Source: Atlanticothrix silvestris CENA357 (GTDB taxonomy: Bacteria; Cyanobacteriota; Cyanobacteriia; Cyanobacteriales; Nostocaceae). Taken from it: DNA of 64,000 nucleotides. Position numbers and translations under genes: made by a program. Shown in pieces: positions 1 to 64,000 of the stretch (the first letter of the stretch is position 1; each line of letters opens with the position of its first letter). The stretch lies in the NCBI RefSeq assembly GCF_016056295.1, contig NZ_JAECZB010000049.1, forward strand, positions 124,001 to 188,000, read 5' to 3'. Under the pieces are notes generated by a model. That model was not told the DNA's origin. It saw nothing but the letters and a program-made list of their open reading frames with translations, and ran no database searches.

Positions 1-936
1 GTTTCTCGCAATGACGTTTTACTTGGCTACGAATTTCCTACCGACAACTGGATCATCAGTGACCTTAATTTCCATTGGTTAGTCACTGATAACTTAGCAG
101 TAATGGTAGGAACAGAAGGTGTAAGTATGCCGTATGCTTTCCGTGGGCCCAATAGAGTAGAAAGCGCTGCTACAGGGCCATTATCTTATTTTGCCCAAAG
201 AAACCCGATTTTAAATATAGGTTACGGACATGGTGGCATTGCTGTAGATTGGCAATTCGCCAAACGTGCCAGTTTACAGGCGATTTATTCTAGTTATAAT
301 CCTGGTAATCCTGGTCAACGTAGTGGGTTGTTTGATGGAAATACTACTACGGGCCTGCAATTGTTGTTAACACCCACTGATGCTGTTGATTTAAGTTTGT
401 ATTATGTCAATAATTATTCTTCTGACGGTTGTTTACTCAACTTTGTCGGTGATGAATGTTTGACCGTGGTTGATAGTAGCACTGGTCAATCACAACCTCT
501 ACAAACTAATGCTATCGGCGCTACTGTTAATTGGCAAGTTTCGCCCCGCATTACATTAGGTGCATGGGGTGGTTATACTAAATCCTATATTCCTGGGCGA
601 TCGGGAAATGTAGAAACGACAAATTACATGGTATTTCTGAATTTTCCTGATTTGTTTGCTAAAGGTAATCTGGGCGGAATTTATATCGGACAACCTCCTA
701 AAATCACAAGTAGTAACTTACCTGTGGGTAGTAACATCCCAGATTTTATCAATACTGGTTTAGGACGTGCAGGAGGACAACCGGGCACAACGACGCAAAT
801 CGAAGCATTCTACCGCTTCCAGCTAACAGATAATATCAGCATTACACCAGGTATAATTCACATTCTGGAACCAAAGCACACACCAGATAATGACTCTGTG
901 ACTGTTGGCATTTTAAGAAGTAGCTTTACTTTTTAA
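1..936 (+). CDS. Iron uptake porin / OprB-family outer-membrane porin, C-terminal part
   Basis: The frame is open from base 1, so the N-terminus (expected signal peptide, SLH domain, coiled coil) lies off the left edge; about 311 residues remain. The visible part is a run of alternating polar/hydrophobic beta-strands rich in Gly, Asn, Thr and aromatic residues (for example GGIAVDWQFAKRASLQAIYS, then VNWQVSPRITLGAWGGYTK), and it ends in a terminal strand closing on Phe (RSSFTF), as outer-membrane barrels do. Cyanobacterial SLH-OprB porins end with the same kind of ITPGIIHI...TVGILRSSF pattern. The role would be passive passage of small solutes or iron through the outer membrane. The family is clear, the substrate is not. 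Confidence 0.85.
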   Translation, partial: VSRNDVLLGYEFPTDNWIISDLNFHWLVTDNLAVMVGTEGVSMPYAFRGPNRVESAATGPLSYFAQRNPILNIGYGHGGIAVDWQFAKRASLQAIYSSYNPGNPGQRSGLFDGNTTTGLQLLLTPTDAVDLSLYYVNNYSSDGCLLNFVGDECLTVVDSSTGQSQPLQTNAIGATVNWQVSPRITLGAWGGYTKSYIPGRSGNVETTNYMVFLNFPDLFAKGNLGGIYIGQPPKITSSNLPVGSNIPDFINTGLGRAGGQPGTTTQIEAFYRFQLTDNISITPGIIHILEPKHTPDNDSVTVGILRSSFTF

Positions 937-1069
937 TAGTCTTACCTTGTGTAAATACTAGTTATTTTTTATTGAAAATTGGTATTGCTAAATCACCCTA
1001 TTAAGTGATGCCACTTAAGTAATTTCAACGTTAAATTACATTAGAAGTAGCAATCCACAAGAAAAATAT

Positions 1070-1531
1070 ATGTTTTCATTGATAGTTAAATCAGGGCTGT
1101 CACTCTTCATACTGACAACAGCATCGCTAATTAATTATCCTGCGTCGGCAGAAATCGTAAAGACAATTTCTCAAAACCAAGAGCAAATAATACAACAGCA
1201 GCAAGAACAACAACGAGAAGAACTCAGAAGACAACAGCAGCAAGAACAACGACGAGAAGAACTCAGAAGACAACAACAGCAATGGAGCCAACGCCAGAAT
1301 GAATTAAAACAACAACCTCAACAATTGTGGCAACAATTTAGATCCCAGCAAGATCAACTCAGACTACAACAACAACAGCAGCAGGAACAATTTAGACAAC
1401 AAGATGAATTGAGGTTTCGATACCAGCAAGATCAACTCAGAATACAACAACAGCAGCAGCAGGAACAATTTAGACAACAACAAGATAGACTCAGACAACA
1501 GCAACAAAGATTAAATGAAAAATGGCAGTAA
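1070..1531 (+). CDS. Secreted Gln/Arg/Glu-rich repeat protein, function unknown
   Basis: A protein of 153 residues. Residues 1-27 look like a Sec signal peptide (Lys8, a hydrophobic core, then PASAE as a likely signal peptidase I site). Almost all the rest is low-complexity sequence built from EQ, QQQQ, EELRRQ, DQLR and EQFRQQ units, predicted as one long charged coiled coil. The DNA repeats too: a roughly 50-bp unit beginning gatcaactcag occurs near 1355 and again near 1432, and a 42-bp unit with gaagaactcagaagacaaca occurs near 1218 and 1255. No enzymatic domain is visible. It stands alone between the porin and a kinase. A structural or periplasmic spacer role is only a guess. The signal peptide argues that it is a real gene. 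Confidence 0.7.
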   Translation: MFSLIVKSGLSLFILTTASLINYPASAEIVKTISQNQEQIIQQQQEQQREELRRQQQQEQRREELRRQQQQWSQRQNELKQQPQQLWQQFRSQQDQLRLQQQQQQEQFRQQDELRFRYQQDQLRIQQQQQQEQFRQQQDRLRQQQQRLNEKWQ

Positions 1532-1698
1532 TATCAAGCGAAATTAGGGTTTTGTACTAACGCCTTATCCAAATGCTATGGGAGTGAGGAGACAAAATAG
1601 CAACTTTCCCTTATCTTGTTGTCTCCCCAACTTCTTTAAATAGTGATTATCCTGAATATAAGGGAATCACCTTAGCGTAAATTGCCAGCAGGTGTCTG

Positions 1699-2871
1699 AT
1701 GCTGCAAACAGAACAGATCTTACAAGACCGTTATCAAATCCAAAGCCAACTCGGCAATAATGGAATTCGTCAAACTTGGCTAGCAAAAGATTTACAAGCA
1801 TCTAATGCCGAGAAATCGTTAGTTGTGGTCAAACTCTTGGCCTTTGGCGGTACTGTACAGTGGGATGACCTGAAACTCTTTGAACGAGAAGCGCAGATTC
1901 TCAAACAGCTAAACCATCCCCGCATTCCTCGGTATTTTGATTATTTTTGTATCGATGACCGTACACTCTGGTTCGGCTTGGTACAAGAATATATTCCTGG
2001 TGAATCGCTGAAGGAAAGACTTGCTGTTGGCAAAAGATTTACTGAAAAGCAAGTTAAGAAGATTGCTGCTGAGATTTTAAATATTCTCATGTATTTACAT
2101 GAGATGAATCCTGGTGTATTACATCGGGATATTAAACCGAGCAATTTAATATGGGGTGAAGATAATCGGATTCATTTAGTAGATTTTGGTGCAGTTCAAG
2201 ATAAGGCTGCTAAAGAGGGTGTTACATTTACCGTCGTGGGTACTTATGGTTACGCACCAATGGAACAATTTGGCGGTCGGGCGGTTCCAGCATCTGATCT
2301 TTATGCTCTAGGAGCAACTTTGATTCATTTGTTAACTGGTATTCCCCCTGCTGAATTACCCCAGCAAGATTTGCGATTGCAATTTGCTGAACGAGTTAAT
2401 TTGAGTCCCAGTTTTGCCTTATGGCTGCAAAAGTTGATAGAACCTGCGCCAGAACAACGTTTCATTAGCGCCCGTCAAGCTTTAGATGTGCTGAAATCCG
2501 GTCTTGCTGTCAAATCTAAAAGTAAGAAAATCATTAACAATTCTGGTTGTGGAATTAATAATTACCATGAGGTAGTACCTGATGAAATTCAGGGATGGAA
2601 TTGGGGAGCGTTTTTACTACCTTGGTTGTGGTTGTGGACAAATCAAGTTTGGTTAGGATTGTTTTGTTTTGTGCCCCAAATTGGTTGGGTAATGGCGATC
2701 GCTATGGGTGCAAAAGGCAACGAATGGGCTTGGAAAAGTAGACAGTGGCGCAGTATTGAACAATTTAAAGCTCATCAAAGAGGCTGGGCGATCACTGGTG
2801 TTTTAATTGGTGCGCCTATTAGTATTATGTTGTGGATCGGGGCGATCGCTGTATTAAAAAGTGTATTTTAA
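1699..2871 (+). CDS. Serine/threonine protein kinase with C-terminal membrane segments
   Basis: A Hanks-type kinase of 390 residues. The catalytic domain covers about residues 11-265: VVVKLL with Lys45, catalytic loop HRDIKPSN (142-149, Asp144), DFG at 162-164, and an activation/P+1 segment GTYGYAPMEQ at 181-190. The nucleotide loop is degenerate (LGNNGIRQTW, 18-27) compared with GxGxxG. The C-terminus (about 300-388) has two or three hydrophobic, Trp-rich stretches, so the kinase is probably held at the membrane by its tail with the catalytic part in the cytosol. This C-terminal architecture is common among cyanobacterial kinases. It is a single gene with the ATG at 1699; the next gene, msrA, is convergent. 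The substrate is unknown. Confidence 0.9.
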   Translation: MLQTEQILQDRYQIQSQLGNNGIRQTWLAKDLQASNAEKSLVVVKLLAFGGTVQWDDLKLFEREAQILKQLNHPRIPRYFDYFCIDDRTLWFGLVQEYIPGESLKERLAVGKRFTEKQVKKIAAEILNILMYLHEMNPGVLHRDIKPSNLIWGEDNRIHLVDFGAVQDKAAKEGVTFTVVGTYGYAPMEQFGGRAVPASDLYALGATLIHLLTGIPPAELPQQDLRLQFAERVNLSPSFALWLQKLIEPAPEQRFISARQALDVLKSGLAVKSKSKKIINNSGCGINNYHEVVPDEIQGWNWGAFLLPWLWLWTNQVWLGLFCFVPQIGWVMAIAMGAKGNEWAWKSRQWRSIEQFKAHQRGWAITGVLIGAPISIMLWIGAIAVLKSVF

Positions 2872-2902
2872 GGAGACAGGAGGAGCAACTCCCCTGCTCC
2901 TT
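2870..2902. terminator. Possible bidirectional terminator between kinase gene and msrA
   Basis: AAGGAG at 2870-2875 pairs with CTCCTT at 2897-2902, and an inner GGAG/CTCC can extend the stem. It overlaps the kinase stop codon and sits in the 36-bp gap between two convergent genes. There is no long T-tract on either side, so it is only a candidate. Confidence 0.35.
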
Positions 2903-2907
2903 ATCTA

Positions 2908-3573
2908 TTAATTTACTGGCGATTCCACTACGCCCACAGGACAAGAAACATTAGTCCCTCCTAACCCGCAGTAGCCGTTGGGGTTTTTGGCTAGATACTG
3001 CTGATGGTAGGCTTCTGCATAGTAAAACTCAGGTGCATCTAGGATTTCTGTGGTAATTTTTCCGTAACCTGCACCATTGAGAGCTTGCTGATAAGCGTCT
3101 TTTGATGCTTCTGCTAGCTGCTTTTGAGTTTCAGAATACACATAAATTCCTGAACGGTATTGGGTTCCAGTGTCATTACCTTGACGCATTCCTTGGGTAG
3201 GGTTGTGACTTTCCCAAAAAATCTTGAGTAGTTCAGAATAACTAATCACTTTGGGATCGAATACAACCAAAACCACTTCATTGTGACCAGTTCTGCCGCT
3301 ACATACTTCTTCATAGGTAGGATTAGGCGTATAACCAGCAGCATAACCCACTGCGGTTGTGTAAACTCCTTTTAGTTGCCAAAATTTCCGTTCTGCACCC
3401 CAAAAACAACCCAAACCAAACAATGCTTTTTCCAATCCTTCAGGATAAGGAGGTTTGAGTTGATTCTTGTTAACGTAGTGATGATCGCTTACGGGTATAG
3501 GCTGTGTTCTTCCTGACAAAGCTTCTTCAGGAGTGGGCATAACCGACTTTTTGCCAAATCCAAATAGTGCCAT
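2908..3573 (-). CDS. msrA: Peptide-methionine (S)-S-oxide reductase MsrA
   Basis: A protein of 221 residues that reduces the S epimer of methionine sulfoxide in proteins and free methionine, repairing oxidative damage with thioredoxin as usual reductant. The signature GCFWGAE lies at residues 55-61 with catalytic Cys56. Candidate resolving cysteines sit in the tail (Cys202 in YCGLGG, Cys211 in SCPVG). Conserved GTQYRSGIY and AEAYHQQYL segments are present. An N-terminal extension of about 45 residues before the core is usual for cyanobacterial MsrA. The ATG at 3573 is the only sensible start. It is monocistronic and convergent with the kinase gene. Confidence 0.95.
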
Positions 3574-3741
3574 TGATTCTAACTCTGGTTTCTCATAAAC
3601 ATCTTTACCTTACTTAATATTGTATTGTAAAGAATCAGGCGATCGCTATTGAAACCAAACGAGCTGGAAGATTTGTTTTAAGTAAGTCAGTGCAATAAAA
3701 CCAAACTGTGTGAATAAAAGTAAATAAGGCTCAAACTCTTT

Positions 3742-3774
3742 CTCCCCCTGCTCCCCTGCTCCCTGCTCCCTGCC
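3742..3774. repeat. Pyrimidine-rich CTGCTCCC microrepeat
   Basis: Within the 332-bp gap 3574-3905 lies a C/T-only-like tract made of repeated CTGCTCCC and CTCCC words. The same style of tract appears near 16190 and, as the G-rich complement, near 44905 and 46000. Apart from a HIP1 site near 3640 the rest of the gap shows nothing recognisable. Confidence 0.5.
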
Positions 3775-3905
3775 TTATCCCAACAATAATTATTTACGCC
3801 GACCTACTTAGCTAGCCACCAATGTCTCAATGCTGAAGAACTCAGCTAAATTTTTTACTTTGTGATACTTTACACCCCATGTAGAGACGCAAAAATTTGG
3901 TTTTT

Positions 3906-4607
3906 CTAACACCCTAGCTGCACTGTGCTAGATAAATCTACTAATTGAGGAGCTTGAATTTGTTCTTTAGCTAAAGCTAATGCTTGATAAGCAGCCTCTA
4001 ACTTTGTTTGGTCTGTAGAAGTATGAGCAAAACGCTTTAAATAAGCTTCGAGATATTTAATACGTAAGTAAGGATCATCATCTGGATTCTGAAGAAAAGG
4101 AAGATCAGATTCAACCATGAAACGAATGGCCAGTAATGGAATAGGGCTACGCAATGGACGAAAGTTTGGGTTGTGCAGACCTGAACTTTGATTATTCCTG
4201 TGAAATTCTCCTAGCATTAATCCTGATTCAACAAATAATGGTTTAAGTTTTTGCTGAATACTATCAATTAATTGAAAATTTTCATTTATATGAACATCAG
4301 GAAAAATAAGCAAGAAGGCTCTATATATATCTAATTCCTTGTATTCTGTACCTGACTTAATAAAGATATCTCCATAACGTCTCACAATCTCTTCTAATTC
4401 ATGGAAATGCAAATTATTTCCACGAATAACCGCCATTTGAATGCTATTTGATTTGAGAGCTTGAGGTACGAATGGACAAACTGGGCCTGGCCTTCCTAAA
4501 TTACGATGATGCTTTGCTAAAAAACTTTTAACCCACTCCATAACTTCAAGCAAGTAGGGAATATCTTGCTGGGTTTGCTCAATTTCAGTAAATGTGTATA
4601 GTTGCAT
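3906..4607 (-). CDS. Conserved hypothetical protein, DUF6875-like
   Basis: A soluble protein of 233 residues with no signal peptide or membrane segment. A distinctive motif GRPGPVCPFVP (38-48, with Cys44) is followed by alpha/beta sequence with VHINENFQLIDSIQQKLKP and HRNNQSSGLHNPNFRPLRSP. Such a Cys-Pro-Phe-Val-Pro motif is what I associate with DUF6875 domain proteins, often found near biosynthetic or signalling genes, but this assignment rests on memory. LRSPIPLLAIRFMVESDLPF near residue 150 also suggests a conserved binding surface. The function is unknown. The gene is isolated, with no neighbour closer than 300 bp on either side. Confidence 0.7.
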   Translation of the reverse strand: MQLYTFTEIEQTQQDIPYLLEVMEWVKSFLAKHHRNLGRPGPVCPFVPQALKSNSIQMAVIRGNNLHFHELEEIVRRYGDIFIKSGTEYKELDIYRAFLLIFPDVHINENFQLIDSIQQKLKPLFVESGLMLGEFHRNNQSSGLHNPNFRPLRSPIPLLAIRFMVESDLPFLQNPDDDPYLRIKYLEAYLKRFAHTSTDQTKLEAAYQALALAKEQIQAPQLVDLSSTVQLGC

Positions 4608-5098
4608 ATGCTAAGGATAAGTACATTGAATTTTGTAATTTTCAATTGAAAATTATTCTCATAAGCATAATCAACATTAAACTAATCATTACCAAGGTAA
4701 TAAAAAGTTTCTTGATTACAAACTGTTCATTTTTTTGGTATCAATCACAATGAATAAAGATGTAATACTCAGTACTTACTATCTTTATTTACTAAAATTC
4801 TTGCTTCTAAGTTCTGCTGATGCTACGGCATGAAAGGCAAGCTTTTGTAAGACACTATGGAGTCCTCAAAAGTTAATCCATTCATCGGATATATTCTATA
4901 AGACCGTTGGATTTATTTTTTAGGAAAAATTAAAGAAACTAATAGGGTGGAGTGATTGCAACTATTCTGGTCTTTACTGCGATACAGATTCGTCATGTTT
5001 TTTTAAAGTAAGGTTTTAGCCCTACCGTTTATTTTTAACTTTATTTAATGAATAAAATATGAAGTTTATGTATAAGTACTTAGAAATATTATAAAGTT
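4608..5098. other. Gene-free stretch
   Basis: About 490 bp of A+T-rich sequence upstream of the DUF6875-like gene. I see no credible reading frame, RNA gene or strong hairpin here; the promoter of the minus-strand gene starting at 4607 should lie at its left end. Confidence 0.5.
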
Positions 5099-5275
5099 TT
5101 AATAGAGATTCAACATCACTTTTATAGGATGCTGCGATCGCTTGTGGTTAACACTGAGAACATAATTTAAAAGCCCGTTTAGCGAATTACTTACTTGTAG
5201 ATAATCCAGTAAAGTCTTAATTAATACGCCAATTTTAGCAAAGACAGTAGTTATCACTAAAAAGGCTAAGATCAC
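5099..5275 (-). CDS. Possible small single-pass membrane protein
   Basis: A short frame with one hydrophobic N-terminal helix (VILAFLVITTVFAKIGVLI) followed by a polar tail. A GTG at 5275 would be the start; a TTG at 5284 extends it by three codons. No clear ribosome-binding site is visible, and I recognise no family. It may be a chance frame in gene-poor DNA. Confidence 0.25.
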   Translation of the reverse strand: MILAFLVITTVFAKIGVLIKTLLDYLQVSNSLNGLLNYVLSVNHKRSQHPIKVMLNLY

Positions 5276-5390
5276 TGTAAACAATGTGTAATGTTAATAG
5301 CATCATATTTTAATTATTTACTGCGATCGCACTCTACTATATCTATTAAAATATTGCCCTGATCATCAAAATAGGCGATCGCTGTTAATA

Positions 5391-5490
5391 CTATTTGCCT
5401 TTACCACCGCCGAAGAATTTGTATATTCCGTATCCAATAGCTCCCACAGCAACTTTCAACGGCTTTATCAGCAATATCTTCCAAACTCAT
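5391..5490 (-). pseudogene. Frameshifted micro-gene for a Gly-rich small protein
   Basis: On the minus strand an ATG at 5490 begins MSLEDIADKAVE and then runs into unlikely sequence, stopping at 5401. Shifting by one base after codon 11 gives KVAVGAIGYGIYKFFGGGKG and a final K before a stop at 5391. The hydrophobic/Gly patch followed by a Lys/Gly tail looks like one small protein of about 33 residues broken by a single-base indel near the GTTGAAAGTT stretch. The family is not recognised. A sequencing error is the alternative explanation. Confidence 0.45.
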
Positions 5491-5753
5491 AGATTAATTT
5501 TTCCTAATCTGGTGCGTCATACAAGACTACTGAAGCATAATTATTACTAAATATAGACCAGTATTAATACGGGTACTATCTCACTTTAGCCTAAATCACT
5601 AACCAAGAGTTTTTGACAAAAAAACACATCTGGAAGCCAAAGATCCCAGGATAATGAATCATAATTAACCTCGGTAGCTTTTAGCTATCAGCCACAAGCC
5701 GCAAGCTGAGATGGTGAATACTGAAGGCTTTTAATCAACTCAACTAATTGACT

Positions 5754-6776
5754 ATGAACTTAGAACAAGTCAAAGGTTCTCCAAATTTTTCGCCAGCTAT
5801 CCGCGTCGGAGTACTGGGTTTCGGCGGATTAGGACAAGCAGCAGCCAGAGTCCTGTCTCCTAAACGGGAAATGATTTTAGTCGCAGCAGCAGATCAAAAA
5901 GGCTATGCTTACGCCGCTGAAGGATTAAATACTCAAGAATGCATTGCAACGTACCAGTCCCAAGGTTCGGTAGGTTATTTAGAACCAGTTGGTACATTAA
6001 CAAATGATAGTATTCAGGATTTAATCGCCAGCGCACAACCTGTCGATGGGTATTTTTTGGCTTTACCCAACTTGCCAAATGACTTTATTCCTTCTGTTGC
6101 CAAAGAGTTTATCAAAGCTGGTTGGCGTGGAGTGCTAGTAGATGCAATTAAGCGCACTAGTGCCGTAGAACAGCTATTAGCGATGAAAGAAGAATTGCAA
6201 GCAGCCGGCATTACCTACATGACAGGATGTGGGGCTACACCTGGATTGTTAACCGCCGCCGCCGCTTTAGCAGCTCAAAGCTATGCTGAAATTCACAAAG
6301 TAGAGATTACCTTTGGGGTAGGAATAGCCAACTGGGAAGCTTACCGCGCCACTGTTCGAGAAGACATTGGTCATATACCTGGTTATACAGTAGAAACTGC
6401 CAGGGCGATGACTGACGCAGAAGTAGAAGCCCTACTAGATAAAACTAATGGTGTGTTAACTCTAGAAAATATGGAACATGCCGATGATGTAATGCTAGAG
6501 TTTGCGGGAATTTGCGATCGCGATCGCGTTACTGTTGGTGGTGTAGTCGATACTCGCAATCCCAAAAAACCCCTCAGCACCAACGTTAAGGTAACAGGGC
6601 GCACCTTTGAAGGCAAAATTTCCACCCATACCTTTACACTAGGTGATGAAACCAGTATGGCAGCGAATGTTTGCGGCCCTGCCTTTGGTTATCTCAAAGC
6701 TGGTAGACAATTGCACCAGCGCGGCATCTATGGCATATTCACAGCAGCCGAAATTATGCCCCAGTTTGTGAAGTAA
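5754..6776 (+). CDS. Saccharopine dehydrogenase-like NAD(P)-dependent oxidoreductase
   Basis: A protein of 340 residues from the ATG at 5754 (a TTG two codons upstream is possible but less likely). The N-terminus is a Rossmann fold with the dinucleotide loop [13 protein letters not shown] at about residues 17-29. A second conserved segment [20 protein letters not shown] is typical of saccharopine/homospermidine-dehydrogenase-like folds, where it sits near the active site. The C-terminal half carries the substrate domain ([20 protein letters not shown]). Substrate and pathway cannot be told from sequence; cyanobacterial genomes carry this as a single conserved gene. It is convergent with the next gene, with six bases between the stops. 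Confidence 0.8.
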
Positions 6777-6782
6777 GAAAGA

Positions 6783-7340
6783 CTAGGGGCTAGCCTCTAG
6801 CCCCTCTTCATCCCTAATCTCTTCCTCAAATAGCAATGAAGGTGTTTGCATTACAAATGGCAGTTCCGCACCTACAAGACCTCGCTGAATACGTTCTGAT
6901 GTCTCAGCGAAAATCACAAATAGAGGATATATAGTATTAGCCCCTTCACTTAAAATATGGCTGTGACGGGGAGGCATCAGCCACTCATAATCTTGATCTA
7001 ATAAAACCTGTGTTTGTCGCCAACGTCCTAACAAATCAGAAAAGTCTTCGTAGTGACGATGAATAAAAACTAAAATTTCAGCACCAGTTTTAATTTTCCA
7101 TTCTGGGTCACACATTAAAATTGCCACATCACAGGGTAAACAAGTCGCCTGTGGAGCTGTTGTCTCAGTTTGACGGAAGCGGACAATTGGCAAGGGAATA
7201 GTGATCACACTGTCATCTGGACGACGTAGACTAGGAATCATTTCCAAGTATGGTCGGTGTTGTTTTAATAATGCGATCGCAGCCAAATGATGGCTATATT
7301 CTGCCAAACTAGCTTCATAGTGAGATTTTTGTACAGGCAT
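6783..7340 (-). CDS. Conserved hypothetical cyanobacterial protein
   Basis: A soluble protein of 185 residues. Visible features are a His-rich N-terminus (SHYEASLAEYSHHLAAIALL), a CLPCD pair of cysteines near residue 87, EILVFIHRHYEDFSDLLGRW, and an acidic C-terminus (FEEEIRDEEGLE). No signal peptide or membrane helix is present. It is the last minus-strand gene before pilC, with 100 bp between, so it could be read on from the pil operon. I do not recognise the family and assign no function. Confidence 0.7.
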   Translation of the reverse strand: MPVQKSHYEASLAEYSHHLAAIALLKQHRPYLEMIPSLRRPDDSVITIPLPIVRFRQTETTAPQATCLPCDVAILMCDPEWKIKTGAEILVFIHRHYEDFSDLLGRWRQTQVLLDQDYEWLMPPRHSHILSEGANTIYPLFVIFAETSERIQRGLVGAELPFVMQTPSLLFEEEIRDEEGLEASP

Positions 7341-7440
7341 AATTTTCGAAAGGATGAAGTGTGTTTTTGTAGCGTCTCCAATCGAAAAAGGATGAAGTAT
7401 AAATTATTTAATTTTTCATCCTTTAACTTTCATCCTTTAT

Positions 7441-8664
7441 TTATCCTAGCTTTTCAAATACCTTAAACAGAGGCAGATACATTGCCATCAAAATTGTACC
7501 AACCATGCCTCCTAGAACCAAAATCATAATTGGTTCCAAAACGCTAGTTAATGCTTTTACTGCTTGCTCAACTTCATCTTCATAGAAGTCGGCAATTTTC
7601 ATCAACATGGCATCTATTTCTCCAGTTTCTTCCCCAATACTAATCATTTGAATTGCCATAGCAGGAAAAACTTTATCTTTTTGCAAAGCAATACTAATCA
7701 TGCCTCCTTGTTGAATTTCTAAACGCGCTGCATCTATGGCATTGGCAACTACTTGGTTTCCTGATGTATCTCGTACAATTTCTAAAGAAGTCAGAATTGG
7801 TACACCTGAACGGGCTAAGGCTCCAAAGGTGCGACTAAAACGGGCAACAGAAGATTTTTGAATCAAATCACCAAACAAAGGCATTTTTAAAGAAAGACGG
7901 TCAATTGTTTCGCGACCAACATGGGTTTTATAATACTGCGTGTAAGCAATTCTAAATCCGACAATACCAGCGATCAGAACTCCTACTTTCCAACTTCTTA
8001 AAATCTCACTACAAGTCATCAAAAATTGCGTTAGTGCAGGCAACTCTGTTCCCAAATCTTGGAAAATTTTAGCAAAAATAGGAATGAGAAAAACAGTCAT
8101 ACCGACAAAGATACCGGTTGCCAAAATACCTACGACAACTGGATAAGCTAACGCTGATTTAATTTGGTTTTGTAAACGGGCCACATCCTCTAATAACTTA
8201 GCTAAACGATTTAGCACTTCGTCAAGTACACCACCAACTTCACCAGCTTGAATCATACTGACATACAAACCATCAAAGCAATCAGGATGCTTACGCATGG
8301 AGTCAGAAAGGTTAACTCCGCTTTGAACATCATTGCTAATATCAATTAGAGCTTGTTTCAGTTTAGGGTTAGTACACTGATCAGACAGTACACCTAAACC
8401 TCTGACAATTGCCACTCCCGCATTCACCAAAGTAGCGAGTTGACGAGAGAAAACCGCTTTGTCCTTAATAGAAACTTTAACGAAAGAATTTTGAATTTTT
8501 TGTAAGTCAAAACTTCCCTGAAAGCCCAAAGATTGTTTAAGTTCTTGAACTACAAAACCTTGGTCTCTAAGATTAGTACGGGCTTGCGCCAAAGATTCAG
8601 CAACAATTTTTTCTGTTCTAGATTTTCCTTGTGGATCTCGAATACGAGCAACGTAGGTTGGCAT
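7441..8664 (-). CDS. pilC: Type IV pilus inner-membrane platform protein PilC
   Basis: A type II secretion F family protein of 407 residues. After an N-terminal segment (VARIRDPQGKSRTEKIVAES) come two T2SSF domains, about residues 70-195 and 275-400. The first holds the hallmark CFDGLYVSMIQAGEVGGVLD; the second repeats it as VFPAMAIQMISIGEETGEID. Membrane helices follow at about 170-195, 220-245 and 375-400. PilC is the inner-membrane platform on which the PilB and PilT motors act during pilus assembly and retraction. It is the third gene of a pilB-pilT-pilC order on this strand, 666 bp after pilT. Confidence 0.95.
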   Translation of the reverse strand: MPTYVARIRDPQGKSRTEKIVAESLAQARTNLRDQGFVVQELKQSLGFQGSFDLQKIQNSFVKVSIKDKAVFSRQLATLVNAGVAIVRGLGVLSDQCTNPKLKQALIDISNDVQSGVNLSDSMRKHPDCFDGLYVSMIQAGEVGGVLDEVLNRLAKLLEDVARLQNQIKSALAYPVVVGILATGIFVGMTVFLIPIFAKIFQDLGTELPALTQFLMTCSEILRSWKVGVLIAGIVGFRIAYTQYYKTHVGRETIDRLSLKMPLFGDLIQKSSVARFSRTFGALARSGVPILTSLEIVRDTSGNQVVANAIDAARLEIQQGGMISIALQKDKVFPAMAIQMISIGEETGEIDAMLMKIADFYEDEVEQAVKALTSVLEPIMILVLGGMVGTILMAMYLPLFKVFEKLG

Positions 8665-9330
8665 GGATTTAAAAATTCAAAATAGTTAACAGTCAAAAAT
8701 TTTTCATCAAGTCCCCAAAAGAATGACTTGTCATATCTGTTTTTTCTCTCTGTGTCCTCTGTCTTGAAAAATTTGTTACGGAGGGAAACCAACGCCATTT
8801 GCTACAAGTCGGCGGCACTTCCTTCAAGTCGGCATAGCCGACGACACTTGCTACAACGGGGAGCCACTGCGGTCTTGGGGTTTCCCCAAGTAGAGCAAGT
8901 GGCGTGGGAACCCCCTTTCAGGTTCGGGGGTTCGCAATCAACGGGAACCGCCAAGACTGCGACCCCCTCACCACAACCTATCCATTAGTCACATCTTTCT
9001 TTACAATCTTGAAACGCTTGTTTTGTAAGTATTTTAAACACTGAAGCATGAGACATACTTGACAAATTACTTTTTAATACTCTCGCTAAAATTGGGTTTT
9101 TATTGAGAATTAAAGACGAACGAATCAGGGTTACAGAAAGCGTGAGTGAATACTGTCGCAAATGTTGAGAAAGATCCGGGTAATGGATAGCACCACAACG
9201 CAGTGTCTTCCCAACGGAGTGCCTTGGGAACCCGCCCAAAGCAGTGGCTCCTCCTGACAACTTTTCGCTGCGTCTGTGCTGTTCAAAAATCTTGTATTTA
9301 ACCACAGAAGCACAGAGTAAGAAACTTCAT
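8665..9330. other. Repeat-filled spacer between pilT and pilC
   Basis: 666 bp without a credible gene; short frames on both strands come from repeats. It holds the palindromic element at 8863-8903, AAGTCGGC words around 8805-8845, and near 9210-9258 a reverse-oriented relative of the same element (gagccactgc on the minus strand). Such a long repeat-loaded spacer inside an otherwise conserved operon suggests repeat insertion. Confidence 0.55.
8863..8903. repeat. Palindromic dispersed repeat, copy A
   Basis: GCCACT (8863-8868) pairs with AGTGGC (8898-8903), with an inner GGGGTTTCCCC core. A second copy of the same layout lies at 44952-44991, where both arms are changed together (GCCAG/CTGGC), so the stem is kept while the sequence differs. 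Confidence 0.6.
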
Positions 9331-10455
9331 TTAATGTGCTTTAGCTGCCCCTACACCGGGTTTTGCCCCTGCTGGTGGCGTAACGGTACCGATAAGACGT
9401 TGGATTTCATCTGGCTTGGAAGTCTTAGACATTGCTGCTTCAAAAGAGATAGTTCCAGCTTTATACAAATCAGCTAAAACTTTCTCCAGAGTTTGCATCC
9501 CTAACTTGCCACCAGTTTGAATAGCTGAGTAAATTTGAGATGTTTTACCTTCTCGAATCAAGTTAGAAACAGCAGGAGTCACAATCAGAATTTCTTGAGC
9601 CATTACCCGACCATATTCACCTGGTTTAGGGTTTTTCTTAGATACTAGAGTTTGGCTAAATACCGCCACTAATGAGTTAGATAATTGCACCCGTACTTGA
9701 GTTTGTCTTTCGTGGGGGAAAACATCAATAATCCGGTCAACGGTCTGTGCAGCAGAACTGGTGTGCAGTGTACCAAATACTAAGTGTCCTGTTTCTGCTG
9801 CCGAAATCGCCAACGAAATCGTTTCCAAATCCCGCATTTCCCCTACCAAAATAATATCTGGATCTTCCCGCAAAGCTGCTTTCAAAGCATTAGCAAAACT
9901 CTTAGTATCTTCACCCAACTGCCGCTGGTGGACTAAACTTTTGATGGGTTCATAGACAAATTCAATCGGGTCTTCCACCGTTAAAATATGCTCTGCTTTG
10001 GTACGGTTAATCAAGTCAATCATTGCCGCTAAGGTAGTTGTCTTACCGGAACCTGTAGGGCCTGTCACCAGAATCAGTCCTCTGGGTTTATCTGACATTT
10101 CCCGCACCACATCTGGCAGACCTAATTTTTCAAAATTAGGAATTTTAGAACTTAGCGCCCGTAAACAAGCAGCGTAAGCACCACGCTCTTTATAAACATT
10201 GACCCGGAAACGAGCTAAACCTTTAACACCATAAGAACAATCCAACTCCCAAGTCTGCTCTAAGGTTTTACGCTGAGTATTGTTGAGCATACTAAAAATT
10301 AGTCTTTGGCACTGGTCGGCACTCAATATCTGGTCGCCTATAGGGGTGAGTTTGCCACTAATACGGAAGTAGGGAGGCAAACCTGCGGATAAATGTAAAT
10401 CCGAGCCACCCATCTCAATCATCTGCTCCATCAAGTCTTCAATCATCATTTCCAT
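9331..10455 (-). CDS. pilT: Type IV pilus retraction ATPase PilT
   Basis: A hexameric retraction motor of 374 residues. Walker A is GPTGSGKTTT (about 130-139), the Asp box is VEDPIEFVY, Walker B is DPDIILVGEMRD, the His box is GHLVFGTLHTSSA, and the PilT-specific C-terminal motif appears as SNLIREGKTSQIYSAIQTG (the AIRNLIRE region). The N-terminal PAS-like domain starts with GGSDLHLSAGLPPYFRISG. It uses ATP to depolymerise pilin and so drives twitching and DNA uptake. The ATG at 10455 has a good AGGAAG upstream. It lies downstream of pilB with a repeat-filled gap of 140 bp. Confidence 0.97.
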   Translation of the reverse strand: MEMMIEDLMEQMIEMGGSDLHLSAGLPPYFRISGKLTPIGDQILSADQCQRLIFSMLNNTQRKTLEQTWELDCSYGVKGLARFRVNVYKERGAYAACLRALSSKIPNFEKLGLPDVVREMSDKPRGLILVTGPTGSGKTTTLAAMIDLINRTKAEHILTVEDPIEFVYEPIKSLVHQRQLGEDTKSFANALKAALREDPDIILVGEMRDLETISLAISAAETGHLVFGTLHTSSAAQTVDRIIDVFPHERQTQVRVQLSNSLVAVFSQTLVSKKNPKPGEYGRVMAQEILIVTPAVSNLIREGKTSQIYSAIQTGGKLGMQTLEKVLADLYKAGTISFEAAMSKTSKPDEIQRLIGTVTPPAGAKPGVGAAKAH

Positions 10456-10484
10456 AGTTCTACTTCCTTTGTTAATTGTTCGTT

Positions 10485-10597
10485 GTTAGTTGTCAGTTGT
10501 CAGTTGTTTTTCTATTAACTACTGACTAATGACCACTGACTAATGACCACTGACTACTGACCACTGACCACTGACCACTGACCACTGACCACTGACT
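10485..10597. repeat. Heptanucleotide tandem repeats overlapping the pilB stop
   Basis: Two runs of 7-bp repeats: GTCAGTT-type near 10485-10507 and (T)GACCACT-type from about 10522 to 10597. These resemble the short tandemly repeated repetitive (STRR) sequences of heterocystous cyanobacteria. The pilB stop codon (CTA on this strand, 10596-10598) sits in the last unit, so the repeat array abuts or forms the gene end. Confidence 0.8.
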
Positions 10598-12608
10598 AAT
10601 CTTGAAAACGAGATGTCATACAATAAGGACAATCCAGCCATTCTGGTTGTAGTGTGGCATCACAAGTTCGGCAGGTTAGGCCACTCTTGCGTTTGGCTTT
10701 TAACTCTGCTTCTAAACCTGTGTCGGTAAACGTCACCCGTTCTACTTCTTCAAGGGTGGTAGCACCTTGGCGTACTAAGTCCAAACTGTAAGCCAACAAG
10801 GTTTTCATACCTTCTTCCACAGCTACTTCTTTAATGCGTTCTGTTGGTGCTTCTTGGTTGATGAGAGTTTGCAGATTTTCAGTGACGCGCATAACTTCAT
10901 AAACACCACAACGTCCTTTGTAGCCAACGCCATTACATGCCGGGCATACCTGATTTTTGGTTTTGGCTTCTGCAAGGCTCTCTGATGTCAGGCTGTTAGC
11001 TTTGTAGAAGGTTACTCCCACATCTTGGGAAGCAGATAGACCATAACGAGCCAATTCTTCAACAGTGGGGGTATAGGGAATGCGGCAATCGGAACATACA
11101 CGCCGCACCAAGCGTTGTGCCAAAACACCAATTAGGGAGCTAGAAACCATGAATGGTTCAATGCCCATTTCTCCTAGACGGGCGATCGCTCCTGGGGCAT
11201 CATTTGTGTGTAAGGTAGTTAATACTAAGTGACCAGTTAAGGCAGCCTCAATTGCTGTTTTTGCTGTTTCTTTGTCCCGCGTTTCACCTACAAGCAACAC
11301 ATCCGGATCTTGTCGCAAAAATGCCCGCAACGCCGTTGCAAAATCTAGTCCTTTTTCCCGAATCACTTGTACTTGAGTAATCCCTGGCAAACTATATTCA
11401 ATTGGGTCTTCTACAGTACTAATATTAATTCCAGGATCATTCTTTTCTGAGAGTGCTGAATACAGCGAGGTTGTTTTTCCTGAACCAGTCGGCCCAGTCA
11501 CCAAAATTAGACCGAAAGGTTTAGACACCATATCCTGGACAATCTGTAATGTCTCCGGATCGGTAATTAACTTATTTAATCCCAGTTGAGTGGAGGAGTT
11601 ATCTAAAATCCGCAGTACTACTTTTTCCCCATAGCGACTGGGCAAAGTATTTACACGGAAGTCTACTTTCCGTCCCTCAAACATCCGTCGGATACGTCCG
11701 TCTTGAGGTAAACGCCGTTCGGCAATATCTAAGTTGGAGATGATTTTAAATCGAGCTGTCACCGCCGGGATGATTTTTTTCGGCAGGGGATCAAAAGCTT
11801 CACGCAATACCCCATCTTTGCGAAAGCGAATGCGTAAGTTTTCTTCTTGTGGTTCGATGTGAATATCAGAAACCTTCTCATGCAAAGCTTTAGCCAGGAT
11901 TCGGTTGACGAGGTTAATGACTGGAGCATCCTCCGCACCCTTCATTGCTGAACCGAGGTCAGCCTCCATTTCGTCGGGAGCATCCTGGATATCAAGACTG
12001 CCGAGATTTTCTAAGTCCTGATTAATATCTGTAAACTTTTCTTGTTCCAGATGCTTTTGCCGCACAGCCAACTCATCCAAATATTGATTGATGAGCTGCT
12101 GATAATCTTCTTGCGTGATCACCATGCGCTGCAATGCCAAGCCTTGGGGGCGCAAGATGCGGTTCAAATCATCCGAAGCTTCTAGATTATCCGGATCGAC
12201 CATTGCCACTAAAACGTAGGGTGGGTTTTGGTCTTCATTTTTCGATAGTGGCACCAAGCGATGACGACGACAAATATCTACGGGGATCAGGGTTTCAATC
12301 AGGTTCCCCACCATCGTGTTGCCAACGTCATTGACTTCCGGATCGAGGAATTCAACGCCGTATAGTATTTTAAGTTCAAATAGCTGCTGTTTCTTATACT
12401 GCCTGAGGAACTCAGGTGATAGTTGCTGTCCAGTAAGCGACTCCAACACTTCTGTCAGGGGTCTGCCAGACTTGCGACTTTCAATCAGCGCCTGCCTCAT
12501 TTGTTCGGTATTGACAAAGCCAGACTGTACTAGCTTGTTGCCGAAGGGCGAAAACTCTGTTCTTGTAGTTAGAGCGGTACTGCGCCGTTGTGGTGACGAG
12601 TAAGTCAT
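10596..12608 (-). CDS. pilB: Type IV pilus extension ATPase PilB
   Basis: A GspE/PilB ATPase of 670 residues that drives pilin polymerisation. The N-terminal domain (about 20-170) is of MshEN type (VQSGFVNTEQMRQALIESRK). The motor has Walker A GPTGSGKTTS, Asp box VEDPIEYSLPG, Walker B DPDVLLVGETRDKETA and the His box GHLVLTTLHTNDAPGA. A tetracysteine zinc motif is split as CSDC...CPAC. After this the protein carries a further C-terminal zinc ribbon, CRTC then CPYC, in the last 30 residues. It is the first gene of the pil operon; its ATG at 12608 faces grpE across a 509-bp divergent spacer. Confidence 0.97.
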   Translation of the reverse strand: MTYSSPQRRSTALTTRTEFSPFGNKLVQSGFVNTEQMRQALIESRKSGRPLTEVLESLTGQQLSPEFLRQYKKQQLFELKILYGVEFLDPEVNDVGNTMVGNLIETLIPVDICRRHRLVPLSKNEDQNPPYVLVAMVDPDNLEASDDLNRILRPQGLALQRMVITQEDYQQLINQYLDELAVRQKHLEQEKFTDINQDLENLGSLDIQDAPDEMEADLGSAMKGAEDAPVINLVNRILAKALHEKVSDIHIEPQEENLRIRFRKDGVLREAFDPLPKKIIPAVTARFKIISNLDIAERRLPQDGRIRRMFEGRKVDFRVNTLPSRYGEKVVLRILDNSSTQLGLNKLITDPETLQIVQDMVSKPFGLILVTGPTGSGKTTSLYSALSEKNDPGINISTVEDPIEYSLPGITQVQVIREKGLDFATALRAFLRQDPDVLLVGETRDKETAKTAIEAALTGHLVLTTLHTNDAPGAIARLGEMGIEPFMVSSSLIGVLAQRLVRRVCSDCRIPYTPTVEELARYGLSASQDVGVTFYKANSLTSESLAEAKTKNQVCPACNGVGYKGRCGVYEVMRVTENLQTLINQEAPTERIKEVAVEEGMKTLLAYSLDLVRQGATTLEEVERVTFTDTGLEAELKAKRKSGLTCRTCDATLQPEWLDCPYCMTSRFQD

Positions 12609-13117
12609 AAATGAGCAATGAATAGGGAAAACCTCTGGTTAAAGTATTCCCAGGCTGAAGCACAAAATTTGCATTTACACTTAGCGAATTCATAGAGAGC
12701 GGTGGAATATTGGGCATTTGTGACTCCCCCCGATTCCTATGCCTAAAAACTTCATCCCTTTTATCTTTACCCTTTAATTTTTTCCCAAGATTGTTTATGG
12801 GATATTGCTAATTGATTAATGGTTAAATTTTAAGTAGTAACTCGTTAAAAAATTGACTTATGACCAATTATGAGGAGCGAAAGACAACCAGTGCCATTCG
12901 CTCAAAAGCCTGACTTTGGGAGCAGTCGGACTCGTTCGGGTTCCCGCCCCAAAGGCATATATACTAACGCGTTCACCATTTGTCACAATAAGAAGACGTT
13001 GACATCACTTCCAGGAAAATGTCAGTAAAAAATTAGCCTCACTTGTAACGCTTGCATAGCAACGGTTATAAGCTGTGGTGAAGTGCTGCCATAAACAGTA
13101 TCTGGAATGAATAGATA
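12609..13117. promoter_or_regulatory. Divergent spacer between pilB and grpE
   Basis: 509 bp that must hold promoters for pilB (leftward) and grpE (rightward). Near 12890-12957 it contains a G+C-rich repeat relative (ggttcccgccccaaaggc). I looked for a CIRCE inverted repeat (TTAGCACTC-N9-GAGTGCTAA) ahead of grpE and did not see one. No promoter box is clear enough to place. Confidence 0.4.
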
Positions 13118-13864
13118 ATGATGGATGAAAATAAACAAGTAAACAATACAAGCCAGCAATTGGGTGAACCAACAGAGGTAAAGCAAGTAATGATGAGTGA
13201 CTCCCCAGCCCCAATAAACTCCAACGAATCTGGCAGCGAGGTTACTGAGCAAGTGGCAGCCCAAAATAATGTATCGGGAGATACGATACTTACACAAGAC
13301 GATGGCATCGCTGCAACTGAGAAGGCTGAAGTAGAAACAGCAGCTTTGGCAGCATTAACTCAACAAGTTGAGTCTTTGAAAACTCAACTAGAAGAACGCA
13401 GCACTCAATATATGCGGATTGCGGCAGATTTTGAAAATTACCGCAAACGCACACAAAAAGAAAAAGAAGAATTGGACGCACAGGTAAAGCGGAACACAAT
13501 TCTGGAATTACTGCCAATAGTTGATAATTTTGAACGGGCGCGATCGCATCTCAAGCCTCAAAGTGAAGGTGAGATGACAATGCACAAAAGTTATCAAGGT
13601 GTCTACAAACAATTGGTGGATAGCCTCAAACGCTTAGGCGTTTCACCAATGCGTCCTGAAGGTCAAGAATTTGATCCCAACCTCCATGAAGCAGTAATGC
13701 GGGAACCTACGGATGAACATCCGGAAGGAACAGTGTTAGAAGAGTTAGTACGCGGATATTATTTGGGCGATCGCGTGCTGCGCCATGCAATGGTCAAAGT
13801 GGCTGCTCCTAAGGAGGATATGCTACCTGCACAGGAAAATCAGTCGAGTCCAACTGACACTTAA
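13118..13864 (+). CDS. grpE: Nucleotide exchange factor GrpE
   Basis: A protein of 248 residues that releases ADP from DnaK. Residues 1-80 form a variable acidic and Gln/Glu-rich N-terminus. The coiled coil follows ([20 protein letters not shown]), then the conserved [17 protein letters not shown] and the head domain with [11 protein letters not shown] and [20 protein letters not shown] near the C-terminus. The start is the ATG at 13118 or the next codon, also ATG. It is the first gene of grpE-dnaK-dnaJ, and a strong terminator-like hairpin separates it from dnaK, so the genes can be expressed separately. Confidence 0.96.
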
Positions 13865-13942
13865 GCTGTAGTTGCTCGCTTTTTTGACCAAAAGTACCTA
13901 GGTTTTAGCCAAGGCGAGTATCGCATATCTCTACAAGCAGAT

Positions 13943-13981
13943 GGCTGTTGAGGTTTATCAAACTTTAACAGCCTGTTTTTT
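13943..13981 (+). terminator. Rho-independent terminator after grpE
   Basis: GGCTGTTGAGGTTT (13943-13956) pairs with AAACTTTAACAGCC (13960-13973, two G-T wobbles), closed by a very short loop and followed by TGTTTTTTG. It lies 79 bp past the grpE stop. Confidence 0.75.
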
Positions 13982-14147
13982 GATAGGGGATGCGTGTCTC
14001 TAAACACTAGCTAACCCTAGGGTAACTTTATGTGTTGCAACTGCTGATAACAGTATTTACACGGTGGTTGCCCTACGCTTTAGCCCATACAAAAAAGATA
14101 GTCCGCGAAACATCACGGCAGAAGCATTCAGTACAAATACTGTAAGT

Positions 14148-16109
14148 ATGGGAAAAGTTATTGGGATCGACTTAGGCACAACTAACAGTTGCGTCGCTGT
14201 TTTAGAAGGTGGTCAACCGATTGTGATTGCTAGTTCTGAAGGCGGACGAACCACTCCTAGTATTGTGGGATTTGGCAAGGGTGGCGATCGCTTGGTCGGT
14301 CAGCTGGCAAAACGCCAAGCCGTAACTAATGCTGAAAACACAATCTACAGTATCAAGCGATTCATCGGTCGCCGCTGGGATGATACTGACACAGAACGCG
14401 ATCGCGTACCTTATGGCTGTGTTAAAGGTAGAGACGATACTGTAGATGTCCAAATTCGCGGACGTAACTACACACCGCAAGAAATATCTGCCATGATCCT
14501 GCAAAAGCTCAAGCAGGATGCGGAAAATTTCTTGGGCGAAACCGTCACTCAAGCAGTAATTACCGTACCAGCATATTTCACAGATGCCCAAAGACAAGCA
14601 ACAAAAGATGCTGGTACTATTGCTGGTCTAGAAGTCTTACGGATCATCAACGAACCAACTGCCGCAGCTTTAGCTTTTGGCTTAGATAAGCAAGACCAAG
14701 AGCAACTCATTTTAGTCTTCGATTTGGGAGGCGGTACATTTGATGTATCAATCTTGCAACTTGGAGATGGAGTTTTTGAAGTTAAGGCCACTTGTGGCAA
14801 CAACCAATTGGGTGGAGACGACTTTGATAACTGTATCGTTCGTTGGATGATTGAATGCTTCCAGCAACAAGAGAAATTAGACCTTTCTCAAGATAAAATG
14901 GCGCTGCAACGTCTGCGAGAAGCAGCAGAAAAGGCAAAAGTTGAACTCTCCAACATGGCTAATACTTCCATCAACTTGCCGTTCATCACCGCCGATGAAA
15001 CAGGCCCGAAACACATGGAGATGGAACTCAGTCGCTCTAAATTTGAAGAATTAGCAGGGCATTTAATCGAAGCTACCATCGAACCCATGATCCAGGCGCT
15101 GAAGGATGCAGACCTGAAACCACAAAATATAGATCGAATTATTTTGGTAGGTGGTTCTACTCGTATTCCCGCAGTCCAAAACGCCCTGATCAAGTTTTTT
15201 AATGGCAAAGCTCCCGATCGCTCTGTCAACCCTGACGAAGCAGTAGCTCTAGGAGCTGCTATTCAAGCTGGAGTTTTGGGTGGTGAAGTAGATAATCTCC
15301 TTCTATTGGATGTCACGCCGCTGTCCTTGGGAATAGAAACATTGGGAGAAGTATTTACTAAAATCATTGAACGCAACACCACCATTCCTACCAGTAAGTC
15401 CCAAGTTTTTTCCACAGCAGTTGACGGACAAATATCGGTGGAAATTCACATCCTCCAAGGTGAACGGGCTATGTCCAGGGATAATAAGAGTCTTGGCAAG
15501 TTTCTACTCGCAGGGATTCCCCCGGCTCCTCGTGGCGTGCCGCAAATAGAAGTATCTTTTGAAATTGATGTCAACGGTATCCTCAAAGTTTCTGCTCAAG
15601 ACAAAGGTACAGGTCGAGAGCAAAGTATTCGGATTACTAATACAGGTGGTTTAAGTACCAATGAAGTAGAACGAATGCGACAAGAGGCAGAAGTATTTGC
15701 TGACGATGACAGAAGACGCAAAGAATTAGTTGAACTCAAAAACCAAGCGAATAATCTCTTGTCTAGCTACGAATCCACCTTAAAGGATAACGGTAGCTTG
15801 ATTGGCGAACAGATGAAAGCCTTGGCCCATGAAAAAGTTACACAACTCCAAGCCTTAATGACTAACGCTAGTATTTCGCTCTCAGAATTTCAACAGTGCT
15901 TGGATGATTTCCAACAAACTTTATTTGCTATTGGTGCGGATGTTTATAACCAAGCCAACGAGCAAAATAGTGATGAAGTTGAAGGTGCTTCAGATAATTT
16001 GTTGCCCTCAGACTTGGAGCATCCCATGAATGGAACGCTGATACCACAATTTAACTTTGATTTTGATGACGAAAGTACAGCACAAGCAGATTACGAAGCG
16101 ATAGATTAG
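14148..16109 (+). CDS. dnaK: Chaperone DnaK (Hsp70), DnaK2-like
   Basis: Hsp70 of 653 residues from the ATG at 14148 ([15 protein letters not shown]); the frame is open back to a GTG at 14064, but those 28 residues are not part of the family. The ATPase domain has [24 protein letters not shown], and [13 protein letters not shown]. The substrate domain follows the linker [19 protein letters not shown]. The lid ends in an acidic tail without the EEVD of eukaryotic forms. It binds exposed hydrophobic segments and works with GrpE and DnaJ, whose genes flank it. The sequence [18 protein letters not shown] matches the main housekeeping cyanobacterial DnaK type as I remember it. Confidence 0.96.
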
Positions 16110-16114
16110 TAATT

Positions 16115-16171
16115 GGCAATAGGCAATAGGCAATAGGCAATAGGCAATAGGCAATAGGCAATAGGTAATAG
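16115..16171. repeat. Tandem 7-bp repeat (AGGCAAT)
   Basis: Immediately after the dnaK stop the word AGGCAAT is repeated seven or so times, the last copy changed to AGGTAAT. This is another heptanucleotide STRR-like array, with a unit unrelated to the one at 10485-10597. Confidence 0.85.
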
Positions 16172-16711
16172 CAAGAGTTATTTAATCATTTCTCCTCTGC
16201 TCCCCTAGTCCCTAGCCTCTAGCTCCTAGTCTCCTCTTTGAATGACAAACATGGTTTTATGCCCCAGCAGTTTGCTAGATTGTAGAAGCGAACTGGTGTG
16301 GGCTAAATAGTGTACCAATACAAATGCAATCAAATGCGTATGGGGGGTTTTCCACACCTGTTGGTGCGGCTAGCCCCTCTATTTCATCAGCAAGGTTTTC
16401 CCATTCTACGTAGCACAATTGTAAAGGAGACGGGTTTTGGCAGTGAGAGATCCAAAGGTCTGCTTCCTATGGTTTTAAATTTGGTAGCTTTTATCGTTTT
16501 CCACGAGTAAAGCACTTGTTGTCTAAAATTTGTTAGTGATATTTGTAAAAGGTAAAAGGTAAAATCAATTATTAATAAAAATTAACTTTTGCCTTGCTAC
16601 CTAGTCTTTGTTAAGCTGCCCTCTGGGTATCTACCAGTCTTTGGGAAAGCCTATCCTTCTTTTGACTGAATCAACTTCTGCTTTCTTCCTTCTAACTTTT
16701 ACCTTTGCTAT
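16172..16711. other. Spacer between dnaK and dnaJ
   Basis: 540 bp with pyrimidine-rich tracts near 16190-16235 and no convincing gene. A 66-codon frame at 16310-16510 has no ribosome-binding site and no family resemblance. A dnaJ promoter probably lies here. Confidence 0.45.
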
Positions 16712-17842
16712 ATGGCCCGCGACTACTACGAAATTCTAGGTGTCTCTCGTGATGCCGATAAAGAAGAAATCAAACAAGCCTATCGCCGTTTAGCCCGGAA
16801 GTATCACCCAGATGTGAACAAAGAGCCGGGGGCGGAGGAACGCTTTAAGGAAATTAACCGCGCTTATGAAGTTCTTTCCGAGTCGGATACCAGAGAGCGT
16901 TATAACCGTTTTGGTGAAGCAGGTGTCTCAGGTGGTGCTGGTGTCGGCTTCCAAGATATGGGTGACATGGGCGGCTTTGCCGATATCTTTGAAAGTATTT
17001 TCAGTGGCTTTGCTGGTGGCGGTGTAGGTGGTCAAACGCAAAGACGGCGCAGCGGCCCGGTGCGGGGTGATGACCTACGCTTAGACCTAAAGTTAGACTT
17101 TCGAGAAGCGGTATTTGGCGGCGAAAAAGAAATTAGAATTTCACATCTAGAAAATTGTGAAGTTTGTAGTGGATCTGGTGCTAAACCAGGAACTCGCCCC
17201 CGCACTTGTGCAACTTGTACCGGTTCTGGTCAAGTCCGCCGCGTTACTAGAACGCCTTTTGGTAGTTTCACTCAAGTTTCGACTTGTCCCACCTGTAATG
17301 GTACAGGCATGGTAATCGAAGATAAATGTGATGCTTGTGATGGTAAGGGTACTAATCAAGTAACCAAAAAACTCAAAATTACCATTCCGGCTGGGGTAGA
17401 TAATGGTACGCGTTTGCGAATCTCTCAAGAAGGTGATGCTGGTCAACGCAGTGGGCCTCCTGGAGATTTGTACGTTTACTTGTTTGTGAATGAAGATGAA
17501 GAATTCCATCGAGAAGGAATCAACGTTCTCTCAGAAATCAAAGTTAGTTACTTACAAGCCATTTTAGGTTGTCGTTTAGAAGTAAATACAGTAGATGGGC
17601 CAGTGGAGCTAATTATTCCCGCTGGAACCCAGCCCAATACGGTAATGAAACTGGAAAATCGCGGTGTACCACGCTTAGGGAATCCTGTGAGTCGGGGCGA
17701 TCACATGCTAACAGTGTTAATTGATATTCCTACCAAGATCATCCCAGAGGAAAGAGAGTTGCTAGAAAAGCTGGCTAAAATTAAGGGAGACCGCACCGGT
17801 AAGGGTGGTCTAGAAGGATTCTTGGGAAATTTGTTTAAGTGA
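16712..17842 (+). CDS. dnaJ: Chaperone DnaJ, type I (Hsp40)
   Basis: A full type I J-protein of 376 residues. The J domain (1-70) holds the HPD tripeptide in RKYHPDVNK, next is a Gly/Phe-rich region (about 75-115), then four zinc-binding CxxCxGxG repeats ([32 protein letters not shown]), then the client-binding C-terminal beta domains. It stimulates DnaK ATP hydrolysis and hands over substrates. The TGA stop overlaps the ATG of the next gene by one base (TGATG), indicating translational coupling with the TusA-like gene. Confidence 0.97.
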
Positions 17843-18099
17843 TGCAACCCTCTGCCCTCTCAACTCCCGATGCTCAACTCGATTTGCGCGGCACTCCGTG
17901 CCCGATTAATTTTGTACGGACAAAACTACGTCTGGAGCAAATGCCGCCCGGAGGCTTACTGGAAGTATGGTTAGATGCAGGAGAACCAATTGAGCAAGTT
18001 CCTGATAGCTTGGTAATGGCAGGTTATCAAGTAGAACAAATTACAGATTGTGTTGGCTATTTTTCTTTGTTAGTACGCCATCCTGCAACTGCCTCATGA
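17842..18099 (+). CDS. TusA-like sulfurtransferase-fold protein
   Basis: A small protein of 85 residues with the SirA/TusA fold: LDLRGTPCPINFVRTKLRLE carries the conserved Cys20, though the usual CPxP motif reads CPIN here. TusA relays persulfide sulfur for tRNA thiolation or cofactor synthesis; whether this variant does so is unknown. The ATG at 17842 overlaps the dnaJ stop, and its own TGA overlaps the rsgA ATG (ATGA at 18096-18099), so three genes are read as one unit. The GTG one codon upstream, at 17839, is the less likely start. Confidence 0.85.
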   Translation: MQPSALSTPDAQLDLRGTPCPINFVRTKLRLEQMPPGGLLEVWLDAGEPIEQVPDSLVMAGYQVEQITDCVGYFSLLVRHPATAS

Positions 18100-19169
18100 A
18101 AGTTTCTCCTAATGGACAGTTGTTGGGTACAGTTGTAGCTGTACAAGCAAATTTTTACAAAGTCCAGTTGGATGTAGGGAATCAAGAAATAAATTTTCCC
18201 CTTGGCTCTTCCTTTCTTTTATGTACCCGCAGAACACGCTTAAAAAAAATTGGTCAACAGGTAATGGTGGGCGATCGCGTGGTCATAGAAGAGCCAGATT
18301 GGTCTGGAGGACGAGGGGCGATCGCTGATGTTATACCGCGTCAAACTCAGTTAGATCGTCCACCAATCGCCAATACCAATCAAATTCTGCTGGTTTTTGC
18401 TGTTGCTGACCCACCTTTAGAACCTTATCAACTTAGCCGATTTTTAATTAAAGCTGAGTCTACTGAGTTAGATGTATTTTTGTGTCTGAATAAAAGTGAT
18501 TTGGTTTCACTAGAGGTAAAAGAGGAAATTAGCGATCGCCTACTTGCTTGGGGTTATCAACCGCTATTTATCAGTGTCAAAAATGAGATGAATATTGACC
18601 AAGTAGCCAAATATTTGAATAATAAAATTACTGTAATTGCTGGGCCTTCCGGTGTGGGTAAATCTAGTCTAATTAATGCACTGATTCCCAATGCCAACCT
18701 GCGCGTGGGGGAAGTTTCTGGTAAATTAGCTCGTGGTCGCCATACCACCCGCCATGTAGAATTATTTGAATTACCTCACGGTGGTTTACTAGCAGATACT
18801 CCTGGTTTTAATCAGCCTGATTTGGATTGTACCCCAGAAGAATTAGTTCATTATTTCCCAGAGGTCAAACAGAGGTTAGCAGTTGGGAACTGTCGCTTTA
18901 GTGATTGTTTGCATCGAGATGAACCCGATTGTGTAGTTCGGGGAGATTGGGAGCGCTATCAACATTATTTGGAATTTTTAGACGAAGCGATCGCTCGTCA
19001 AACTCAGCTGCATCAACAAGCTGATCCCGAATCAAACATGAAATTAAAATCTAAAGGCAAAGGTCAAAGTCAATACGAACCCAAGCTAGAAAGTAAAAAA
19101 TATCGTCGAGTTTCCCGCAAGACTCAATTGCAAGCGTTACAAGATTTGTACCAAGAAAGCGAAGACTAG
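18096..19169 (+). CDS. rsgA: Ribosome small-subunit-dependent GTPase A (RsgA)
   Basis: A circularly permuted GTPase of 357 residues acting in late 30S maturation. An N-terminal OB fold (GTVVAVQANFYKVQLD) precedes the permuted G motifs: NKSD (G4) comes before GPSGVGKSSL (G1) and DTPGFNQPD (G3). A C-terminal zinc knuckle follows (CRFSDCLHRDEPDC). A basic, low-complexity tail (LKSKGKGQSQYEPKLESKKY) ends the protein. The start is the ATG at 18096 overlapping the previous stop; the open frame upstream to a TTG lies inside the TusA-like gene. Part of the tail sequence reappears in decayed form at 20150-20229. Confidence 0.95.
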   Translation: MKVSPNGQLLGTVVAVQANFYKVQLDVGNQEINFPLGSSFLLCTRRTRLKKIGQQVMVGDRVVIEEPDWSGGRGAIADVIPRQTQLDRPPIANTNQILLVFAVADPPLEPYQLSRFLIKAESTELDVFLCLNKSDLVSLEVKEEISDRLLAWGYQPLFISVKNEMNIDQVAKYLNNKITVIAGPSGVGKSSLINALIPNANLRVGEVSGKLARGRHTTRHVELFELPHGGLLADTPGFNQPDLDCTPEELVHYFPEVKQRLAVGNCRFSDCLHRDEPDCVVRGDWERYQHYLEFLDEAIARQTQLHQQADPESNMKLKSKGKGQSQYEPKLESKKYRRVSRKTQLQALQDLYQESED

Positions 19170-19261
19170 GGGCTAGAGACTAGAATGTGTACTTCATCAA
19201 CAAGAAAACCGCTATAGGATAGAGATAAAAAAGTGCGTAGTTTACCGCCGTAGGCATCGCT

Positions 19262-20011
19262 ATGTCTCAATCTCTTGCCAGCAAATCTCAAGCTGATGTC
19301 ACTGATAGTATAATTTTTCCACCAGGTGACATTTACAGTGACGAACCTCCCTTGGAATCTGACTTACACCGCGAACAAATCGATTTACTAATTCGCCTCA
19401 TTAAGTGGTGGTGGCGCGATCATGAAGACTTCTATGCTACTGGCAACTTGACTATTTATTTTAGTCCTAACCAAAAAAAGTCAGAAGAATTTCGAGGTCC
19501 TGATTTTTTTGTGGTTTTAGATGCAGAAAAAAAAGACCGTAAAAGCTGGGTTGTGTGGCAAGAAGACGGGAAATACCCAAATGTGATTATAGAATTATTA
19601 TCTGATTCCACTGCCTCGGTTGATAAAGGCCTGAAAAAGCAGATATACCAGAACACATTTCGCACTCCTGATTATTTCTGGTTTGACCCAGTTAGCTGGG
19701 AATTACAAGGATTTCACTTAGTTGATGGTCAGTACCAAGAACTGATACCCAGTGCTGATGGTTGGTTATGGAGTCAGCAGTTAGAGCTGTATTTGGGAGT
19801 CGAGTCTGGTAAACTACGTTTTTTTACCTCAGATGGGCAAATGGTAATGTTGCCAGAGGAGGAATCAAATCAACAATTACAGCAAACCAACCAACAATTA
19901 CAGCAAACCAACCAACAATTACAGCAAGCCAACCAACAATTAGAACAGGAACGTCAACGGGCTGAAATATTAGCACAAAAGCTAAGAGCCGCAGGCATTG
20001 AACCTGAGTAA
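19262..20011 (+). CDS. Uma2 family endonuclease-fold protein (DUF820) with coiled-coil tail
   Basis: A protein of 249 residues. The core (about 40-190) is the PD-(D/E)XK-like Uma2 fold that cyanobacteria carry in many copies: GPDFFVVLDAEKKDRKSW, then VIIELLSDSTASVDKGLKKQ with the catalytic Glu and Lys, then TPDYFWFDP. The C-terminus is a Gln-rich coiled coil made by a 21-bp tandem repeat (19871-19933) coding NQQLQQT units. Activity and target are not established for the family. It stands alone after rsgA, and fragments of a second copy follow it. Confidence 0.88.
   Translation: MSQSLASKSQADVTDSIIFPPGDIYSDEPPLESDLHREQIDLLIRLIKWWWRDHEDFYATGNLTIYFSPNQKKSEEFRGPDFFVVLDAEKKDRKSWVVWQEDGKYPNVIIELLSDSTASVDKGLKKQIYQNTFRTPDYFWFDPVSWELQGFHLVDGQYQELIPSADGWLWSQQLELYLGVESGKLRFFTSDGQMVMLPEEESNQQLQQTNQQLQQTNQQLQQANQQLEQERQRAEILAQKLRAAGIEPE
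19871..19949 (+). repeat. In-frame 21-bp tandem repeat in the Uma2 gene
   Basis: Three units of CAACAATTACAGCAAACCAAC (one base differs in the third), then a partial fourth, encoding a heptad-length QQLQQTN repeat. The unit length of seven codons preserves a coiled-coil register. Confidence 0.85.
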
Positions 20012-20043
20012 ATATTCTAATTAAGCTTGGGGAAAATAGTGCT

Positions 20044-20145
20044 ATGAACCAAACATTCCCTAATCAAGTCCGTTGGACAACCTCCGACTTAGAATTACTC
20101 GCAGCTGATGCATGGAATGTTCAGGTTCAGCGCTTTTTTTGCTAA
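20044..20145 (+). pseudogene. N-terminal fragment of a second Uma2 gene
   Basis: An ATG at 20044 opens 33 codons, including VRWTTSDLELLAADAW, and ends in TAA at 20145. RWTTxDLELL at this place resembles the start of typical Uma2 proteins, which would continue into YEIIDGEL; here it breaks off. It lies 33 bp past the intact Uma2 gene and directly before a copy of rsgA tail sequence. Confidence 0.5.
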
Positions 20146-20149
20146 CCTA

Positions 20150-20229
20150 GCGATCGCTCGTCAATCTCAGTTTCACCAACAAGCTGATTCTAGATAAAAT
20201 TTCAAGACATGTACTAAGAAAGCGAGGCA
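20150..20229 (+). pseudogene. Decayed duplicate of the rsgA 3' end
   Basis: From GCGATCGCTCGTCAA at 20150 the sequence follows the rsgA coding region from 18987 for about 40 bp with four mismatches, loses the middle, and resumes as aagacatgtactaagaaagc (20204-20223), matching the rsgA 3' end at 19141-19160. About 80 bp therefore represent both ends of the last 180 bp of rsgA. Confidence 0.65.
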
Positions 20230-20431
20230 GGAATAAGGATAACTTTAGGAGGTGCAGTTGAGAGATGGGGAGATTAACTTTATGGCTACTCAACACTGTA
20301 TTCTGGTGTAGAGCGAGATTAATTATAAAGAAATCAGTAAATACTGCTACGATCCCGATAAAGTCTTAAAATATTGTTAATTTCTGCCAACCCCCCAACC
20401 TTCAACTTACAAGTATTACCCCACAATCACT

Positions 20432-22021
20432 ATGGCTATCGGCTACGTCGCGCTTGTACTCCATGCACACTTGCCCTTCGTTCGTCACCCAGAAAGTGAC
20501 TACGTGCTGGAGGAAGAATGGCTTTATGAAGCCATCACCGAAACATACATTCCCTTACTGAAAGTATTTGAGGGCTTAAAGCGAGACGGCATTGACTTTA
20601 AAATCACGATGAGTATGACACCGCCTCTAGTGTCAATGCTCCGTGATCCCTTACTGCAAGAACGCTATGATATACACTTAGCCCAACTAGAAGAACTTGT
20701 AGAGCTAGAAGCCGAACGCAATGTCCATAATGGGCATATTCGTTATTTAGCCGAACATTACGCTACTGAATTTAACGAAGCGCGTCAGCTATGGGAACGC
20801 TACAACGGTGATTTGGTGACAGCTTTTAAGCAGTTCCAAGACACCAACAATTTAGAAATTATCACTTGTGGTGCTACCCACGGCTATTTGCCGTTGATGA
20901 AGATGTATCCGCAAGCTGTGTGGGCACAAATTCAGGTAGCTTGTGAACATTACGAGCAAACATTTGGACAAGCACCCAGAGGTATTTGGTTGCCGGAATG
21001 CGCCTACTACGAAGGCATGGAGCGAATGCTGGCTGATGCGGGGTTGCGTTATTTTCTCACTGATGGGCATGGCATTCTTTATGCCCGTCCGCGTCCGCGG
21101 TTTGGCACTTATGCGCCAATTTTTACAGAAACTGGTGTTGCTGCCTTCGGTCGAGATCATGAATCTTCGCAACAAGTATGGTCTTCTGAAGTGGGCTATC
21201 CTGGAGCAGCAGAATATCGAGAATTTTACAAAGATTTGGGCTGGGAAGCAGAATATGAGTACATTAAGCCCTACATCATGCCCAATGGTCAGCGGAAAAA
21301 TACAGGCATTAAGTATCACAAAATTACTGGACGTGGTTTAGGATTGGCAGATAAGGCACTCTATGACCCTTATTGGGCAAGAGAAAAAGCGGCTGAACAT
21401 GCTGCCAATTTTATGTATAATCGCGAGCGACAAGCCGAACACCTCCACGGGATCATGCAGCGTCCGCCGATTATTGTTTCGCCTTACGACGCAGAGCTAT
21501 TTGGGCATTGGTGGTATGAAGGCCCTTGGTTTATTGATTATTTGTTCCGTAAATCATGGTATGACCAAGGAACTTATGCAATGACCCATTTGGCAGATTA
21601 TTTAAAGGCAGAACCAACTCAGCAAATCTGCCGTCCTTCACAATCGAGTTGGGGTTATAAGGGTTTCCACGAATATTGGTTAAATGAGACAAATGCCTGG
21701 ATTTACCCGCATTTACACAAAGCGACCGAGCGCATGATTGAAATCGCTCATTTAGAACCAGAAGATGAATTGCAGTGGAAAGCGCTGAATCAAGCTGCAA
21801 GGGAACTTTTATTAGCACAATCTTCTGACTGGGCGTTTATTATGCGGACAGGAACAATGGTACCCTATGCTGTCAGGCGGACGCGATCGCACTTAATGCG
21901 GTTTAATAAACTCTATGAAGACGTAAAAATCGGCAAAGTTGACAGTGGTTGGTTGGAAAAAGTAGAGTTAATGGACAATATCTTTCCCCAAATCAACTAT
22001 CGTGTTTACCGTCCGTTGTAA
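20432..22021 (+). CDS. Glycoside hydrolase family 57 1,4-alpha-glucan branching enzyme
   Basis: A GH57 protein of 529 residues with a C-terminal DUF1957 domain. The N-terminal barrel opens with VLHAHLPFVRHPE (His11, His13), the nucleophile Glu189 lies in WLPEC, and the acid/base Asp353 is in SPYDAELFGHWWYEGP. These are the catalytic positions of characterised GH57 branching enzymes, which move alpha-1,4-glucan segments to alpha-1,6 positions in glycogen. The length fits the branching members (about 520-560 residues) rather than the longer amylopullulanases. The C-terminal region has SSWGYKGFHEYWLN. It would act on storage glycogen alongside GlgB-type enzymes. A strong terminator follows. Confidence 0.9.
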   Translation: MAIGYVALVLHAHLPFVRHPESDYVLEEEWLYEAITETYIPLLKVFEGLKRDGIDFKITMSMTPPLVSMLRDPLLQERYDIHLAQLEELVELEAERNVHNGHIRYLAEHYATEFNEARQLWERYNGDLVTAFKQFQDTNNLEIITCGATHGYLPLMKMYPQAVWAQIQVACEHYEQTFGQAPRGIWLPECAYYEGMERMLADAGLRYFLTDGHGILYARPRPRFGTYAPIFTETGVAAFGRDHESSQQVWSSEVGYPGAAEYREFYKDLGWEAEYEYIKPYIMPNGQRKNTGIKYHKITGRGLGLADKALYDPYWAREKAAEHAANFMYNRERQAEHLHGIMQRPPIIVSPYDAELFGHWWYEGPWFIDYLFRKSWYDQGTYAMTHLADYLKAEPTQQICRPSQSSWGYKGFHEYWLNETNAWIYPHLHKATERMIEIAHLEPEDELQWKALNQAARELLLAQSSDWAFIMRTGTMVPYAVRRTRSHLMRFNKLYEDVKIGKVDSGWLEKVELMDNIFPQINYRVYRPL

Positions 22022-22050
22022 TCAAAATTAAAATTTCGGTTTACATAAAC

Positions 22051-22086
22051 ATAACCCCCAGTCTCATTACTTGGGGGTTATTTTTA
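22051..22086 (+). terminator. Rho-independent terminator after the GH57 gene
   Basis: ATAACCCCCA (22051-22060) and TGGGGGTTAT (22072-22081) form a perfect 10-bp stem with an 11-base loop, followed by TTTT. It lies 30 bp after the stop. Confidence 0.9.
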
Positions 22087-22176
22087 TCAGACGCGATAAA
22101 TCGCATCTACAGACGGTACGGTATTGTGACGTAAATATCCAACCATAATTTACTTAAATTATCACCGAATTATCTT

Positions 22177-23304
22177 ATGCTGCCAGTTATTGAAACTATT
22201 GCTTTACGTCAAATGGCTTCGGGCGATGGCTTGTCTTTGCAAGTGTACAAATTCATTGGCGCTCAACCGGGCAAAAAGGTTTATATTCAATCTAATTTAC
22301 ATGGTGCAGAAATTGCTGGTAATGCTGTTATTCATCAACTAATCGAGTTTTTTATCTCATTAAATGAGACTGATTTAATTGGTGAAATTTGGTTAGTTCC
22401 CGTTTGTAATCCTATGGGAACTAATGAACGCGCTCAGCATTTTTCTCCAGGGCGATTTTGTGTTTACGAAGCAAAAGACTGGAACCGTATTTTTTGGGAC
22501 TACGAAAAAGAAGCTGATGATTTAGTTGCTTTTACCAAATCTCAATTTCATTATCACAAGGAGGATATTCGTAAAAATTATCTAGCTATAATTAAGGATA
22601 AATTTGCCGAAATTTTAGAAGAAATTCATTCTCCAAGTAGCGTTCCTTATACTGAACATTTTCGCTACCAACTACAAAATCTTAGTTTAGATGCAGACTA
22701 TTTGATAGATTTACACAGTTCTACAAATCAAGGTTTAGATTACCTTTATTACTTCCAAAGTAGAGAAGAAAGTGCAAAATACTTTCTCCTCGATTTCGGA
22801 ATCTTACTTGATAAATATGATGGGGATGCTTTTGATGAAGCTTTTATCAAACCTTGGTTAGCTCTGGAAGGTTATTTTCAACAGCTTGGTAGAGAAATTA
22901 AATTTGATATCGAAGCTTGGACTCTTGAACTGGGTGCGGGAATGCAGATAAATCTTAATTCTGTTGCCAAAGGTGTACAGGGTATAAAAAATTATTTAGT
23001 ACAAAAAAATGTACTGCAAATCCCTGGTTTGAGTGAGCGTAAAAGCAATCATAAAATGACTTTTGCTGCAAGTAGCAAAAGAAAAAAATATTATGCGATC
23101 GCAGGTGGTATGATTCAGGCTAGAGTCGAACTAGGTAGTGTAGTTCAAACTGGAGATCAGCTATATCAAATTCTGAGTTTTAATAAAGAAAGTAAATTAC
23201 CTACTGTTATAGATATTTTTGCTGAACAAAATGGATTAGTTTATGATATATCGACTAATCAGGCAGTGAATCAAGGTGAATTTGTTTTAGGAATTATTCA
23301 GTAG
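22177..23304 (+). CDS. Succinylglutamate desuccinylase/aspartoacylase family zinc hydrolase
   Basis: A protein of 375 residues in the M14-like AstE/AspA family. Zinc ligands are His42 and Glu45 (SNLHGAEIAGN) and His180 (YLIDLHSS); NPMGTNER is the substrate-binding segment and EAWTLELGAG carries the probable catalytic Glu. A C-terminal barrel-sandwich-like domain (about 300-375) has GDQLYQIL and QNGLVYDIST. Members remove acyl groups from amino acids or act on amide bonds; the substrate is not predictable. It is monocistronic, with a terminator before it and 480 bp of spacer after it. The ATG at 22177 is a sound start. Confidence 0.85.
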   Translation: MLPVIETIALRQMASGDGLSLQVYKFIGAQPGKKVYIQSNLHGAEIAGNAVIHQLIEFFISLNETDLIGEIWLVPVCNPMGTNERAQHFSPGRFCVYEAKDWNRIFWDYEKEADDLVAFTKSQFHYHKEDIRKNYLAIIKDKFAEILEEIHSPSSVPYTEHFRYQLQNLSLDADYLIDLHSSTNQGLDYLYYFQSREESAKYFLLDFGILLDKYDGDAFDEAFIKPWLALEGYFQQLGREIKFDIEAWTLELGAGMQINLNSVAKGVQGIKNYLVQKNVLQIPGLSERKSNHKMTFAASSKRKKYYAIAGGMIQARVELGSVVQTGDQLYQILSFNKESKLPTVIDIFAEQNGLVYDISTNQAVNQGEFVLGIIQ

Positions 23305-23784
23305 ACTCTATCATTAACATAGAAAAATATAATCATGATCAAGAAGTGAAAAAAATTAAATTATAACTACCAATCTACATCAAATAATTATAGATAATTA
23401 GCTGAGTTTATTTGTATAAATTGACAGTTGAGAACCTAAATATTATTAAAGTTGGGAAAGAAATACTTAATACTAAGTAAGACACTTTGAGCAAACCACT
23501 AATTTGAATGAAATGCGCTATACTTAGTTATGCATTCCATAATTGTCACAAAAGATTTTGGTACATAGCTAATTCATTACTGGGTGTGGTTTATCTGCTA
23601 CAACGAGATCAACCGCAACTGGAAAAAATATAGTTATGTATACTTGCCTCTACTTTTTGGACATGGGAATTCAATAGATTTAATGGTGGATAAACTTAGA
23701 CAGAGGCAATCCCCGCAAGATCTCAGGGTGAATTATGTCTGTTGTGTATCTTAACAAAAAGCCAACTTATATCATCTGCAAAAT
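23305..23784. other. Spacer upstream of era
   Basis: 480 bp of mostly A+T-rich sequence. I see no gene, RNA gene or clear hairpin in it. It should contain the era promoter. Confidence 0.45.
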
Positions 23785-24759
23785 ATGACTGTGGAGCCAA
23801 AGGTGAATAGTATTGATAATTACGTCTTCTCTTTTTCAGGAGAAGTATTGATCCCCCAGGCTCCTCCTGAATTTAAATCGGGTTTCATCGGCATTATTGG
23901 TCGTCCAAATGTCGGTAAATCTACGTTAATGAATCAATTAATCGGGCAAAAAATTGCTATTACGTCACCAGTAGCACAAACTACACGTAATCGTTTGCGA
24001 GGGATTTTAACTACACCAGAGGCACAGTTAATTTTTGTAGATACACCAGGAATTCATAAACCCCATCATCAATTGGGGGAAGTACTGGTGCAAAATGCCA
24101 AAATAGCGATTGAATCAGTAGATGTGGTGTTGTTTGTCGTGGATGGAACAGTAGCTTGTGGAACAGGCGATCGCTATATTGCCGATTTGCTGATTCGTAG
24201 CCAAACACCAGTAATTTTGGGTTTGAATAAAATCGATCAACAACCACTAGATTCTCAATTCATCGATGATAGTTATCAGCAGTTAGCTACACCTAACAAC
24301 TGGCCAATAGTAAAATTTTCCGCCAAGACTAGTGACGGATTGCCACAGCTGCAAGATTTATTAATTGAACGTTTAGAAACTGGGCCGTTATATTATCCGC
24401 CAGACTTAATAACCGACCAGCCAGAACGCTTTATTATGGGCGAATTGATCCGCGAACAGATTTTATTATTGACGCGGGAAGAAGTGCCTCATTCAGTAGC
24501 GATCGCCATTGATCAAGTAGAAGAAACACCAACTATTACCCGTGTACTTGCTACCATTCACGTCGAGAGAGATTCCCAAAAAGGAATTTTAATTGGCAAA
24601 GGTGGCTCGATGCTTAAAGCAATTGGTAGCGCAGCTCGCGAACAAATTCAAAAACTAATTTCTGGCAAAGTCTACCTAGAACTGTTCGTCAAAGTGCAAC
24701 CAAAATGGCGACATTCTCGCGTCAGGTTGGCAGAATTGGGCTATCGCGTGGAAGAATAA
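23785..24759 (+). CDS. era: GTPase Era
   Basis: A protein of 324 residues. After an N-terminal extension of about 30 residues not present in E. coli Era comes the G domain: GRPNVGKST (G1), a TT switch in AQTTRNRLRG, DTPGIHKP (G3), NKID (G4) and SAKT (G5). The C-terminal KH domain includes IGKGGSMLKAIGSAARE, which binds the 3' end of 16S rRNA. Era acts in 30S assembly and cell-cycle timing. RsgA, another 30S assembly GTPase, lies 5 kb upstream on the same strand. The ATG at 23785 gives a start well before the G1 motif. Confidence 0.95.
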   Translation: MTVEPKVNSIDNYVFSFSGEVLIPQAPPEFKSGFIGIIGRPNVGKSTLMNQLIGQKIAITSPVAQTTRNRLRGILTTPEAQLIFVDTPGIHKPHHQLGEVLVQNAKIAIESVDVVLFVVDGTVACGTGDRYIADLLIRSQTPVILGLNKIDQQPLDSQFIDDSYQQLATPNNWPIVKFSAKTSDGLPQLQDLLIERLETGPLYYPPDLITDQPERFIMGELIREQILLLTREEVPHSVAIAIDQVEETPTITRVLATIHVERDSQKGILIGKGGSMLKAIGSAAREQIQKLISGKVYLELFVKVQPKWRHSRVRLAELGYRVEE

Positions 24760-24832
24760 ACAAGTTGATTCAGAGTCAAAAGTCAAAAATTTCTATATTC
24801 TTGACTTTTAACTTCATACTTTATAGTTTTAA

Positions 24833-25507
24833 ATGTATCCAGATACCAGCCATCCTTTAAATCTGCCAACAGATGCTCCATTGCGGGTGCTAATTGTTGA
24901 AGATGATCCGATGATGCAGTTAGGACTAGAACAGTCATTAATGGCTCACCCGCAATTAGAGATTGTAGGACAAGCAGAAGATGGTTATTTGGGTGTGCAA
25001 GCAGCACTAAAATTAAAACCTGATTTGGTAGTGATGGATATTGGCTTACCGCGGCTCGATGGTATTGCTGCAACACAACAGATTAAAGCCGCACTGCCAG
25101 AAACTCATGTAGTGATGCTAACATCTCACCAAACGGAGACAGAAATTATTGCTGCACTTTCTAGTGGTGCAGATGCGTATTGTATCAAAGGTGCGAGTGT
25201 AGAGCGATTGTTAAGTGCGATCGCAGCCGCAGTTGATGGTGCAGCTTACCTTGATCCCCAGATTGCGCGCCGAGTGATTGACAATCTCAAACCCCCTACA
25301 CCAAAGGGAAATACTGCGAACTTATCTGGGCGCGAGTTAGAAGTATTAAAGCTTATGGTAGATGGATTAAGCAATCCAGAGATTGCCGAAAAACTCTATC
25401 TCAGTCCTAACACTGTCAAAACCCACGTCCGAGGAATTATGAACAAACTAGCAGTAGACGATCGCGTGCAAGCAGCAGTCGTAGCACTGCGTTCAGGTTT
25501 GGTTTAA
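24833..25507 (+). CDS. NarL/FixJ-type response regulator
   Basis: A protein of 224 residues. The receiver domain (about 18-135) has the acidic pocket VEDD, phospho-acceptor Asp69 in VVMDIGLPRLDG, Thr in VVMLTSHQ and Lys in YCIKGAS. The C-terminal LuxR-type HTH (about 160-220) reads LSGRELEVLKLMVDGLSNPE and SPNTVKTHVRGIM. It should be a DNA-binding output partner of a histidine kinase. No kinase gene is adjacent; the hybrid kinase at 49-53 kb is too far to assign. It starts 73 bp after era on the same strand and may be co-transcribed with it. Confidence 0.93.
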   Translation: MYPDTSHPLNLPTDAPLRVLIVEDDPMMQLGLEQSLMAHPQLEIVGQAEDGYLGVQAALKLKPDLVVMDIGLPRLDGIAATQQIKAALPETHVVMLTSHQTETEIIAALSSGADAYCIKGASVERLLSAIAAAVDGAAYLDPQIARRVIDNLKPPTPKGNTANLSGRELEVLKLMVDGLSNPEIAEKLYLSPNTVKTHVRGIMNKLAVDDRVQAAVVALRSGLV

Positions 25508-25861
25508 TTTCAATCACGAGTATCAAAGCCTCGTCCGCGAGTGTTAAGTACCTGGACAGAGTTAATTACATAAATGAATGGCAGCTTAGGACATGAGCAA
25601 ATCGTAAGAGGGTGGCTGTCACAGCTATCTATAGCAGACTTGTCCTAACCAAGATGGCAACCACTATAATTGTGGCTTGACCCAGTGCAAGCTAATATTG
25701 TGTATCTTGCAGCACAAGAGCTATGGGCAACGGAGATGTTTGAAATTAATTCCCCTAATCGAATATTCCGTAAACAGATTCTTAAAAAATTGCTAAACCC
25801 AAAAGTGAGTTGGCTTTGATCTAGAATTTAGATTGACAGTAAGGATTTGATTTATAAATTA
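25508..25861. other. Spacer with an inverted repeat
   Basis: 354 bp without a gene. TTAGGACA near 25587 and TGTCCTAA near 25643 form an 8-bp inverted repeat about 60 bp apart, possibly the ends of a small decayed element. Nothing else was recognised. Confidence 0.35.
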
Positions 25862-26431
25862 ATGGATTATTCATACCAGAAGGAATTTCAAGAGGCATTA
25901 GAAAGAACGAAAAGATTAGGCTTTACTATTCCCAAATGGAAGTTTAACGATAGGCTTTTACGGTCTAAGGATTCCATTGAAAAGATTAGCAATACCTTGA
26001 TGAATTTCTTGCGATATCATGATATGTCTTTTGAAGACCTATCTGCTCAATGCATAGCAGTACATACAAAAATTTCTGAAATAATCACTCAAGTAATAAG
26101 TTGTAATGCACTTGTTACAATTGGGTGGTTCTATGACGAGAATATCAATGACTCACTGTACAAATTTACAGAAGAAGAATTTAAGTCTTGGATGAGTAAT
26201 GAATTGCAAGCATTTCAAGGGTCAGATGTACATGTGTGGATAACTCTCGACTCAGGTGAAGTAATTGATTTTACACTTCTGACAACAATAGGAAAAATCA
26301 ACGGTATGTTTAAGCCTGGCAGTGTTTTGATGGCGAGACCTGAAAAGTCAGAATGTTTTATAAAGTACCATCCTATGGTAGTTGGGAAAGAAGCAGTTTT
26401 TCGGGCTTTTGGAAGCTGGTTTCTAGTTTAA
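25862..26431 (+). CDS. Hypothetical protein, family not recognised
   Basis: A soluble protein of 189 residues from the ATG at 25862; a TTG at 25847 would add five residues. No signal peptide or membrane helix. The N-terminal half is helical and charged (YQKEFQEALERTKRLGF, LLRSKDSIEKISNTLMNFL); the C-terminal half looks alpha/beta (VHVWITLDSGEVIDFTLLTT, MVVGKEAVFRAFGSWFLV). The coding style is A+T-rich with fewer HIP1 sites than its neighbours, and it stands alone between two spacers in a patch with nuclease and antitoxin remnants. It may be a recently acquired accessory gene; I assign no function. Confidence 0.6.
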   Translation: MDYSYQKEFQEALERTKRLGFTIPKWKFNDRLLRSKDSIEKISNTLMNFLRYHDMSFEDLSAQCIAVHTKISEIITQVISCNALVTIGWFYDENINDSLYKFTEEEFKSWMSNELQAFQGSDVHVWITLDSGEVIDFTLLTTIGKINGMFKPGSVLMARPEKSECFIKYHPMVVGKEAVFRAFGSWFLV

Positions 26432-26752
26432 GTAGCTAGGGACAATGATTTTTTTCATATATGTTTGGCATGTTCATATTGTATTGCGAAGAAGAAGCGG
26501 AAGATACGAGTAGTCAGTATAATCTGTGAAAGTGACTTCATAAGTTTCCAAAGCGTTATATCTCCATTTAGGGGTTGTAGCATTCCTATTTTGGTACCTA
26601 ACAACTTGCTGCAAGTGACGCTCAGCTTATCCATTACCCTGTTTTGAACTGTAAATTATCTTTCACGCCCCTGAGCAACAATGTTAGATGGCTTGAGTTC
26701 TCTTTGGAGACGTTACTTCAAGCTTTTTAGTGGGGACTTGAACTGATGATTG
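26432..26752. other. Spacer
   Basis: About 320 bp between the orphan gene and the end of the HNH gene. A 60-codon frame at 26465 has no features of a gene. No repeat or hairpin stands out. Confidence 0.4.
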
Positions 26753-27166
26753 CTATGGTGGTGGGTGACGGCCAAGCAATTTTTCCTCTGCCCGAATTGC
26801 CAGTATGATTGCACGATTCAGTTTCAAAGTATTGACAGTCGCACGCCCCATCGCTGTCAACCCAACAACTTCAATACCACTCCAGTAAAAATGTTCCCTC
26901 CAAACTTGTTGACGGGGGTTAAAAATCATTACAGTTTGACTCGTTTCCGGGTCTTCTACGTTTTGCTTTGCCCCTTTGTAGAGTGAGCAAGATACGCACG
27001 CAAGTGCTAAATTATCTGCTGTCGTTGAGCCACCTGCCACTACAGGAATCACATGATCAATGTGAAATGTAGCCGCCTGCCCCAATTGTGATAAACCACA
27101 ATACTCGCAACAGTTTTCTGCCCTCTGAATAACTAATCGGCGGAAAGATGCACGGATCGTTACCAT
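26753..27166 (-). CDS. HNH endonuclease
   Basis: A protein of 137 residues with a full HNH domain: a zinc pair CCEYCGL near residue 20, the catalytic HIDHVIPVVAGGST segment, Asn in TADNLALACVSCS with the second CxxC, and KG after it. The N-terminal IRASFRRLVIQRAENCC is typical of stand-alone cyanobacterial HNH proteins. It could be a homing-type or host nuclease; the target is unknown. It begins six bases after the stop of the upstream 67-codon gene, so the two form a compact pair. The remaining C-terminus (WREHFYWSGIEVVGLTAMGR) is also conserved in such proteins as I recall. Confidence 0.9.
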   Translation of the reverse strand: MVTIRASFRRLVIQRAENCCEYCGLSQLGQAATFHIDHVIPVVAGGSTTADNLALACVSCSLYKGAKQNVEDPETSQTVMIFNPRQQVWREHFYWSGIEVVGLTAMGRATVNTLKLNRAIILAIRAEEKLLGRHPPP

Positions 27167-27172
27167 CTATTT

Positions 27173-27376
27173 TTACTTCGCAACCCTTCGTGACCGCAAA
27201 TGCAGTAGAGATAAAAACTCGGCTAATTCGACTAAACCCTCTGCCTCTTGCCTTTCTAATAGAGTTAATGTTTCACCAGCGTCTTGACGATCTAGTAAGA
27301 GTTGAAGACGAGCATGAACAGCTTCAGGCAGTTGAAAGTGAGTCAATTCAACGGGGATCTCAATGAGTTCGGGCAT
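27173..27376 (-). CDS. Small protein paired with the HNH nuclease
   Basis: A protein of 67 residues, helical and acidic (PEAVHARLQLLLDRQDAG, TLLERQEAEGLVELAEFLSL), ending with a basic tail RSRRVAK. It is directly upstream of, and spaced six bases from, the HNH gene. Similar small genes precede HNH genes in other cyanobacteria to my memory, which would suggest a partner or inhibitor, but a binding function is inference only. The ATG at 27376 is the only start. Confidence 0.75.
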   Translation of the reverse strand: MPELIEIPVELTHFQLPEAVHARLQLLLDRQDAGETLTLLERQEAEGLVELAEFLSLLHLRSRRVAK

Positions 27377-27537
27377 AGAGGTTAAGTGAAGTAGAATACT
27401 GGCAGGTGTTTAATGCTAGTGTAACTCAAAGCTCTTTTTCCCAGTTTTGCTCCTACAGTAGTACCGCCACTTCACACATCGCTGCACCGGAACGCAACTG
27501 TAAGCTATCAGTTGAGTTGCCGAGGTTATGGCCTTAA

Positions 27538-27735
27538 AGTATTGTTCAGTCTTTTTCGTTGCTGACACTTGAACAAGTTTATGGAGTGATCGCCTGCTAT
27601 CTAGCCAATCGTGCTGAAAGTGGTGCTTATCTAGCAACCGAGGAAGCGACATTTGATGCAATGCCCCAACCACTACAAACCTCTGATCCTGCCTTGTACG
27701 ACAAGCTTATGGCAGGCAAATCACAAATAATTTAA
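27538..27735 (+). pseudogene. C-terminal remnant of a DUF433-type antitoxin gene
   Basis: After a stop at 27535 the frame runs to TAA at 27735 and encodes SLLTLEQVYGVIACYLANRA followed by a GAYLAT-type tail. LTLEQVYxxIxxYLxN is the hallmark of the C-terminal helix-turn-helix half of DUF433 proteins (VapB-like antitoxins). No start codon or N-terminal half (TPGVCGGRPRI-type) is found upstream, so it looks truncated. Its stop overlaps the end of the convergent DUF3611 gene by four bases. Confidence 0.6.
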
Positions 27736-28316
27736 TGTTGATGCACTCGCTCCAGCAACCATAGAGAACCAACAGTACCCACAAAGTGAGCAGCAATACC
27801 ATTAACATTTGCCAATTCTACGAACACATCAAGCGCACGAATAATTTTGTAAGGGTCGGTAATTGCCACACCTGGCGGTTGGGAGATAGATTTTGCTACT
27901 AGTACTCCTAACGTTGAGCCAGCACCTAATAAAGTTAATAACATTCCTACTAAACCCACAATGATTCCCAGTCGTATAGCTGCGGTTGTGTCTGCCTTAC
28001 TAGGATGCAGAGAAGAATTAGGATTATCTAAACGTTTGCCTAGGCGAGTGTAACGAAAATTTAAATATACACTGAATAACAGTGCTAAAACTCCACACAC
28101 AGCCCAAAATATACCAACGCCCAGCCCTGCATTCGGTTGACTGGAAAACTCACGACCAGTAGAAACAAATAACAAAACTAAGCCCGAAACTACAGCTAGT
28201 GCTAATTGCACCCAAAAGGCAATCCAGCCTGTAAAGCGAATAGTATTAGCAATTCCATGAAGCGATGGTGCTACGAGTGGTTTCGCTTCTGACTCAGTTT
28301 GCATATTATTTTCCAT
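27732..28316 (-). CDS. DUF3611 family membrane protein
   Basis: A protein of 194 residues with four predicted membrane segments (about 25-52, 65-85, 112-138 and 170-188), including WIAFWVQLALAVVSGLVLLF and LGIIVGLVGMLLTLLGAGST. The order and the central FRYTRLGKR loop match DUF3611, a cyanobacterial/plastid family of unknown function. The start may be the ATG at 28316 or the one four codons inside (28304). It is monocistronic. Confidence 0.8.
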   Translation of the reverse strand: MENNMQTESEAKPLVAPSLHGIANTIRFTGWIAFWVQLALAVVSGLVLLFVSTGREFSSQPNAGLGVGIFWAVCGVLALLFSVYLNFRYTRLGKRLDNPNSSLHPSKADTTAAIRLGIIVGLVGMLLTLLGAGSTLGVLVAKSISQPPGVAITDPYKIIRALDVFVELANVNGIAAHFVGTVGSLWLLERVHQH

Positions 28317-28623
28317 CTAATTGACTAACATTTTTCACTACCTAGAAATGATATTTCCACTTGCTTGTCCTATACCCCCATCCACAGAAAGAACCTTCTT
28401 ATCTTGAGGAATAAATCACAAAGACGCGATAAATTACCATGTCTACAAAGGACTATTCCCCATAACCTATTCCCGCCTTTTCAAGACATGGTTAAATATT
28501 ACCGACTGATGCTAGTTATCAAACTCAGGGATGATGAGCTATTAGCAATTAAATTGACAAAATTCCTCTATAGAGCGTGATATTTAAGCAATAGATAGCG
28601 ATCGCCAAAGGATAAAGGGCAGC
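28317..28623. other. Spacer upstream of the tspO pair
   Basis: 307 bp of divergent spacer between DUF3611 and the first TspO gene. A 71-codon frame from 28365 has a TTG start and no family features. A HIP1-like gcgatcgcc lies near 28600. Confidence 0.4.
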
Positions 28624-29097
28624 ATGATTAAATCTTGGATGGTAATTGGGGGTGTAGCTTTCTTGGTTGCTTTAGCAGCTAACTTGATTACACCAAGCGA
28701 TCGCAAATGGTTCAAACGCTTACAAAGACCCAGATGGCTAACTTTTGAAGCCGCAATTCCCGTAATCTGGACTGTAATTTTTATTTGTGGTGCTTGGTCA
28801 GCTTATATTGTTTGGGAACACGACCCAGGAAGCACTACAACGTGGTTAATCATGGGTTTATATTTGCTTTTAGAAATTGTCACCATTGCTTACACTCCTG
28901 TCATGTTTAGGCTTCGCAGTTTGAAAGCAGGTACAATTCTTGGTGGTACAGGTTTTATCATTGGTATTTTTTTGACACTTGCAGTCTTAACTATTTCTGG
29001 TTGGGCAGCACTGTTACTAGTTCCTTATTTATTGTGGAGTCCCATTGGTACATATACCACTTGGCAGATGATGAGTCTCAATCCTGAAGATGTCTGA
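28624..29097 (+). CDS. TspO/MBR family protein, first of a tandem pair
   Basis: A five-helix membrane protein of 157 residues. The conserved WFKRLQRPRWLTFEAAIPVI (after helix 1) and LLVPYLLWSPIGTYTTWQMM (helix 5) match the TspO/translocator-protein family, which binds tetrapyrroles and is linked to stress and light responses in cyanobacteria. The family's usual Trp-rich loop is partly kept. It is followed within 92 bp by a paralogue of identical length, which suggests a tandem duplication. The ligand is not inferable. Confidence 0.85.
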   Translation: MIKSWMVIGGVAFLVALAANLITPSDRKWFKRLQRPRWLTFEAAIPVIWTVIFICGAWSAYIVWEHDPGSTTTWLIMGLYLLLEIVTIAYTPVMFRLRSLKAGTILGGTGFIIGIFLTLAVLTISGWAALLLVPYLLWSPIGTYTTWQMMSLNPEDV

Positions 29098-29188
29098 GAT
29101 TCCAACCAGCGACTGATTAAACCCACGCTCTTCAATTGTCAAACTTGCATTGTACAACTGGACAAAATACAGAAATAAGGGTGCAAGT

Positions 29189-29662
29189 ATGATTACATCT
29201 GAGATTATAATTGGGGCTGTAACTTTCTTAGTTGCGATCGCTAGTTTCTTGATCACGCCGCGCGATGTTAAATGGTTTGGTCAATTAAGCCGCCCCCAAT
29301 GGCTAGTTTTCGAGCCAATTATCCCGCTTATCTGGACTGTAATCTTAATTTGTGGTGCTGCTTCAGCCGATATAGTCTGGCAAAAAAATCCAGGAAGCGT
29401 AATTACTTGGCTGCTAATGGGTTTATACCTGTTAGTAGAAATAATCACCATTGCATACATACCTTTAATGTTGAGGTTCCGCAGCCTGAAAACAGGAGAA
29501 ATTATTGGGCTAACCGGATTGATTACAGCTATTGTTCTCGCCATCTGCGTTTTACCGATTTCTAAACTGGCGGCGCTATTACTTATTCCTTATCTGGTTT
29601 GGAGTCCTGTTGGCGCATATACCACCGAAGAATTAAAGCAGCTAAATCCTGAAGATGCGTAA
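29189..29662 (+). CDS. TspO/MBR family protein, second of a tandem pair
   Basis: A paralogue of the previous gene, also 157 residues: LSRPQWLVFEPIIPLIWTVI and LLLIPYLVWSPVGAYTTEEL align along the whole length. The ATG at 29189 is chosen over a TTG at 29150 because it restores equal length and has AAGGG 8-10 bases upstream. Some aromatic residues differ between copies (W to E or K near the C-terminus), so the ligand pockets may differ. Both genes probably share a transcript. Confidence 0.85.
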   Translation: MITSEIIIGAVTFLVAIASFLITPRDVKWFGQLSRPQWLVFEPIIPLIWTVILICGAASADIVWQKNPGSVITWLLMGLYLLVEIITIAYIPLMLRFRSLKTGEIIGLTGLITAIVLAICVLPISKLAALLLIPYLVWSPVGAYTTEELKQLNPEDA

Positions 29663-29686
29663 TTTACGAATTACGAATTAATGCAT

Positions 29687-30394
29687 CTATGCCAAACGTC
29701 CATAGCGTGCTGTTAAAGAATTAGCTGGGTTGGCTTGATTACTTAGCCAAGCCCACATTTGATCGCCATAGGAAAAATGCCACCACTCTCTGGGATTGCG
29801 TTGGAATCCTGCTTTCAACATCACGTCTCGCAACAACTGACGATGGGCATGATACTGTTGTGCTTCTGGGTGAGAACTATTGGCATAGTAATCGGGATGC
29901 GATCGCTCTGACAATTCATCAATCGGCGAACCCATATTCATTATTTGTCCTGTACCGTTCACCAATGTCACATCTACCGCTGCACCAGTACTATGGGGAG
30001 GGGGAGTTTGTTCATCCAAACTAGGTACAGCCCAAATTTCATAAACCGCCTCCCAAATATCTTGGCGTTGTTCTGGTGATAAATCCGCCTCAGTCAGTTT
30101 TCGCTGTTCTATCACTTCCCCAAAGCTATAATCCACCATAAATTGTTGTACAGCTACTGGACGGTAAGCATCAAAAATTTGGATTTGCCAGTTGGGAAGC
30201 AACAGATGAAGGTAATTTTGAGCTTGAACTAAATTATCCACAACACTTTGGCGGAGATAATAAGGAGAACGTTCCCCATAAGGCGCACCAAGTTTTTCAT
30301 AAGGATGGGGAGATTCTACCGCAAACAGTTTTAAAGGAATCTCTATCAGTAATTCACCGCATTCTACAATAGGGATCTGGTGATAAGGTCTCAT
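29687..30394 (-). CDS. D-alanyl-D-alanine dipeptidase (VanX/DdpX-like, M15D)
   Basis: A protein of 235 residues. The M15 zinc site is visible: His134 and Asp141 in HSTGAAVDVTL, catalytic Glu203 and His206 in EWWHFSYG, and Arg78 in FDAYRPV, the VanX transition-state Arg. No signal peptide is evident, which fits a cytoplasmic VanX-like enzyme that cleaves D-Ala-D-Ala for recycling rather than vancomycin resistance; no vanH/vanA partners are near. It converges with the second TspO gene, with 24 bp between. Confidence 0.9.
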   Translation of the reverse strand: MRPYHQIPIVECGELLIEIPLKLFAVESPHPYEKLGAPYGERSPYYLRQSVVDNLVQAQNYLHLLLPNWQIQIFDAYRPVAVQQFMVDYSFGEVIEQRKLTEADLSPEQRQDIWEAVYEIWAVPSLDEQTPPPHSTGAAVDVTLVNGTGQIMNMGSPIDELSERSHPDYYANSSHPEAQQYHAHRQLLRDVMLKAGFQRNPREWWHFSYGDQMWAWLSNQANPANSLTARYGRLA

Positions 30395-30434
30395 CCTCTA
30401 AGTCTCAATAAACTTCGTATTCACAGTACAAAAA

Positions 30435-30501
30435 AATAAGTTCGTAGTGAGCACTTTAGTGCTTAAAAGTCCAGGACTCAAGTCCTGACTACGAACTTAT
30501 T
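30435..30501. repeat. Hairpin repeat, copy A (AATAAGTTCGTAGT arms)
   Basis: A perfect 14-bp inverted repeat: AATAAGTTCGTAGT at 30435-30448 and its complement ACTACGAACTTATT at 30488-30501. The 39-base interior contains smaller palindromes (AGCACTTTAGTGCT and AGGACTCAAGTCCT), so nested stems can form. A relative lies at 36175-36233. Confidence 0.8.
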
Positions 30502-30534
30502 TTCCCCTCAGAACCAATGAGACAGACCACTAGT

Positions 30535-31878
30535 TTAAGGATATGAGTAACCATTATTCTGAACCCCATCCTTATACTGTCCTGGAATTTGGCGAGGAAC
30601 GGAGAGATTAGACTGTGGTACTTGAGTAGGTTGTTGCCAGCTAAAATTGTCAGAAGTACCAGGTACTACTGGAGTTGTAGGTGTGACGGCATTGGAATTA
30701 GGAGCTTGGATAGAGTAGGGTGCAACGTTAGTTGGTGTCACAGAGTTGACAAATGGTATCCCTGAGGATTGTCGTGTTTGACTTGGCAATGTCTGATTGC
30801 TGTTCAAGTTATTGTAGGGATTTGACGTTGGATTCGTTACAGCTGGCTGAGTGTAACCAGTTCCAGTATTTAGCCTTGGGGTAGGTGAAAAAGTTTGGTT
30901 TGGCAGTGCCTGAGCATTGTTTAAGTTATTGTAGGAATTTGGCGTTGGGTTCGGTACAGTTGGTTGAATGTAGCCAGTTCCATTATTTAGCCTTGTGGTA
31001 GGTGAAAAAGTTTGGTTTGGCAGTGCCTGAGCGTTGTTTAAATTATTGTAGGGATTTGGTGTTGCGTTGGGTACAGTTGGTTGAATGTAACCCGTTCCGT
31101 TATTTAGCCCATTAGTCGGGGCTAAAGTCTGACTAGGCAAAATGTTGCTGGGTGAAGTTTGAACCCCTCCTCCATAGTAAGTTTGCCCTAAAGAATTAGT
31201 TTGAGTTGAATTTACACCATTGAAATTTGATATCGACTGGTTGGAAGATTGGTTCAGTGATGATTGCAGAGGGCTGATTGAGCTAGAATTTTCACTCTTA
31301 TCAGTTTCAATCCCCAGTCTAGAAGAGGTTCCTGCTGTATTTGTTAGTTCGGACGATGTATTTAAAGACTTAACACCTGAAAACTGATTACCATTTTCTA
31401 GTGTTCCAAACCGTAATAAATTTTCTGTTTGTGATACAAAAGGATTTTGCTTTTTAGGCGCAGACGCGTTATTAACTGTTCCTAAATCAGAATTTGGTTT
31501 GGCACTGTTAGAAGATAGTTGTTTGCTAATTACATCCTGCAAAAAACCTTGGCTCTTTTTCGCCTGAGATTTTTCTGGGGAAGTACTTGTAATTGCTGGT
31601 AGATTTATATCCTCCAAGTCACTATACAGAGCTGGTAAATTATCAATATCTGCTGCAATAGCTTTGTCTTCTGCTGTCAAAGAGGGGTCTTTAGGTTGTG
31701 TAGAGGTAACTTGGTTATTTTGCTTGTCAGTGAAATTTGGATTTGACCAGTATTTTAGAATTGCCAGCCCAACCACAGATAAAAAAATTGCTGTTCCCCA
31801 AAAACTAGGTTTGCCTAAATTCCATAATCTGGCTTTGATATAGCGTAAGTAGGCGGGAGGATAATGGCGATGTGGCAT
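30535..31878 (-). CDS. Membrane-anchored Asn/Thr/Pro/Gln-rich repeat protein
   Basis: A protein of 447 residues from the ATG at 31878 (a GTG at 31929 would add 17). The N-terminus is basic (RHYPPAYLRYIKARLWNLGK) followed by one membrane helix (FWGTAIFLSVVGLAILKYW), giving a type II anchor with most of the protein outside the cytosol. The C-terminal part is low-complexity and holds a 39-residue tandem repeat about three and a half times (units with YNNLNNAQ, ALPNQTFSP and NGTGYIQP). No catalytic domain is seen. It is probably a cell-envelope or surface protein; its function is unknown. Confidence 0.75.
   Translation of the reverse strand: MPHRHYPPAYLRYIKARLWNLGKPSFWGTAIFLSVVGLAILKYWSNPNFTDKQNNQVTSTQPKDPSLTAEDKAIAADIDNLPALYSDLEDINLPAITSTSPEKSQAKKSQGFLQDVISKQLSSNSAKPNSDLGTVNNASAPKKQNPFVSQTENLLRFGTLENGNQFSGVKSLNTSSELTNTAGTSSRLGIETDKSENSSSISPLQSSLNQSSNQSISNFNGVNSTQTNSLGQTYYGGGVQTSPSNILPSQTLAPTNGLNNGTGYIQPTVPNATPNPYNNLNNAQALPNQTFSPTTRLNNGTGYIQPTVPNPTPNSYNNLNNAQALPNQTFSPTPRLNTGTGYTQPAVTNPTSNPYNNLNSNQTLPSQTRQSSGIPFVNSVTPTNVAPYSIQAPNSNAVTPTTPVVPGTSDNFSWQQPTQVPQSNLSVPRQIPGQYKDGVQNNGYSYP
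30785..31150 (-). repeat. 117-bp in-frame tandem repeat
   Basis: The marker GGCAxTGxCTGA-type word recurs at 30785, 30902, 31019 and 31136, exactly 117 bp apart, giving 39-residue protein repeats. Copies are near-identical in the middle and diverge at the ends, so the array is still homogenising or recently expanded. Confidence 0.85.
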
Positions 31879-32411
31879 GGCTAGAATTACAAATTTAATA
31901 GCAATTGGTAAAAATTTACGGAAACTCACAGCGATAGAGAATATATCTCAATTGGAGTGAGATGACAGTTTTATCATAGCCTTTGAGTATGTACTTAGTC
32001 ACATAGTGCTTCTCGGTTGTGTAAAGTACACATTGCTGGGAAAAAGGACTAGGAACTAGGGATTAGAGACTAATTTGGAATTATTTTGCTGATCTTAAAG
32101 TTGCTTTAAGACGGAGATTTGGAACTTTGGTCACTTTGGATATCATCAGCAATCGACAGTTGCACTAATTTATTGTTGGGGCTTGACAAAATTTCCACCT
32201 ATTTCTATTTACTTTCTAACTCTTAAACTGTGCGCTGCAATGCTTTGATATGCCCATAATACCCATTCGCTTGTAGCAAACATTTGAAAAAGGTATAAAG
32301 GCGCGGCACTCCATTTAATGACGGGCAAACACCCGCCTATCATATCCGTCGGGAATGCCAAGAGCAAACAGCGATCGCACGCACCGTATTATTTACCAGG
32401 AGACTACAGCA
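31879..32411. other. Divergent spacer upstream of the CBS-CP12 gene
   Basis: About 530 bp between two divergent genes. The frame of the CBS gene is open back to 32355, but no family similarity starts there. I see no defined promoter or RNA; one tctagtccctaatcc-like tract (31950-32070) occurs elsewhere in the window. Confidence 0.4.
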
Positions 32412-33032
32412 ATGATGAAAGCTGAAGATATCATGACCACGGATGTAGTTACTATTCGCGGTTCAGCAACAGTCGCTGAAGCGGTGGGACTAATGAAGGA
32501 AAAAGGATTGCGTGCTTTGGTTGTGGATCGTCGCTCTGATGATGATGCCTATGGTATCGTCACTGAAACTGATGTTGTTTATAAAGTAACAGCCTACGGT
32601 AAAGATGCCAAACAAATAAGGGTTTACGAAATTATGAGCAAACCTTGCATTGTCGTAAATCCTGAGTTAGGTGTGGAGTATGTAGCACGGTTGTTTGCCA
32701 ATACTGGCATTCATAGAGCGCCTGTGATTCATGGCAAGTTATTAGGTATTATCTCGATTACCGACATTTTGACCAAGAGTAACTTTGTAGAAGCGCCAAA
32801 AGTACTAGTACTAGAGGAGAGAATTGACAAAGCGATCGCAGAGGCTCGTGCTGTTTGTACTGAGAATGGTGCTTATTCTAAAGCCTGTGCAGTCGCCTGG
32901 GACGAAGTAGAAGAACTCCAAGCAGAAGCTGCTCATCAAAAATCTGAAAGCATGGTATCAGCCAAAATATCTTTTGAAGAATACTGTAAAGACAATCCAG
33001 ACGCACCAGAATGTCGAAATAACCACCCTTGA
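32412..33032 (+). CDS. CBS-CP12 fusion protein
   Basis: A protein of 206 residues. Two CBS motifs cover about 1-60 and 70-125 (EDIMTTDVVTIRG, IMSKPCIVVNPELGV), a module that senses adenylates. The tail (about 140-206) is a complete CP12 domain: an N-terminal Cys pair (Cys149 and Cys159), the core AWDEVEEL (162-169), and a C-terminal Cys pair in YCKDNPDAPEC (192 and 201). CP12 binds GAPDH and phosphoribulokinase in a redox-dependent way to shut the Calvin cycle. In this fusion the CBS part could tie that switch to energy charge. Start chosen at ATG 32412, with AGGAG nine bases upstream; an ATG at 32355 is possible. Confidence 0.92.
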   Translation: MMKAEDIMTTDVVTIRGSATVAEAVGLMKEKGLRALVVDRRSDDDAYGIVTETDVVYKVTAYGKDAKQIRVYEIMSKPCIVVNPELGVEYVARLFANTGIHRAPVIHGKLLGIISITDILTKSNFVEAPKVLVLEERIDKAIAEARAVCTENGAYSKACAVAWDEVEELQAEAAHQKSESMVSAKISFEEYCKDNPDAPECRNNHP

Positions 33033-33112
33033 TTAATTGAAGGATAGGGCATTGGGCATTGGGCATGGGAAAAAAGGGGTAAGGGGAAGGTTTAAAGGGT
33101 TGGTTTTTTCAT

Positions 33113-33146
33113 CCTTTACCCTTTACCCTTTACCCTTTACCCCTTT
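33113..33146. repeat. Tandem CCCTTTA repeat
   Basis: CCCTTTA is repeated four times between the CBS-CP12 and lptF/G stops. Reverse-complement forms (TAAAGGG) occur near 45005 and 46030, showing a dispersed heptamer family. Confidence 0.7.
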
Positions 33147-33164
33147 TGCTGCTCCCCTACTTCT

Positions 33165-34340
33165 TTACCGTCGAGCAACCCGTATTAATAAGAATGCACC
33201 TATTCCGAAAAACATAAAGTTGGGCAACCAAGCTCCCATGAACGGAGAGAGTATACCTGCTTGGCCGATCGCGCCACTAATAAAGAAAATTAGATAATAA
33301 GAAAAAATCACTATAACGCTAATACCAAAACTTGTTCCTCGCCCAGTCCGCTGGGGTATGGTTCCCATTGCTGCACCGACTAAACCAAAAACTACACAGA
33401 CAAATGGTAAAGCAATTTTTTGTTGAATCCGTACTTGGAGTTTACGAATTTTTTGGCGATCGCCACCGAGACGTTCCACGGTTAATTGTTCTAGTGCTTC
33501 GCTAATATTCATTTCACCGTAGTCCCGGCTTTTTTCTGCCAAACTTAATGGTGTGCGGGGTAATTGTAGTTGTTGATGTTCAAATCGCAAAATATTGCGA
33601 TAAGAGCGATCGGGGGCTACTAAATAGATTGTGCCGTTGTAAAAATCCCAAACGTTTTGAGAGCCATTCCACTGAGCAGATTCTGATACCACAATTTGAC
33701 TCACATTTTCTGTGGAACGATCTATAATCGTCAAACCCTTCATTCGCTTACCATCAAACTGGTCAGCATAAAATAAACGTGATAATATCCTGTTTTTACT
33801 ACCATCTGCTTCTCTGATTTCCCGATACTCAGGATAAAAAATATTTTGCTGCTTAAAACTTGGCTTATCCGACTTCAGGGCACTTTCTAGAGTAAGATTT
33901 GCTTGGTAATTTGCGGCTGGTGCGATTTGCTCATTAAACACAAATGTCAGTCCCGTAACCACAAGACTCAACATCACAGCAGTCAGTACCATGCGATAGA
34001 CACTTACCCCACAACCACGCAGAGCAATTAATTCGCTTTCACTAGAAAGACGGCTATAGGTCATCAAAGTAGCCAGCAGGGTGGACATAGGAAAGGCTAA
34101 AACGATGAAATTGGGAAATTTTAACAAAAAAACTTGAATAGCAATGTCTATGGGTAGCCCTGATTCTACGATCTTCCTTACTAGCTCAAATACAGCATCA
34201 ATAGTTACACCAATTGACGAAAAAGCTCCAACACCAAAAAAAAATGTTGGAAACAATTCGCTAGTAAGGTAGCGATCCATGATCGTAAAAGGCAGCAGTG
34301 ATCTGAGGCTATAAAAAGGCTTGAACTTTGTTGATATCAT
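33165..34340 (-). CDS. LptF/LptG family lipopolysaccharide export permease
   Basis: A YjgP/YjgQ-family permease of 391 residues. MDRYLTSELFPTFFFGVGAF begins the family-typical first helix; three N-terminal and three C-terminal membrane helices flank a beta-jellyroll domain (about 135-275, with WDFYNGTIYLVAPD). LptF/G carries LPS out of the inner membrane to LptA, driven by LptB. Cyanobacteria often have one such permease serving both roles, so F or G cannot be told apart. Start: the ATG at 34340 preceding STKFKPFY, not the TTG upstream. It follows lptB on the same strand after 255 bp. Confidence 0.9.
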   Translation of the reverse strand: MISTKFKPFYSLRSLLPFTIMDRYLTSELFPTFFFGVGAFSSIGVTIDAVFELVRKIVESGLPIDIAIQVFLLKFPNFIVLAFPMSTLLATLMTYSRLSSESELIALRGCGVSVYRMVLTAVMLSLVVTGLTFVFNEQIAPAANYQANLTLESALKSDKPSFKQQNIFYPEYREIREADGSKNRILSRLFYADQFDGKRMKGLTIIDRSTENVSQIVVSESAQWNGSQNVWDFYNGTIYLVAPDRSYRNILRFEHQQLQLPRTPLSLAEKSRDYGEMNISEALEQLTVERLGGDRQKIRKLQVRIQQKIALPFVCVVFGLVGAAMGTIPQRTGRGTSFGISVIVIFSYYLIFFISGAIGQAGILSPFMGAWLPNFMFFGIGAFLLIRVARR

Positions 34341-34595
34341 AAGCAATTTCAAGAATTAAACGCAGGCAACCCAGACAAAACAAGCATAGCTACCAAGACA
34401 TTAAAGAACAGGCTTAAAAGTCTTTTAGTATAAAGAATTAATGATCAGTTTATGTCCTTAACTACTGGCGATCGCTATCAATATAATTACAAATCAATGG
34501 TAAAAAATAAAAACTAAATACAGCGGTTTTTATTTAGATGAAATAAATACACCACTGTAACCCCTAATCCCTAATCCCTAGTCCCTCACCAAAAT

Positions 34596-35324
34596 TTAAG
34601 CTTGGAAGTTATCACCTAAGTAGTATTGCCGTACAAGGGGATTGCTGTAAAGTTCTTCTGCAATGCCAAAAGCGAGAATTTGCCCCTCGCGCATAATATA
34701 AGCGCGATCAGTAATCGCTAGGGTTTCACGAACATTGTGATCTGTGATTAAGATGCCCATACCGCGATCGCGCAGTCGTGCCACAATTTGTTGAATCTCG
34801 GAAACTGCAATGGGATCAACTCCCGCAAATGGTTCATCCAAAAGTAAAAACTTTGGCCCTTCTGTTCCAGCAGCTAAAGCCCTTGCCAATTCTGTGCGCC
34901 GACGCTCACCACCGGAAAGTTGAATACCTTTACTTTTCGCTAATTTCTCCAAGCGAAACTCCCGCAGTAAAGTTTGTACTCGTTTTGGCCACTCCCATCG
35001 TGGCACATTCGTTTGCTCTAGCACTAAAAGAAGATTATCTTGTACGGAGAGTTGGCGAAAAACGCTTGGTTCTTGAGCTAAATAGCCAATACCCAATCTT
35101 GCCCTTTTGTGCATCGGCATTCCTGTAATTTCCCGATTATCCAGCCAGACTCTCCCCTGATTAGGCTTTTCTAAACCTGTGGCAATATAAAATGTCGTCG
35201 TTTTACCAGCTCCATTGGGCCCCAGTAACCCGACGATTTCTCCTTGAGCTATAGAAAGATTGACGCGATTGACAATAAGTCGCTTGCCATAAGATTTATG
35301 AATATTCTCTAGGACAATTTTCAC
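34596..35324 (-). CDS. lptB: Lipopolysaccharide ABC transporter ATPase LptB
   Basis: An ABC ATPase of 242 residues: Walker A GPNGAGKTTT (about 35-44), Q-loop YLAQEPSVF, signature LSGGERRR, Walker B FLLLDEPFAGVDPIA and H-loop ITDHNVRE. The sequence VDPIAVSEIQ and the short C-terminus are typical of LptB. It energises LPS transport through LptF/G. Adjacent lptA starts 30 bp upstream on the same strand, and lptF/G follows, so the three encode one export machine. Confidence 0.95.
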   Translation of the reverse strand: MKIVLENIHKSYGKRLIVNRVNLSIAQGEIVGLLGPNGAGKTTTFYIATGLEKPNQGRVWLDNREITGMPMHKRARLGIGYLAQEPSVFRQLSVQDNLLLVLEQTNVPRWEWPKRVQTLLREFRLEKLAKSKGIQLSGGERRRTELARALAAGTEGPKFLLLDEPFAGVDPIAVSEIQQIVARLRDRGMGILITDHNVRETLAITDRAYIMREGQILAFGIAEELYSNPLVRQYYLGDNFQA

Positions 35325-35353
35325 GATTCGCGCCTTTTGATTTGTGGTAGATG

Positions 35354-35872
35354 CTAATTAGAACCTTTGAAACTTGGTGTTTGGGGGGCAGGGGTAGCAG
35401 CTTGTCCGCCTTCCTCCTCCACCATGTAGATGGACTCTACTTGACGGCTAGATTGCGGTAAAGCAACAAATCGTCCTTCGTCAATCAAATAAGTCACCTT
35501 CTCAGCTCGCATACTATTGCCGCCCTGTTGCAAAATGTACACGTTGCCACTGAAATCAATGCGGCGTTCCTTGCTAAAGTATTGTGCTTGAGCCGCTGTT
35601 GCCTGAAGTTGGCGAGCCGGATACAACATTTGCACATTGCCACGAGCAGTTACTACTTGAGTTTTGGCATCATATTCTTGCACATCCGAACGGATTGTAA
35701 GTGGGCGATTTCCTTGGGCTGTTTGTGCCGTGGCAGTTTGCATTTGGATAGGAAAAGCGTTACGGCTTAACGGATTGTCAATAGACATTGCGCCTAAAAG
35801 TGCAGCTGGCAACATCAAAACTAATCCAAAGCGACGCATCTGTGATATTGGCAATTGATAACAGGGAATCAT
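35354..35872 (-). CDS. lptA: LPS-binding periplasmic bridge protein LptA (OstA-like)
   Basis: A protein of 172 residues. A signal or anchor segment (RRFGLVLMLPAALLGAMS) precedes an OstA-N beta-jellyroll domain: LTIRSDVQEYDAKTQVVTA, GNVQMLYPARQLQATAAQAQ and IDFSGNVYILQQGGNSMRAE. LptA forms the periplasmic bridge for LPS between LptB/F/G and the outer membrane. The start is ATG 35872 or an ATG 11 codons in (35839) that would give a more typical signal peptide. It is the first gene of the lptA-lptB-lptF/G run. Confidence 0.9.
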   Translation of the reverse strand: MIPCYQLPISQMRRFGLVLMLPAALLGAMSIDNPLSRNAFPIQMQTATAQTAQGNRPLTIRSDVQEYDAKTQVVTARGNVQMLYPARQLQATAAQAQYFSKERRIDFSGNVYILQQGGNSMRAEKVTYLIDEGRFVALPQSSRQVESIYMVEEEGGQAATPAPQTPSFKGSN

Positions 35873-36309
35873 AGTAATTTGGGATTTAGGATTTCCGCTT
35901 GTATATAATTATCTCAATTACTTTATCCAGAGATAAAATCTACTATCTGGAGTAAGTTTGGATAACTGCTGGTTGAGATATTGACGCTTTGCTAAGCCTA
36001 GAGGTTTCACTGTAACTTTATCCAAATTTGTGATTGAGCTGGGGAAGCAACCGTAATTGTCCCTTAATCAAGCCTAAAAGTACAAGAGGATACTGTCAGA
36101 TTTTCATTTGAGGCAAAAGACCGCAATTTCAATATATACACTAATCTGCAAAGTTGAAATTCAGGGTTAAATAAGTTCGTACTAAGTGGCTGTAGCCCTG
36201 ATTTTGTTTAACACTGAAGTGCTTAGTACAAACCCTGTCAAAAATATTGGGGAATAGAAAAAAGGCTCCCATTCCCCAATCACTTATTCCAAATTATCAG
36301 AGTCAAATT
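35873..36309. other. Spacer with hairpin repeat
   Basis: 437 bp upstream of lptA (minus) and beyond the end of the DUF309 gene. It holds the hairpin at 36175-36233 and otherwise nothing I recognise. Confidence 0.4.
36175..36233. repeat. Hairpin repeat, copy B (GTTCGTACTAAG arms)
   Basis: GTTCGTACTAAG at 36175-36186 pairs with CTTAGTACAAAC at 36222-36233 (11 of 12). The interior CACTGAAGTGCTT resembles the interior of copy A at 30435-30501, and the arms share GTTCGTA. The two are likely members of one small repeat family. Confidence 0.65.
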
Positions 36310-36699
36310 TTACTCATCATTGGTTAGTACAATCCTAGGCAAAGCTTGATTGACATCGATTTCACTGGTAGTAATTTTTTCTGATCCAGTTTGTTGTAGA
36401 GTTTTTAACAACGTTGTACTCTGATCCAGTAATTTATCTACATCAATGCCGCTATAACTAGATGGGTAACGCCGCAGGCGATTGCTGCCTTCTCCCAGTA
36501 AAATCACAGCACCTCGCCAGTTTCGATTACCCAGGTGATAGAGTGCTACAGCAATTTGCAGCACGCCTTGATAAAAGGATTTTTCTGGTTCGCTGGCTTC
36601 TATCCACAGAGCTTCTAAAGTGTCATGGCAGTCATAGAATTGCCCTAAATTGAACTGTTCTACGCCTTGCCAAAACTGTTGGGGGATAGTTTCGCTCAT
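36310..36699 (-). CDS. DUF309 domain protein
   Basis: A protein of 129 residues with the DUF309 core FNLGQFYDCHDTLEALWIEA, followed by GVLQIAVALYHLGNRNWRGA. The family is a small helical fold of unknown function, often near redox or wall genes. Its start overlaps the stop of ftrC by four bases (ATGA at 36696-36699), so it is translationally coupled to it. The link to ferredoxin-thioredoxin reductase is operonic only. Confidence 0.88.
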   Translation of the reverse strand: MSETIPQQFWQGVEQFNLGQFYDCHDTLEALWIEASEPEKSFYQGVLQIAVALYHLGNRNWRGAVILLGEGSNRLRRYPSSYSGIDVDKLLDQSTTLLKTLQQTGSEKITTSEIDVNQALPRIVLTNDE

Positions 36700-37061
36700 C
36701 CCATACTGTCTCGTACTTCTTTGATTGTTTCCAGAGAGATTTCTTGTTGTTCTCCCGCAAACTCGTTATCTGGTGTGAGAAACAGCATACAATGGCATTC
36801 TTTGCGCTCTCTCATTGGTACACAAGGACAGTTCCAATACGTAGCTTTAACTTCCGCTTCTTTGTCTTCGTAGTGGCGACAAGGACACAACGGCGCACCT
36901 AAATCGTCTTTATGTTTGGCTAGTCCTTCAATGACAACTGCGGTTACAGAAGGTTCAGAACAAAAGAAAGTTCCAGTCCGCTTGGCATATTGCTCAGAAA
37001 AATGCCGCATTGCCTCTAGGCTTTTTTCGGTGGATTTGGCGTTAGCTTCTGATGATATCAT
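36696..37061 (-). CDS. ftrC: Ferredoxin:thioredoxin reductase catalytic subunit
   Basis: A protein of 121 residues from the ATG at 37061; the frame runs further upstream to 37157, but those residues precede the family start. Cysteines lie at Cys34 (FFCSEPS), Cys59/61 (LCPC), Cys78/80 (NCPC) and Cys89/91 (CHC), giving the [4Fe-4S] cluster and active-site disulfide that move electrons from ferredoxin to thioredoxin in the light. The family is shared with chloroplasts. Downstream DUF309 overlaps it; DUF58 lies 92 bp upstream on the same strand. Confidence 0.96.
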   Translation of the reverse strand: MISSEANAKSTEKSLEAMRHFSEQYAKRTGTFFCSEPSVTAVVIEGLAKHKDDLGAPLCPCRHYEDKEAEVKATYWNCPCVPMRERKECHCMLFLTPDNEFAGEQQEISLETIKEVRDSMG

Positions 37062-37153
37062 GTGGATCGGCGGCTCATAATTTAAATATTTCTTTGCATT
37101 GTACCTCAGCCTCACCAGGCAATTACTGGGTGGATTTCCCCAACCTGAGTTTT

Positions 37154-38311
37154 TCAATTTGAATGTAATGGTTTTTGCAACTGTGATTGCAGTGCTTGTT
37201 CATTCTGTAGGATGATGCCAGGATAATCCCAACTGACTATTTCTGTTGGTGATGAGATATCCTGCCATAACACCCAACGACTACCCTGTGGTAAAGAAGA
37301 AAGTGTCAGGGGGTTTTGAGTCAACCAAATTACAGGATAGCTCTGAGACTCGCTAGTACTACTATCTTCTGGGGATGTGATTGCTGCTAAAGTTTCTAAA
37401 ACAATACGCTCACCTTTGATTAATCCTGTCGATGCTGTCCACAGTTGTACCTGTAGTTGTTGTTGATGTGCATAAAAGTACAATGAAGCTGCGGCAATTA
37501 CTGCTTGTTCAAAGTTTTCTGCTTGCCAATTACCACCACTATCAAGGGCAATAATTATTTCCTGTCCGCCTGTGATGATTTCTAATTCTCGTACTCGTAG
37601 TTCACCGTAGCGGGCACTAGTACGCCAATGAATGAGGCGAGTGGGATCTCCGATGCGGTAAGGACGTAGCGATCGCACCAATCCTGTGGTTGCTGTCTGC
37701 AATGGCCTACCACGGGGATCACCTCTTTTACTCTCTTCTTGTCCCATTTCATCTACTAAAGGACACGTAGCCAGAGGTAAAACAGTAGGATAAATGATCG
37801 CGATCGCCGCGCAATCACGTTGACGACGACACCAAAACAATCCCAAAGGCGCACCACTAATCAGTTCGACTTTATGCCAGCGATAAATGCCTCGATGTTG
37901 GGTGGGGTGGTAGTATACCCAGCGGTAACAGCCTTGGCTAGGTATTATCTCTATTGCCGTTCGTACTGGTTTACCCAAGACAAAAGGCAGTATATCTTCA
38001 ACTTGTAGTAAGTTTACAGGTTGATTTTTGGGATTGTAGATTTCTAACTCCACCCTCAATTCATCTCCTGCTGACACAGGTGAAATAGGATGGCGGGTGA
38101 TAGATAGACCAACAAGCGATCGCGGTGGTAAAACTGCTGCTACACCCAGCAGGGCAAAACTCACGCCGCTAATTGCATACAGCCATCCAGCCATTGTATT
38201 AATAGCAGCCCCGAAAAAGCAAATAGCAATTCCTGCTAGTACCCAACCAGTGTATGCAGGGGTGCTAGCTTGGATCTCTAACCAGTTAGTGATGGGTTTG
38301 GTGATTTTCAT
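37154..38311 (-). CDS. DUF58 domain protein
   Basis: A protein of 385 residues. Two membrane helices (about 18-60, including WVLAGIAICFFGAAINTMAG) are followed by a beta-rich section and a DUF58 core: GLVRSLRPYRIGDPTRLIHW, RTSARYGELRVRELEI and a vWA-like IIIALDSGG. DUF58 proteins usually accompany MoxR ATPases and RDD/SpoIIM membrane proteins; here the latter two are 4-7 kb away. Function in envelope or chaperone-like maturation is inferred from that association only. It is the first gene of DUF58-ftrC-DUF309. Confidence 0.88.
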   Translation of the reverse strand: MKITKPITNWLEIQASTPAYTGWVLAGIAICFFGAAINTMAGWLYAISGVSFALLGVAAVLPPRSLVGLSITRHPISPVSAGDELRVELEIYNPKNQPVNLLQVEDILPFVLGKPVRTAIEIIPSQGCYRWVYYHPTQHRGIYRWHKVELISGAPLGLFWCRRQRDCAAIAIIYPTVLPLATCPLVDEMGQEESKRGDPRGRPLQTATTGLVRSLRPYRIGDPTRLIHWRTSARYGELRVRELEIITGGQEIIIALDSGGNWQAENFEQAVIAAASLYFYAHQQQLQVQLWTASTGLIKGERIVLETLAAITSPEDSSTSESQSYPVIWLTQNPLTLSSLPQGSRWVLWQDISSPTEIVSWDYPGIILQNEQALQSQLQKPLHSN

Positions 38312-38391
38312 GTTTCTTTTTTAACCCAAAGCTGGTTAAAATTCACAGTGTTTCAGGGGTTGGCTAAACAAACCATAATTTAAATACTTAT

Positions 38392-38636
38392 AGGACTTAC
38401 GCAAAAACTCTCTGAAACTCCTATTTCTCCCTTCGGGTGACGCTCGTCCCTCGCTACCGCTTGCGCTAACACAGTCGCCTGCGGAGGGAAACCCTCCCCG
38501 TTCGCGGAGCGTCTCCCCTTGGGAGAAGTTGCCACAACGCGGGGAACCCGCGCAAGGCACTTCTCTCCGCAGCGCTGTTTCACCGTGTCCTCTGCGTCCT
38601 CTGCGGTTCATTTCTTTTTACCTATGCGTAAGTCCT
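38392..38636. mobile_element. MITE-like element with 12-bp terminal inverted repeats
   Basis: AGGACTTACGCA at 38392-38403 and TGCGTAAGTCCT at 38625-38636 are perfect inverted repeats 245 bp apart, with no transposase between them. The interior is G+C-richer and repeat-like, including GACGCTCGTCCCTCGCTACC-type sequence that recurs near 61335. The outer words match ggacttacgc ends I associate with small dispersed elements in Nostocales. Confidence 0.6.
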
Positions 38637-38682
38637 GTACTTCAAAGAAATGCGATCGCTCATCATCTGTCTGGATATTTTT

Positions 38683-39528
38683 TTAATTAAATAAGGTTCC
38701 CAAGAAATTGATAATCGGTTTCCAAAAGATACCCGTCAACACATAAGGAGCATATTGCAACAATGGTAGCTTTGGCTGCTGCGGCTGCTTCACAGGTAAA
38801 TACTCTAACAAACAAGGCACTATATAAGTGAGTCCATAAGCAGTTGCCAATGCTGTACTCAACTTCGGAGCAGAACCTGGTATCGGACTATAATAAATAC
38901 CCAGGATGATGAAAGAAATCATCAAAAATTGCTCCCACAAAAACCAAGATTGGGGTGATATAAAATAAACTAATTGGGGAAAACTTTTGTCTACTTCTTG
39001 TCGCATTCCCAACAGCACAGCCCAAGTTGCAGCGCCAACCAGACCATCATCTCTGAGTCCATAGGTTTTTTGAAAGCGTTTAACGGCTCTTTCAGTTTCC
39101 CTGGTGAAATACCCATTTGGTTCCTTTTGCAAAAACCCTTCTTCGTGAAGAATGATTTGCAGTTCTTTAACTGCATCCTGTGATTCTGGAGTAATAGCCT
39201 TTTGACTGCGGTAAAGTTTGGGGTAAAAAATGCAAGCCCAACTCAATGGCCCAACTACTCCGTCCACCCGAAGATTATTTTTTTTCTGGAATTCTTTTAC
39301 TGCCTCTTCTGTTTCTAGATCAAATTTACCACTGACATTTGTGAGAAAACCCTGTTCTTGCAAGTGTTTTTGTAGTTCATTAATTGAGTCTTGAACAGTA
39401 TTCGGCGCAAAACCTCGGTAAAGTATGGGACGTTTTTTGAATACACAGACTTGTTTTTCTTCTGGAAAATAACGCTGTGATTGTTTGAGTCCAAACAAGA
39501 TGGTTAATGATCTAATTAATTTTTTCAT
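38683..39528 (-). CDS. Peptidoglycan-binding (PG_binding_1) protein with membrane tail
   Basis: A protein of 281 residues with two peptidoglycan-binding domains: the first about 45-100 (LQKHLQEQGFLTNVSGKFD, LRVDGVVGPLSWACI), the second about 118-175 (LHEEGFLQKEPNGYFTRET, LRDDGLVGAATWAVLLG). A hydrophobic segment around 195-215 (FLMISFIILGIYYSPIPG) and another near the C-terminus suggest membrane attachment. The two domains probably bind wall glycan; no enzyme domain is present. It is divergent from the STAND ATPase gene across 230 bp. Confidence 0.85.
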   Translation of the reverse strand: MKKLIRSLTILFGLKQSQRYFPEEKQVCVFKKRPILYRGFAPNTVQDSINELQKHLQEQGFLTNVSGKFDLETEEAVKEFQKKNNLRVDGVVGPLSWACIFYPKLYRSQKAITPESQDAVKELQIILHEEGFLQKEPNGYFTRETERAVKRFQKTYGLRDDGLVGAATWAVLLGMRQEVDKSFPQLVYFISPQSWFLWEQFLMISFIILGIYYSPIPGSAPKLSTALATAYGLTYIVPCLLEYLPVKQPQQPKLPLLQYAPYVLTGIFWKPIINFLGTLFN

Positions 39529-39758
39529 TTAGTTCTCCTCTTAGTAATCTTTGCAAAGATGAGGGTAAAAACATTTATGGCAAAAGTTATCTGTACATTC
39601 CGCCTAACTTTGAAAAGAAGTAACTTGGAGACGAGTCTACAAAATTACCTTTTAAGAGCCAATTGACAGAGTTAACAATTTGTTAGTGCTTTGTAACAAT
39701 TTTGTTAGTGAAAATGTTGCTAATATGACATTTATGACAGACTCATAGGGTGATATTT

Positions 39759-42083
39759 ATGCCAGGTCAGTCAATAGGTGGGAATCTATCCAAAACTTGG
39801 TCTCGAAAGGTTTCAAAGGACTGGGATATAGAGCGTTTACTGACTGATTTAGAGGCTAGAACCCGCAAAAGATACAGACAAAGCACCAAGAAAGACTTGT
39901 TACTTGGATTGCTATGTGGGTATAGCTTAAAAAAAATTAGTAAAGACTTGCACCGTAATAACGCTGTTGTCAGAGCTGGATTGAGTTATATCTATCGAGA
40001 CATCGAAACTTTGACAGAAGAAGCAGATAACAGCGTTAGGTCAAGTAACCTAGTTTACATTCTCGAAAAACATGGATATCGCCGAGGTTCTGCACCTATG
40101 TCTGTTGTTGTCAGCCGCCGTATCCCCGACAATCTGCCAGCGCCAACCTACACAGAATTTATTGGTCGTGAAGCGGATATGAAAAAGCTACTAGAACGCC
40201 TTTCTCCAGATCATGGCGCTCACATGATCACCGTGCATGGCATTGGTGGCGTGGGTAAAACGGCGCTAGTGTTAGAGGCTGCGCGCTTGTGCTTAAAAGC
40301 TAGTTGTGAAAACTTGGCTGGTACACCTAAGTTTGATGCGATCATCTTCACCTCTGCTAAACAACAAGAACTGATTCCCAATAGTATTTTGCAACGACAA
40401 CAGGGACAGCGCAATCTACGCGAAATCTTTCGAGAGATTGCCAATGCTTTAGAAGACTCCACTATTATTCAATCACCTCCTCATGATCAATTTGATCGCA
40501 TCCGCCAAAGTTTCTCGAAGCAGCGAACTTTGTTGATTGTGGATAATATGGAAACTATGGAGGACAGAGATGAAGTCATAGAATTCCTCTATAATTTACC
40601 TATTTGTGTCAAAGTAGTAATTACTACCCGCGAACGAATTGCCTTGCTGCCGATTAGTCTGCATAACTTGCCCTTGGATGATGGTTTGCAATTAATTCAA
40701 CAACAAGCAGCAGACAAATGTATAACTCTCAATGATGAAGAATCTAAGTTGCTCTACGATCGCACTGGGGGTATCCCTCTTGCTATTGTCTATGCAATTG
40801 GTCAAGTATCGAGTGGTTATTCCTTGAACTTGGTTTTGGAAAGATTAGCTTCTGCTACAGGCGATGTGGCACGTTTTTGTTTTGAGCAATCAGTGCAAGG
40901 AATGAAGGGACTGTCTACCCACAAGTTACTAATGTCACTGGCGATTTTTCCTAACTCTCCCATTCAAGCGGCTGTAGCTGAAGTAGCCGGACTGACATCT
41001 ACTCCCGATGCTTTCAATGATGGCTTGGTACGTTTGCAGCAACTTTCCTTAGTGAGTCTCAATCGAGAAACGAAGCGGTATGAGATGCTTTCTCTGACTC
41101 GTGAATATGCTTTAGCCGAGTTAGCTGCTGACCCAGAGTTTGAAAAAGAAGCACGGAGACGCTGGGTAAAATGGTATCTAGATTTTGCCTATAGTTATGC
41201 TGGAGAAGATTGGGAAAAATGGATACATTATAAAAAACTGGAGCCAGAAGAAAGAAATCTCCGGGCAGTACTTTATTGGTGTAAAGATCAAGACCACTAC
41301 GAAGAAGTCAGGGATTTATGGTTGCTTTTGAACCACTATGCAAATCTCTACGCCTATTGGGATGATCGCCTAGATTGGTTGCAATGGCTCATAGAACAAT
41401 CAGAACGGCGTGGTGAATGGTCATCTTTAGTGAAGATTATAATCCGCAAAACTTGGCTGTTAATTCGGGAGTGTTCAGACAACAGTCTCAAAGAAGCAGA
41501 CGAAATGTTGCGACGAGCATGGGTTTTGCGCGATCGCGCAGACTTATGTGTTCAAGCTGACTTAGCAGAAAATCTCGCTAGGCTACGAATTAGGCAAAAG
41601 AATTACGAAGATGCGCGATCATGGCTGAATGTAGAACAAAAGTTGGTAACTCAGGCTAATCTCGAAGAACAAAAACACATACGTCATTATATTCCCGTGC
41701 TTTATCATCGGGCGGTAATCTTTTATCAAGAAGGTAAATATGCTGAAGCCAAAACACTTTTTCAAGAAGTGATGCAAAGTGCAGAAAAAATTAATTGGCA
41801 TCGGGTGATCAATTCTGCAAGAAATTGGCTAGCTGATATTGCGATTGAACAAGGCGATCGCGATAGCGCTCAACAGCTATTAATTCAAGGCTTCACTGTC
41901 GCTGAAATGACTCACAACAAAAGGCGCTTAGCTCGCTATCAACGCTCTCTTGCCCGTTGGGAGAAAAAATGGGGAAGCGCAGAAGAAGCCCATAAATTTG
42001 CAGCTAAGGCAATCAACGGTTTCAATCGCTTAGGAATGACCCAGGATGCAGGGGAAATGCAGTTTTTACTTAATTCTCCATAA
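39759..42083 (+). CDS. STAND ATPase: N-terminal vWA-MoxR-associated-type HTH domain, NB-ARC, TPR-like tail
   Basis: A protein of 774 residues. The N-terminal 110 residues (DWDIERLLTDLEARTRKRYR, LLLGLLCGYSLKKISKDLHR) resemble the HTH-like adaptor found ahead of NB-ARC ATPases in cyanobacteria. The NB-ARC core has Walker A GIGGVGKTAL (161-170), Walker B LLIVDNMET (258-266), sensor VVITTRER and the GGIPLAI loop. From about 590 the protein is helical and TPR-like (ARLRIRQKNYEDARSWLN). STAND ATPases switch by ATP-driven oligomerisation in signalling or defence; no effector is fused. ATG at 39759 (AGGGTG upstream) was preferred to GTG 39750. Confidence 0.88.
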   Translation: MPGQSIGGNLSKTWSRKVSKDWDIERLLTDLEARTRKRYRQSTKKDLLLGLLCGYSLKKISKDLHRNNAVVRAGLSYIYRDIETLTEEADNSVRSSNLVYILEKHGYRRGSAPMSVVVSRRIPDNLPAPTYTEFIGREADMKKLLERLSPDHGAHMITVHGIGGVGKTALVLEAARLCLKASCENLAGTPKFDAIIFTSAKQQELIPNSILQRQQGQRNLREIFREIANALEDSTIIQSPPHDQFDRIRQSFSKQRTLLIVDNMETMEDRDEVIEFLYNLPICVKVVITTRERIALLPISLHNLPLDDGLQLIQQQAADKCITLNDEESKLLYDRTGGIPLAIVYAIGQVSSGYSLNLVLERLASATGDVARFCFEQSVQGMKGLSTHKLLMSLAIFPNSPIQAAVAEVAGLTSTPDAFNDGLVRLQQLSLVSLNRETKRYEMLSLTREYALAELAADPEFEKEARRRWVKWYLDFAYSYAGEDWEKWIHYKKLEPEERNLRAVLYWCKDQDHYEEVRDLWLLLNHYANLYAYWDDRLDWLQWLIEQSERRGEWSSLVKIIIRKTWLLIRECSDNSLKEADEMLRRAWVLRDRADLCVQADLAENLARLRIRQKNYEDARSWLNVEQKLVTQANLEEQKHIRHYIPVLYHRAVIFYQEGKYAEAKTLFQEVMQSAEKINWHRVINSARNWLADIAIEQGDRDSAQQLLIQGFTVAEMTHNKRRLARYQRSLARWEKKWGSAEEAHKFAAKAINGFNRLGMTQDAGEMQFLLNSP

Positions 42084-42092
42084 CTTATACTA

Positions 42093-42150
42093 ATTCGTAA
42101 TTCGTAATGACGCTCCTGCGTTGCGACACGCTAACGTAATTCGTAATTAT
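42093..42150. repeat. Direct repeat CGTAATTCGTAAT flanking a short G+C-rich core
   Basis: The 13-bp word CGTAATTCGTAAT occurs at 42097-42109 and 42136-42148 around GACGCTCCTGCGTTGCGACA. Similar AATTCGTAAT and GCGTCATTGCG words are found near 29660 and 55700, so this is part of a dispersed repeat family. Confidence 0.55.
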
Positions 42151-42213
42151 GAAAGTGTTATGGCATCTGAGCTTCTAGGTTTGAGTTTGTTGCCGAATTT
42201 TAGAGAATGGCTA

Positions 42214-43170
42214 TTACTGAAGCCTCTCACGGTTACAATACATTCCCAAAAATATAAATAACCCCAAGCCGAAGAGATACTTGAATGGGTCTGGTATGCT
42301 GGGATTGGGAGAGAAAAAGCCCTCAATAATACCAGCAATAACTAACATTGGCACAACGCCAAATACTAACTGTACTGCTTGATAACCGTAAAATTTCAAC
42401 GCATCACCTCGGCGATATTTACCAGGAAATAAAATCGCTCTTGCTAGTAACAGTCCTGCACCACCGGCAAAAAAGATGGCAGGTAATTCTAGGGAACCGT
42501 GGGGAAATACAAACGCCCAAAAGGGATAGGCAAGATTATTTTGAGCTACTAATGTGCCTACAGCACCAATCAATAAGCCATTAAATATCATTAAATAAGT
42601 TGTATATGCTCCACCTGTAATTCCACCAGCAACAGCACCAAAGGATACGGAGAGATTGTTGATCATAATACCGCCGGATGCCAGAGGTTCAATGCCGACA
42701 ATTGACCCCATCCACAATTGATGCTCATCTCGTACTTTAGTAATCAAATTTTCGGGTACTATCAGCGCCATAAATGTTGGATCTCGCCATGCATACCACC
42801 AAGCGACTATTGCCCCTAGTAAAAACATAGCGGTGGCGGCAGTAATGTAGGGGAATGTTTCCTGCACCACCGATGGTAGTCCCCAACGATAAAAGTCCAC
42901 GACTGCATACCATTCCTGTCGTCGAGAACCTTGGTAAATTTGTGTATAAGCACGAGTTGTGAGAGATTGTAAACTTTGGATTAAAGTATTACCAACCTGC
43001 TGTGTACGGGCGCGTGCTAAATCTGCTGTGACTGAACGATACAAACTAGCTAATTCTCTAATTTCCGCTGCCCGCAGTGATTTTATTCCTTTAGTTTCTA
43101 CTTGCTTTAACAAACTACTTAGACGTTGCCAATTCGGTTCTCGTCGGGCAATCCAACGTTGAATATTCAT
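42214..43170 (-). CDS. SpoIIM (stage II sporulation protein M) family membrane protein
   Basis: A protein of 318 residues from the ATG at 43170 (MNIQRWIARREPNWQRL), the family's usual beginning; a second ATG at 43185 adds five residues. A helical N-terminal soluble part (about 1-95) is followed by membrane helices, with AATAMFLLGAIVAWWYAW and the conserved FPHGSLELPAIFFAGGAGLL. In cyanobacteria the family is not sporulation-related; it is thought to act in membrane remodelling and usually clusters with RDD and DUF58 proteins. The RDD gene is divergent, 1 kb away. Confidence 0.88.
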   Translation of the reverse strand: MNIQRWIARREPNWQRLSSLLKQVETKGIKSLRAAEIRELASLYRSVTADLARARTQQVGNTLIQSLQSLTTRAYTQIYQGSRRQEWYAVVDFYRWGLPSVVQETFPYITAATAMFLLGAIVAWWYAWRDPTFMALIVPENLITKVRDEHQLWMGSIVGIEPLASGGIMINNLSVSFGAVAGGITGGAYTTYLMIFNGLLIGAVGTLVAQNNLAYPFWAFVFPHGSLELPAIFFAGGAGLLLARAILFPGKYRRGDALKFYGYQAVQLVFGVVPMLVIAGIIEGFFSPNPSIPDPFKYLFGLGLFIFLGMYCNRERLQ

Positions 43171-43250
43171 AAATTTTAGGCACATTGAGTTTAGCGTACC
43201 TTAAGATAGCCTCAAATTCCTCTCCGTACTTTCAAGGAAAGTTTAACATT

Positions 43251-44105
43251 ATGTCTGAAAATTTTGGTTCTCCCAGTCCCACGCAACCACTGAGTATCGG
43301 TAACGTCGTCAGTGCGGCGGTAAGATTGTACCGTTCTCATCTGAAAGAATATTTTCTGCTTGCTCTGAGGGCTTATATATGGCTCATAATTCCAATTTAC
43401 GGATGGGCAAAATTTTATGCTCTGACAGCGCTAATTTCTCGCTTGGCTTTCGGCGAATTGGTCAATCAACCCGAAAGTATTTCATCGGGTGAGCGTTTCG
43501 TAAATTCTCGATTGTGGCAGTTTTTGGTGGTAATACTGTTACTGTTTCTTGTTGGTATGGGAATTGGCTTGGCAGCTTTGATTTTATTTGTTTTGTTGGG
43601 CGTTTTGTCGGCAGCGCTAGTCGGGGGGATAGGCCAGCAAGGAAACCCTGCTACTTATCTTTTGTTTGGTCTGCTTGCTTTTGTAGTGGGTATTGCGGCA
43701 CTTGTGGCAGTTTTGTGGTTAGTGACACGGTTTTATTTAGTGGATTTACCCCTGGCTGTCGAGGATAATGTTAATGGTGCATCAGCCATTAGCCGCAGTT
43801 GGGATCTAACTCAAGGTCATGTCTGGCGGATACTTTTGATTTCATTTGTTGCCTTTTTGATCACAGTACCTCTGCAAATTATCGTTCAGATTCTTACGAG
43901 TATTCTGCAAGTTCTTTTTGCGTCTGTACTACAACAGGAATCTGGCATTTTCACTTTAGTTTTTTTCTTACTAGTCCTAGCTTTAAGTTTCTCCAGTGGT
44001 GCGGTTATTGTACCGTTTTGGCAGACTGTCAAAGCTGTTATTTATTATGACCTGCGGAGTCGGCGTGAAGGGTTAGGTTTGAAGCTACGCGATCGCGAAA
44101 TTTAA
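43251..44105 (+). CDS. Multi-pass membrane protein (GPDPase-membrane-like)
   Basis: A protein of 284 residues from ATG 43251 (MSENFGSPSPTQPLSIGNVV). About six membrane helices follow, including LWQFLVVILLLFLVGMGIGL and ILLISFVAFLITVPLQIIVQ, with a conserved DLPLAVEDNVNGASAISRSW loop that recalls the GlpQ-associated membrane domain. The C-terminal DLRSRREGLGLKL is basic and cytosolic. It is divergent from spoIIM and 20 bp upstream of the RDD gene, so it probably functions with them; its substrate is unknown. Confidence 0.75.
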   Translation: MSENFGSPSPTQPLSIGNVVSAAVRLYRSHLKEYFLLALRAYIWLIIPIYGWAKFYALTALISRLAFGELVNQPESISSGERFVNSRLWQFLVVILLLFLVGMGIGLAALILFVLLGVLSAALVGGIGQQGNPATYLLFGLLAFVVGIAALVAVLWLVTRFYLVDLPLAVEDNVNGASAISRSWDLTQGHVWRILLISFVAFLITVPLQIIVQILTSILQVLFASVLQQESGIFTLVFFLLVLALSFSSGAVIVPFWQTVKAVIYYDLRSRREGLGLKLRDREI

Positions 44106-44125
44106 ATGCCAGCACCAAGACTACT

Positions 44126-44902
44126 ATGCACATCTTTAACTACGTTAAATTTCGCACGCCAGAAAGTGTAGAACTAGAATTCACTCTCGCTGGCATAGGT
44201 AATCGTGCCTGGGCTTTAATAATTGACTATCAAATTTTAGCTCTGACTTTGGTCGTATTTTTTATTGCCTGGACTATAGTTTCAGTGCAATTAGTAGGTT
44301 TTTGGAAAGATATTTTTGGCTCCGCATCACTTCTTTGGTTGATAGCGATCGCTTTTATTACCTGGTTTGTTATTTATGTAGGTTATTTTGTATTTTTTGA
44401 AACTCTCTGGCAAGGTCAAACCCCTGGTAAACGCTTAGCTAAAATTCGCGTAGTTCGGGATGATGGTAGACCCATTGGGCTGCAACAGGCCACTCTACGT
44501 GCCTTACTACGACCCTTTGACGAATTCCTGTTTATGGGAGCATTTTTAATTATGTTTGGTCGCCGTGAAAAGCGTCTAGGTGATTTAGTCGCTGGCACAA
44601 TTGTGATTCAGGCTCAAACATTTACTGCATCGGCGACCTTAATAATTTCAGAACAAGCAAGGTCGCTGTATGAACATTTACTGCAAATTGCTGATTTATC
44701 ACCATTGTTACCAGATGATTTTGCTGTAATCCGTGAGTATTTACAGCGACGTGGTGCAATGGCATTAAAGGCGAGAACTGCACTAGCTTTACAACTAACT
44801 CAACAGGTAAAAGCTATTATTGACCTAGAAAAATTACCAGACAATTTTGCCCCAGATTTGTTTTTAGAAGCTGTTTACCTTGCTTATCAACAGAGGGAAT
44901 AG
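44126..44902 (+). CDS. RDD family membrane protein
   Basis: A protein of 258 residues. The RDD domain (about 18-165) begins with GIGNRAWALIIDYQIL, has the Arg/Asp pattern GQTPGKRLAKIRVVRDDG and RALLRPFDEFLFMGAFLIMF, and spans three or four membrane helices. A soluble helical C-terminus of about 90 residues follows (SLYEHLLQIADLSPLLPDDF). RDD proteins are membrane components of uncertain, perhaps transport-related, function. It lies 20 bp after the previous membrane gene; together with SpoIIM and DUF58 they form a recurring cyanobacterial set. Confidence 0.9.
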   Translation: MHIFNYVKFRTPESVELEFTLAGIGNRAWALIIDYQILALTLVVFFIAWTIVSVQLVGFWKDIFGSASLLWLIAIAFITWFVIYVGYFVFFETLWQGQTPGKRLAKIRVVRDDGRPIGLQQATLRALLRPFDEFLFMGAFLIMFGRREKRLGDLVAGTIVIQAQTFTASATLIISEQARSLYEHLLQIADLSPLLPDDFAVIREYLQRRGAMALKARTALALQLTQQVKAIIDLEKLPDNFAPDLFLEAVYLAYQQRE

Positions 44903-44951
44903 GAGGCAGGGGAGCAGAGGGGCAGGGAAGCAAAAAGAGGGGAAAAGGTGA

Positions 44952-44991
44952 GCCAGCGCGGTCTTGGGGGTTTCCCCCATGAGCGACTGGC
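44952..44991. repeat. Palindromic dispersed repeat, copy B
   Basis: GCCAG (44952-44956) pairs with CTGGC (44987-44991) around a GGTCTTGGGGGTTTCCCCC core. The core equals that of 8863-8903, while the arms have changed on both sides so that pairing is preserved. Confidence 0.6.
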
Positions 44992-45098
44992 GAACCCCAA
45001 AGGGGTTAAAGGGTAAAGGGTAAAGGACGAAGAAATAAACCCTTTCCCCCTTACCATTCCCCTTTACCCCTTCTTATCCATGCCCAATGCCCCATTTT

Positions 45099-45887
45099 TC
45101 AAAAATCTAAACTCGGCCAGTCTGGCTCACGATGATAGTAGGTCATATCGTCAAATTTCCGCAATTCGACACGGTTAATCAAAAATTCTGGAGAATTTAG
45201 CAACCATTGCTGATTTAACTGAGAAAGCACGGTGCTGAGATTTGTGCGGTCTAGATCTGGCGAAACCTCCCCAAAGTAGCCTAATGTAATATGTGCTGTA
45301 AAGTGATAGTGCTGTTCAATACCCAAAGCAATTAACTTCGGATTTTGATAAATTGTGCGACGAAATTGAAGAATCTGTTCGTAGCAATATTCATCCTGGG
45401 GTACTAAACAAACACCAACAGCTCTTGGCATCACTATTAATCCCAGCATTTGCCAAGAAATTGAGTTAGCTCCTTTTGTCATGGATTGTTGATATTGCTG
45501 AAATATTTCAGCACAGCAAGAGCGTAACTGTTGTTCAAATTCAGGATTTTTTGCACAAGCGTCACGGTAGGCATCGTCCCAAATTAAATCCGCCAAAGTT
45601 AAATGAAAGCTGGCAGGAGGTACAGGGACAATCAAATCGTTGTTCACAGGTAACTGTAAGAGTTCCTGTTGGTAAGCTTGTAACTGGGCATAGAAAGCAG
45701 AGTTTTTTGATTCTTCTGCCGCAGTCGGAGTAATTAGGGTGTAGCCAGGGAAAGGCGCTGCTTGTCTAGATCCGGAATGTGGCTGAAATTTAGCTGATTC
45801 CTGGATATGCTGGATTTGAGTTCTGTAAGCTTCTGGCAGCGTCATTCTTGCTACCCGATTCAGGTAAGTTTGATAGTTGTCGTCCAA
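45099..45887 (-). CDS. DUF1868 / 2H phosphoesterase-like protein
   Basis: A protein of 262 residues with two HxT motifs, HLT (95-97) and HIT (199-201), the catalytic pair of the 2H phosphoesterase/RNA-ligase superfamily, and a length that fits DUF1868. The frame begins at a TTG (45887); an ATG at 45845 is the nearest alternative and would remove a conserved-looking segment. It may act on a cyclic phosphate or RNA end; the substrate is unknown. Monocistronic, with repeat-rich spacers either side. Confidence 0.82.
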   Translation of the reverse strand: MDDNYQTYLNRVARMTLPEAYRTQIQHIQESAKFQPHSGSRQAAPFPGYTLITPTAAEESKNSAFYAQLQAYQQELLQLPVNNDLIVPVPPASFHLTLADLIWDDAYRDACAKNPEFEQQLRSCCAEIFQQYQQSMTKGANSISWQMLGLIVMPRAVGVCLVPQDEYCYEQILQFRRTIYQNPKLIALGIEQHYHFTAHITLGYFGEVSPDLDRTNLSTVLSQLNQQWLLNSPEFLINRVELRKFDDMTYYHREPDWPSLDF

Positions 45888-46171
45888 TCTTCGTAGCCTC
45901 GCGCTCTCACTTGATAGATTTTAGGGAAATTTGCTCAAATTAGCAGAGTGTTTAAAAAGTATTTAGCTTTTTAAAATAAGGACAGAGGAAAAGGGGCTAG
46001 GGAGCAGGGGGAGCAAGAAGAGGGGGGAAAGGTTAAAGGATGAAGAAACAAATCCTTTAACCCTGCCCCTTATCCCCAAAGGGGGCCCCACCTTCCCCTT
46101 TGCCCTTCTTACCCATGCCCCATGCCCAATGCCCCATGCCCCATGCCCTTCATCTTCTCTGAGGTTTTTCT

Positions 46172-47161
46172 ATGCCAATTTACGTTTACTGGGGTGAGGA
46201 TGATTTTGCCATCGAACAGGCGATCGCTTCGTTGCGCGATCGTGTTCTCAATCCTTTATGGACAAGTTTTAACTATACTGCATTTCCCCCAGAGCAGCCT
46301 GACGCTGTGATTCAGGGGTTAAACCAAGTGATGACACCAACCTTTGGCGCAGGTGGCCGTTTAGTGTGGCTGAGCAATACTACCATCTGTCAACATTGTC
46401 CAGAAAATTTATTAGCAGAAATGGTGCGAACCTTGCCGAGCATTCCAGACAATTCTTTTTTATTGCTTACTATTCACAATAAACCCGATGAACGACTAAA
46501 ATCTACAAAATTACTCAAACAATTCGCCGCTGAGTTCCGAGAATTTCCTCTTATTCCTCCCTGGAAAACGGAATTAATCATACAATTGGTCAATCAAGCT
46601 GCTCAAGCTAGGGGGATGAAATTGACTCCTAAGGCCGCGGAAGTTGTAGCAGAAGCTGTAGGCAATAATACACGGCTTCTCTACAATGAATTAGATAAAT
46701 TGCGACTTTATGCAGGAGATAATAATCAGCCTTTAAGAGAAGATACTATTATCCAATTGGTAAGAAATACTACACAAAATAGCTTACAATTGGCAGCAGC
46801 AATTAGAATGGGGGACGCAGCTAAGGCTTTAACTATCTTGAGCGATCTCATGAATGCTTCTGAACCAGGGTTACGGATAGTAGCTACTCTCATTGGTCAA
46901 TTTCGCACTTGGTTATGGGTCAAGATAATCATGGACAGTGGTGAGCGTAATCCCCAAGCGATCGCTAAAGCTACTGAAGTAGGCAACCCAAAACGTATCT
47001 ATTTTTTACAACAAGAAGTAAAATTTCTTTCTGTACAGCAATTAATTGCTTGCTTACCTCTATTATTGGAGTTAGAGCTTAGTCTCAAGCAAGGATCTGC
47101 GGAAATATCTGCACTTCAGACTAAGGTTATAGAACTTTGTCAAGTATGCCGAGCAAGTTAA
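46172..47161 (+). CDS. holA: DNA polymerase III delta subunit
   Basis: A clamp-loader subunit of 329 residues: IYVYWGEDDFAIEQAIASLR at the N-terminus, then the AAA+-like core without a functional Walker A, VGNNTRLLYNELDKLRLYAG, and TTQNSLQLAAAIRMGDAAKA, followed by the helical C-terminal collar domain (LRIVATLIGQFRTWLW, LLLELELSLKQGS). It opens the beta clamp for loading. Start at ATG 46172; an upstream frame from 46122 is in a different frame and overlaps an ATGCCC repeat. Confidence 0.93.
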   Translation: MPIYVYWGEDDFAIEQAIASLRDRVLNPLWTSFNYTAFPPEQPDAVIQGLNQVMTPTFGAGGRLVWLSNTTICQHCPENLLAEMVRTLPSIPDNSFLLLTIHNKPDERLKSTKLLKQFAAEFREFPLIPPWKTELIIQLVNQAAQARGMKLTPKAAEVVAEAVGNNTRLLYNELDKLRLYAGDNNQPLREDTIIQLVRNTTQNSLQLAAAIRMGDAAKALTILSDLMNASEPGLRIVATLIGQFRTWLWVKIIMDSGERNPQAIAKATEVGNPKRIYFLQQEVKFLSVQQLIACLPLLLELELSLKQGSAEISALQTKVIELCQVCRAS

Positions 47162-47274
47162 CACTATAGAAACAATTTGGACTACCTTATGGTCTTCTGG
47201 AACTTCTCGCTCTTAAAATAATTCAAAGTTATTAACATATCCCTACTATAGTTCTGTGTCACACACCTTACCTT

Positions 47275-47751
47275 ATGAAAATAACTCTTGATTTAATTTA
47301 CCGAAATAGCTTACAACAGATGTTTCCCCACAGTTTATGTTTCGGCTTTGTTGCCACTGCTAGTTTAGTTGCTAGTACTTTGACATGGAGTTCCAAAGCT
47401 AACGCGCAAGCTTTATCTATTGATAATACTGAAGTTACTAATTACGCTCAAGCAGTTTTAGCAATGGAGCCATCACGTCAAAGAGCTTTTGAAGAAATTA
47501 AAAAACTTATTGGTAACGGAGAAATTCCTAAGATTGTTTGTAACGATTCTAACAGTATGAATGGCTTACCAAACAAAGCTAGAGATATCGCCGTGAATTA
47601 CTGTAATAGCTCTCAAAAAATAGTCGAAAATAATGGTCTTAGTATTGATCGTTTCAATAATATTACTGTAGAGCTACAAAATAATACCAACTTAAAACGG
47701 CAAGTGTACAATACATTAATACGTTTGCAAAAAACTCCTGAAGCTCGATAA
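47275..47751 (+). CDS. DUF4168 domain secreted protein
   Basis: A protein of 158 residues. A long basic N-terminus and hydrophobic segment (CFGFVATASLVASTLTWSSK, then ANAQA as likely cleavage site) indicate export. The rest has the helical DUF4168 pattern (VTNYAQAVLAMEPSRQRAFE, LNNITVELQNN-like NNITVELQNNTNLKRQ). The family is of unknown function and seen in cyanobacteria and proteobacteria. Monocistronic after holA; the tttaaaaaagc spacer that follows has a weak hairpin (ttaccc...gggtaa near 47772-47798) without a T-tract. Confidence 0.8.
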   Translation: MKITLDLIYRNSLQQMFPHSLCFGFVATASLVASTLTWSSKANAQALSIDNTEVTNYAQAVLAMEPSRQRAFEEIKKLIGNGEIPKIVCNDSNSMNGLPNKARDIAVNYCNSSQKIVENNGLSIDRFNNITVELQNNTNLKRQVYNTLIRLQKTPEAR

Positions 47752-48096
47752 ATTAAATTTTAAAAAAGCTATTACCCCCGCATTGATACGAGGGTAAATA
47801 TTAGTTATGTAGAATAACTTCACTATTCATATACTTCAATCATTAAGTGTTTTACCTTGTCGCGATAAATCTTAATTTTTGTGCCATCTAACTTAGTTAG
47901 TGTGAAGAAATTTTCTTCATTAAAGGTAACTGATTGCTTAATGATGGCAGTTAACATTATAAATAGTAAAGACTGGAGCTTAAGTAGATAGGATATGAAC
48001 AAGTTAAAAGCTACAAGTTTTATATAGCGGATAATCTTTGTTTATGACCTAAATGTGATGGCTATAGCAATTTATAACAAAATTGAGTAGTTGTAA
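47752..48096. other. Spacer between convergent genes
   Basis: 345 bp between the DUF4168 stop and the end of the PAS-LuxR gene. Only the weak hairpin near 47772-47798 stands out. Confidence 0.4.
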
Positions 48097-48714
48097 CTAA
48101 TTTGGATTTGTTAGAAACTCTTGTCGTTTAGCATGAATGTTTTTCATGTGCTTTTTCACTGTGTTTAAAGTAATGTGAAGTTTAGTGGCAATCTCTTTGT
48201 AGCTATAGTTACTTCGATATAGACACCAAATTTCAGCTTCTCGCGGTGTTAATTCGTATTTTTTGATTTCTGCGATCGCTATATTTTTCATGGATTCATA
48301 ACGGTTTTCAATCGTTACTAGCAAGCAAGGAATATCGAATGTTTCTAAATCCAAAAATCTTACCCGAATGCGAAAAATAGTTAATTTATCAAGTACAATT
48401 TCGTCAGATAACATCATAATTGGATCAGACAAAAACCTCTGACTATCAAGTAGAGATTGGCAAAGATGCCAGATAGTTGACGGAATAGAATTAGAATCGA
48501 AATGTCCTTGATTTAGTTGACAACAAATGTGGTAAGCAGATGCATTAGCATGAACTAGTTCACCTGCTGCTGTTAAAATTAAAATGCCATCTCCTAATCC
48601 TTCTAAAATTTCTTGTAAAAACTCAGCTTGTTGTAAATTCCGCAATTTAACACTTGGTCGTTTTGGTGAAACTACGGTATTTACATTTGCAGATGTCTTT
48701 GCGAGCGTAATCAT
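48097..48714 (-). CDS. PAS-LuxR transcriptional regulator
   Basis: A protein of 205 residues from ATG 48714 (the TTG at 48729 adds five). A PAS domain covers about 28-115 (FLQEILEGLGDGILILTAAG, ELVHANASAYHICCQL) and a LuxR-type HTH ends the protein (LTPREAEIWCLYRSNYSYKE, ITLNTVKKHMKNIHAKRQ). It lacks a receiver domain, so it should be controlled by a ligand or partner at the PAS domain rather than by phosphorylation. The hybrid kinase gene lies downstream on the same strand, but the order is opposite to an operon start. Confidence 0.88.
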   Translation of the reverse strand: MITLAKTSANVNTVVSPKRPSVKLRNLQQAEFLQEILEGLGDGILILTAAGELVHANASAYHICCQLNQGHFDSNSIPSTIWHLCQSLLDSQRFLSDPIMMLSDEIVLDKLTIFRIRVRFLDLETFDIPCLLVTIENRYESMKNIAIAEIKKYELTPREAEIWCLYRSNYSYKEIATKLHITLNTVKKHMKNIHAKRQEFLTNPN

Positions 48715-49053
48715 AATTAGTTTCTTCAATGTTCACAAAATGGCTCATTTGATAGACTTCATTTGGCTTCAAAATTGCACCTGGAGTTTTTAAGAGATAT
48801 GTAAAAAGTACATCTCTCTTAAATAATTCTTTACAAAGAATGTAATACTTAATTCTAGTAATTACTACCAGTCAATGAGTTTTACAGCCTTCTTGGTAAC
48901 ATTGTTTAACTACAAACCTTAAATTGTCTATTTCGGATGAAGCGTCTGAAAGTAACAATTTATCGCATGGCTCGTAGCTTGATATAGCAATCGGCTTTGA
49001 TTTCTGAACTAGCTAGGCAATATTATGATTATTTTTCCCTGCCCCTCTGCTTG
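48715..49053. other. Spacer upstream of the PAS-LuxR gene
   Basis: 339 bp between the end of the histidine kinase gene and the PAS-LuxR start. I see no gene, hairpin or repeat. It should hold the PAS-LuxR promoter. Confidence 0.4.
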
Positions 49054-52000
49054 TTAAGTACGTCCCACTAGGCTAGCAACCACTGTCGCTAATTCAGCTG
49101 GCTCAATGGGTTTAGGCAAATGTAGTTGATAACCTTCTTTGATTGCTCGCATCCGATCTTCGACTCTAGCATAGGCTGTCAAGGCTGCTGCTGGAATGTT
49201 TCCGCCTTGTTCTGATGGTTGCGATCGCAGTTTACGGATTAAAGAGTAACCATCTTCCTCAGGCATACCGATGTCGCTCACTAAAACATCTGGTTTCCAC
49301 TGTGAAATTAGTTGCAACGCCTCTTGTACCGATGCAACTACCCGCACTTCGGCTTGACACTGTTGGAGGACTGTCAAAATAAATTCACGAGTATCGGCTT
49401 CGTCATCTACAACTAGTACTCGCACACCTAACAAAGAGGTGCCTATGTGTGGAGGAGCGAAATCTCCTTCTTTCTTGGTGCTTTTTGGCTCCACAATCAT
49501 CTCTGTAGTTGGCAACAAGAGTGGTAATTTGACTGTAAAAGTCGCTCCTTTATTTTCACCCTGACTATCTACATCGACACTACCGCCATGTAATTCGACT
49601 AAATGACGGACAATTGCTAACCCTAGTCCCAGTCCACCGTGTGACCTAGTACTGGAACTATCAGCTTGACGAAACCGATCAAAGACGTAAGGCAGAAATT
49701 CCTCAGTGATACCTACGCCTGTGTCAATTACTTGGATTTGAGCATAGTTGTCAGTTTTCTGGCATTTTTCTTGACAACTAACCACAGACAGCCTAATTTT
49801 TACCTTACCACCGCGGTTTGTAAATTTGATGGCATTAGATAGCAGATTCCAGATGATTTGCTGTAAGCGTTCAATATCACCGGAAACTAAAAAACTTGAA
49901 TTTGGATGCTTTGCTTCGATGAATCCACTCTCTGACTCTGGATTGTTTTGATTTAATTCCAATCTCAAATCGATTTCTTTAGCTTGAGCAGCTAGGTTGA
50001 CAGTTTCAATTGCGGACTCAATAAGGGGAACCAAATCACAAGTACGGACGTTGAGGCGCAACTTACCTCTAATCATCCGCGAAATATCTAACAGATCTTC
50101 AATTAGCTGAGTTTGCGCTCTGGCATTGCGCTCGATGGTCTCTAATGCCTTAGCTGTCTGAGTTTCGCTGAGTTTACGGGCCCGTAGTAGTTGGGCCCAG
50201 CCAAGGATAGCATTGAGGGGCGATCGCAATTCATGGGACAATATCGCCAAAAATTCATCTTTCATGCGGTTGGCTTCACTCAATTGCTCAGTTTGCCGCT
50301 GCAAAGAAGCAATTAAGTTAGCGCGTTCCATAGCAATAACTATCTGGTCGCAAACTGCTTGCATCATCCCTCTTTGATTATCGCTGAAGCGGGAGCGACT
50401 GCGACTGCCAAAAGAAAGAGTCCCTAAAAGCTGTCCTTGAGCTATTAACGGGTAACTATAATAAGCATTAACCCCTAAAGAACGAATCAATTCTGTTTTT
50501 GGGTCAGTTGATTGTTGCACATTTTCTAGAGAAATGGGACAACGCCCTTGAGCTACAGCACCGCAAACGGCTTGACCAAATTTTAACCACTCAATTTTTT
50601 TGGCTAATTCCTCCGAAAAACCTGTGTAGGACGTTAGTCGCATGACCTGGGAATTGTCCTCAACCAAATAGTTTAAGTAAATATCTAAACCAATTTGCTC
50701 TTTTAGTTTTTGGAAAACACTGTCAAGCAGTGCCACTGGTTCTTGACTGGAAAGCAAATCGTTGGCTGTGCTAAATAGTAGCTGGAGTCTTTTGTAACCT
50801 AATGATAGGGCTTTTTCTACTTCCTTGAGATTGGTAATATCTTGGAATGCCAAAACGCAGGTAGCTGGATAACCGTGCATTGCTGGAAGACTATCAGCAA
50901 ATATATGTAGCGAATGCACGCCTTTGGGCGTATGCCAATCTATCTCTACCCCATCCAAACGTTCTCCACGGGCGACTCTTACCCCAGGCATTTGCTCATT
51001 GGGGATGCGTTCCCCTGCTGCATCTGTGCAATAGTAAACTGTATGATACTTTTCGGCTGGAATATCTTGAGGGAATTTACCTCCAGCTACTTCATCAGCA
51101 GCTCGATTGGCAAATGTTACCCGTGCTGTTCCCGGTTCAATAAATAGCAATGGCATTGGCATCAGATTTAACACATCTTCCAACCATTTATGATGGTTTC
51201 GGAGGATTGATTCTGCTTGCTTACGTTCTGTAATATCCAAAAATGCACCAACAGATCCTCTGGTATTACCTTCTTCATCAAACAGTGGTGCAACGTACTC
51301 TAACAAATTCGCAATTTTGCCATTTTCATGGACGATATCGAGTTCATAATTGAGACATTCGACACCATGAGCAGCAGAGTATTGCATAGGGAGTTCCTCT
51401 GCTGAAAGTTCTCTGCCCTCACGGTAAACTTTAAAGTTTGTGGGCCTTTCGTGACTGGGAGCGCTGAGGGAAGCATTAATATTTGGCGAGATTCCCAACA
51501 GGTTGGCAAATGCTGGATTTACTTTAATATTTTTGCATTCTGGATCTTCAGCAATACCAATGCCAACTGGGATCACTTCTAATAAGGTTTGGAACTCAGT
51601 GACGCGACGCTGTAAATCCTTATTGAGCTTTACTATTTGTTCTTTTGCTTGTCTGCGTTCGCTCAAATCGAGAATAAAAGCAACTGATTCTTCGCGTTTT
51701 TCTCCTAGTAGTACATAACCAACTAACACTGGGATGCGGCTACCATCTTGGCGAATGTATTCTTTTTCGTAAGGTGTACAAGTACCTTTGGCATTTGCCT
51801 TTGCTTCTAAAATGCTTTGTTCATCTAAATATAGAAACTCTGGTGGCGTAATATTGTTCCAACTTAACTTACCTGCTAGTAAATCCTCACGGGTATAACC
51901 AATCATCCCCAAAAATTCGTCGTTTGCTTGTTGAATACCGCCGTACACATCAGCAAACAAAATACCAATGACGTTAGCATCTACAAAGCTTCTGAGTTTT

Positions 52001-52950
52001 TCTTCGTAAGCTTTGAGTTCGTTTTGAGTTTGATCATTTTGGCGAGAGAGGCGTTCAATAACTGCTGCACTTTGCCACACCAAAATAACAAAAATGACAA
52101 TTAGGACTATAGCGAATATTGATACTGCGAAAGCTGGGCTATAATGTCCTGCTTGTTGACCTGCTACAATTAACCATCCCACCCAAAAAGGAACTGCGAT
52201 CGCGGCAATTAACAAACGACGCGCCAATAAGCCGCCGTAGGTATCACTCATAATTACCCGCATGAATCCTTGTTCGGTATGCACCCACAAAATACCAACA
52301 CAAAGCACAATGAATGTCAGTGCCGTGTATAGTTCCATTGATCTGGTGTAAGGAACAAGACCGTAGAGAACTTGTACATTGTAGGCATGGCCAATGACAG
52401 CCTGTAAGGAAAACACCGCAGCGATCGCAGTGAAAATCTGAGCATACCAATAGCTATGTTGGGTTTTTGGGTAAAGCTGAAGCTCTAAAGCTCTGCTGAG
52501 CAGTATAAAGTTTAAGGCGGTGTTCAAACCCATCAATTCTGGATGGAACACCATCACAGTACTTGGAAAATCGCCGAACAGCCGGAATACATACTGCACT
52601 AGTGTCAGCAAAGCAATCAGGCCAACAGCTGCGGCAACAAGCCTAGAAAGCTTTAAATAGAAAACGCGAGGACGAGAAGAGTTTCTTTTGTCTTTTGTCT
52701 GCTCAGACTGGGAATTTAACTTTTTAACTTTGAGCGACAGCCATAATGAAATGCCAGACAATAGAAAACATAAGGCTGTATTTGCCTTCATAATTACTGG
52801 ATTGGCAAAAAAACCTACTTGAGGAAATTCAAAGCCAAAATACCTACCTAGGAGTACCAAGCCGCCGACCGCAATTGCGATCGCACTTGCCACTTGTACT
52901 ACTAGTAAATTATGTAAATCTTGCGATCGCAAGCGGTTGACGTTTGACAT
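49054..52950 (-). CDS. Hybrid sensor histidine kinase with membrane, PAS x3, GAF and receiver domains
   Basis: A protein of 1298 residues. The N-terminal ~300 residues hold some eight hydrophobic segments (VASAIAIAVGGLVLLGRYFG, LVAAAVGLIALLTLVQYVFR). Next are PAS/PAC modules (about 315-435, 450-580 and 585-710: QQANDEFLGMIGYTREDLLA; AEDPECKNIKVNPAFANLLG), a GAF domain (SLENVQQSTDPKTELIRSLG), HisKA with the phospho-His in LSHELRSPLNAILG, HATPase (NLLSNAIKFT, GLGLGLAIVRHL), and a C-terminal receiver (LVVDDEADTREF, Asp in LVSDIGMPEEDGY). Hybrid architecture implies a phosphorelay needing an Hpt protein that is not nearby. The signal is unknown. No clear ribosome-binding site precedes the ATG at 52950. 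Confidence 0.93.
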   Translation of the reverse strand: MSNVNRLRSQDLHNLLVVQVASAIAIAVGGLVLLGRYFGFEFPQVGFFANPVIMKANTALCFLLSGISLWLSLKVKKLNSQSEQTKDKRNSSRPRVFYLKLSRLVAAAVGLIALLTLVQYVFRLFGDFPSTVMVFHPELMGLNTALNFILLSRALELQLYPKTQHSYWYAQIFTAIAAVFSLQAVIGHAYNVQVLYGLVPYTRSMELYTALTFIVLCVGILWVHTEQGFMRVIMSDTYGGLLARRLLIAAIAVPFWVGWLIVAGQQAGHYSPAFAVSIFAIVLIVIFVILVWQSAAVIERLSRQNDQTQNELKAYEEKLRSFVDANVIGILFADVYGGIQQANDEFLGMIGYTREDLLAGKLSWNNITPPEFLYLDEQSILEAKANAKGTCTPYEKEYIRQDGSRIPVLVGYVLLGEKREESVAFILDLSERRQAKEQIVKLNKDLQRRVTEFQTLLEVIPVGIGIAEDPECKNIKVNPAFANLLGISPNINASLSAPSHERPTNFKVYREGRELSAEELPMQYSAAHGVECLNYELDIVHENGKIANLLEYVAPLFDEEGNTRGSVGAFLDITERKQAESILRNHHKWLEDVLNLMPMPLLFIEPGTARVTFANRAADEVAGGKFPQDIPAEKYHTVYYCTDAAGERIPNEQMPGVRVARGERLDGVEIDWHTPKGVHSLHIFADSLPAMHGYPATCVLAFQDITNLKEVEKALSLGYKRLQLLFSTANDLLSSQEPVALLDSVFQKLKEQIGLDIYLNYLVEDNSQVMRLTSYTGFSEELAKKIEWLKFGQAVCGAVAQGRCPISLENVQQSTDPKTELIRSLGVNAYYSYPLIAQGQLLGTLSFGSRSRSRFSDNQRGMMQAVCDQIVIAMERANLIASLQRQTEQLSEANRMKDEFLAILSHELRSPLNAILGWAQLLRARKLSETQTAKALETIERNARAQTQLIEDLLDISRMIRGKLRLNVRTCDLVPLIESAIETVNLAAQAKEIDLRLELNQNNPESESGFIEAKHPNSSFLVSGDIERLQQIIWNLLSNAIKFTNRGGKVKIRLSVVSCQEKCQKTDNYAQIQVIDTGVGITEEFLPYVFDRFRQADSSSTRSHGGLGLGLAIVRHLVELHGGSVDVDSQGENKGATFTVKLPLLLPTTEMIVEPKSTKKEGDFAPPHIGTSLLGVRVLVVDDEADTREFILTVLQQCQAEVRVVASVQEALQLISQWKPDVLVSDIGMPEEDGYSLIRKLRSQPSEQGGNIPAAALTAYARVEDRMRAIKEGYQLHLPKPIEPAELATVVASLVGRT

Positions 52951-53518
52951 GGAGGTTTTTGTAACCGCCTCTATCTAAGGTAGTAAATTTCAGTGTTGTT
53001 GAGCAGCTGAAATACTTAATATACTTTAGTGATCTATTATACAATAAATGATTTAATTTTTTCATCTATCTATATGCATATTTTATAGTTACAGTCTTGA
53101 ATTAAGGAATAATAATTGCTAAAGTAATCAAATTTTGTTTTCAATAAAGCACCTTTGAGATTTTTATCTAGTTTAGAGGATAGCATTGCAGCTCGATTGA
53201 TTGCCTCTGCTCATAAGTTGTTAAATACTTAATTTACATATTAACGGGCAACAGGGAACAGGGAATAGGGAACAGGGACTGTCTGTGACGGGGGATTTAA
53301 GCCCTTTCAAGGGTAGGGCTTGAAATTCTTACCCCCAATTTAAAGTGTGCAACTTGTATGCACAACTGATTATTCACATTATTTTGCAGATAAATAAAAG
53401 AAAGAAAGAAAGAAGTTAGCAAAATTAACCTCTTTCTCTCTGGGCTGAATAGGTGTAAGTCAAAAAAAATCGTGGTGGAGAATTAGAGACTTTCTCCATA
53501 CTGAATTTTTTATTCTTC
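52951..53518. other. Spacer between kinase and pgm genes
   Basis: 568 bp. The first part holds the kinase promoter; near 53240-53275 there is a GGGAACAGGGAATAGGGAACA microrepeat; the terminator for pgm lies at 53408-53436. No gene is visible. Confidence 0.45.
53408..53436 (-). terminator. Terminator-like hairpin after pgm
   Basis: Minus-strand stem GAAAGAGGTTA/TAACTTCTTTC (53426-53436 with 53408-53418, one G-T pair), loop of 7, followed on the minus strand by a T-rich TTCTTTCTTTTATT run. It lies about 80 bp past the pgm stop. Confidence 0.6.
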
Positions 53519-55195
<1,677 letters not shown>

Positions 55196-55363
55196 TTATT
55201 ATAAGAATTTCTACTGCTCACTTAGTTAACAAAATTTTTAGCCATGTATAATCAGGCGGGCTATTCTGCTTTATGAATACAATTCGCGAAGCCTCTCTTT
55301 CGCGTTAGAGCTTTGAAGGATAAGAGCAGGCATCAATGGGTACAAGTGAATTCACCAATTTAC

Positions 55364-55531
55364 TTAGTCGATGCATTGGCATTGTTAGTCGATGCATTGG
55401 CATTGTTAGTCGATACAATCGCATTGTTAGTCGATACAATCGCATTGTTAGTCGATGCAATCGCATTGTTAATCGATGCATTGGCATTGTTAGTCGATAC
55501 AATCGCATTGTTAGTCGATACAATCACATTG
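55364..55531. repeat. Eight-copy 21-bp tandem repeat
   Basis: Eight tandem copies of a 21-bp unit such as TTAGTCGATACAATCGCATT+G, with two alternating versions (GATGCATTGG or GATACAATCG). A ninth lone copy lies at 55742-55762. Because 21 is divisible by three, four of six frames stay open and give apparent ORFs on both strands; no start, ribosome-binding site or family supports a gene. Confidence 0.9.
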
Positions 55532-55675
55532 TTATACCATTTCACGAACAATCTGATACAGACATAAACCCTGAAAACTTTGCTGCATCTAAGTTCTTTA
55601 ATTGCGAATTGCGATCTTCGCAGCGTAAAGCCTGCGGCATAGCTTCTCTACGAGACGCTAACGCGAACGCTTAGA

Positions 55676-55733
55676 GCGACGAAGGAGCGTCATTGCGTTA
55701 GCGCAGCGTTAGCGACGAAGGAGCGTCATTGCG
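55676..55733. repeat. Twofold repeat of a GCGACGAAGGAGCGTCATTG word
   Basis: The 22-bp word starting GCGACGAAGGAGCGTCATTG occurs at 55676-55697 and 55712-55733, around GCGTTAGCGCAGC. Each carries GACG/CGTC-type self-complementarity. Such GCGTTAGCG words are widespread in Nostocales intergenic DNA; the element lies between the 21-bp array and its lone ninth copy. Confidence 0.75.
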
Positions 55734-55864
55734 AATTGGTATTAGTCGATACAATCGCATTGCAAGTCAATGGGGCAGTTTTAGAAGACTTGTGTGTACA
55801 CCGTAGAGAGGCACAAAGAATAAAAGTTTAAGAGGGCTTTACTGTTAATTAATTTCTCGCTCTA

Positions 55865-55903
55865 CAAAAAATAAAGACTTGGAGCGAGATAAACTCCAAG
55901 TCT
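55865..55903 (-). terminator. Rho-independent terminator after pdhC
   Basis: AGACTTGGAG (55875-55884) and CTCCAAGTCT (55894-55903) form a perfect 10-bp stem; on the minus strand it is followed by TTATTTTTTG, a proper T-tract. It lies 36 bp past the pdhC stop. Confidence 0.85.
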
Positions 55904-55938
55904 AAAAACTTAATTTTGATTAAAAAATTACTCTTGAT

Positions 55939-57240
55939 TTAGAGCGTCAAAGATTGGGGATTTGTTTCAATCAATTTTGCCAAATCTTGTAAAAATGCCG
56001 CAGCATGAGCGCCGTAAATAATGCGATGGTCAGAAGTAATATTCACTTGCATTTGTGGTCGCACGGCAAATAAGCCATCACCTGTAGCTACTACTTGTGG
56101 ACGAGATGCCCCGATCGCTAAAATTGACCCTTGTCCGGGTGGTAAAATTGCATCAAATTTATCTACACCGAACATCCCTAAGTTCGATAAGGTAAAAGTG
56201 CCACTATTATATTCTTCGGGTTGCAGTTGTTTCGTTCTAGCACGTTCTACCAAAGACTTCCAAGTACGCGAGAGTGAATAAATATCTACCATGTCTGCAT
56301 TTTGCAACACAGGTGTAATCAATCCCCCATCATCCATTGCCACGGCTACGGCAATGTTGATGCCAGAATGATAAACAATTCCTTGATCTGAATAGCTGGC
56401 ATTTAATAATGGGTGTTTTTGTAATGTCACTGCTACAGCTTTCGCTAGCAGGGCGGTCATTGTTACCCCTTTAGATTTAATCTGCTTGTAAAGCTTATCT
56501 AATCCATCAGTAGTAATGGTGTAACCAACATGGAATACTGGTACAGCTAGGCTAGCTAGCATATTTCGGACTACAGCATTTTGGAAGGTAGTTAGAGGCA
56601 CTGTTTGACCAGGAACAGCTGCAACAGCTGGTGTAGGTGCAGGTGCTACTGTTGGAGGTGGTGGTGCAACTGGGGTAGTTTGTGCAGGTCTTGATGGAGT
56701 AATAGGTGTAGTGGCGGGTTGCTTGCCTTGATTAACAGCAGTTTCCACATCCTCGGCGACAATGCGACCGTAAGGGCCACTACCTTGTAGATTACTCAAA
56801 TCAACTTTTAATTCTTTGGCCAACTTGCGGGCGCGGGGCGAGGCGACGAGTCTGCCTTCTCGGTGGTTAGAACCATTTTGAGATGCCAAAGCAGGTATTC
56901 CCGCTGAGGCAGTGGCTGCAACTGGCTCAGGAGCAGAACTAGGAGTAGCCGTAGTACTACCTGAATTGCCCAAAGATTTGGCGGTTTCGATTTCGGCTTC
57001 TGTCTCTGCTACGTAGGCGATCGCAGATCCTACCGTTGCCGTATCACCAGCTTGCACTATGATGTGGGCAAGATATCCCTCATAGAAGGATTCCACATCC
57101 ATATCTGCCTTATCTGACTCGACAACCACCACGGTCTCGCCTTTTTCCACTTTATCGCCAGGCGATTTTACCCAGGAGACGATTTTACCTTCGGTCATGG
57201 TAGAGCTAAGCGCCGGCATAAATACTTCGTGAATGCTCAT
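55939..57240 (-). CDS. pdhC: Pyruvate dehydrogenase E2, dihydrolipoamide acetyltransferase
   Basis: A protein of 433 residues. One lipoyl domain (1-80) has the lipoyl-Lys in VESDKADMDVE; a Pro/Ala linker leads to the E3-binding domain (VASPRARKLAKELKVDLSNL, about 130-165); a second Pro/Thr-rich linker precedes the catalytic domain, with HVGYTITTDG and PVFHVGY. The usual HxxxDG active-site motif reads DHRIIYGAHAAA, with Tyr in place of Asp, as also in the chloroplast E2. It transfers acetyl groups to CoA in the pyruvate dehydrogenase complex. It is monocistronic with a clear terminator. Confidence 0.94.
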   Translation of the reverse strand: MSIHEVFMPALSSTMTEGKIVSWVKSPGDKVEKGETVVVVESDKADMDVESFYEGYLAHIIVQAGDTATVGSAIAYVAETEAEIETAKSLGNSGSTTATPSSAPEPVAATASAGIPALASQNGSNHREGRLVASPRARKLAKELKVDLSNLQGSGPYGRIVAEDVETAVNQGKQPATTPITPSRPAQTTPVAPPPPTVAPAPTPAVAAVPGQTVPLTTFQNAVVRNMLASLAVPVFHVGYTITTDGLDKLYKQIKSKGVTMTALLAKAVAVTLQKHPLLNASYSDQGIVYHSGINIAVAVAMDDGGLITPVLQNADMVDIYSLSRTWKSLVERARTKQLQPEEYNSGTFTLSNLGMFGVDKFDAILPPGQGSILAIGASRPQVVATGDGLFAVRPQMQVNITSDHRIIYGAHAAAFLQDLAKLIETNPQSLTL

Positions 57241-57725
57241 ATGGTGGTTTCAGAATCAATAGTTTATGGACTTTAACAGCTTTTATCAGATCGAATTGTA
57301 TCTCGGCACGAGAGTTTTGGATTCGAGATTTTCTATTTTAGATCAGGGTATTGATGAAGCAGAGAGATCGGGGATGCAGTGAGAGCAGAGGGGCAGGGGA
57401 GCAAAAACAATAACAACTGACAACTGACAACTAACAACTGACAACTGACTATTTACCCAGGAACCTCAAGACAACGTAAAGGTCTATATATTTGTAGCGA
57501 TCGCAAATCGCTGGTCGAGATTGTGTTTTGACGGGTGATTATCAATAGTCAATATAAACCTTTCACAACTCAAACTAAATTGTTATGTATGTTTATATTT
57601 ATCACAATCACTAACCCAGGCAGAGGAGGTTTTCTACAGAATATGATATGTGGTTAGTGGGGAAACTTCAATTTAAAATTCAAAATTGATAGTTGATCTG
57701 TTTGAAATTTTTGTTTAGTTTTATT
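57241..57725. other. Spacer with heptanucleotide repeats
   Basis: 485 bp between divergent genes. At about 57412-57452 ACAACTG repeats five or six times (one copy ACAACTA), another STRR-like array. The remainder shows a HIP1 site near 57498 and nothing else I recognise. Confidence 0.5.
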
Positions 57726-58250
57726 ATGTCGGTAAAATGGAAATTGTTTTTGATTTTGATACTAAGTGTCTTTGCCACCGCTGGTGCTGGCATTTATATC
57801 AATCAGCACCAACAATCTATATCGGTTCCAGAAACTACCAATAGTCAACAGCAGCGATTCACAATAGTACAACAGGCTCAGGATGTTACAGTATTCCCAG
57901 AGCGTGCCCACTATAAAACGATACCATTAGAAAGTATCACCTCTGCTCTCCAAGGTAGTGATCCTGCAACTCTAGCTTTAAATGCGTTAGATGAGCAAAT
58001 AACAATACAAGGGAAGCGTAAGGTAGAGGTAGATTATCCGCAACAGAACCATGCTTTAGTGACTATTACCCAAATTCAGTCCAATGGTGATACCGCTAAT
58101 GCAATTAAATATCGATTTGAAATGCAAACCTTGGGGCGATCGCTTTTAGTTAGTTCCCCTGCTATGTGGCAAATTGTTTGGGCTGGCTCCCAGACACAAT
58201 GTCAGACTGGGAGCCGCCCCCACAAAAATTTAACTCAAAGCTGTCAGTGA
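57726..58250 (+). CDS. Conserved hypothetical secreted or anchored protein
   Basis: A protein of 174 residues from ATG 57726 (MSVKWKLFLILILSVFATAG), which gives a signal peptide or N-terminal anchor; the frame upstream to 57693 would hide it. The mature part is alpha/beta (FPERAHYKTIPLESITSALQ, VEVDYPQQNHALVTITQIQS, NAIKYRFEMQTLGRSL). No family is recognised. It converges with ylqD after 44 bp. Confidence 0.65.
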   Translation: MSVKWKLFLILILSVFATAGAGIYINQHQQSISVPETTNSQQQRFTIVQQAQDVTVFPERAHYKTIPLESITSALQGSDPATLALNALDEQITIQGKRKVEVDYPQQNHALVTITQIQSNGDTANAIKYRFEMQTLGRSLLVSSPAMWQIVWAGSQTQCQTGSRPHKNLTQSCQ

Positions 58251-58294
58251 AAGTATGAAGTGTGAAATATGAAGTTTCATCCTTCAGCCTTTAT

Positions 58295-58744
58295 TTAAAT
58301 ATCGCCGCGAATTTCTTCTACAACGCCATCCCGCAGAACGATTTCAACTTGCATTTTGCTAATCAAGTTATCACCTCGTTCGACCTTAAAAAAGCCTTCC
58401 ATTTGGAATTGATTAACTTCTTGATCCAACTCAAGAAACTGCACTTGTTGGAGATTTTGTAAGAGTTGATTTTTTTGCTCTAACAGTTCACTTTTCTTTT
58501 GATTGACTTGGAGTTGGATGTTGTCAATTTGTTGCAGTGTCTGGGGGCCAGGTGGTTGCAGACTTTGCTTTTGAATAGCGGCGATCGCTCTTTGTCCTTC
58601 AACGTCAAGTTGTTGCAGTTGCTGATCGCTTTGATTGATTTGCGCTTGCAATTGCTGTTGTACTTCCTCTTTCCAGAGGGGAGTCACAATGACTTTGACA
58701 TTAACTACGCGCTTCAGAAGCAATTGAGGGTTGGAGACATCCAT
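58295..58744 (-). CDS. YlqD family protein
   Basis: A protein of 149 residues: a short beta N-terminus (LLLKRVVNVKVIVTPLWKEE), a long Gln-rich coiled coil (about 30-110, QQLQQLDVEGQRAIAAIQKQ), and a beta C-terminus (VERGDNLISKMQVEIVLRDG) that matches YlqD. Function unknown. It lies downstream of the acyl synthetase on the same strand, 40 bp past its stop, and is probably co-transcribed with it. Confidence 0.85.
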   Translation of the reverse strand: MDVSNPQLLLKRVVNVKVIVTPLWKEEVQQQLQAQINQSDQQLQQLDVEGQRAIAAIQKQSLQPPGPQTLQQIDNIQLQVNQKKSELLEQKNQLLQNLQQVQFLELDQEVNQFQMEGFFKVERGDNLISKMQVEIVLRDGVVEEIRGDI

Positions 58745-58784
58745 AAAAGTTTCACGTTCACTCTATAGTTTGCAGGCGGAATTA

Positions 58785-60764
58785 TTAGGCAAACATTCCG
58801 TCAATAATATCGCGATAGTGTTCCGCGACAATGTGTCGCCTGATTTTCAGGGTTTGTGTCATCAAACCATTTTCAATAGAAAACGGCTCTACAACTAATC
58901 TGAATGGCCCAATGCGGTCATCTGGTCGATAACCTGGACGGTTTTTCACTTCCCGATTCAATTCTTGCCGAAATAAATCCTGGATTATTTTACTCTCCAG
59001 GTCAATTTTTTGACTGGATGAGGAGGTAACATTGTCATCCTGTACACTTAAAGTGAGGTTCTGACTGGCTGCCCATTTTTCTAGGGCTTCGATATTCGGC
59101 ACAATTAAAGCACCGAGGCTACGCTGATCTTGACCGACAAGCATGATTTGGTCAATGAAAGGCGATCGCAAACAAGCATCTTCAATTGGCTGCGGCTCGA
59201 TATTCTCTCCATTGGTTAAGACAATCGTATCTTTGGCTCTGCCAGTCAACACTAAGTCATTTTGTGGTGTTACCCAACCCAAGTCGCCGCTATCAAACCA
59301 ACCTTCAGCATCAATGACTTTCGCCGTTGCTTCTGGATTTTGGTAATAACCTTGCATGATTTGGGGGCCTCTCAACAACACCAAGCCTCGTTTTCCAACT
59401 GGTAGAGGTTGGCGAGTTTCAGGATCTATAATCTTAACTTCTGTACCGGGGATTGGTTGCCCGGATGAACCACGGAAATTGCGCCAAGGGCGACGTGCAT
59501 TGGTTACAGGAGAAGTTTCTGTTAAGCCATAACCTTGTAAAAGCTCAACTCCAGTAATTTCAAAAAAGTTATCGATGTGCCTTGGTAGCGCACCGCCACC
59601 GCTAATCACATACTTCATTTGTCCTCCTGTAGCTTGCCGTACTTTGGCATAAACCAGGCGTTCTCCTAAAGCATGGATGGGGAACAAAGCGGATGCTGTG
59701 ATTTTAGCTGTTAACTTTTGGAAGGCTGAGGAATCAAGATGATCTAAACTCAAGCCTTCAGCAATTCGCCGCGCTTTAATATATTTCTCACTAGTCTCCA
59801 GTAAAAATTTAATTAGGCGTTGCTTGCTTGCTGGTTGTTCACGGAACTGCTTTTGGACTCCTTCATAAATCGATTCCCACAGGCGCGGCACAGCTATCAT
59901 GTAATTGGGTTTAAATTCTTGCAAATCTCGTTTTACAGAACGTAAGTTAGTGTAAATTTGCGTGCAACCTTGAGAAAGCAAGAAATATTCACCACTGCGT
60001 TCGTAACTGTGCCATGTAGGCAGGATGCTGAGAACCATATCTCCTGGTTGTGGTTGAATTACTGCCCCCAGAGTTTTTATCTGATGCATTAAATTGTTGT
60101 GAGAAAGCATCACGCCCTTGGGTTTACCTGTAGTCCCAGATGTATAAATTAAAGTCGCTAAGGTATCGGGGCTTGGCTTGACTGGCACAAAAGTATGGTT
60201 GATACCAATTTCTATCAGCTGTGAGAAGTTCAGCACCTTGAGGGTTTCATCTTTTGGTGGTGCTTCATCTGAAAGTGAGATTACTAGGTGAATAGGTAAA
60301 TCATGCAAGCGATCGCGCAGTTTTTCTAGTATCTTGAAATCTTCAACTACGAGTACTGTGCTGCCACTATGAGAAACGATATACAGCAATTCTTCTTTTT
60401 CTGCTTGGGCGCTACGCACTGCATCAATTGCCCCAGCAGTCATGATCCCTTGATCAGCAATGAACCACCGTGGACTATTATCAGCAATTAAAGAGACGCG
60501 ATCGCCTGCTTGGACACCTAATGATTGTAAACCAGCAGCAAATTGTTGAATTTTCTCCGCTAGCTGGGCATAAGTAATTACTACTTCTGGTTTAGCATGA
60601 GGATTACGGAGGGCAACAATATCACCAAATCGCTTTGCTGCCAATGGCCAAATATCTGGTAATAAATCTACGTTTGTATAATTTACTAAACGCTGTAATT
60701 CCTGGCTTTCTCGCTTTGTGATCTGAGATAAAAAAGAAGATGCGGGTTGAGTTTTCGACATCAT
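58785..60764 (-). CDS. Long-chain acyl-CoA/acyl-ACP synthetase (AMP-forming)
   Basis: A protein of 659 residues in the ANL superfamily. The AMP-binding P-loop is LIYTSGTTGKPKGVMLSHNN, followed by GYGLTETSP, the Asp of GWFDSGDLGW, and the C-terminal hinge GRAKDTIVLTNGENIEP. The type and length match cyanobacterial Aas, which activates free fatty acids and recycles them into membrane lipid through ACP. Start: MMSKTQP; either Met (60764 or 60761) could be first. It lies upstream of ylqD. Confidence 0.9.
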   Translation of the reverse strand: MMSKTQPASSFLSQITKRESQELQRLVNYTNVDLLPDIWPLAAKRFGDIVALRNPHAKPEVVITYAQLAEKIQQFAAGLQSLGVQAGDRVSLIADNSPRWFIADQGIMTAGAIDAVRSAQAEKEELLYIVSHSGSTVLVVEDFKILEKLRDRLHDLPIHLVISLSDEAPPKDETLKVLNFSQLIEIGINHTFVPVKPSPDTLATLIYTSGTTGKPKGVMLSHNNLMHQIKTLGAVIQPQPGDMVLSILPTWHSYERSGEYFLLSQGCTQIYTNLRSVKRDLQEFKPNYMIAVPRLWESIYEGVQKQFREQPASKQRLIKFLLETSEKYIKARRIAEGLSLDHLDSSAFQKLTAKITASALFPIHALGERLVYAKVRQATGGQMKYVISGGGALPRHIDNFFEITGVELLQGYGLTETSPVTNARRPWRNFRGSSGQPIPGTEVKIIDPETRQPLPVGKRGLVLLRGPQIMQGYYQNPEATAKVIDAEGWFDSGDLGWVTPQNDLVLTGRAKDTIVLTNGENIEPQPIEDACLRSPFIDQIMLVGQDQRSLGALIVPNIEALEKWAASQNLTLSVQDDNVTSSSSQKIDLESKIIQDLFRQELNREVKNRPGYRPDDRIGPFRLVVEPFSIENGLMTQTLKIRRHIVAEHYRDIIDGMFA

Positions 60765-61320
60765 ATCACCTCACTGTAATAAATTGTCTATTTTCCAGCT
60801 TATTGTGCGATCGCGCTACATTGTCTATCCTTAATATCTACATCCCATACTGTGTAAGCAATTTCGTGAATTAAACGGTTGTATTGATAAAAGTTTATGT
60901 TAAAGTTAAGTTATATAAAAAAAGCAAAACAATGGATTGCCTTATAATTCGTTGCTATGCACAATGTTTGCAGCTAAAAATAGAGACCACCTATTTTTTA
61001 AAGGGGGTGATTACCTATCGGTTTAATAGATGCTGTGCTTCTAACCTTAATTAATGCCGCTGCCTGTCTGGCGCTGCCCAAGTTTCTCTCTACTATTCTG
61101 GCGTTTAAAACCAAAGCAGCTAAAACATCAAAAAAGGTTTCAAAACCCCGAACAGTCGAAATTGCAATTACTAGTTTCCCTTATTGTACGACTTACGCCT
61201 TGACTGGTAGCCAGTTTTGCAGATTTAGTCCTCATTTCTGTTCCAAGTGTTCCCCAAATTAATGGTGTGTCTGAAGATATAAATCTTTGCATAGTTCATA
61301 CCAATTTTGAACTGTAAGCG
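60765..61320. other. Spacer before the IS wreck
   Basis: About 556 bp, A+T-rich. It contains a possible small membrane-protein frame (61035-61262, listed separately) preceded by a strong purine-rich AAGGGGGTGA at 61001. Otherwise I see nothing. Confidence 0.4.
61035..61262 (+). CDS. Possible small membrane protein
   Basis: A GTG at 61035 opens 75 codons. The first 25 are hydrophobic (LLTLINAAACLALPKFLSTI) and then basic (KTKAAKTSKKVSKPR), as in small anchored proteins; the tail is Cys-rich and unlikely-looking. The only good Shine-Dalgarno (AAGGGGGTGA, 61001-61010) is 25 bases upstream, so a start nearer to 61018 with a rare codon would be needed. No family recognised. Confidence 0.25.
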   Translation: MLLTLINAAACLALPKFLSTILAFKTKAAKTSKKVSKPRTVEIAITSFPYCTTYALTGSQFCRFSPHFCSKCSPN

Positions 61321-61386
61321 TGCAAAATAAGGGGGTGACGCTCGTTCCTCGCTACCGCTTCGCTAACGATACCCCCTTATTTTGCA
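61321..61386. repeat. 16-bp palindrome at the tnpA remnant end
   Basis: TGCAAAATAAGGGGGT at 61321-61336 is exactly the reverse complement of 61371-61386. The right arm contains the stop codon of the transposase remnant (61377-61379), and the 34-bp loop carries GACGCTCGTTCCTCGCTACC, close to a word at about 38440 inside the MITE-like element. It may be the subterminal hairpin of the element end or a repeat inserted there. Confidence 0.75.
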
Positions 61387-61571
61387 TTATGCTTTTGGGT
61401 AAGCGCGCCACCCCGTTGTTTCTGAGTGCGAACTTTGCCACGGGGAGTATCCCCGGTGGCAAGATTCGCCTCAATGTACCGCTTCACTGCTTCTTCCGAG
61501 ACTCCACCAACAGATGAGTAAAATGTGCCATCACTCCACATTCCCGAACCCCAAAAGCGACGTTTTTTTTA
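61377..61571 (-). pseudogene. C-terminal remnant of an IS200/IS605 TnpA (Y1 transposase)
   Basis: On the minus strand 63 codons run to a TAA at 61377, encoding RFWGSGMWSDGTFYSSVGGV and then SEEAVKRYIEANLATGDTP. FWG...WSDG and SEEAVKRYIE are the signature of the C-terminal part of IS200-type Y1 transposases. An in-frame TAA at 61569 is removed if one base is dropped from the run of eight A (T on this strand, 61563-61570), giving DLKKRRFWG. The N-terminal part with the HUH motif is missing. Confidence 0.75.
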
Positions 61572-61576
61572 AGTCT

Positions 61577-61870
61577 TTGAATGTATTTAATTTACCATCA
61601 GAAAGGTTTTTTCCTTTAATGAACCAGTGTGCAGAGATATTTAATGCACACATTGATTGGGCTTTTACTAACAGTACCCATAACAAAAATAAGGCACACA
61701 AGGAACTGTACCACCTGTTAAGAGTTCAGTTTCCTTTTGTGCCTTCTGGATTATTGCAAACAGTTCGAGATAACGCACTTGAGGCAATTAAAGCCACCAA
61801 ATTCAAAAGCATTCCCCAGAAGAAACCAACATCAGGATGGGAGCAACGCGAAAAAGTGAGATCGTCGTGA
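61577..61870 (+). pseudogene. N-terminal remnant of an IS605 OrfB/TnpB
   Basis: In the frame starting at TTG 61577 about 85 codons encode NVFNLPSERFFPLMNQCAEI and later LQTVRDNALEAIKATKFKS, characteristic of the N-terminal helical part of TnpB-type RNA-guided nucleases of cyanobacterial IS605 elements. Homology appears to end near 61838 (after KKPTSG); the frame stops at 61870. The catalytic RuvC and zinc parts are absent, so it is inactive. Its orientation opposite to the tnpA fragment fits IS605 divergence with the middle deleted. Confidence 0.75.
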
Positions 61871-62247
61871 AATGAGCAGGGGAAGCGGGGGTAGCTGGGG
61901 TAGCTGGGGGAGAAAAGAGAAAGATTTAGTAAATTTTGCTACTAAAACTCTACTAAATCCACTTAATTTCTTTCTCTTCCCCAGCTTCCCCAGCCTCCCC
62001 AGCCCCCCCAGCTTTGCCACTTCACAAAATCGCGTTGCTCCCATGGGAACCCACAGTTTTAGGTCGGGAATTAAGCGTAATTCTGCCTTACATTGGTAAG
62101 AACAAGCATTCTGGCTTTCAAGTGAAATGGAGTACTGATGTAATTGTGCTGCTTCAATACCAGATAGAGTCAGATAACGGTTAATATCTCATGGATTTTT
62201 AGTTTCAGGAGTAAATCAAGAAAATTTATTTGCTCCTAACTAATGTA
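61871..62247. other. Spacer with inverted purine/pyrimidine tracts
   Basis: 377 bp. GGGTAGCTGGGGTAGCTGGG (about 61890-61911) and CCCCAGCTTCCCCAGCC-like tracts (about 61979-62003) form a long imperfect hairpin with about 70 bp between. No gene. It separates the IS remnant from the end of mfd. Confidence 0.5.
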
Positions 62248-64000
62248 TTAAACAACGATCGCCTCTGCCACAGCGCCTTGCATTTTATGCATTGCATCAA
62301 TCAAACTTTGCAATTGTTGGTCGGCTTTCATTACTGCTAAACCGCGCACTGTGACTTTACCGGGAGAGTAAACAAAACGCGTTTTGAGATGTTCTGGTAA
62401 GTTTGCTGCTAATAAATTCCAAGCAGGTTCTTCCATTGGGGTTTCTAAAATGACATGCTGTTTATTTTCTGGTTTAATGCGGCTAAATCCTAACTTTTTC
62501 GCTAGCTGTTTAAGTTCCATCACCCGCAACAATTGATTAGCTGGCACTGGTAAAGTACCATAGCGATCGCTCCACTCGGCAGCAATTTGAGTTAATTCTT
62601 CTTTCGATTTCACCCCGGCTACTGCACGGTATGCACTCATTTTTTGGTCTAAATCGGGAATGTAATCTGCGGGAATAAATGCTGTGAGGTTGAGGTCAAT
62701 TTGCGTATCATCAACTTTAGGAATTTCTTGACCGCGAATTTCCCTAATTGACTCTTCCAACATTTGCATATACAAATCAAAACCGATCGCATCCATTTGA
62801 CCGGATTGTTCTGCACCAAGCAAGTTACCCACACCCCGAATTTCCATATCGCGCATCGCCAACTGATAGCCAGAACCGAGTTGAGTAAATTCTTGAATCG
62901 CCCGCAACCTTTGCCTCGCCGCGTCAGATAACGCCCGTTGCTTGGGATAAAATAACCAAGCATGAGCTTGAATCCCTGCACGTCCGACACGACCACGCAA
63001 TTGATACAGCTGTGATAAACCAAAGCGGTGAGCATCTTCAATTAAAATAGTGTTGACGCGGGGAATATCTAAGCCAGATTCAATAATTGTTGTACATACC
63101 AAGATATCTGCATCCCCATTACTGAAAGTCAGCATGGTTGACTCTAATTCGCTTTCATCCATTTGACCGTGGGCGATCGCAAATCTGCCCCCCGGTATCA
63201 TCTCCCGCAAATTGGCTGTTGTCTCTTCAATGCCCTCAACTCGTGGTACTACATAAAATACCTGTCCGCCTCTGTCTAATTCTTGACGAATAGCACTGCG
63301 GATACTTTCTGAGTTCAACGGCGAAAGATGGGTTTTAATTGGTCTTCTGGTGGGGGGTGGTGTAGTAATCAAACTCATTTCCCGAATCCCGGACAAAGAC
63401 ATATATAGGGTACGGGGAATGGGAGTCGCAGACAGGGTAAGCACATCAACTTGAGTTTTTAAGCTTTTAATTTTCTCTTTTTGGTTTACCCCAAATCGCT
63501 GTTCTTCATCTACCACCAACAGTCCCAAATCACGAAAAGATACACCTTTACCCAAAAGTTGGTGTGTACCGACAACTATATCTAATTCACCCGCTGCTAG
63601 TCGTTTTTGAATATTGCGGCGTTCTTCGGCACTGCGAAAGCGATTGAGTAAGCCAACATTGACAGGGTAAGGAGCAAAGCGTTCTTTGAGGGTGTGATAG
63701 TGTTGCTGGGTGAGGATAGTTGTTGGCGCTAAGAGGGCGACTTGTTTACCAGAGGTAACAGCTTTGAAAATAGCGCGAATTGCCACTTCTGTTTTGCCAA
63801 AACCAACATCACCGCATACCAAACGATCCATTGGGCGATCGCTTTCCATATCTCGTTTCACATCTTGCACAGCTTTTAGCTGGTCTGTTGTGGGTTGATA
63901 CGGGAAGGAATCTTCCATTTCCTCTTGCCAAGGCATATCTGGGGGATAGGAAAAACCTTCTTGTTTAGATCTTGCAGCATACAATTTGAGCAAGTCCACC
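62248..64000 (-). CDS. mfd: Transcription-repair coupling factor Mfd, C-terminal part
   Basis: About 584 residues are inside the window; the N-terminal half lies past the right edge. The translocase core is complete: [20 protein letters not shown], Walker [19 protein letters not shown] (DEEQ box), [20 protein letters not shown], and the RecG-like [19 protein letters not shown] and GRVGR. The C-terminal TRCF domain (about 440-570) includes [20 protein letters not shown]. Mfd removes RNA polymerase stalled at lesions and recruits UvrA. Start is not visible. Confidence 0.96.

Follow-up and report, generated by a model that had tools for sequence, protein, structure and literature searches.

The rsgA-GH57 locus

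The window, by which we mean the whole 64-kb stretch of cyanobacterial DNA analysed, contains a compact locus whose features all lie on the plus strand. An intact rsgA gene for the ribosome-associated GTPase (18096–19169) was recognized as an open reading frame with a 191-bit match to PF03193 (RsgA_GTPase). It is followed by an intact Uma2-family gene of 249 aa, here called UmaA (19262–20011), which scored 84.1 bits against PF05685, where the gathering cut-off is 27. PF05685 is the Uma2 family of putative restriction endonucleases. Beyond UmaA lie a 33-codon open reading frame (20044–20145), a segment resembling the end of rsgA (20149–20230) and a conserved stretch (20318–20431). The right-hand border is a GH57 gene of the 1,4-alpha-glucan branching enzyme type (20432–22021; PF03065, 133 bits; PF09210, 137 bits). 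Near the end of UmaA, a short tandem repeat at 19868–19950 codes for NQQLQQT/A, with fewer units in the related genome G034. No mention of this locus was found among the papers listed, which is not proof of absence.

A decayed copy of the rsgA 3′ end

The initial annotation held that the end of rsgA (18987–19169) recurs in shortened form at 20150–20229, with four mismatches in the first ~40 bp, and this was borne out by a search of the window. Positions 20149–20188 matched 18986–19025 without gaps at 36 of 40 bases (E 3.4e-9). A second, collinear piece, 20200–20225, matched 19137–19162 at 22 of 26 bases (E 0.002), a match that is weak when taken alone. Between the two pieces, about 110 bp of the parent rsgA were absent from the copy. 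The decayed copy was thus assigned to 20149–20230, clear in its first piece and weak in its second, and it was also found at the equivalent position in relatives. When the window's own genome was searched with 19990–20440, the only matches were the segment itself and the end of rsgA.

The repeated part of the functional rsgA end opens with the palindromic HIP1 octamer GCGATCGC at 18987–18994. This octamer occurs 63 times in the 64-kb window, as would favour a chance similarity carried by so common a word. Pairwise alignment nevertheless gave identity above that of shuffled sequence: the local score of 18900–19400 against 20012–20431 was 60, and among 1000 dinucleotide-shuffled sequences none scored as high, the maximum being 34. 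With the octamer excluded (18995–19169 against 20158–20230) the score was 42 and the best of 1000 dinucleotide shuffles was 28. Longer copies at the same place in relatives likewise argue against chance. A HIP1-borne chance match was ruled out by the shuffles with and without the octamer, and we regard it as exceedingly improbable.

The reading frame at 20044 is a collapsed UmaB

Comparison with G034 was used to identify the 33-codon frame. G034 encodes a complete Uma2-family protein, UmaB, of 189 aa, which scored 121.6 bits against PF05685 and whose terminal VQVQRFFC and stop recur in the window's frame. The last 28 nt of 20044–20145 code for this ending, and hence for the end of UmaB. The frame consists of the first 74 and the last 28 nt of the gene, with 468 bp missing in frame after 20117 (nt 74), and 92 of its 102 bases match UmaB of G034. 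While UmaA and the intact G034 UmaB far exceed the family cut-off, the window's 33-aa remnant matched no Pfam family at E up to 0.1. Pairwise similarity between UmaA and UmaB was not significant (BLASTP best E 0.44), though both belong to PF05685. A copy of the UmaA start, considered as the source of the frame, was rejected on this result and on the identity with UmaB seen in G034.

In G034 the order is UmaA, intact UmaB, a copy of the rsgA 3′ end directly after the UmaB stop, the conserved stretch (94% identical to 20318–20431 of the window and adjoining the copy) and GH57. The initial annotation had read this part of the window as a Uma2-like start of 33 codons followed, in scrambled order, by an rsgA end. 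A Uma2-family start does lie at 20044, though it is more than a start, as the gene's own end is present too, and the supposed scrambling did not hold. The order of a Uma2 start followed by an rsgA end arose because of a deletion inside UmaB, not by duplication. The intact UmaB of G034, together with the lack of similarity to UmaA, indicates that the gene order is unscrambled and that the Uma2 piece was not copied from its neighbour. By these comparisons the frame at 20044 is a UmaB pseudogene that has lost its middle and not a duplicated rsgA-Uma2 junction. What looks like a gene start joined to the end of another gene can turn out to be one internally deleted pseudogene, a fact that comes to light only by comparison with a relative.

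The rsgA gene of G034 lies about 3.2 Mb from its UmaA-UmaB-GH57 genes (L097, L098), so the copy has remained with UmaB and GH57 even after rsgA moved. By eye, UmaA of G034 shows a TAG where the window's UmaA codes for Trp.

Distribution of the copy among relatives

A total of 217 genomes of the family were searched, and 79 loci, one per genome, were picked by hand among the matches listed, so that the fractions given here do not amount to a survey. The window's genus is represented by one genome. In 74 of the 79, rsgA and GH57 occur together on one locus. Outside these 74 are G034 (rsgA elsewhere), G165 and G116 (no rsgA in the stretch), G113 (GH57 marker not found, strand unset) and G078 (no GH57 in the stretch). 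Genomes G142, G164, G035, G025 and G027 are not among the mapped loci.

A copy was counted in the 74 intervals where its score exceeded that of all 370 shuffled intervals (best shuffle 31.0 bits). By this measure a copy of the rsgA 3′ end lies between rsgA and GH57 in 23 of the 74 hand-picked intervals, the other 51 showing none above the threshold. A copy spotted by eye in G074 (27.4 bits) and one in G006 (28.3 bits) fell below the best shuffle and were not counted. The copies in relatives rule out an event private to the window's genome. Bearers include G020 (taken as Tolypothrix brevis), G115 (Hassallia byssoidea), G145 (Desmonostoc geniculatum) and several genomes taken as Nostoc (G141, G154, G156, G168, G170). 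The rsgA-GH57 interval is enlarged in G020 (L100, 7.0 kb) and G115 (L143, 9.3 kb), and in both the copy sits towards the left.

The usual order in relatives is rsgA-UmaA-UmaB-copy-GH57. In 19 of the 23 genomes, the window's included, a complete or fragmentary UmaB stands just ahead of the copy; pieces of UmaA precede it in G155 and G166, and it stands directly after rsgA in G162 and G172. Past the UmaB stop, G000, G034, G020, G115 and the Nostoc group show similar junctions. A 3′ end of UmaB was listed in 35 genomes including the window's (that of G000 placed by hand): the 19 copy-bearers, G034, which also has a copy, and 15 genomes with no copy above the threshold. The latter figure, like the 51 intervals above, counts against the interpretation given below.

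Two genomes, G017 (L103) and G221 (L147), carry three tandem UmaA genes between rsgA and UmaB, with long self-matches of 93–96%, and no copy above the threshold. These arrays agree with the earlier proposal that Uma2 genes multiply locally beside rsgA, for which the piece at 20044, not being a copy of its neighbour, offers no example. Of 80 UmaA loci, 54 lack rsgA, and at none of these was a UmaB match found (tblastn E 1e-10); joint movement of UmaA and UmaB was rejected on this count. One of the 54, L220, belongs to the rsgA-GH57 locus itself, interrupted by the end of a contig, since GH57 is present.

Age and relationships of the copies

For 20 of 21 copies, comparison could be made with the functional rsgA end of the same genome, the starts and ends having been set by hand. 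The best match of 16 of these 20 was the copy of another genome, above any of 75 functional rsgA ends. Copies of G156 and G168 were 0.97 identical to each other, against 0.82 and 0.81 to their own ends; those of G149 and G150, 0.95 against 0.73 and 0.75; and those of G020 and G115, 0.91 against 0.72 and 0.77. Six copies (G140, G154, G155, G156, G168, G186) have one internal gap in common. Resemblance of copy to copy and a common gap are what an old, inherited event predicts. The data thus point to an old, shared duplication that would have been decaying separately in each lineage.

Some copies were nearer to functional ends than to other copies, namely those of G170 (0.94 against 0.87), G182 (0.91 against 0.87), G172 and G078. 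For the G170 copy the nearest matches were the ends of G138, G151, G152 and G169 (0.93–0.94), its own end ranking 20 of 75 at 0.91. A tree of rsgA 3′ ends (226 columns) left 27 of 47 inner branches open, with bootstrap values not settled. The G170 and G182 copies grouped in this poorly resolved tree with functional ends of the main clade, and the tree was set aside as a means of placing them. Their closeness to functional ends may indicate that the two ends later exchanged sequence.

A tree of UmaA was likewise rejected as a way to decide between routes of origin. Its 28 rows with UmaB next to UmaA and 12 without showed no single split by downstream type (8 changes, at least 5 of them forced). 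G178 and G179, which have no UmaB, nest within UmaB-bearing rows; this fits exchange between copies and proves nothing.

Extent of the duplicated unit

Longer copies in relatives were examined for the limits of the unit. The G170 copy is 218 bp long, is 89% identical to its own rsgA end and extends past the rsgA stop codon. That of G182 (353 columns, 75%) crosses the rsgA-UmaA spacer to the start of UmaA, with the decayed tail of a UmaA gene behind it; such tails were seen in other genomes too, after UmaB or shortly after rsgA. These extents and tails indicate that the duplicated unit held at least the rsgA 3′ end and UmaA. In the stretches inspected by eye, no trace of a second UmaB followed the second UmaA tail.

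In G078, taken as Scytonema sp. RU_4_4, a further copy is fresh (211 bp at 98%) and has a different edge, and it clearly represents a separate, recent event. At L148:2538-3884 this copy, comprising the rsgA end, the spacer and the UmaA start, runs into an open reading frame that opens with UmaA codons (MSEHLAANIVVQD). The frame continues as a beta-lactamase-family protein (PF00144) of 391 aa, its first codons supplied by the copy. This is possibly a gene fusion, or a join made in assembling the MAG.

Second copies in direct orientation that cross a gene boundary were seen in G182, G170 and G078; the window retains the rsgA end alone. The initial annotation, which saw here a decaying duplicate of the rsgA-Uma2 junction, was right in outline and wrong about the gene order and the Uma2 piece at 20044, which is UmaB.

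Left edge of the copy and HIP1

The left edge falls at marker position 85–90 in 17 of the 23 copies and in G034, HIP1 occupying positions 87–94. It lies at 86 in the window, G034, G020 and G115, at 85 in G140 and at 90 in the remaining 13 genomes. Copies in G167, G171 and G173 were detected only with a query beginning at position 86. In G162, G166 and G172 the edge lies to the right of HIP1, and that of G078 differs as well.

Just behind the UmaB stop, for example at 2480–2520 of L137 (G170), a short repeat of the TAGGCGTAGCCCGCCGTAGGC type separates nt 3 from nt 4 of the HIP1 with which the copy begins. A pattern for this repeat matched 14 of the 79 loci, and the repeat lies inside HIP1 in many of the 13 genomes with an edge at position 90. 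SDR5 is described as inserting exactly between nt 3 and 4 of HIP1 (PMC4390886). The same paper reports some indication that HIP1 acts in site-specific recombination and, with lower efficiency, in illegitimate recombination, and states that no evidence links it to homologous recombination (PMC4390886).

Origin of the arrangement

We interpret the segment at 20149–20230 as a fossil of an old local duplication at the rsgA-GH57 locus, with a probability of about 0.9. A single event may have founded the common arrangement, through an exchange that used homology in rsgA at one end and was completed at the other by joining illegitimately at HIP1. This old recombination would have set UmaA and UmaB between the body of rsgA and a second rsgA 3′ end, a unit of rsgA 3′ end-UmaA-UmaB having been inserted ahead of an existing rsgA end-UmaA2-GH57. 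The product would be rsgA-UmaA-UmaB-rsgA3′copy-UmaA2-GH57. The rsgA gene would have remained whole because the incoming unit brought its own rsgA 3′ end, and the spare end and second UmaA, functionless, would have decayed. UmaB further collapsed to 33 codons in the window's genome by the in-frame deletion. Such an exchange would account for the intact state of rsgA, for its spare end, for the usual edge at HIP1 and for the missing second UmaB in the stretches read. The route, taken by itself, falls a little short of an even chance, and the full statement, fossil and exchange route combined, we consider evenly balanced. Besides the copy-less genomes, the copies of G170, G182 and G172, the edges to the right of HIP1 and the UmaA tree with its lack of a single split speak against it.

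Nearly as much would be explained by an in situ tandem duplication of the rsgA 3′ end and UmaA, with or without UmaB, through unequal exchange between sister chromosomes, UmaB being gained or its second copy lost and the second UmaA decaying. This is the idea of the initial annotation taken one step further back. It predicts the same structure, and the locus does duplicate in this manner, as seen in the three UmaA genes of G017 and G221 and the fresh copy of G078. Since no UmaA-UmaB pair was seen at the 54 rsgA-less UmaA loci above, the pair may have been assembled at the rsgA locus. In the stretches read by eye, the lack of any further UmaB behind the second UmaA tail argues against tandem duplication, as do the spacers behind the two types of UmaA, which differ by eye, and we hold this tandem route as a tentative possibility. 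Independent, recurrent duplications of the rsgA end across genera, at a site prone to them, for example at HIP1, would suit the separate event with another left edge in G078 and the G170 and G182 copies that look nearer to functional ends. Against recurrence stand the like UmaB-stop junctions of G000, G034, G020, G115 and the Nostoc group, the 16 of 20 copies nearest to other copies and the gap that six have in common, and we judge it quite unlikely.

Decaying local duplications with pseudogenes occur in bacterial genomes, and the direct repeat of a gene end, the truncated second gene copy and the lineage-specific deletions found here resemble them. The difference is that a single locus shows the stages, G078 being fresh, G170 and G182 nearly intact and the window reduced to a 40-bp vestige. 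What the relatives resolve here in unusual detail is an ordinary case of genome decay that followed an old local duplication, and the series shows small Uma2 genes gained and lost beside a housekeeping gene. Integrative elements insert at the 3′ ends of housekeeping genes and restore the gene, and the locus is similar in its whole rsgA with a direct repeat of the 3′ end on the far side. It differs from them in that UmaA is the only intact gene found between the window's rsgA and GH57, no recombinase being among the window's open reading frames scanned there, and in that the repeated end reaches up to 350 bp, unlike a short att site.

The repeated rsgA 3′ ends may also have served as a gene-sparing exchange site, at which a Uma2 pair would be added at HIP1 and removed by recombination from end to end, leaving rsgA whole. 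We consider this unlikely, and since G169 keeps both Uma2 genes and yet matches the G170 copy at 0.93, and the tree of rsgA 3′ ends gives no decision, it is a lead only. In G138, G151 and G152 no Uma2 gene was found by DNA match, and their rsgA ends match the G170 copy at 0.93–0.94; if such a site existed, these three genomes would be products of Uma2 removal.
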